This document shows positions 1-24,128 of a DNA stretch of 24,128 nucleotides, one piece after another. The notes below the pieces were generated by a model. It made no database searches, was not told the origin of the DNA, and saw only the letters and a program-made list of their open reading frames with translations. Location of the stretch: positions 1 through 24,128 of IMG/VR virus record IMGVR_UViG_3300007351_000186; one strand, given 5' to 3'. Positions within the stretch are counted from its first letter, which is position 1. Each line of letters begins with the position of its first letter. This DNA is from a virus. Both the position numbers and the translations under genes were made by a program.

Positions 1-20
1 GACGTGTGCTCTTCCGATCT
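1..20 (+). other. Illumina adapter remnant
   Basis: The first 20 bases, GACGTGTGCTCTTCCGATCT, are identical to the 3' end of the Illumina TruSeq read-2/index adapter. This is library sequence, not biology. It shows that the left end derives from an untrimmed read, which makes the adjoining bases suspect. Confidence 0.97.
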
Positions 21-22
21 CC

Positions 23-262
23 TTGAATTTGACCTATGCCCCCGAGAACCGTACGACAGAAATCAACTATGCATACTTCTTTGTCTCGGTTCGTCTCGGT
101 AATGAGCTTGCAGGCTTAGAGCCCGAATTACCAATTCACCAGGATTACCTGGCAGCAACCTTTGACAGTTCCAGCAACCATATTGTGGCCGTCCATTTTG
201 CGCCGCCGGGATGTTTCCGTGTGCTGCACCCTGTTTATGATCGTGATCTGCCCCTTGCGCCC
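23..262 (+). CDS. Partial foreign coding fragment (probable chimera)
   Basis: The plus-strand frame from base 23 to about 262 reads as a plausible protein fragment of about 80 residues, including the stretches YAYFFVSVRLGNELAG, LPIHQDYLAATFDSS and APPGCFRVLHPVYDRD. It lies on the strand opposite to every phage gene, and its GC content by hand count is about 50%, against about 75% at 301-360. Further right the same frame turns Arg-rich, typical of antisense to a GC-rich gene, so the true fragment probably ends near 245-265. It is cut by the adapter on the left and has no real start. I do not recognise the family. It most likely comes from another organism joined to the phage during library preparation or assembly; a real host-phage junction is less likely because there is no integrase or attachment-site signal. 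Confidence 0.4.
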
Positions 263-619
263 GAGCAACGTGTCGATCACGTCGATCGCCGTGTTGGTCA
301 CGCCGGTCGCAAAGCTCGACACGCTGCCAACCAAGCCCTCGGCCGCCGCCTCCGTCGCGCCGAGCGAGTAGCTGGCAATGCGCCCGCCGATCCCGGACGT
401 GGCGATGTTCTCGACAGCGTTCGCGTGATCGACGCGCTTGCGGAACTCGCGCATCACCTCCGGTGGAAGCGAGCTGCGTGACCTTGACTCGCGGAGATCC
501 TGTCGCGCGCGCGTGAACGCAGCCTTGACCGGATCCTCCGGTCCCTGCGTCAGCAGGTCACGCTGCGGATCCTGCGGCCGCGGCGTGGTCAGGCGCGGCG
601 GATCGGAGCCAGCGCCCAC
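128..619 (-). CDS. Possible ejection-type protein, 3' end replaced by foreign DNA
   Basis: This is the last gene of the operon, with a GTG start 4 bases after the preceding stop. Residues 1-70 are polar and charged. Residues 72-118 are rich in Gly, Ala and Ser with amphipathic character (GIGGRIASYSLGATEAAAEG), as in proteins that insert into membranes during podoviral DNA ejection. The preceding two genes have similar character, which supports a shared role. The phage-like part seems to end around residue 120-124 (LLGRKGQ). The remaining 40 residues are encoded by low-GC DNA with a competing plus-strand reading frame, so the stop at 128-130 is probably not the native one and the real C-terminus is missing or unknown. 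The function is inferred from position and composition only. Confidence 0.6.
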   Translation of the reverse strand: MGAGSDPPRLTTPRPQDPQRDLLTQGPEDPVKAAFTRARQDLRESRSRSSLPPEVMREFRKRVDHANAVENIATSGIGGRIASYSLGATEAAAEGLVGSVSSFATGVTNTAIDVIDTLLGRKGQITIINRVQHTETSRRRKMDGHNMVAGTVKGCCQVILVNW

Positions 620-622
620 GGG

Positions 623-1624
623 TTACTTGCCTCCCGCCGACTGCGCGAACAGATACTCCAGGAACACGTTGATGAGGATGTCCATGTCGCGCTTCGTTGT
701 CACGTCGCGAGCATCGGCCGCCTCGATGATCTGCGCCAACGCCTCGGAGTAGATGTCGTCCTCGCCACGCATCGGCTGCGACGAACGCCACTTGTTGACG
801 AGATCCTGCTTGCCGCGCAGTGCGGAGCTAAGAGACTGCTCGGCGATGGCGCGCAGGGCTTGCGGGTTGTCGGTGGGAAGGAGATCGGTTTGCGAGGGTG
901 GGGTAAGCGAGGATTGCTGGGCTTGTGCAGACGGCGGCTGCTGTCCGGTTGGCGCAGCGGAAGCGGGAGCCTGCTCGACCGCGCGACGAACGGCGTTGAG
1001 ATCGCCCGACACGATCGCTCGACGCAGCCGATCCTTCGCTTCCCGATCATTCCAAAACGGATCACCGAGCATGCTCGACGCCGCACGCAGAATGTCGTCA
1101 CCAAGGTCCGGCTGTCGCGCATACCGCCCCTGGTAGAAGGCCGCCGACTTCGGATCCAAGTCCTCCAGCACAGGCTTCCCGTCGGACACCCTCATGCGCT
1201 TACCGATCGTCATGTAATACTCGTTGATCTTGGCAAGCTGCTCCTCGACATCGAGATCCTTCCGCAGACTCTCCAACTCCTGCTTCTGCTTGCCGACCTC
1301 CAACTCCATCGCATCGTTCTGCAGGCGCGCAGAGCGAACCTGCTCTTTGTTCATCCCCAACATCGCCATCTCGTTCGCCATCTGGAGCCGCTGCTGCGCC
1401 TCCATCTTGCGAACCTCGTTCATCTGAATCTCGGCCTGCGCCGCACTCTGCTCGATCTGCGCGCGCTCGACATCGAGACTCATGCGATGCTGCCGGTAGA
1501 GTTCGTCGGCCCGTGCCTGACGGAAGTTCTCGGCCGCGCCGGCAATCCCCTCGCGCTCCGACTCGACCTGCGACAGCTCGTAGGGTTGAACTAGCTGCTG
1601 CGACCGAAACAGGTTGTCGGCCAC
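623..1624 (-). CDS. Coiled-coil putative internal virion protein
   Basis: A 333-residue protein with a GTG start directly after the TAG of the preceding gene (TAGGTG), so it is probably translated by coupling; no good Shine-Dalgarno sequence is visible. Residues 20-155 are a long, heptad-like, Glu/Gln/Arg/Met-rich helix, strongly predicted to be a coiled coil. A helical region follows, then a Ser/Pro/Gln-rich linker (about 220-250) and a helical C-terminus ending in EYLFAQSAGGK. There is no signal peptide or membrane segment. Its place downstream of the tail genes, between two Gly/Ala-rich proteins, matches the site of podoviral ejection proteins (compare P22 gp7/gp20/gp16 or T7 gp14/gp15/gp16), which form a channel across the host envelope. 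That role is an inference; no catalytic motif such as a lytic transglycosylase was seen. Confidence 0.7.
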   Translation of the reverse strand: MADNLFRSQQLVQPYELSQVESEREGIAGAAENFRQARADELYRQHRMSLDVERAQIEQSAAQAEIQMNEVRKMEAQQRLQMANEMAMLGMNKEQVRSARLQNDAMELEVGKQKQELESLRKDLDVEEQLAKINEYYMTIGKRMRVSDGKPVLEDLDPKSAAFYQGRYARQPDLGDDILRAASSMLGDPFWNDREAKDRLRRAIVSGDLNAVRRAVEQAPASAAPTGQQPPSAQAQQSSLTPPSQTDLLPTDNPQALRAIAEQSLSSALRGKQDLVNKWRSSQPMRGEDDIYSEALAQIIEAADARDVTTKRDMDILINVFLEYLFAQSAGGK

Positions 1625-2713
1625 CTACGCCACCATGGCCGCGATCGACGCGGTGATCTGGTCCAACGAAGCGACCACACCGTCCCAATAGGGATCGAAC
1701 GCGAACTCGGAGCGGTAGACCTCTTGGAAGATTTCCTGCGACATGGCCTGCTGCATCGCCATGCCCGCGCCGGCACCGGCGCCAGCGCCACCGGGGCCAC
1801 CAGCGCCACCACCACCAGGAGGCCCGCCCTGCGGACCCTGTGGCCCACCGGGACGTTGCCCTTGCCCCTGCCCTTGCCCGGGTCCCTGACCCTGCTGGCC
1901 GGGCGCACCGAACCCTCCACCACCCGGGGGAAGGAAACCGCCACCACCCGGGGGTTGCTGCTGCGGCCCTCGTTGCTGCTGCCCTCCACCCCCCCGGGGT
2001 GGCTGCTGCTGCGGGCCGAGCGGGGGAGTCCCGGGCGGCGGCGCACCTGCCCCAGCACCGTCCCCGATGGACAGCGGTGGAGGCGGGATGTCCGGCCGAA
2101 CCTGCGCCTGCTGACCCGGCTTGTAGGCCGACTCAGGCGGCGGCGGCATGCCTAGCTGCTCATACCCTTCCTGCGTGTTCTGGTCGTAGGCGTCAGCATC
2201 AGCGGTGCCTGCCTGCGTCGCGGCCATGATCCCCGCGCCGAGCGCCGGGTTGATGAAGCTCGCCGCGATCCCGGCAACCGTTCCGATCGCGCGCAACTGG
2301 CTCGCCTTCCGCGCGGCCTTCTTCGCTTCGTGCGCCTTGTGCTCGCGGTATCGGAACAGGTAGTCCGGCGTCTCCTCCGTGCGCGAGGCGAGCAGCACAT
2401 CGGACATCCGCGAGTGGATGCCGGACGCTGCGGCTGCCGCGCCACCCGGCCGGTAGCTCTCCATGAACCCGAGCGCGTTGCGCTGCGCGCCGAAAGCATC
2501 GTCCTCCAGCCGGCGGTTCCGACGGATGCGGGCCAAATCCGCCGCGAACTGCACATGCGGCCCGAGTTCGTGATCGGGCATCAGCGCATCGGGATTGCGC
2601 GGAAGCCCGTATCTGTCCACCCCGCCCCAAGCGCCCATGCGACGACGAACCTCGGGGTCCCACTTGTCGCTGACGCTCATCTGGTAGCGGGGGTCGTAGA
2701 TTTCGCCGACCAT
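1625..2713 (-). CDS. Putative ejection protein with Gly/Pro/Gln-rich insert
   Basis: A 362-residue protein in three parts. Residues 1-140 are charged and helical. Residues 142-167 are a Gly/Ala-rich hydrophobic helix (IGTVAGIAASFINPALGAGI) of the kind seen in membrane-inserting ejection proteins of short-tailed phages. Residues 189-317 are an extreme low-complexity stretch of Pro, Gly and Gln. The last 45 residues return to an ordinary helical sequence. The ATG start has a GAGGA about 11 bases upstream and lies 13 bases after the preceding stop. The next gene starts directly at this gene's stop. Neighbours and the hydrophobic helix suggest an internal virion protein delivered with the DNA. 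A structural tail-tip role cannot be excluded. Confidence 0.7.
   Translation of the reverse strand: MVGEIYDPRYQMSVSDKWDPEVRRRMGAWGGVDRYGLPRNPDALMPDHELGPHVQFAADLARIRRNRRLEDDAFGAQRNALGFMESYRPGGAAAAASGIHSRMSDVLLASRTEETPDYLFRYREHKAHEAKKAARKASQLRAIGTVAGIAASFINPALGAGIMAATQAGTADADAYDQNTQEGYEQLGMPPPPESAYKPGQQAQVRPDIPPPPLSIGDGAGAGAPPPGTPPLGPQQQPPRGGGGQQQRGPQQQPPGGGGFLPPGGGGFGAPGQQGQGPGQGQGQGQRPGGPQGPQGGPPGGGGAGGPGGAGAGAGAGMAMQQAMSQEIFQEVYRSEFAFDPYWDGVVASLDQITASIAAMVA
1763..2149 (-). repeat. Collagen-like low-complexity coding segment
   Basis: This segment encodes residues 189-317 of the 362-aa protein. It starts with proline runs (PPPP, PPPPL), continues with alternating QQQPP/GGGG blocks, then a GQGQGQGQ tract and finally GGPGGAGAGAGAG. 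It resembles collagen-like or elastin-like spacers but lacks strict Gly-X-Y periodicity. The DNA is internally repetitive, for example repeated blocks with CCACCACCCGGGGG, and so is prone to slippage and misassembly. Confidence 0.9.
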
Positions 2714-2726
2714 CGGTTAGCGATCC

Positions 2727-5700
2727 TCAGAGGCCGAGCCTCGCGGTGTGGAAGCCACCATCCGCAGCGGTGGCGACAAACGCATACGGCCATGCAAGCG
2801 TGACGACGTGCCGGCGCATCTTCTTGATGAGTTCGCGCTTAGCGACCGCTCCGACCGCGTAGCTGTGCAACTGGTTCTCGGCGCTCCCCATCATCAGGTG
2901 AGAGATCGCTTCGATCGTCCCAGCCTTGATGACCGACCCACCCGCGCGCCGCACCACAGCCGCCGCGTAGGAGTAGGACGGCGCATCACCCGTGTTTCCG
3001 AGCCGCGCCAAGTCCTCGTCGCCGAACATCTCGATCGTTGTGATCTCCGGCGGGATCAGGTCGTAGGGATAGGAGTTCGCGCCATGCACGGCGGACAACC
3101 CATCTTCGACCTTCTGCCTCGCGCCCACTTCATTCGGTAGGGTGGACCCAGGAGCCGGCGCGAGCTGCGCGTAGAGGCAGAGCGCAGCGGTCGGCAACGC
3201 GGCCGACTTGACGAACGCCACGCCGGTCACACGCCCGCACATCTCCATGGTCGCCGTCCCCGTCGCGGCGGCGCTGGCAATCCTCTGGTTGATGTCCAGC
3301 GGACGCTCCAGGATCAGGAACGAGTTGGCCCCGTTGCTCTCGCAGAGGAACCGGCCCCGGATGCTGTAGTTGTCCGACTTGACATCGAGGATCGCGTGGA
3401 AGCGACGCGGATCCGACCCTGGGAAGAAGTAGTGATCGTCGGACACGATGACAAGCGGGTAACGCTTCGTGCCGCTCGTGCCCTCGCCGACCATGATTAC
3501 CGCGCGTTCGTGCGTGCCGGCGCTCTCGAAAGCCGACGGCAACGCTGCGTCTTCGAGACTTCCATCGGCCGCGACCACGCGCGTCCGCTCCAGCTCGAAC
3601 TCCGTCGTGTGCGCCTTCTCGAAAGACGTGATCTGCGTCGCGCCGCCAGCCAGCCAGAACCAGTCCACTTGCAACGTCGAGAGATCGCCGCCGGCCGAAT
3701 CCTCCGGCATGACGATCTCGATGTGCGTCGCGTCGATGAGCCTCGCCCAATAGTTGCGATCGTCGAGTTCGGCGACACCGGAGCCGGACAGATGGGCTTG
3801 GTAGACGTAGCGCCCCAGGTCCCACCCGTCGATTCCGGGCGCGACACCAAGCTCCATCGCCGCCGGGGCCGGGGCCGTCAGCTCGATCGAGACTTTCTGC
3901 CCCTTGCTGCATGCGGCCAGGGTTCCCGTTCCATCGTTCGGCGTAGCCGAGTGGATCCCGAGATCCAGGATCTCGTATTCGCTGCTCGTGACGAACGGGT
4001 AGTGGAACGTGGACGCCTCGGCGTTGGTCCCCTTTGACGCCTGCGGCACACGGAACAACGCCACCCGGTCATAGAGCTGGTTCGCCGCATCGACCGCGCT
4101 GTTGTAGATCGCCGCCGAGATCCCGCGCACATTGACGATCGGCGCGTAGAACTTGAACTCACCATCCGGCGCGATCAGCAGGTCGTTCGAGATGTGCAGC
4201 TTGCTCACGAACCGGATCGACTCGGCTCGTGCGGTGTGCAGATTCGGGTAGTCGTTGCAATGGATCTCCTGGTCGAACCGCAGTCCTAGGTAGAGCGCCG
4301 GCTTCCCGCGCTTCGCAGCAGTCGGGCTGACGAGATTGGCTCCCGCACTGAACGAGTTGGAGAACAGGGATCCAGTCGAGTCCCGCTCCACGGGGATCGA
4401 CGAGATGTTGAAGATCGGCGAGTAGTGCCCGAACGTCTCGGACGGATCGGCCTGGAAGATGCTTTCGGCGAACGACGTGCAGAGTCCGCCCGGGACCTCC
4501 TCGTGCTGGAACAGCGTCAGCGCATGCGCCGCGTTGTCCTGCCCGGCCAGAACCGTTCGCGCCTGACTGATCGCGCCGCCACCCTGCATCGCGCGGACAC
4601 GCTGGGTGCGGTGGATGATGGCTTGGACAGTCAGCCCACCGCTGACCGTCCCGGCCGACGTAACGGGGATCGTGAACGCTGTGGTGGACGTGGCTGTGGC
4701 AATGTGCCGACCCAGGATCGTCGGATCCATCGACGTGCCATCAGCCTTCTGCTGTGACCCGACCAGCTCAACCCAAAACCGCTGCCCGGTGGCATAGCCG
4801 TGGATCGTGCCCAGCGCAACCGTTGTCGTTCCGACACCTCCAGTGATTGATGTTGGACCGACATACTTCCACGGGACCGAGATGTCGGCCACCAGCATGA
4901 GCTGAATGCCGCGTGTCAATCCGCCGCCCCGGGACAACAGCTCCGTCAGCCCCCAGCGGTTGATGCTCGTGCCCAGGTCGCCGTTGCGCGGCGCGTGCAT
5001 CTGGAGCGAGTCGATGTATCCACCGTTGCGGACATCGAACCCGAGCCGGTAGTAGGTCACGCAGTAGCCGGTCGTCGCACCGTCGTCCGCGAAGTTCGTC
5101 TCCTGCCGGTAGGCTGAGCACCGGCCGATGAAATCGCGGTAGTAGACGTGCGACCGCAGGCCACGCGGCATGATCTTGCCAGCGATCCCGGCTCCGGTCA
5201 GCGTGCCGAGCGACGCGAGATCGAGCTGCATCCGTCCGGTCAGCTTGGCCGTGCCGGCCGCGCCGCCAACCACGGTCACGTTGATCGAGTTGCGGACCAG
5301 GAACGTCGTCGTCGATAGCGCGTAGGCCATCGAATAGGTGCCCTGCCCACCAGCGGCCAGGATGTCGCCGGAGACTGGCGTGTTGAGATTCCGTTCCGAC
5401 CCGATGTAGTCGGCGTCGATCGGCGGCGTCGAGTCAGTGCCTCGGATGATGACGGGGAACGCATCGCCCAGGTCGTAGCCGTGCGGCGTCGCCGTCGTGA
5501 CCACCTGCGACTTGTTCCCGGTCGCAATGCTCGCGATCGCAACGGTGTGCGCCGCGACGTGCTTCGACATCCACGACCCGTCGATCGTGCGCGCACCGAC
5601 CAAGGCATCGCACCCCTCGACCTCGACCTCGGAGATCAGTTCGCGATCGGTGAACTGCGGCAACGCGCGACGCATCGAGAGCGTTGGCGTGGCACTGCCC

Positions 5701-6125
5701 GACGGGACTTGCAGGATGTTGTGGCGGTCGTAGGGAAGCTGAACGAGTCCGATCCGCTCCCCACCATTGATGTAAGCCGAGTGATCCCGCTTCGGCTGCT
5801 TCGTCTCGCGGTGATGCACGCGGAGCGTCCCGGTCGTTCCGGGGACCGTGATCGTCGCGCCGCCATCGAACGCCGCGAACAGTTGCACCTCGCGCCGGCC
5901 CGTGACCTTCACCTGCCAACCACCGTCGATCGCCGGGGTCGAGTTGGTCTGAATGATCGTGACACCCAAGTAGTCACCGATCGCGTAGGTGCTCGGCAAA
6001 TCCGCGTCCAACCGGATCGTTGCCACACCGCCAACGTCCAGGATCTCATCGACCCCAAACGTCTCTTGAAGCTCCCGACCGAGCAGGTCGCCGAGCATCC
6101 GCTTGTAGTTGGCAGTTGCGAGCAT
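2727..6125 (-). CDS. Large tail protein with three related beta modules
   Basis: A 1132-residue protein, ATG start with a GGAG Shine-Dalgarno 7 bases upstream, one base after the previous stop (TAGATG). It contains three diverged copies of a small beta module with a recurring pattern of HGY or AIGD, then a hydrophobic strand, a short loop, and a TTTF-type strand: about residues 34-95, 205-296 (TPHGYDLGDAFPVII, TTTFLVRN) and 434-502 (IHGYATGQRFWVEL, TTAFTIP). This resembles the E1 FCCH-like beta-barrel domains common in phage tail proteins. The remainder is beta-rich, without coiled coil or membrane segments. The gene lies between nozzle-like and ejection-like genes, so a peripheral tail or receptor-contacting role is likely. 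I could not identify a catalytic domain. A central tail-hub role is an alternative. Confidence 0.75.
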   Translation of the reverse strand: MLATANYKRMLGDLLGRELQETFGVDEILDVGGVATIRLDADLPSTYAIGDYLGVTIIQTNSTPAIDGGWQVKVTGRREVQLFAAFDGGATITVPGTTGTLRVHHRETKQPKRDHSAYINGGERIGLVQLPYDRHNILQVPSGSATPTLSMRRALPQFTDRELISEVEVEGCDALVGARTIDGSWMSKHVAAHTVAIASIATGNKSQVVTTATPHGYDLGDAFPVIIRGTDSTPPIDADYIGSERNLNTPVSGDILAAGGQGTYSMAYALSTTTFLVRNSINVTVVGGAAGTAKLTGRMQLDLASLGTLTGAGIAGKIMPRGLRSHVYYRDFIGRCSAYRQETNFADDGATTGYCVTYYRLGFDVRNGGYIDSLQMHAPRNGDLGTSINRWGLTELLSRGGGLTRGIQLMLVADISVPWKYVGPTSITGGVGTTTVALGTIHGYATGQRFWVELVGSQQKADGTSMDPTILGRHIATATSTTAFTIPVTSAGTVSGGLTVQAIIHRTQRVRAMQGGGAISQARTVLAGQDNAAHALTLFQHEEVPGGLCTSFAESIFQADPSETFGHYSPIFNISSIPVERDSTGSLFSNSFSAGANLVSPTAAKRGKPALYLGLRFDQEIHCNDYPNLHTARAESIRFVSKLHISNDLLIAPDGEFKFYAPIVNVRGISAAIYNSAVDAANQLYDRVALFRVPQASKGTNAEASTFHYPFVTSSEYEILDLGIHSATPNDGTGTLAACSKGQKVSIELTAPAPAAMELGVAPGIDGWDLGRYVYQAHLSGSGVAELDDRNYWARLIDATHIEIVMPEDSAGGDLSTLQVDWFWLAGGATQITSFEKAHTTEFELERTRVVAADGSLEDAALPSAFESAGTHERAVIMVGEGTSGTKRYPLVIVSDDHYFFPGSDPRRFHAILDVKSDNYSIRGRFLCESNGANSFLILERPLDINQRIASAAATGTATMEMCGRVTGVAFVKSAALPTAALCLYAQLAPAPGSTLPNEVGARQKVEDGLSAVHGANSYPYDLIPPEITTIEMFGDEDLARLGNTGDAPSYSYAAAVVRRAGGSVIKAGTIEAISHLMMGSAENQLHSYAVGAVAKRELIKKMRRHVVTLAWPYAFVATAADGGFHTARLGL

Positions 6126-6653
6126 CTATCGACTCCGGGCAGTCTCGAAGAAGGCGAACCGTTCCTTGGCTTTCTCGATCAGATCGTCGGTCGGAATCTG
6201 GATCGAGACTTCGTGCATCAGCGTTACGGCAAGAGAGTCTACGGAATCCCACACCCGCTCTCCAGCGGGAGCCCCCTCCAGGTCGGCAACGACCCGCAAG
6301 GTCATCGGGATTCGGTAGCCGGACGGGGCGGTCAGGAACTCGGCTTGGTGGATCGTCCGCCGGGGCAACGACTTGACCCGCTCGATCGCGGCGATCACGA
6401 CCTCCTCGTCCCGTTGCGGGTAGGCAACGAGCTGGATCGTCAGAAAGCTCTTGTCGTCCTCGATGTTCGACTGCTCATCGTTGTCCGACGCATGGGAGAA
6501 GAACACATCCTTGAGGGGCGCGTCGATCGACACACCGATCGGGTCCTCGATGACGACGGATGCCTTGGTTTCGACCCCGATCAGGGCATTGATCCGGTCG
6601 GCGATCGACTGGACCAGGACAGTATTCGGCAGGGTCAGGCCGACCGGGATCAC
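6126..6653 (-). CDS. Tail-associated protein of unknown function
   Basis: A 175-residue protein with a GTG start overlapping the previous stop (GTGA). A GGGAG Shine-Dalgarno lies 7 bases upstream. The sequence is a mix of strands and helices with an acidic N-terminal half, and has no signal peptide, membrane segment or recognisable motif. Its size, its position after the nozzle-like gene, and a pattern of strands followed by a closing helix (DDLIEKAKERFAFFETARSR) are compatible with a tail completion or connector protein. That is a guess from context. The next gene begins on the base following its stop. Confidence 0.65.
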   Translation of the reverse strand: MIPVGLTLPNTVLVQSIADRINALIGVETKASVVIEDPIGVSIDAPLKDVFFSHASDNDEQSNIEDDKSFLTIQLVAYPQRDEEVVIAAIERVKSLPRRTIHQAEFLTAPSGYRIPMTLRVVADLEGAPAGERVWDSVDSLAVTLMHEVSIQIPTDDLIEKAKERFAFFETARSR

Positions 6654-9600
6654 TGCGGCGCTCCCGCGATCTCCAGGGTCAGGTTCTCAACGCGCATCTG
6701 GAGGGCCGAGTCGATCTCCAGGCAGAGCTGCAACCCCTTACCGGAGATCCGGTCGGCCTTGAATCGGTGGGTCTGGACCGAAACGGTCGGCACGTCCGGC
6801 AGCATCTCCCACCCCGGAACATCACCGTGCGTGTCGGATAGGGAGGCTTGGACCATCGTGCTGTCGCCTACCCCGTCCTCGGTCGGGATGTCGCTCTTGA
6901 CCGAACAGGAAGCGAAGATTGCGCGCTTCTCGGTAGGGATGGTCGTGTCGTCGCCGATCCCTGACGGGTTCTCTCCCTGCGTCGTGGACAGCAGCCCCCG
7001 CGAGTTGACCGTGTAGCGCATCGACAACGCATCGGCTCCCACGGGTTTCAGGTTGCGTGCCTCGCCGGTCGCGCGGGACAGATCGAGATAGTTCGTCTCG
7101 ATCTTCATGGGGATGCCACCGATCAACAGGCTGGTAGCTGGCCCCCACACGGCGGTTTGCTCCAGTTCCGCGAACCGATACCCGTCATCCGCCATTGCCT
7201 GCTTACGGAACGTGCAGGCCCCGCGCTGGATCAGCCGGCGACGCGGCTCGTCGATCAGCGCGTAGCGCATGTCGTCGTCCACGTAGTAGCCGTTGGCGAT
7301 GTTCGCCGGGTCGGCCCCGCGATTGGGATAGACGCCGGCCGGGAACTCGAAGGACGACGTGGGGCTCGTCACGGCTGCGTTGGCTTGGTGGTAGGACGGC
7401 TCGAAGTTGGAGTCGGCCGCCATGTCTTCGAGCACGTAGATCGACCCGTGCTCCGGCCCGAACCGCTCGTGTCCGCCGACATCGGAAGTCAGGTAGCGGT
7501 GGTGGCGCAGGATGCCCAGCCGCTCGATCCCGTCGTCGCACTCGACGGAGCCGGCCCATGACATCCAGACCCGGTGCCGCCACACAGACCACGTATTCGT
7601 GCGGTAGGACCACACGAGCACTTCGTCGCACGGGAAGCGCGACCGCTCCTGGTCGCTCGCAAGATCCCACGTCGTTCCACCACCCAACGGCGGCTCGACG
7701 CCTGACACCTCGGTCGTGAACCGGAACGGCTTGGTCAGGTCCGTGTAGAGGAAGAACAGGACAAGGTTGCGGTCCTTGTCATGCGTGGCGAAGGCGTGCC
7801 GCATCAGGCCGGCGCGGTCACGCTTGTAACGCGCGTTCTGCCCGATGAATCGGTTGCGGACCTTCTCGCCGATCCACGCAACCTCGCCACCCATCAGGGC
7901 GACCGGCCCACGGTCCGAGATCCACGCAGTTCCATCGTCGAACTCGACCATCGTGTTCGGAGCGATGCAGCCGAACTCGGTGGAGATGAGACGCGGCGTG
8001 GACCCGGCGAGCGACTGCCCGAACTCGATGGCGTAGGTGTTGGACCGCGTGCAGGCAACGAACCCATTGCGCGCCGATCCGATCGCCTCGACATCCTCGC
8101 TCTTGTCGATGTCTAGGTGGATCCGGTTCCCGGCTGGAGTCGTCGTCGGCTTGCCGACCTCGCTGTGCCAGAGCTGCCCGCGCGGCAACATCATCCACGC
8201 TTCCTGATCGCGCGTCTCGTCGAGCACGGACACGTTGGCGAACGTCGGCTGGCGCGCGCCGCGCATGCGGTAGCGCGCGTATGGGTAGCCATGCTGCTGC
8301 GTTCCGATCGCAAGGGATCCAGCTCCGATCCCGCCGAAGAACGTCCACCAGTAAGCGTTCGGCGCGAACGGATGCGAATGCGTCGTGTCGTCGCGCGAAG
8401 TCATCAGCTTGTCGAGACGGAAGATGCGCTCGACGAAATACTCCTCCTCCTCGGTGATGTTCACGATCGAGGACCGCTCGATGAACTTCGTGAACAGGAT
8501 GCTCTGTCCCGAGTAGGCCGGAGGGATGTAGCCGGCCGGCCAGAACCCGACGACGCGCGACGGGATGCCGAGCAGCGAAACGCCGGCCACTGGAATCAGG
8601 ACCGCCGTGTCGCGGTCCATGTTGCGGATGTAGATTTCGTTCGGCCGCAGGTTCTCGGATGTCGTCGAACGCGCGCTCCACAGCGCGGCCGAGATCCGTA
8701 GCCGTTGCAGCTCGCCGTGCTTCCCGGCATCGCCGAGCACGCCGCCGTAGAGCGTGAACCCGCGCACGGTCGCCACGGCCTTGCACCCCATCGGCATCTG
8801 CTCGATGGCCGGCGGCGGCTGATCTAAGTCGATCTCCGATGAGTCACCGCTGAACCCGTCAACGTGGATCACGGCCGAGTAGATCGGCGTGCGATCAGCG
8901 GAGTCGAACAGTTGGTATGGATCGTTCGGCGCAGCCGGGACCTCGGCCGTCGTCTGGAAGAACATCTTGGTCCCGTGGCGCGGCAGCCGCTTGGACCCGA
9001 CGAACCCAAAGATTTTCCCGTCTGTTGACGTGGCATAGACCATCGCCGTCGTCGCATGCGCCTCGGGCATCTGGTAGCCCGGGTAAACGATCGCCAGCGT
9101 GAACACGTGCCCGTTCACTGCCGGCGACACCTGCACCTTGACGATCTCCGACGGAAGGCTGATGTCGCCCGTTGCGTCGTCGCGGATCGCCACGACGAAC
9201 TGATACTCCCCCTCGGGGATGGTGTAGGTCTCGTCGGGGTCTGGCGTGTCCTGCTTGGCGAGCCACGCACCAGATTGGTAGGGAGGCACTGCGTTGTCCG
9301 CCGCCTCGAAGATTTGCGGCTTCGGCAACCCTGCGCTGCGCGGCGCGCAGTAGTAGGGAGTCAACGGGACATCGACACCCTCGATCTCCGATGTGTCGCG
9401 GGGCGGGATGACGAACGGAACCTGGAGCGCGCACCCGAAGCCGGGCGCTGCCATGACCACGCGGTCGCTCTGAATGTCCGGCACCGTGCGGAACGGCAAC
9501 GGCTTGGTCCGACGACGCGGCCGCGCCGGCACAAACGGGTCGATCGCAGAGAAGATCGTCGGCCCGTCATGCGCCAGCAGTCCGACGGGGTAGACGTTCA

Positions 9601-10549
9601 ACCCGGCCGTGACGAGCCACGTCGGGTTCGGATTCGGGGCCGCGCCGCGCTGCGTGTATTCCTCGGTGAAGTCCCGGAACCCGCCAACAGAACAGAACCC
9701 GTGCAACCGGGTGTGCAGCGGCGACGTGACGCTTGGCCGATCCAGCGTGATCCACGCGAAGGGCAGTGGACCTTCAACCTCGGGCGGGAGGAACGCAGGC
9801 GACGGCGTATCGAGCACCGTATCGCGCGCCGTGCGCGAGAAGCAGTAGACCTCGATCTTGTCAAACGTCGTGAAGTCGTAGGTGGTGTTGTTGAAGACCT
9901 TGGTATCGACGAACTCGATCACCGTCGTCGTGTCATCAACCGATGTCACGTCCGAGACGATCAGCTTCTTTTGATCCTCGCGTCCCTCGATCAGATCCTT
10001 GATCGCCAGCTCAGTGACAAGCGCGGACTGCGTTTGGTCAATGACATCGACCCACAACTCGATCTCCTCGCCGCGCGCCGGCAAGTAGTTAGGGATCGAC
10101 GGAGAGGGTCCAGGGACCTCGATGGTCAGTGATCCGGTGGAGCCGGAGGCTGCGGCGAACGTGATCTCCTTCACCTTGATAGGGAGGAGCGTCGTCTCGT
10201 CGTAGCGGTGGATCACCCGGCGAAACCTGTTCTCGCCGAACACCATCAGCCGCCCGTTCACCTGCGCGAAGAAGTGCGGGTGGTAGAGCTTGGTCGATGC
10301 GCGCAGGTTTACGTAGGTGGGCTCGATGAGCTGACGAATGTAGGTCAGCTCGCTGTCGATGTAGGTGCGCGCGTAGTTCGGCCGCAGCGCCAGCCGCAGC
10401 CCCGGCATGCGGCGGATCTCCTGCCCGTCGGAGGAGATGTAGCAGTTCTCCAGGAGGCGGAACGAGAGCTTGCCGGGATCGGCCAGCGACTCATCAACCA
10501 TGCCCTCCCAGGAGTCGCCTTTGAGGGAAAGAGGGAAGGACCCTGGCAT
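6650..10549 (-). CDS. Tail nozzle-like beta-propeller protein
   Basis: A 1299-residue protein and the longest in the window. The N-terminus carries the signature NCYISSDGQEIRRMPGLR (about residues 35-52), which I associate with phage tail nozzle or stabilisation proteins that form the tube below the portal and adaptor. Residues of about 830-905 contain a segment typical of the propeller part (STEFGCIAPNTMVEFDDG, AWISDRGPVALMGG). The whole chain is beta-rich, without coiled coil or membrane segments. The gene follows the adaptor-like gene by 7 bases and overlaps the next gene by 4, which fits a portal-capsid-adaptor-nozzle order. No Shine-Dalgarno is visible before the ATG. It is longer than classical nozzles such as T7 gp12 (about 800 residues), so extra domains, possibly appendage-binding, are likely. 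Confidence 0.8.
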   Translation of the reverse strand: MPGSFPLSLKGDSWEGMVDESLADPGKLSFRLLENCYISSDGQEIRRMPGLRLALRPNYARTYIDSELTYIRQLIEPTYVNLRASTKLYHPHFFAQVNGRLMVFGENRFRRVIHRYDETTLLPIKVKEITFAAASGSTGSLTIEVPGPSPSIPNYLPARGEEIELWVDVIDQTQSALVTELAIKDLIEGREDQKKLIVSDVTSVDDTTTVIEFVDTKVFNNTTYDFTTFDKIEVYCFSRTARDTVLDTPSPAFLPPEVEGPLPFAWITLDRPSVTSPLHTRLHGFCSVGGFRDFTEEYTQRGAAPNPNPTWLVTAGLNVYPVGLLAHDGPTIFSAIDPFVPARPRRRTKPLPFRTVPDIQSDRVVMAAPGFGCALQVPFVIPPRDTSEIEGVDVPLTPYYCAPRSAGLPKPQIFEAADNAVPPYQSGAWLAKQDTPDPDETYTIPEGEYQFVVAIRDDATGDISLPSEIVKVQVSPAVNGHVFTLAIVYPGYQMPEAHATTAMVYATSTDGKIFGFVGSKRLPRHGTKMFFQTTAEVPAAPNDPYQLFDSADRTPIYSAVIHVDGFSGDSSEIDLDQPPPAIEQMPMGCKAVATVRGFTLYGGVLGDAGKHGELQRLRISAALWSARSTTSENLRPNEIYIRNMDRDTAVLIPVAGVSLLGIPSRVVGFWPAGYIPPAYSGQSILFTKFIERSSIVNITEEEEYFVERIFRLDKLMTSRDDTTHSHPFAPNAYWWTFFGGIGAGSLAIGTQQHGYPYARYRMRGARQPTFANVSVLDETRDQEAWMMLPRGQLWHSEVGKPTTTPAGNRIHLDIDKSEDVEAIGSARNGFVACTRSNTYAIEFGQSLAGSTPRLISTEFGCIAPNTMVEFDDGTAWISDRGPVALMGGEVAWIGEKVRNRFIGQNARYKRDRAGLMRHAFATHDKDRNLVLFFLYTDLTKPFRFTTEVSGVEPPLGGGTTWDLASDQERSRFPCDEVLVWSYRTNTWSVWRHRVWMSWAGSVECDDGIERLGILRHHRYLTSDVGGHERFGPEHGSIYVLEDMAADSNFEPSYHQANAAVTSPTSSFEFPAGVYPNRGADPANIANGYYVDDDMRYALIDEPRRRLIQRGACTFRKQAMADDGYRFAELEQTAVWGPATSLLIGGIPMKIETNYLDLSRATGEARNLKPVGADALSMRYTVNSRGLLSTTQGENPSGIGDDTTIPTEKRAIFASCSVKSDIPTEDGVGDSTMVQASLSDTHGDVPGWEMLPDVPTVSVQTHRFKADRISGKGLQLCLEIDSALQMRVENLTLEIAGAPQ

Positions 10550-10556
10550 TGGACGG

Positions 10557-11954
10557 CTACGGCCAGATCGCCCCGAACGGCCCGACCCGCGTGCCCGGGA
10601 TCGTGTTCAACCGCCCACGCTTGATGCGGAGCGCCGGCTGCCGTTGCTGCTCGAACCGATTGCACGACTGCAACAAGCCCTGCACCGCGCGCTCGGCCTG
10701 CGCGGCGAGCACCTGGAAGTGCTGCGGGTTCGAGTCGTCACCGGCCAACTTGAGCGCGGCGGTCAGCACCAGCGCCTCGCGGTTGCGCGCCGGGATCACC
10801 GTGCGATCGTCGTCATCGTGGAACGGCGGGATCTTGTGCTCGTAGTCCACCAGGAACGCCGAGCCGGCCGCCGCCCCGAACTGGATCATCAGCTTGCCGT
10901 TCTGCTGGCCCACGACCGAGAACGGCAGTTCGTTCTGGCTCGCGTCGTAGACCGAATGGATCCGCGCCACGTTCGACGGAGCCAGCACGATCCCGGAGAT
11001 CCCCGACGACTCGAAGGTCAGGCTCTCCGTGTTGCGGATGAAGAAGGCTTTGCCGCCGCACCGATCGAGCAGTTCGTTCTGTGCATCGACCAGGGATTGC
11101 CGCACCTTGTCAGCGACAACGCCGGTGGACCGCGCCGATCCGGAGAATCGCATGTTGGTCAACTGGATCAGGTCCAGCATGCGCGGCCGGTCCCGCAGGA
11201 ACGACGAGACGGTTTCGACCGCCACGTCCTCGGCCGACATCTCCAGCACGAAGGCTTGATCGGCGGCCGGCCCACTCGCGCTCCCGGTGACACCGAAGAA
11301 CCAGTAGCCCTTCGTGTTCCAAGTGATGCCGTAGTCGGTGTTCGGTTCGTATTGGACGACGAGCTGCGCGCTTGGATCCGAGTCGTCGTCCGTGTTGACG
11401 TAGGCGCGGACCAGCGCGCCACCCTGCGTCGGCTCCACCCGGATGCGAAGCTGCTGCGCCGTCAGGTATCGCGTCTCGGTGGTCGGCGCATCGTCCCGCT
11501 TGAAGATCCGATCGGTGACATCGACGATCGTGAGGCGCGGCAGCGCAGCCCCGACCGTCCCACCGCCACCGATGGCGAGGAACACCTTGGAGGTTGGAGC
11601 CGAGTCCTCGTAGACCGTGGCGAACAGATCGACCGACGTGGCATCACCGGCAGCAACTCCGGTCCGCCGACCCAGCAAGCCGAGCACGACGCCAACGGAC
11701 GAGTGCTGTTGCGACCCGAACGTGAACATCGCCGACGCCGCGAACGCATCGCTCGTCGGCAGGCTGACGGTGTTGTAGGCGAGCACCGTGCCGAGAACCG
11801 CTGCGGCGTTGTGCTTCGCGAGGTGATTGATGACGGACAGGTCCGAGCCCGTCGCCGCTGCGCGCAGGCGCTTCCAGGCGTTCGCCCGATAGTTCTCGAT
11901 CGACTGCGTGACGGCCGGATCGCCGTAGTCGAACCGCTCGACAAGGCTAACCAT
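10557..11954 (-). CDS. Adaptor-like head-tail protein with N-terminal beta-sandwich
   Basis: A 465-residue, apparently two-domain protein. Residues 40-250 alternate hydrophobic strands in a pattern like LamG or concanavalin-type jelly rolls (FAASAMFTFG, LRIRVEP, GYWFFGVTG). Residues 275-440 run through an N-terminal helix (VRQSLVDAQNELLDRC), a strand-turn region ending in FLVDYEHKIPPF, and two C-terminal helices with regularly spaced Ala. That last part resembles head-to-tail adaptors of SU10-type phages, which bind the portal ring from outside. The ATG overlaps the previous stop by 8 bases. Its place between the capsid/zinc-ribbon genes and the nozzle-like gene supports the call. The N-terminal domain could be a lectin-like decoration. 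Confidence 0.7.
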   Translation of the reverse strand: MVSLVERFDYGDPAVTQSIENYRANAWKRLRAAATGSDLSVINHLAKHNAAAVLGTVLAYNTVSLPTSDAFAASAMFTFGSQQHSSVGVVLGLLGRRTGVAAGDATSVDLFATVYEDSAPTSKVFLAIGGGGTVGAALPRLTIVDVTDRIFKRDDAPTTETRYLTAQQLRIRVEPTQGGALVRAYVNTDDDSDPSAQLVVQYEPNTDYGITWNTKGYWFFGVTGSASGPAADQAFVLEMSAEDVAVETVSSFLRDRPRMLDLIQLTNMRFSGSARSTGVVADKVRQSLVDAQNELLDRCGGKAFFIRNTESLTFESSGISGIVLAPSNVARIHSVYDASQNELPFSVVGQQNGKLMIQFGAAAGSAFLVDYEHKIPPFHDDDDRTVIPARNREALVLTAALKLAGDDSNPQHFQVLAAQAERAVQGLLQSCNRFEQQRQPALRIKRGRLNTIPGTRVGPFGAIWP

Positions 11955-12402
11955 CGTCGAGCAGCAACCCCTCGCGCTTGAGCGTCTTGCGCGCGTCGTT
12001 CTGCGTCCAATACTCGGACCCGAACTGGTTGCGCCGCGCCATGAACATCTCTCGTGGCACCGCGCCGATCAGGCGCATGTCACCCGACGGCCGCCGGGCC
12101 TTCGCCCCACGCTGCGCGCGAACAGCCTTGCGAAGCTCGGCCTGCTCGCGCGCGTAGACGGCCTCTTGTTGCTGCGGCGTGCGCTTGCCGCGTGCGAGGT
12201 TGATCCCGACCTTGGACTGGTCGAAGTCGAACTGCCGGTCCTTGATGTAGGACGACGGCGGCGCGTAGCCAGCGTGTCGGAATGCCGCTTCTGCTGGGCA
12301 GAATGGGCAATCGGACGGATCTTCGACGGAGGCTCGCGCGGGGACCTTTGCAGTCTCCCCGCACGAGTCGCACCGGAAGATCCGATCCGAGTCCTCGAAC
12401 AC
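11947..12402 (-). CDS. Zinc-ribbon protein in the head module
   Basis: A 151-residue protein with a GTG start 6 bases after the major capsid stop. Two CxxC pairs, C11-DS-C14 and C32-PF-C35, form a typical zinc ribbon at the N-terminus (IFRCDSCG, CPFCPAE). The middle is helical and rich in Arg, Lys and Gln; the C-terminus (FGSEYWTQNDARKTLKREG) is also helical. There is no membrane segment. No Shine-Dalgarno is visible, so translation probably depends on coupling. A metal-stabilised head-tail joining, nucleic-acid-binding or capsid-associated role is possible. I cannot tell these apart from sequence. Confidence 0.75.
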   Translation of the reverse strand: MFEDSDRIFRCDSCGETAKVPARASVEDPSDCPFCPAEAAFRHAGYAPPSSYIKDRQFDFDQSKVGINLARGKRTPQQQEAVYAREQAELRKAVRAQRGAKARRPSGDMRLIGAVPREMFMARRNQFGSEYWTQNDARKTLKREGLLLDDG

Positions 12403-12408
12403 GGATCG

Positions 12409-13551
12409 CTACTGGTAGTTGACGCCGCCGATGCCTGCGATCGGGTTGCGGACCAGCGCGCCCCACTCGCCGACGATCATCCCGCGCTCGTTGTCGCCGG
12501 TCTTCGCCAGCGGTTCGTGGTGGAACCCATCGAACAGGCTGAGCTTGAAGTATTCCGGCTGGAGCAGGAAGAACATCGAGACGAGCGTGGGGGTGAACGC
12601 CGCCGCACCGAGCGCCGTGATGAGCGAGCGGTCGTAGTTCATCGGCAGCGCCGTGTTGGTCGGATCCAGGTAGCGGTAGGTGTTGATCCACACCGTCCCG
12701 AAGTCCGTCTCGATCACCATGATCGAGTCTTGCAGCTTCGCCATCTCGGCCGGGATGTTGCGGTGGTTGAGCACCGCCTGCGTCCCGGAGATGGCAACCG
12801 CCATGTCCGTGATTCGCTTCTTGAGCGTGGACCCCGTGAGCAGCAGGGAGTTGTTGACCGGGAACCCGATCCGGTAGCCACCCTGGAGCACGGAGAAGAA
12901 CTCATCGCGCACGAGCACGGCGGTCCCGCCGTCCTTCACGAACGAGCAGTATTTCAGCGGGACAGTGAGCGTGCCCGCCGCGCCGCCGTAGCCGATCGTC
13001 GCGTCGGCCGAATGCTTCGTCCGCGCCAGCCCGGTGTAGGCCAGCCAGTTGAGGATTCCATGCGTGACGCGCGGGTTCGCCGTCGCCTGCGTGGTCGTGG
13101 TGTTCGCCACGTCGCGGCCGACGCCGAGCGCCAGCGCCAGCTCGACCTCCGTGCCGAGACGGAGCTGCTGCTTCTCCATCTGGTAGGCATAGGGATCGTC
13201 GATGCCGGCCATGTCGGCCTTCATCGACGTGCGCGACACGTCCACCAGCTTGCTGTTGATCTGGTGGACGTTGAAGAAGCGATCGGCATGCACGACCGCC
13301 TCGAAGGCGTGGCCTGCCTCGCCGGCATCCTTGCCTTCCTGGATCGTGACGATCTCGGTGCCCGGGTCCTGGGCGCGCGGGATGTCATCGACCGGCCACT
13401 CGAACTTGCGCTGCGAACCCTCGCGCGTGCCGAGGATCGAGAGCAGCGGCGTGTCGAGAGGGCTCATGTTCGTGATCGTGTCCATCAGGTCCTCTCGAAC
13501 GACCCTGCTGGACGTGCTGTAAAACTGGTTGGTGTTGCCGAGGTAGGCCAT
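12409..13551 (-). CDS. Major capsid protein, DUF5309/SU10-like
   Basis: A 380-residue protein directly after the scaffold gene, as expected for a major capsid protein. The N-terminal stretch SPLDTPLLSILGTREGSQRKFEW and the C-terminal GMIVGEWGALVRNPIAGIGG are patterns I associate with the DUF5309 (phage SU10-type) capsid family, which has the HK97 fold. It forms the icosahedral shell. There is no long N-terminal delta domain, which agrees with the separate scaffold gene. The ATG is preceded by TTCCCTTTTCTACAA, with no Shine-Dalgarno sequence, which is odd for what should be the most abundant virion protein. No internal truncation is seen. The family call is from memory of motifs; the capsid role is also supported by gene order. 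Confidence 0.85.
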   Translation of the reverse strand: MAYLGNTNQFYSTSSRVVREDLMDTITNMSPLDTPLLSILGTREGSQRKFEWPVDDIPRAQDPGTEIVTIQEGKDAGEAGHAFEAVVHADRFFNVHQINSKLVDVSRTSMKADMAGIDDPYAYQMEKQQLRLGTEVELALALGVGRDVANTTTTQATANPRVTHGILNWLAYTGLARTKHSADATIGYGGAAGTLTVPLKYCSFVKDGGTAVLVRDEFFSVLQGGYRIGFPVNNSLLLTGSTLKKRITDMAVAISGTQAVLNHRNIPAEMAKLQDSIMVIETDFGTVWINTYRYLDPTNTALPMNYDRSLITALGAAAFTPTLVSMFFLLQPEYFKLSLFDGFHHEPLAKTGDNERGMIVGEWGALVRNPIAGIGGVNYQ

Positions 13552-13574
13552 TTGTAGAAAAGGGAACTAGGCGG

Positions 13575-14348
13575 TCAGGCTCCGCGTCGAACCTGCACCA
13601 CCCGCGACCGCGAGAGCTTCGCACGAGACAGCTCGCGCGCGAACTTCTGCCGATCGGAGGGCGTCGTCTTCGGGTCCGCCAGCTTGGTTTCCAAGTCGCG
13701 AACCGTCTTGTCGATGTCCCGGTCGGCCGGTGTGAAGTTGCGTGCGCCGCTGCTGCGACCCCCCGCCTGATAGTGGCTCCGTTCGTCGAAGCCACGCCCG
13801 TCGTCCTGCGGGAACAGGGATGGATTGCGCGTCTGCGCGAGGACCAGCGCCTCCTCCGTCGAGAGACTGTCGATCTTCGCTTGCACGTCGATCACGGCCT
13901 CCAGTTGTTCGTCGGAGAGCTGAACGTCCTTCAACTCCTTCCGCAGCTTACGCTCGACCCGAGCGCGCTTGACTTCCTCCAGGGCATCCCGGAGATCAGG
14001 CGTGTCGAGTGCTTCTTCGGTAGCGACCCGTGCTGCGCGAGCTGTGCGAAGCGCGTCCTCGTCCGCACCTTCGCCATCGGACTTCACAATGCCCTCGCGG
14101 CGTAGCCGCTCTGCGAGAGCCTTGTCACCTTCGCCGTTCTTCCCTGCGTTCCGCAGTGAGGCCAGCTCCCGCTCCATCTTCTCCAGGCGAGTCTTGTAGG
14201 AGTTCTTCTCCTCGTTGACCTGCTTGAACCGATCGTAGGGAACCGGACCTTGCCCACCGTCACCCTCCAAGGGTGCCGGTGCTTTGCCCGACGGGGGAGG
14301 CGACCCCCCGGTCTGCTTGTTTTCGCCCTTCTTTTCGGACTCGCTCAT
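13575..14348 (-). CDS. Capsid scaffolding protein
   Basis: A 257-residue, highly charged, helical protein between the portal region and the capsid gene. Residues 1-36 are disordered and Gly/Pro-rich. Residues 37-66 form a coiled coil (PYDRFKQVNEEKNSYKTRLE), a pattern very common in phage scaffolds. Further helices run from 95 to 175. The C-terminus (230-257, ending LSRSRVVQVRRGA) is strongly basic, like the coat-binding tail of the P22 scaffold. The protein would guide procapsid assembly and then leave or be degraded. No protease motif is seen in it or nearby. The ATG has no obvious Shine-Dalgarno; a small hairpin lies just upstream. Confidence 0.85.
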   Translation of the reverse strand: MSESEKKGENKQTGGSPPPSGKAPAPLEGDGGQGPVPYDRFKQVNEEKNSYKTRLEKMERELASLRNAGKNGEGDKALAERLRREGIVKSDGEGADEDALRTARAARVATEEALDTPDLRDALEEVKRARVERKLRKELKDVQLSDEQLEAVIDVQAKIDSLSTEEALVLAQTRNPSLFPQDDGRGFDERSHYQAGGRSSGARNFTPADRDIDKTVRDLETKLADPKTTPSDRQKFARELSRAKLSRSRVVQVRRGA

Positions 14349-14355
14349 CGGACTT

Positions 14356-14372
14356 GTCGGATGCGACCCGAC
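14356..14372 (-). other. Small hairpin upstream of scaffold start
   Basis: A perfect 5-bp stem, GTCGG/CCGAC, encloses a 7-base loop 8 bases before the scaffold ATG. It sits where a ribosome binding site would be expected, and none is visible. It could modulate translation, or be chance in GC-rich DNA. There is no T-tract, so it is not a standard terminator. Confidence 0.25.
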
Positions 14373-14424
14373 TTACGCTTTCTGTTGTTGGGGTTCGTGT
14401 GACTGAGTGAACTTGTTGACCGGG

Positions 14425-14604
14425 CTACTTGCCCGGGACCCGGCCAGTCACGTTGCCGGCGACGTTGCCACCGCCCGTCGGAATCGCACCGCGCGGGTGC
14501 TTCTTCACGGGGGTCCCCTTCGGGATGGACGACTTCACACGAGCGGCCCCGCCCTCGGGGTTCACGCTCTGGTGGTGGATCTTGTGCTTGCCACCGTTCT
14601 TCAT
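14425..14604 (-). CDS. Small basic Gly-rich protein
   Basis: A 59-residue ORF with an ATG start and a GAGG Shine-Dalgarno 6 bases upstream. It fills the gap between the 141-aa gene and the scaffold gene, where no other frame looks convincing. The product starts MKNGGKHKIHHQSVNPEG and ends GNVAGNVTGRVPGK. It is rich in Gly, Lys, His and Val, strongly basic, and has no hydrophobic segment. Small basic proteins next to portal and scaffold genes may bind DNA or act as minor head components. The role is unknown. Good ribosome binding site, good spacing and non-random composition support it as a real gene. Confidence 0.7.
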   Translation of the reverse strand: MKNGGKHKIHHQSVNPEGGAARVKSSIPKGTPVKKHPRGAIPTGGGNVAGNVTGRVPGK

Positions 14605-14633
14605 GGATCGCCTCGTTTGCTGCTGGCTGCTGA

Positions 14634-15059
14634 CTACTGACTTGGAACTCCTGAGTCTCGCTCCGGTAGATCCGTCTGACCATCAACATCTTGCCACTTC
14701 TCCAGCCGGGCACGCAAGACCTGGGCCTTTTTGTCAAGGATCGGCAGCTCCTCATGCGGCGTGACGGAGGCCGCGAGCAACGAACGGAGAGCGAACGCCT
14801 CACCCCGCGCGAACCCGATCAGGTAGGCGTCACCGGAATCGGATTGGTCGGGTGGAAAGAGGATCTGGTGGCCGAGCTTGACGAGCCGCGCGCGCAGGTT
14901 GTTCTCGAACTCGCGCCACTCGGACGATCTGGTCAGCGCCAGGGCCGAGTTCATCAGGTCGATCTGCGCCTCGACCCGGTGAAGCTCGGCGCGCAGACGG
15001 GTGATGGCTCGGCGAACGTAGTCGGTGTCCGGGATCGCCCTGGCTACTGACTCAGCCAT
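14634..15059 (-). CDS. Helical head-module protein, unknown function
   Basis: A 141-residue protein starting at an ATG 10 bases after the portal stop; no Shine-Dalgarno is visible. The sequence is largely helical, with a coiled-coil-like N-terminal half (VRRAITRLRAELHRVEAQID) and a second helix near the C-terminus (LDKKAQVLRARLEKWQ). There is no signal peptide, membrane segment or catalytic motif. Genes at this position between portal and scaffold are often small head-assembly or uncharacterised proteins. I do not recognise the family. Confidence 0.7.
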   Translation of the reverse strand: MAESVARAIPDTDYVRRAITRLRAELHRVEAQIDLMNSALALTRSSEWREFENNLRARLVKLGHQILFPPDQSDSGDAYLIGFARGEAFALRSLLAASVTPHEELPILDKKAQVLRARLEKWQDVDGQTDLPERDSGVPSQ

Positions 15060-15069
15060 GTCGGGTCAG

Positions 15070-17409
15070 CTACGCACTCGTCCGCATGTTGTCACCCTGC
15101 GAGTAGGGGGTGGACCGCCCCGGCGACGACACCTTGTTGTTGTCGGCCGGCCCCGGGTTCTCCCGGCGCGGCGTGCGCGCAGGTGGCTGACCGGCGGACG
15201 GCTGGCTGGCCGGCGACGCCATCCCGCCCATCGGCGATCCGGCAGCCGCGCCCGGCGGCTGCATCGCGGTCTGCACGGCCGGCGCTGCGTTCTGCGACGC
15301 CGCGCGCTGCAACTCTTTCTTCTGCATCTGGAGCAGGTGCGCGGCGATGTGCATGTCGTGGACTTCGAGGATCTGCTGCGGCGAGTTTCGACGCGCGGCC
15401 TCGGCGCGGCTGGCAAGGTGCGAGCGCAAGTGCTCCGCGTCTGGATCCATCTCCTCGACGGCGACCTGCTGCCCTTGGCGCAGCAGTTCGTTCTCCTCAC
15501 CTGGAAGCATCAGCATCGTCAGCATCTTCGGCGCATGCACCACGTCGTCTTCGAGTTCCGTGCCGACGGTCAGGTGGTAGTAGTCGCGCAGCAGCAGCGG
15601 CACGTTGTATTTCGACGGGTCGCCCTGGATGAACGGCGCAGCCATGTTGAGCCAGTTGGCGAGCGCGGTCGCGCGCAACCCGAGCGACCCTAGCTGCGAG
15701 ATCCCGACCATCTCGAAGTCGATCTCGTGCTGGAACGTCATCGGAGACACGAGCGCGTAGTCCCCGAGCGCCTTCGCCGCCTTGCCCAGCACACGGAAAC
15801 GCTCCTGCTTCGTCACGAACTGCGAATCGAGCGCGTGCGTCAGGATCAGGATGCGGTTGAACATCCGGGAGAACGACCGAACGATCCCCTTGAGCCGGCG
15901 GTTGCCCTCTTGGATCTTCCGCTCGATCTCGGTCGCCGTGTCCCCCTGCTCGCTCGACGACGCATCGAGGATCTTCGGCGCTCCGAACGTGTCGCGCACG
16001 TCGTTCTCCAGCAGCGCGTCGATCTGGAAGAAGGACGAGAGCGTGTCCACGACGCGCGTGAACTCGACCTTGCCGGCCCCGGCGAAGAACTTGCCGGGGT
16101 GGATATCGAGGATCGAGTCGGGCAGGTCGCCGCTGTCCTTCTCGGAGAACCCGAGCGGGCAGACGGAGAGCTTGTGCCCCTGGAGCGCAAGCGATCGGTG
16201 CTGATCCTTCTCGATCGAGAGCGGGATGACGTGATCCAGCGCGCTCGGCGTGAACAGCTCGTAGAGATCCTCCGACGTGCGCGCGATCGCGTAGGGCCGG
16301 AACTTCCGGTCGTAGAAGTTCTCCTGGACCCGCGTGCAGACCTTCTCATTCAGAACGTTGATGACGCACTCGACCGGCCGCCCATCGCCGTAGAGATCGA
16401 ACCGCGCCCAAAGCTCGACTTCTTCGAGCGGCGTCGGCCCGTGCGGCACTTGCTCGCCGACGCGCCCACGGCCATGCGTGTCCGACCGGGCCATCTTGTC
16501 CCGGTTCACCTCGCGCGCCGTGTCCCGGTGCGCGCTCAGCTCCATGATCGCGTCCCGGTTCTTGTAGATGCCCAGCTCGCACAGCGCCAACGCCTCCTGT
16601 TTCTCGATCTTGGAAACGTCCCCGATGAACGACGCGCGCTCCTCATCCACCGCGTCGGGGTCCATCAGGAAGTCGTAGGTGTCGAGCGGGCGCAGGAACG
16701 GCTGGTTGCAAACGATCTCCTCGCGCTCGTGCCGCGAGATGACGTATTCGACGGTCCCCTTCGCTTCGTCCTTGACCTCCTTCGCCTCGGTGTGAACGCG
16801 ATCCTCGACACGGTAGTCCCAGCCGAGCTTCGCCACGCACAGCTTGTTGTCGAGCATCATCCGCAGGAGCGGCTGCACCGAGTCCTCGAACTTCATCGAG
16901 TAGAGCCGGTATTCCATCCAGGCTTGCAGCACCTCGGATGTTTGCTTGTCGAGCTTGTCGCGGCCCTTGATGCGGAACGGCGGGCGGTAGTTGAGGACGG
17001 CTTCCTCGACGCGCGCCACAATCGCTTCGCGCGCCTTGTAGATTTCCGGCGAGTGAACGGGGTCCATGCCCCACACGTCGGCCAGCGACTCGCCCTTCAT
17101 CATCAGGGCGATCAACCGCCAGTCGCGACGGATCAGGTGGATCCGGTCGTCGTAGTAGCGCCGGCACTCACGGACGAACGCGACCGCGCGCTCGGCGATC
17201 TCGGGGTTGTCGGCAAGGTTCGGGTAGTGGATCTGCCGGTTGATCCACTTGGTCACTTCGGCCGGTTTCGGGTCGATCCCCGGCGCGCGGAACGTGGACT
17301 TGCGCTCCTTGCGGCGCGGCTTGCCGGTGGTGTCCCGTGCGACACGGGCGGGCTTCGCCGGCATGTTCATGTCGGGAACGACCGGGTTGCCGTAGACCGC
17401 CTGACTCAT
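15070..17409 (-). CDS. Portal protein (podovirus/P22-like size)
   Basis: A 779-residue protein directly downstream of the terminase and a small gene, overlapping the latter by ATGA. Its length, position and pattern fit the dodecameric portal ring of short-tailed phages, through which DNA is packaged and released. Recognisable stretches are the wing/stem-like core around VELWARFDLYGDGRPVECVI, the helical segment with GAPKILDASSSEQGDTA, and the long helices near SFSRMFNRILILTHALDSQF. The last 90 or so residues are rich in Gln, Ala, Pro, Gly and Ser and are probably disordered or a barrel extension. The first 45 residues are basic. Catalytic motifs are absent, as expected. The call rests on order, size and pattern. 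Confidence 0.85.
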   Translation of the reverse strand: MSQAVYGNPVVPDMNMPAKPARVARDTTGKPRRKERKSTFRAPGIDPKPAEVTKWINRQIHYPNLADNPEIAERAVAFVRECRRYYDDRIHLIRRDWRLIALMMKGESLADVWGMDPVHSPEIYKAREAIVARVEEAVLNYRPPFRIKGRDKLDKQTSEVLQAWMEYRLYSMKFEDSVQPLLRMMLDNKLCVAKLGWDYRVEDRVHTEAKEVKDEAKGTVEYVISRHEREEIVCNQPFLRPLDTYDFLMDPDAVDEERASFIGDVSKIEKQEALALCELGIYKNRDAIMELSAHRDTAREVNRDKMARSDTHGRGRVGEQVPHGPTPLEEVELWARFDLYGDGRPVECVINVLNEKVCTRVQENFYDRKFRPYAIARTSEDLYELFTPSALDHVIPLSIEKDQHRSLALQGHKLSVCPLGFSEKDSGDLPDSILDIHPGKFFAGAGKVEFTRVVDTLSSFFQIDALLENDVRDTFGAPKILDASSSEQGDTATEIERKIQEGNRRLKGIVRSFSRMFNRILILTHALDSQFVTKQERFRVLGKAAKALGDYALVSPMTFQHEIDFEMVGISQLGSLGLRATALANWLNMAAPFIQGDPSKYNVPLLLRDYYHLTVGTELEDDVVHAPKMLTMLMLPGEENELLRQGQQVAVEEMDPDAEHLRSHLASRAEAARRNSPQQILEVHDMHIAAHLLQMQKKELQRAASQNAAPAVQTAMQPPGAAAGSPMGGMASPASQPSAGQPPARTPRRENPGPADNNKVSSPGRSTPYSQGDNMRTSA

Positions 17410-17849
17410 GCGCCGGCCGCGACCTCAGCCGTTTCCATCAGTTCGTTCTTGTAGTCGAGAAGCTGGTTCAGCACGCGCTGGAACTCCTGCTCGACGAACA
17501 TGACCCGCTGCGCGATCGCCTGGAACGAGGCAAGGTCCGGAGCGGAGCCGACCGAGTTCACGGCGTAGCGAAGCTGCGTCAGCTTCTCGCGCAACGCGCG
17601 CAGCTCGTCGAGAGCCCCGATGATCCGGTCGGCCAACAGCGTTTGCCGGCGATGCACGGCCGCGTCGGCCTTGACGATCTCGTCCACGGCGATCATGTCG
17701 ATGCCCGTCTCGATCGCTGCTGGGAGGGTGGGCGGCTCAGCGTGCGCCATCGCGCCAGCCGCCGCCTCGGTCGCCGCCTCGGCCTCGGCAACATCCTCCG
17801 GCGACAGCCCCACCTTCTCGAACACGCTGCGCTTCTTCTCGTTGCTCAT
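17406..17849 (-). CDS. Coiled-coil protein between terminase and portal
   Basis: A 147-residue, Ala/Glu-rich, helical protein. It overlaps both neighbours by ATGA, so it is tightly coupled to terminase and portal synthesis. An AGGA lies 8 bases before the ATG. Residues 55-140 look like long helices (LADRIIGALDELRALREKLT, QRVMFVEQEFQRVLNQLLDY). There is no membrane segment. Its position and helical nature would allow a packaging accessory or small-terminase-like role, but no DNA-binding motif is evident. Confidence 0.75.
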   Translation of the reverse strand: MSNEKKRSVFEKVGLSPEDVAEAEAATEAAAGAMAHAEPPTLPAAIETGIDMIAVDEIVKADAAVHRRQTLLADRIIGALDELRALREKLTQLRYAVNSVGSAPDLASFQAIAQRVMFVEQEFQRVLNQLLDYKNELMETAEVAAGA

Positions 17850-19576
17850 TTCGGGATCCTGTCTCGCCAGGAGTTCGTGTCAACCGCGCGATCGGCCCAG
17901 CCCCGGCCTCCGAGTCCTCGTCGGTCAACCCGCACGTTGACCGCCTGACCGGGCCGATAGCGCGGCCCGGATCCTAGCTCGGATCGGAACCGGCGGACAG
18001 AGTTGGGCACGTATCGGCAGATCCGGTTGCCGTTGCGGTCAACGCGGTCGATGTCCGCGAGCGCGTCGGGGATGTCGTTGCGCGAGTGGCGCGGGAAGTA
18101 GACGAACTGGTCGATGAGTTCACCGGAGACAGGCACGGATCCGTCGTTCAGCGGCTCGTGCGGGTAGTTCAGCAACTCGCGAGTCTGCGCCAAGTCGGCG
18201 AACACGCGCGGCACCGTCCGGTTGAAGAAGATGCGGCCGGTAGCGAAACGCCCTTGCAACCCGAGGATGCGCTGCACCTTCCGGTTCTCCGCGCCCGACC
18301 GCTTGATCCGCTCGATGTTCAGCCGCACACCGCGCCGCCGAGCCTCCTCCTCGATCGCCGAGATGAACACCTCATTCATCGTGATCTCCTCGAACAGTTG
18401 CGAGTGGATCGTCAGTGCGAGCCCCCACTTCCCAAGCGTGTCGAAGAACTCCTCGATGAACTGCCCCGGCGTCCAGTGCCCCACGGAGACATCGAGCACG
18501 TAGGCCGTGTCGGTCGCGTCCATGCCGACCACGGCGATGACGGAGTGGCAGGCGTCCTCCTCCGGCTTCGTCGCGGTGTCGGTCAGGATGTAGCCGGAGA
18601 GCGTTGAGATCGTGTCCTGGTGCAGCGTGCAGAGCCGGAACTGTTCCTTGGTGAACGGCTGCGTGTCGCCGCTGATGATGCGGTTGAGATACTGCGAGGC
18701 GAAGTCCGCCGCGCGCATCGAGTTCAGCTTCGACTGGAGATAGCTGATCGGTTGGTGCTCGAAGGTCGGTGTGCCGACGAGCTTGACGATCCCCTCCTCC
18801 TCGTCCTTCACCATCTCGACGCCCGCCTCGATGATCTCGACGCGAACACCCTTCAACTCGTTCATCACGAAGTCGTAGGCGTCACCGCCGGCGTAGCGCG
18901 TGCCGATGATGAACAGCGTCCCGCCGCCCATCAGCAACGGCACGAGCATCTTGATGCACGCCTTCGTCTTCTCGCGCCCGTCCTCGGTCCGCACGTTGTC
19001 CCACGTCACCAAGTCGTCGGCGATGATGATGTCGGGGTGGATGCCGGTCATCGACACATCGACACCGCCGGACTTGAACGTCGGCTCCGGCGCGATCAGC
19101 GTGCGACCGGCGACCGTGAACTCGTCGCCCGTCTTCCCCCACTTCGACGAGCGCATGTGGCCGAACAACGCCAGCACCTTCTCGTTCTCCTCGAAGAACT
19201 GCTGCATCGTCCGCAAGATGTTCTTCGCCTCCTTGTGAACCTCGCGCACGTAGAGGATGCGGATGTTCGGGTTGCGGATCGCACGGCGCATCATGTAGGC
19301 CATGCACAGCGTCGTCTTGTAGGATCCGCGCGGCGCTTCGAGATGGTGGATGCCCGGGCCGGCTTCGTCGAAGAAGCGCGTCATCCGCTGGTGCGGCCCG
19401 TTGTCTCGGATCCCGCCGGTCCCGATGTTGATGCGCTTCTCGTCGTCCTTCGGATCCTTGTCGTAGTCGAATCCGAGCACGCGCCGCGCGAAGAAGCCGG
19501 TGTCGGACAGCGCGCGCCGGACGAACTCGGTGTGGAAGTCGAGCGTGTCGGTGGGGGTGGTTGGCGCTGAACTCAC
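17846..19576 (-). CDS. terL: Terminase large subunit
   Basis: A 576-residue DNA-packaging motor protein. The N-terminal ATPase has a Walker A-like loop at APRGSYKTT (81-89), a Walker B at DIIIADD (182-188) in which the usual Glu after the first Asp is Asp, and a coupling motif at GTRY (225-228). The C-terminal half fits the RNase H-like nuclease: LTDTA with D333, VLDVSVG with D362, and a late acidic cluster DIPDALADID (501-510). It cuts concatemeric DNA and drives it through the portal. The GTG start overlaps the previous stop (GTGA), so it is probably coupled; the Shine-Dalgarno is weak. The C-terminal 50 residues are Arg/Gly-rich. The full length and intact motifs suggest a functional enzyme. 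Confidence 0.95.
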   Translation of the reverse strand: MSSAPTTPTDTLDFHTEFVRRALSDTGFFARRVLGFDYDKDPKDDEKRINIGTGGIRDNGPHQRMTRFFDEAGPGIHHLEAPRGSYKTTLCMAYMMRRAIRNPNIRILYVREVHKEAKNILRTMQQFFEENEKVLALFGHMRSSKWGKTGDEFTVAGRTLIAPEPTFKSGGVDVSMTGIHPDIIIADDLVTWDNVRTEDGREKTKACIKMLVPLLMGGGTLFIIGTRYAGGDAYDFVMNELKGVRVEIIEAGVEMVKDEEEGIVKLVGTPTFEHQPISYLQSKLNSMRAADFASQYLNRIISGDTQPFTKEQFRLCTLHQDTISTLSGYILTDTATKPEEDACHSVIAVVGMDATDTAYVLDVSVGHWTPGQFIEEFFDTLGKWGLALTIHSQLFEEITMNEVFISAIEEEARRRGVRLNIERIKRSGAENRKVQRILGLQGRFATGRIFFNRTVPRVFADLAQTRELLNYPHEPLNDGSVPVSGELIDQFVYFPRHSRNDIPDALADIDRVDRNGNRICRYVPNSVRRFRSELGSGPRYRPGQAVNVRVDRRGLGGRGWADRAVDTNSWRDRIPK

Positions 19577-19911
19577 GGGATCACGTCAACCTGCCCCTGC
19601 ACCTGCACCTTCTTCCACGTCCGCTTCTTCCCCCCGATCGTCACCTGCACCTCGATCCAGAGCTGGTCGATCGCCGTGATGCCGCCGGTGTTCGCCGACG
19701 CCCACTCGCACGCGACGATGCCGTTGGCCCAATCCGCCTCGGCGTGACCGGAGGACATCGCGGCGGATGCGACGACGGCCGCACCGGCCGCATCGACGAT
19801 CGCCGCGTCGATCGCGGTGGCGGCGGCAACGTTGAACGGCTTGCCGTTGCGTTGCAGGTGCAGGATGACCAGCACGTCGTCACTCTGCGTGACTACCGGG
19901 AGATCGGCCAC
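19573..19911 (-). CDS. Beta-rich protein upstream of terminase
   Basis: A 112-residue protein, GTG start with AAGGTGA about 4 bases upstream, inside the end of the 16-codon ORF. The sequence alternates strands: LVILHLQRNGKPFNV, then ATAIDAAIVDAAG, then WIEVQVTIGGKKRTWKKVQVQ. This is the pattern of N-terminal beta-sandwich domains of baseplate or tail-accessory proteins (BppU-like), not of a helix-turn-helix small terminase, although it occupies the usual small-terminase slot. It overlaps the terminase start by GTGA. It is probably a structural accessory protein. Confidence 0.65.
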   Translation of the reverse strand: MADLPVVTQSDDVLVILHLQRNGKPFNVAAATAIDAAIVDAAGAAVVASAAMSSGHAEADWANGIVACEWASANTGGITAIDQLWIEVQVTIGGKKRTWKKVQVQGQVDVIP

Positions 19912-19915
19912 TCAG

Positions 19916-19966
19916 TCACCTTGGTCGCGGACGGGGACGATGCTTCTTCTTGCCCTTGCACGGCAC
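19916..19966 (-). CDS. 16-codon highly basic ORF
   Basis: A GTG-started ORF encoding MPCKGKKKHRPRPRPR and ending 4 bases before the next start codon. Ten of 16 residues are Lys, Arg or His. It lies behind the best ribosome binding site in the window, 8 bases from the AGGAGG core. It may be a genuine micro-protein, or a leader whose translation delivers ribosomes to the downstream beta-rich and terminase genes. The basic Lys/Arg/Pro content could also slow ribosomes. Short ORFs of this size occur by chance; the site upstream is what makes it notable. Confidence 0.45.
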   Translation of the reverse strand: MPCKGKKKHRPRPRPR

Positions 19967-19970
19967 AGGA

Positions 19971-19980
19971 ATCACCTCCT
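19971..19980 (-). promoter_or_regulatory. Perfect Shine-Dalgarno sequence
   Basis: AGGAGGTGAT on the minus strand is fully complementary to the 3' end of 16S rRNA. It sits 4 bases before the GTG of the 16-codon ORF when measured from its end, and about 8 bases from the AGGAGG core. Most other genes here have weak sites or none. Confidence 0.8.
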
Positions 19981-19985
19981 CACAC

Positions 19986-20168
19986 TCACAGGAAGAACGT
20001 GAACACGGAGATCAGGTCCGCCAGCAGCCCTTCGAGGATCGCCATGGTCGCCTCGGGGTAGGCTTCGATGGCTTTCCAGGTGGCGCAGCTCGCGGGGAAG
20101 AAAAGCAGGGTCGTGACGCCGAGAAGGAGAAGGGGATTCGCGCTGCGGTGGAGATCGCAGCGGGGCAT
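19986..20168 (-). CDS. Small putative lipoprotein or membrane protein
   Basis: A 60-residue ORF with an ATG start 23 bases after the previous stop and AGGG about 10 bases upstream. The N-terminus has basic residues (R3, H7, R8), a hydrophobic core (PLLLLGVTTLLFF) and a lipobox-like PASC ending at C28, although Pro at the -3 position is atypical. The C-terminus is also hydrophobic (MAILEGLLADLISVFTFFL). It could be an outer-membrane lipoprotein of a spanin pair or a small membrane protein. It lies directly after a larger lipoprotein gene, which fits a lysis-type cluster. Confidence 0.55.
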   Translation of the reverse strand: MPRCDLHRSANPLLLLGVTTLLFFPASCATWKAIEAYPEATMAILEGLLADLISVFTFFL

Positions 20169-20191
20169 GGCGTCACGACCCTGCGAAGGCG

Positions 20192-20620
20192 TCACTGCGG
20201 CGCGATAGGCTTGTGGGTCTTGTCGTAGAGCTCGTTGAGCTGGCCCTGCTGGTCCTTGTTCTGGTTGCGGAGCCCCAGGAACCCAAGGATCGCCAGCAGA
20301 CCGCCGCCGCTGCCCAGCCACTTGAACCATTCGCCGATGTCGGTGTCGCCGGACTTGTCGGCATCGGCGACGACCTTCCACTCCTCGACCTTGGCCGGCA
20401 GTTCGTTGAGCCGCGCCATCACCGTCGCGGCGATCGTGCTGAACTGCTTGATCGACTCGCTGACCGAGGCCAGCGTGACGGTCGCGGCGTCCAGGAGCTT
20501 CGCTCCCTTGTCGGCCATCTCGCCGATCTTCTCGACGGCGGCCGGGGCCTTCTCCAGCGTCTCGCGGAGCCCGGCGCACGAGGGGAGCGCGAGCAGCGCG
20601 CAGAGGATCAGGGTTCTCAT
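20192..20620 (-). CDS. Lipoprotein with EF-hand-like loop and C-terminal membrane segment
   Basis: A 142-residue protein. The ATG at 20620 was chosen because TAGGAG lies 7 bases upstream and ATGA overlaps the previous stop; a longer frame reaches 20671 but adds only an Arg-rich shadow. Residues 1-15 are a lipoprotein signal (MRTLILCALLALPSC) with lipobox LPSC. Residues 18-82 are helical and amphipathic. Residues 86-97, DADKSGDTDIGE, place acidic or polar ligands at positions 1, 3, 5, 7, 9 and 12 like an EF-hand calcium loop. A membrane segment follows (about 98-117, FKWLGSGGGLLAILGFLGL), then a polar tail. Lipid anchor plus C-terminal membrane helix is the layout of unimolecular spanins, which fuse inner and outer membranes at lysis. 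This is an inference; a phage-encoded envelope protein with another role is possible. Confidence 0.75.
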   Translation of the reverse strand: MRTLILCALLALPSCAGLRETLEKAPAAVEKIGEMADKGAKLLDAATVTLASVSESIKQFSTIAATVMARLNELPAKVEEWKVVADADKSGDTDIGEWFKWLGSGGGLLAILGFLGLRNQNKDQQGQLNELYDKTHKPIAPQ

Positions 20621-20841
20621 TCGTCGTCTCCTACGGTTTTTTGGTCCTTCGCCATCTCGGCATCGAGCCACGTCTTCATCGCGCCCACGCGCTCATACCA
20701 GGAGCCTTCGCCAACCGAGTAGCGGTGGCATGTCCCGTCATCCTCGACACGGCACGCAACGATGTGGACCGAGTTGAAGTGCTCGCGCAGTCGGATCGCG
20801 TGCCCGCGGACCAGCTTGAGATCGGCGTCGGCGTCGATCAT
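20617..20841 (-). CDS. Small soluble protein, unknown function
   Basis: A 74-residue protein overlapping both neighbours by ATGA. It is acidic at both ends, with a compact middle of strands and aromatic residues (FNSVHIVACRVEDDGTCHRY, EGSWYERVGAMKTWL). It resembles small conserved phage proteins with a G-x-W-Y/F-x-R-x-G motif that I have seen near tail or lysis genes, but I cannot name the family. There is no membrane segment or signal peptide. Confidence 0.65.
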   Translation of the reverse strand: MIDADADLKLVRGHAIRLREHFNSVHIVACRVEDDGTCHRYSVGEGSWYERVGAMKTWLDAEMAKDQKTVGDDE

Positions 20842-21137
20842 TGGTTCTTCTCGATCTTGTTGACGATGCGATCCGCTTGTTCGCGCACGAGTCCTTGCGT
20901 CTTCTCGTGCCCTTCCATGCTGGCCTCTAGCGCGTTGTCCAACTGCGTTCCGTGCTGCAACGTGTTGTTGTTGATCGCCATGCGGAGCATGCGGATCTCG
21001 GGTTTCATGTCCTCAAGGTGCTTCAACAGCGCGCTGACGAGCTTCTTGATGAGCCAGCCGATCCACCCGCCGACCACTGCAAGCGCGCCGATCATCGCGT
21101 CGGTGAGCAGGCCAGAGTCGATGATGGACAGGAGCAT
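20838..21137 (-). CDS. Holin-like membrane protein with coiled coil
   Basis: A 99-residue protein whose ATG overlaps the previous stop by one base (TGATG). Residues 12-37 form one membrane helix (AMIGALAVVGGWIGWLIKKL). Residues 45-99 are a polar, helical, coiled-coil-like tail. One membrane segment, a charged C-terminus, small size and a position among lipoprotein genes fit a holin or antiholin. No endolysin gene is visible nearby, so the lysis role remains uncertain. Confidence 0.65.
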   Translation of the reverse strand: MLLSIIDSGLLTDAMIGALAVVGGWIGWLIKKLVSALLKHLEDMKPEIRMLRMAINNNTLQHGTQLDNALEASMEGHEKTQGLVREQADRIVNKIEKNQ

Positions 21138-21430
21138 CAGGCCGTCGGGATCGGGTGGTCAGCGGAGTCGGCCGGGTCCACCGCGCGGACGAAGTGCGCG
21201 AGCCAATCCGGGAACTCGTAGATCGACCAACAGACAAGCCCGTTGCTGTCGGTGTAGCCGGTGTAGCTCTCCCCCTGATGCCCTGACTGCCCCGGCGCGA
21301 TGCCGTTGAACAGCAGGATCTCGATGTGCTCGTTCTTGCGGTCCTCGTTCTGGTAGCAGATCGTGACCTGCTGCCCAGCCGTCGCCGGCTCCGGCGTCAC
21401 CGAGAAGCGGTCCGGCGGGTTGCCGTTCAC
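21137..21430 (-). CDS. Small Ig-like beta-sandwich protein
   Basis: A 97-residue protein. The GTG at 21430 was chosen because AGGAG lies 8 bases upstream and GTGA overlaps the previous stop; the same frame runs open to 21949 but only as an Arg-rich shadow. It opens with FSVTPEPATAGQQVTICYQN and continues with alternating strands (IEILLFNGI, GLVCWSIYEF), the pattern of a bacterial Ig-like domain. It has two Cys residues that could pair, but no signal peptide. Ig-like domains occur on phage capsids and tails, where they may bind surface glycans. It begins a run of overlapping small genes. Confidence 0.7.
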   Translation of the reverse strand: MNGNPPDRFSVTPEPATAGQQVTICYQNEDRKNEHIEILLFNGIAPGQSGHQGESYTGYTDSNGLVCWSIYEFPDWLAHFVRAVDPADSADHPIPTA

Positions 21431-21732
21431 TTCCCGATCTCCTGCATCAGCAGTTTCAGGAATCGCGCCGCATCCGCACCTGCCTCGCCGCCCGATGCCG
21501 CCTGCCGCACGAGCGTCGCGCAGGCGACGCCAACGAGGGCTTTGAGGCGCTGCTGCGCGAAAGCGACGCGCTTGGAGTCTGACGGCTCGGAATCGAGGAT
21601 CTCGACGCAGTTCTCGAAGGAAAGCTGCTCTGCACGGTGGATCGTCTCCATGGTTCCGGCTCCTGCGATGACACCCGTCCCAAGAAGCAGGACTGCTACC
21701 AGCAGGCTCCGCGTTCTGGAAAGGGCGGCCAT
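21427..21732 (-). CDS. Signal-anchor protein, unknown function
   Basis: A 101-residue protein. Residues 5-26 are a hydrophobic segment after Arg residues (RTRSLLVAVLLLGTGVIAGAG), a signal peptide or membrane anchor. The rest is helical, with two Cys (C42, C71). The ATG at 21732 was preferred because it puts the hydrophobic segment at the N-terminus; a GTG at 21813 would add 27 mostly Arg-rich residues. No good Shine-Dalgarno is visible before the ATG (GAGG is immediately adjacent). It may be exported or anchored in the inner membrane. The function is unknown. Confidence 0.6.
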   Translation of the reverse strand: MAALSRTRSLLVAVLLLGTGVIAGAGTMETIHRAEQLSFENCVEILDSEPSDSKRVAFAQQRLKALVGVACATLVRQAASGGEAGADAARFLKLLMQEIGK

Positions 21733-21802
21733 CCTCAAGCGGTAGTATTCCCAGATCGCTCGGGTTCGCAAGATGTTGCGCCGCCAAGAACGATCTCGAT
21801 GC

Positions 21803-21831
21803 CTCCGGACCACGCCGGAAGGATACCGGAG
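21803..21831 (-). other. Inverted repeat in the largest internal gap
   Basis: A 6-bp perfect stem, CTCCGG/CCGGAG, with a 17-base loop, lies right after the stop of the tail-like gene, in the roughly 100-base gap before the signal-anchor gene. There is no T-tract. It could be a weak terminator, an mRNA-processing site or chance. Confidence 0.25.
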
Positions 21832-21834
21832 CCC

Positions 21835-22578
21835 CTAGCGGAACACGGCCACGACCGCGCCGCAGGTCGGATCCAGCGCGCCGTCCCCGCCGCTCGCCTG
21901 GATCGCCAGCCACACCCCGGCCTTCGCCCCGGCCGTGAGCGCGATCCACCCCGTCTCATACCAAGTGTTCGCGGTGACGCAGTTGACCGACACGGCCGAC
22001 GTGCCGATCTGGCTGTAGGTGCCGACCGTGGTCGCAAACGCGGTGTGGTAGCGCAGCTCCAGCGTGTAGCCGGCCGCGCCGTTCGTCGCCTGCCGGTTCA
22101 CCTGGAACTTGACCTCGGTGTAGTTGGTCAGGTCCACCCAGCGCACATGCCGGTGGCTGTTGCACCAGAAGCGCGCGGTGGCCGGCGCGTTGGTGTCGGC
22201 TGCGGCCGCGCCGGCCTCGGCGTTCAGGTCGATGTAGAGCTGCGGCACCGAGCCACCCCCGCTCGCCGCGATCTCAACGTCCACCTCCCCCGCTGCCTCG
22301 TCATCCGTCACGGTGATCGTGACGTTGCTCCCCTCGACCAGATTCAATCGCCCCCTCGGCCCAACCCCATCCCCGCTCGCGTTCTTCCGCACGACCAGCG
22401 GATCGAACAACAACGCCGGCACCGCTGCTGCCGCCGGCTCCACGTCCGTCACGACCGCCGCGTCAACCAGATTCGTCTCGCCCTCCATCCCGCGCACCCG
22501 GTCGATCAGGTTCACGGTCACAACGGCGAACGTGTCGCTGACGACTACCGGGGCAGAGGGAACGGTCGGCGGGGGCAC
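21835..22578 (-). CDS. Tail fibre/appendage-like protein
   Basis: A 247-residue protein. Residues 77-108 contain RLNLVEGSNVTITVTDDEAA followed by EVDVEIAASG, a motif I know from many phage tail-fibre-type proteins. The C-terminal part (112-247) is beta-rich (EVKFQVNRQATNG, YTLELRYHTAF, WYETGWIALTAG), like a jelly-roll receptor-binding or decoration domain. The N-terminal 60 residues are Val/Ala/Pro-rich. The GTG start has an in-frame TAA 9 bases upstream and no Shine-Dalgarno; M31 at 22488 is an alternative start. It overlaps the preceding gene by 116 bases. Confidence 0.7.
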   Translation of the reverse strand: MPPPTVPSAPVVVSDTFAVVTVNLIDRVRGMEGETNLVDAAVVTDVEPAAAAVPALLFDPLVVRKNASGDGVGPRGRLNLVEGSNVTITVTDDEAAGEVDVEIAASGGGSVPQLYIDLNAEAGAAAADTNAPATARFWCNSHRHVRWVDLTNYTEVKFQVNRQATNGAAGYTLELRYHTAFATTVGTYSQIGTSAVSVNCVTANTWYETGWIALTAGAKAGVWLAIQASGGDGALDPTCGAVVAVFR

Positions 22579-22735
22579 GAGGGAAGGTTAGCATTTCGTC
22601 GAGACTATTCACCGTCTTGTCCGCCAAACCCCTGACGAATACCTCGGCCAGCAACTCGGCGTGGTGATACTGCTCGCGCTCCAGCATCAAGGCTCTCACC
22701 AGTTCACTTGTCGGCTTCGGAGGATCAGTTCTCAC
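22463..22735 (-). CDS. Short helical protein overlapping tail-like gene
   Basis: A GTG-started ORF of 90 codons two bases after the previous stop; a TTG at 22771 in the same frame is an alternative start. The first 50 residues read as a real helical protein (LVRALMLEREQYHHAELLAE, FVRGLADKTVNSLDEML). The last 35 or so turn Arg-rich and read like the antisense-type shadow of the overlapping tail-like gene. Either the gene runs on into its neighbour, or an indel near 22590 hides an earlier stop (a TAA lies in the +1 frame at that point). The function is unknown. Confidence 0.5.
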   Translation of the reverse strand: MRTDPPKPTSELVRALMLEREQYHHAELLAEVFVRGLADKTVNSLDEMLTFPRAPADRSLCPGSRQRHVRRCDREPDRPGARDGGRDESG

Positions 22736-22737
22736 GA

Positions 22738-23004
22738 CTACTTTGCCGGCTGCACCTCTGCGGTCCTCCAAAAGCCTCCCAACCTGAACGCCTCTGCCTC
22801 GAAGGCTGGGTTGTTCGCGATGTTTAGCTTGGCCTGAACAATCGCGTCGATTGCGTCATAGGCCGAGACGATCATGTCCCGAAGAACATGAAGACCTCGA
22901 TCGTCTTCCACACACCGGCCGGTTCCTCCGGTCTCAACCAGAACGAACGACACCGAGTAGTATCGCGGAATCGCGGTATCAGACCGAAGCATCTTCTCCT
23001 CCAT
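22738..23004 (-). CDS. Small protein of unknown function
   Basis: An 88-residue protein. The ATG at 23004 is preferred because AGGAG lies 7 bases upstream and the gene then begins 35 bases after the preceding stop; the frame is open to 23145 but that part is Gly/Val-rich shadow. It starts MEEKMLRSDTAIPRYYSVSF, with a strand-rich N-terminal half and a helical second half (RDMIVSAYDAIDAIVQAKL). There is no membrane segment. Its GC content (about 55% by hand count over 22801-22980) is below that of the virion genes, so it may be a later acquisition. Confidence 0.65.
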   Translation of the reverse strand: MEEKMLRSDTAIPRYYSVSFVLVETGGTGRCVEDDRGLHVLRDMIVSAYDAIDAIVQAKLNIANNPAFEAEAFRLGGFWRTAEVQPAK

Positions 23005-23039
23005 GAACTCGCTCCTGGAGAAAGACCGAACCTCTCCGC

Positions 23040-23756
23040 TCACCCCACCACCTCCACCTTCGCCAGCACCACCATCAACTCCGGCGGCTCGGCCGGCCAG
23101 CACCACGTCCAGCACTTCGTCTCCCCGCAATACTGCAAGAACCACCGAGCCTCGTGCTCATTCGTGTTCTCCGTCACCACTTCCCCCTGCCCGCCGAACC
23201 GACTGCCCAGCCACCCCAGCACCCCGTTGCTCGGCACGTCGCCCCACGGGCTCGTCCACTTGTCCGGCGTCATCGTCCGGCTCCACACCAGCGTCGCCGG
23301 CCACTGCGTCGCGCAGGGTCTCCGATCCACAGCGTAGACACCGCACACTCGCAAGCGAACCACCGGCTGCATCTTCGGAAAGTCCTTCGGACTCCAAAAA
23401 CTCCACGCCGCCCCGCACCGCCGCGCCGTCACCACCACATACAACTCGTTCCCGAGCACCAGAGCCTCGCTCTGCTGACTCCACCCGCGATACGGGTCGC
23501 TCCCATCCCACAGGGTCAGGTTCCCGAAGTCGATGGGGCGCGGATCGAGCAGCATCGCGCTGCGGGCTGAGCTGGCCTGCGGCGACAGCGACACCACCCC
23601 CGCACCCCCGCTCTCGGAGGGTTTGGTGGGCTCCGGGGGCCGCCCCGGCGACATCGACGCCACCACCGCCACCGCACTCGCCACCCCTAACGTCGCCCAC
23701 GGCGACGCGAGCACGGCGGACGCAAACAGAACACACCGACTCAGCCAGTTAGCCAT
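23040..23756 (-). CDS. Membrane-anchored Trp/Cys-rich protein
   Basis: A 238-residue protein from the ATG at 23756, which overlaps the previous stop as TGATG and has GGAG 5 bases upstream; a GTG one codon earlier is possible. Residues 10-34 are hydrophobic (FASAVLASPWATLGVASAVAV), a signal peptide or anchor, followed by a Pro/Ser/Gly-rich linker to about residue 70. The remainder is a domain rich in Trp and Cys (FLQYCGETKCWTWCW near the end), suggesting a disulfide-stabilised domain outside the cytoplasm. I do not recognise it. Confidence 0.6.
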   Translation of the reverse strand: MANWLSRCVLFASAVLASPWATLGVASAVAVVASMSPGRPPEPTKPSESGGAGVVSLSPQASSARSAMLLDPRPIDFGNLTLWDGSDPYRGWSQQSEALVLGNELYVVVTARRCGAAWSFWSPKDFPKMQPVVRLRVCGVYAVDRRPCATQWPATLVWSRTMTPDKWTSPWGDVPSNGVLGWLGSRFGGQGEVVTENTNEHEARWFLQYCGETKCWTWCWPAEPPELMVVLAKVEVVG

Positions 23757-24076
23757 CACTTCTCCACCCCCCTCCCCATCTCCCTCACCACTCTATCCTG
23801 AACGGGCCCCAAAAGCCTCCCCACCGCCCGCGCCGCCTTCACCGCCAACCGCCTCACCTCCAACCCCAACCTCTCGTCCTCCACCAGACTCAAACACCCC
23901 CCGTAAAAGTGCTGGAGGTTCCCCAGGAGGCTAGGCCAGTGGATCGGGGGGAGGGTTGAAGGGCCATGTAGCGCCTGTTGGGGTGACATCGGCGGCTGGC
24001 TCGGCTGACCTTCACCCACCGCCACCCGGGCTTCCTCCTCCAACCGCCCAGGTGGAACCGAGGAGAAATCATCCAT
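23756..24076 (-). CDS. Protein of unknown function at contig end
   Basis: A 106-residue ORF, the most upstream gene in the window. The ATG has no clear Shine-Dalgarno. The first half is Pro/Gln/Ser-rich and probably disordered; the second half is helical and basic (LEVRRLAVKAARAVGRLLGP). One base overlap with the next gene (TGATG) supports translation. There is no membrane segment and no family I recognise. The strong G-bias of the coding strand lowers confidence a little. Confidence 0.5.
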   Translation of the reverse strand: MDDFSSVPPGRLEEEARVAVGEGQPSQPPMSPQQALHGPSTLPPIHWPSLLGNLQHFYGGCLSLVEDERLGLEVRRLAVKAARAVGRLLGPVQDRVVREMGRGVEK

Positions 24077-24088
24077 CGAAAGCTGCGT

Positions 24089-24123
24089 GGGTTGGGGGGC
24101 AGGATGGGGGGTGGAATGAGGGG
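24089..24123 (+). repeat. G-run cluster at contig end
   Basis: Four G-runs (3, 6, 6 and 4 bases) separated by 2, 6 and 8 bases, with the 9-base unit GGGGTGGAA occurring twice at the very end. The plus strand could form a G-quadruplex, though one loop exceeds the usual 7-base limit. Low complexity here may be why the assembly stopped. Confidence 0.5.
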
Positions 24124-24128
24124 TGGAA

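Follow-up and report, generated by a model that had tools for sequence, protein, structure and literature searches.

The 24,128-nucleotide virus record IMGVR_UViG_3300007351_000186, analysed here over its whole length and referred to as the window, carries on its minus strand a 142-aa open reading frame (20192..20620). Its product, P0001, combines a signal peptide with a lipobox-like LPSC motif, a coiled coil, an acidic loop, a hydrophobic segment and a charged tail. This raises the question of whether P0001 is a unimolecular spanin (u-spanin), and whether its loop may serve as a calcium switch, as the initial annotation had proposed. We put at about 55% the probability that P0001 is a spanin-like lysis protein of the unimolecular kind whose ectodomain is a coiled coil and not beta-rich.

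Genomic Setting of the P0001 Gene

Nearly all clear genes of the window lie on the minus strand. The MCP matches PF17236 (4e-46), the portal matches PF23899 (2.5e-13) and TerL (17846..19576, minus strand), taken as the positional marker of the cassette, matches phrog_38 (2.5e-66). Judged from these sequences, the virus is a divergent SU10-like podovirus, and database phages are distant from it (top identity of about 27% for the capsid and about 25% for the terminase). Beside the tail genes, a minus-strand gene at 1625-2713 encodes a protein with a long low-complexity stretch rich in Pro, Gly and Gln.

Along the direction of transcription, the region encodes proteins of 247, 128 and about 99 residues, the 99-aa TM/helix protein P0003 (20838..21137, minus strand), a 74-aa protein with no assigned function (20617..20841, minus strand), P0001, the small lipoprotein-like P0002 (19986..20168, minus strand), a 112-aa protein and TerL, followed by the portal to capsid genes. 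P0003, a holin-like or i-spanin-like candidate, has an N-terminal TM segment, two lysines (KK) immediately after it and then a long helical stretch of polar character, and matches phrog_1009 (6e-5) and the Rz-like phrog_739 (0.007). P0002 is tiny and is encoded directly after P0001; it shows an FPASC motif, a short mature part and a C-terminal hydrophobic stretch that contains E and D. The P0001 gene is found just upstream of TerL and beside a holin-like gene. In T7-type genomes, lysis genes are located directly upstream of TerL. A lysis cassette is not proven here, because no endolysin was recognised in the window record.

The 142-aa gene itself is real, and its product has the length given in the initial annotation. 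Its start codon follows a strong Shine-Dalgarno sequence (GTAGGAGACGACGA-ATG; upstream sequence TAGGAGACGACGA-ATG) and is joined to the preceding 74-aa gene by a 4-base ATGA overlap. The GC content by codon position is 0.64/0.43/0.94, to be compared with 0.60/0.43/0.90 in TerL and 0.60/0.43/0.92 in MCP, and the antisense ORFs lack the pattern of these two genes.

Putative Membrane Anchors

The signal peptide with its lipobox-like motif (residues 1-15, MRTLILCALLALPSC; 20576..20620, minus strand) is short, consisting of R2, a hydrophobic core of 8-10 residues and LPSC. The lipobox that had been read here is thus recognisable as L12-P13-S14-C15, but the Pro at -2 is atypical and departs from the consensus [LVI][ASTVI][GAS]C (PMC6139136). 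For this reason, lipidation of P0001 is plausible, not certain. The only cysteines are C7, in the signal, and C15, in the lipobox, so that there is no periplasmic Cys, a trait shared with each of the 58 u-spanins in a published survey (PMC6139136).

At the other end, a Gly-rich hydrophobic segment (residues 102-117, LGSGGGLLAILGFLGL; 20270..20317, minus strand) is preceded by the Trp-rich EWFKW, of which residues 98-101 are WFKW. A C-terminal hydrophobic segment is present, as previously annotated, although as a membrane helix it is marginal: its mean Kyte-Doolittle hydropathy is 1.79 over 16 residues and falls to 1.41 over 19, and it contains six glycines. Over 16 residues, eight members of the T1 family of u-spanins reach 1.88-2.68. 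The tail that follows (residues 118-142; 20195..20269, minus strand) contains four K/R and three D/E and is predicted to be cytoplasmic; the charge bias of the protein fits an N-out/C-in orientation.

A Heptad Coiled Coil Between the Putative Anchors

The strongest feature of P0001 is a heptad repeat which runs without interruption over 69 residues (17-85; 20366..20572, minus strand). Its a/d positions are hydrophobic in 19 of 20 cases, a result that none of 20000 shuffles equalled. The hydrophobic moment has its maximum (1.18) at 102.9 degrees, the angle of a coiled coil, as compared to 0.87 at 100 degrees. The AF2 single-sequence model shows a helix over residues 13-85, at low confidence (pLDDT 61, pTM 0.28). 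No heptad signal was detected in two controls, namely eight T1-family u-spanins and the helix of P0003. The region initially described as amphipathic and of periplasmic type is better described as a canonical heptad coiled coil.

The ectodomain measures 86 residues from anchor to anchor in a protein of 142, the corresponding values in eight T1-family u-spanins being about 85-93 and 126-143 (three of the ectodomain lengths were re-counted from the lipobox Cys). As a straight rod, a 69-residue helix would extend for only about 10 nm, which is shorter than the typical periplasm; two-component spanin pairs down to 62 residues have been listed (PMC6139136).

A long periplasmic coiled coil is what P0001 would share with lambda Rz, an i-spanin. 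Rz, however, is N-in, with an N-terminal TM segment, has a separate lipoprotein partner (Rz1) and uses periplasmic Cys, whereas P0001 would have both anchors in one chain and the opposite orientation. Braun's lipoprotein Lpp is likewise a lipid-anchored alpha-helical coiled coil that begins just past the lipidated Cys; unlike P0001, it has no TM helix and its C-terminus is linked to peptidoglycan.

Relationship to T1-Type u-Spanins and Homologue Searches

In its layout, P0001 resembles the u-spanins of the T1 gp11 type (phrog_1804, for example that of phage Pocis76), having a lipobox-like N-terminus, a marginal C-terminal TM segment, an ectodomain of about 86 residues with no further periplasmic Cys, a small charged tail predicted to be cytoplasmic and a putative lysis-cassette position. 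It differs from them in the coiled-coil rather than beta-rich ectodomain, in the acidic DxDxSGxxDxxE loop, in a tail of 25 instead of 9-16 residues, and in the lack of sequence similarity and of any PHROG match. With hhalign, the comparison with the T1-family u-spanins gave a probability of 0.4% (E=0.14), and when the mature parts were aligned, 350 of 2,000 shuffles scored equally well. P0001 is u-spanin-like in layout, yet it stands outside the T1 family.

No homologue of P0001 was found by tblastn in phages or plasmids, or by phmmer among the ORFs of the related loci fetched by that time. Pattern scans of IMG/VR viral contigs and GTDB genome contigs gave none either, although the degenerate scan for the loop allowed Ser codons of the AGY type only and, as the window uses TCC, would miss close homologues. 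In PHROGs, Pfam and NCBIfam no family matched, exclusion and antiholin families included, and the PDB returned only chance coiled-coil matches (E>=0.7). The degenerate scan of the viral contigs yielded 20 proteins with DxDx[NSDG]GxxDxxEW-hydrophobic loops, all unrelated (TSP3-like repeats, structural proteins and one amidase) and none of them a lipoprotein with a TM segment.

A Positional Counterpart in the Nearest Relative

Profile searches with capsid, terminase and portal retrieved a single close contig, IMGVR_UViG_3300006736_000309 (L090, identical to L170 and L175). Its TerL and portal are 41% and 33% identical to those of the window, and the TerL, portal, scaffold, MCP and tail genes are collinear. 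Upstream of TerL it encodes an 81-aa protein with a coil and a C-terminal TM segment, a 94-aa lipoprotein, an 81-aa VTGC protein and a 181-aa protein, with starts that overlap or abut. One end of this contig (1-205) is a coding minisatellite of RTDTPxGRTDTP repeats.

The 81-aa protein with the VTGC motif occupies the same place upstream of TerL as P0001 and has a canonical lipobox, a C-terminal TM segment and a basic tail. Only eight of 5,965 ORFs of at least 60 aa in 168 related loci combine a signal or lipobox-like start with a C-terminal hydrophobic segment, and one of the eight is this protein, so that its occurrence at the spot of P0001 by chance is unlikely (rough estimate <1%). Elsewhere, locus L058 encodes at 9168-9518 (plus strand) a 117-aa protein with a lipobox and a C-terminal TM segment, which belongs to phrog_19883 (2e-58), has no assigned function and is a candidate for a u-spanin-like layout.

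The counterpart in L090 itself resembles the T1-family u-spanins in sequence. Its top PHROG is the Rz-like spanin family phrog_1804 (E=0.014), the family that holds the T1-type u-spanins, and among 50,697 phage records it matches a single protein (E=0.02), which is annotated as a u-spanin in Hafnia phage Pocis76. This u-spanin is a phrog_1804 member (2.5e-40) and is encoded in a holin-endolysin-u-spanin cassette, and 1,086 records contain relatives of it. An hhalign comparison with eight T1-family members gave E=2.8e-5 and a probability of 74%, over an alignment that covers the signal peptide plus the beginning of the mature protein, and part of the similarity thus falls in the signal peptide; the mature parts alone aligned better than all 2,000 shuffles. 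Between P0001 and this counterpart, the mature parts show no similarity (223 of 2,000 shuffles were equally good).

The ectodomain of the counterpart has a heptad signal (9 of 20,000 shuffles equal), but only about 33 residues separate its anchors, too few to bridge the periplasm. This shortness keeps alive another explanation, which we consider unlikely though deserving of attention, in which P0001 is an accessory protein of the inner membrane alone: its N-terminus, lipidated or cleaved, would stay at that membrane and the coil would act on holin timing or block superinfection. A span of about 33 residues is easier to reconcile with a single membrane than with two, genes of the holin-like TM/coil type are close by in both the window and L090, the Pro at -2 makes the lipid export of P0001 uncertain, and the second lipoprotein of L090 matches, very weakly, the exclusion lipoprotein Cor (E=0.17). 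On the other hand, P0001 resembles no exclusion or antiholin family in the databases searched, and its anchor-to-anchor length equals that of u-spanins. Moreover, its +2 residue is Ala, which is not the usual signal for retention of lipoproteins in the inner membrane.

Both clusters contain two lipoproteins in tandem, which speaks for a two-component arrangement, with P0003 as i-spanin, P0002 as o-spanin and P0001 as an accessory. The Rz-like match of P0003, albeit weak, and the lipoprotein-like nature of P0002 agree with it. Nevertheless, this arrangement is improbable: lysines directly follow the TM segment of P0003, for which reason its C-terminal region is predicted to be cytoplasmic, its helix has no heptad signal, both P0002 and P0003 lack any additional periplasmic Cys and any Pro-rich stretch, and their genes are separated by those of P0001 and the 74-aa protein.

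The Acidic Loop and the Calcium Question

Residues 86-97 of P0001 (DADKSGDTDIGE; 20330..20365, minus strand) form an acidic loop that matches DxDx[DNS]GxxDxxE and is placed exactly at the junction between the coil and the membrane segment. It is single and unpaired, with ligand-like residues at positions 1, 3, 5, 9 and 12 and Gly at 6. The motif D-x-D-x-[DNS]-G-x-x-D-x-x-[DE] arises in 2.5e-5 of the shuffles of mature P0001 (0.43% for a looser EF-hand spacing), and in its strict form in just one of 3,853 other ORFs of related phage loci, an EF-hand/two-TM protein of contig L006. Given this rarity, amino acid composition alone does not account for the loop.

The 12-residue EF-hand spacing noted initially is present, but the loop fails PROSITE PS00018, because its position 8 is Thr, and no Pfam EF-hand model matches P0001 at E<=5. 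With respect to the calcium loops of the EF-hand/DxDxDG type (PMC3123361), it has the same acids at 1, 3, 9 and 12 and Gly at 6, and differs in Ser at 5, Thr at 8 and the lack of a paired loop. It resembles more closely the D-x-D-x-D-G loops found outside EF-hands (PMC3123361), with Ser replacing Asp at 5. Calcium binding is possible.

The two distant SU10-like contigs L006 (467-778) and L066 (437-745) encode, upstream of the portal, small proteins in which an EF-hand-like loop at the N-terminus (DKDSSGHIDQEE and DEDGDGIVSDEE, respectively) precedes two TM helices. They give weak Pfam EF-hand matches (E 0.005-0.05), the L066 protein matches phrog_27150, and they may represent a calcium-linked holin-like family. 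As relatives of P0001 they were rejected, since the loop is N-terminal, there are two TM helices and the lipobox is missing. A calcium-loop-like sequence, DIDGDGRVDEWEW, is also found at the C-terminus of a phage amidase-type endolysin in L194 (11402-11442, plus strand).

A calcium-responsive u-spanin would be a class-I-like, coiled-coil protein in which the loop binds periplasmic Ca2+ and so locks or releases the hinge between coil and membrane that drives fusion of the inner and outer membranes, making lysis calcium-dependent. The arrangement of the ligand-like residues, the rarity of the motif and its location between coil and membrane segment speak for such a switch. Against it, the PROSITE and Pfam EF-hand searches were both negative for this unpaired loop, no homologues of P0001 were found, and the loop is missing in the L090 counterpart, which bears on conservation of the acids in a weak sense only, as homology of that protein to P0001 is not established. 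A literature search found no calcium-responsive spanin, in agreement with the initial annotation. Taken together, the proposed calcium switch is not supported, and we regard it as very improbable. A calcium-binding loop would make P0001 the first ion-responsive spanin to our knowledge, which we deem unlikely.

Proposed Mode of Action and Significance

The layout of a u-spanin has thus withstood analysis through architecture, size, gene position and the u-spanin-like counterpart in L090, whereas the calcium switch has not. If P0001 is a spanin, signal peptidase II would cleave it and Cys15 would be lipidated, placing the N-terminus in the outer membrane, while the helix at about 102-117 would remain in the inner membrane and leave the tail on the cytoplasmic side. 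Residues 17-85 would form a coiled-coil rod confined in the peptidoglycan mesh, joined to the membrane by a hinge made of the acidic loop and EWFKW. Once the endolysin has removed the wall, the rods may cluster or collapse and pull both membranes together, so that the outer membrane opens. Such a mechanism needs no role for calcium. The Pro at -2, the weaker TM segment, the helix of about 10 nm, the lack of sequence similarity to T1-family u-spanins and to the L090 protein, the shortness of that counterpart, whose own similarity lies partly in the signal peptide, and the failure to recognise an endolysin in the window count against a u-spanin, and the spanin reading is weak mainly because the evidence runs via position and layout to a counterpart with only 33 residues between its anchors.

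The surveyed u-spanins comprise 13 families in 58 sequences, six of them singletons, a diversity from which a new singleton is to be expected (PMC6139136). What is unusual in P0001, in comparison with eight T1-family members, is the coiled-coil ectodomain. Two-component spanins have been likened to viral fusion proteins of class I, which are helical, and u-spanins to those of class II, which are beta-rich (PMC6139136). A one-piece spanin with a coiled coil, if confirmed, would cross this divide by combining a single polypeptide with a helical ectodomain. It would also mean that spanins made of one piece have evolved on at least two different scaffolds and, being a single chain, it would lend itself to studying how spanins drive the fusion of two membranes.
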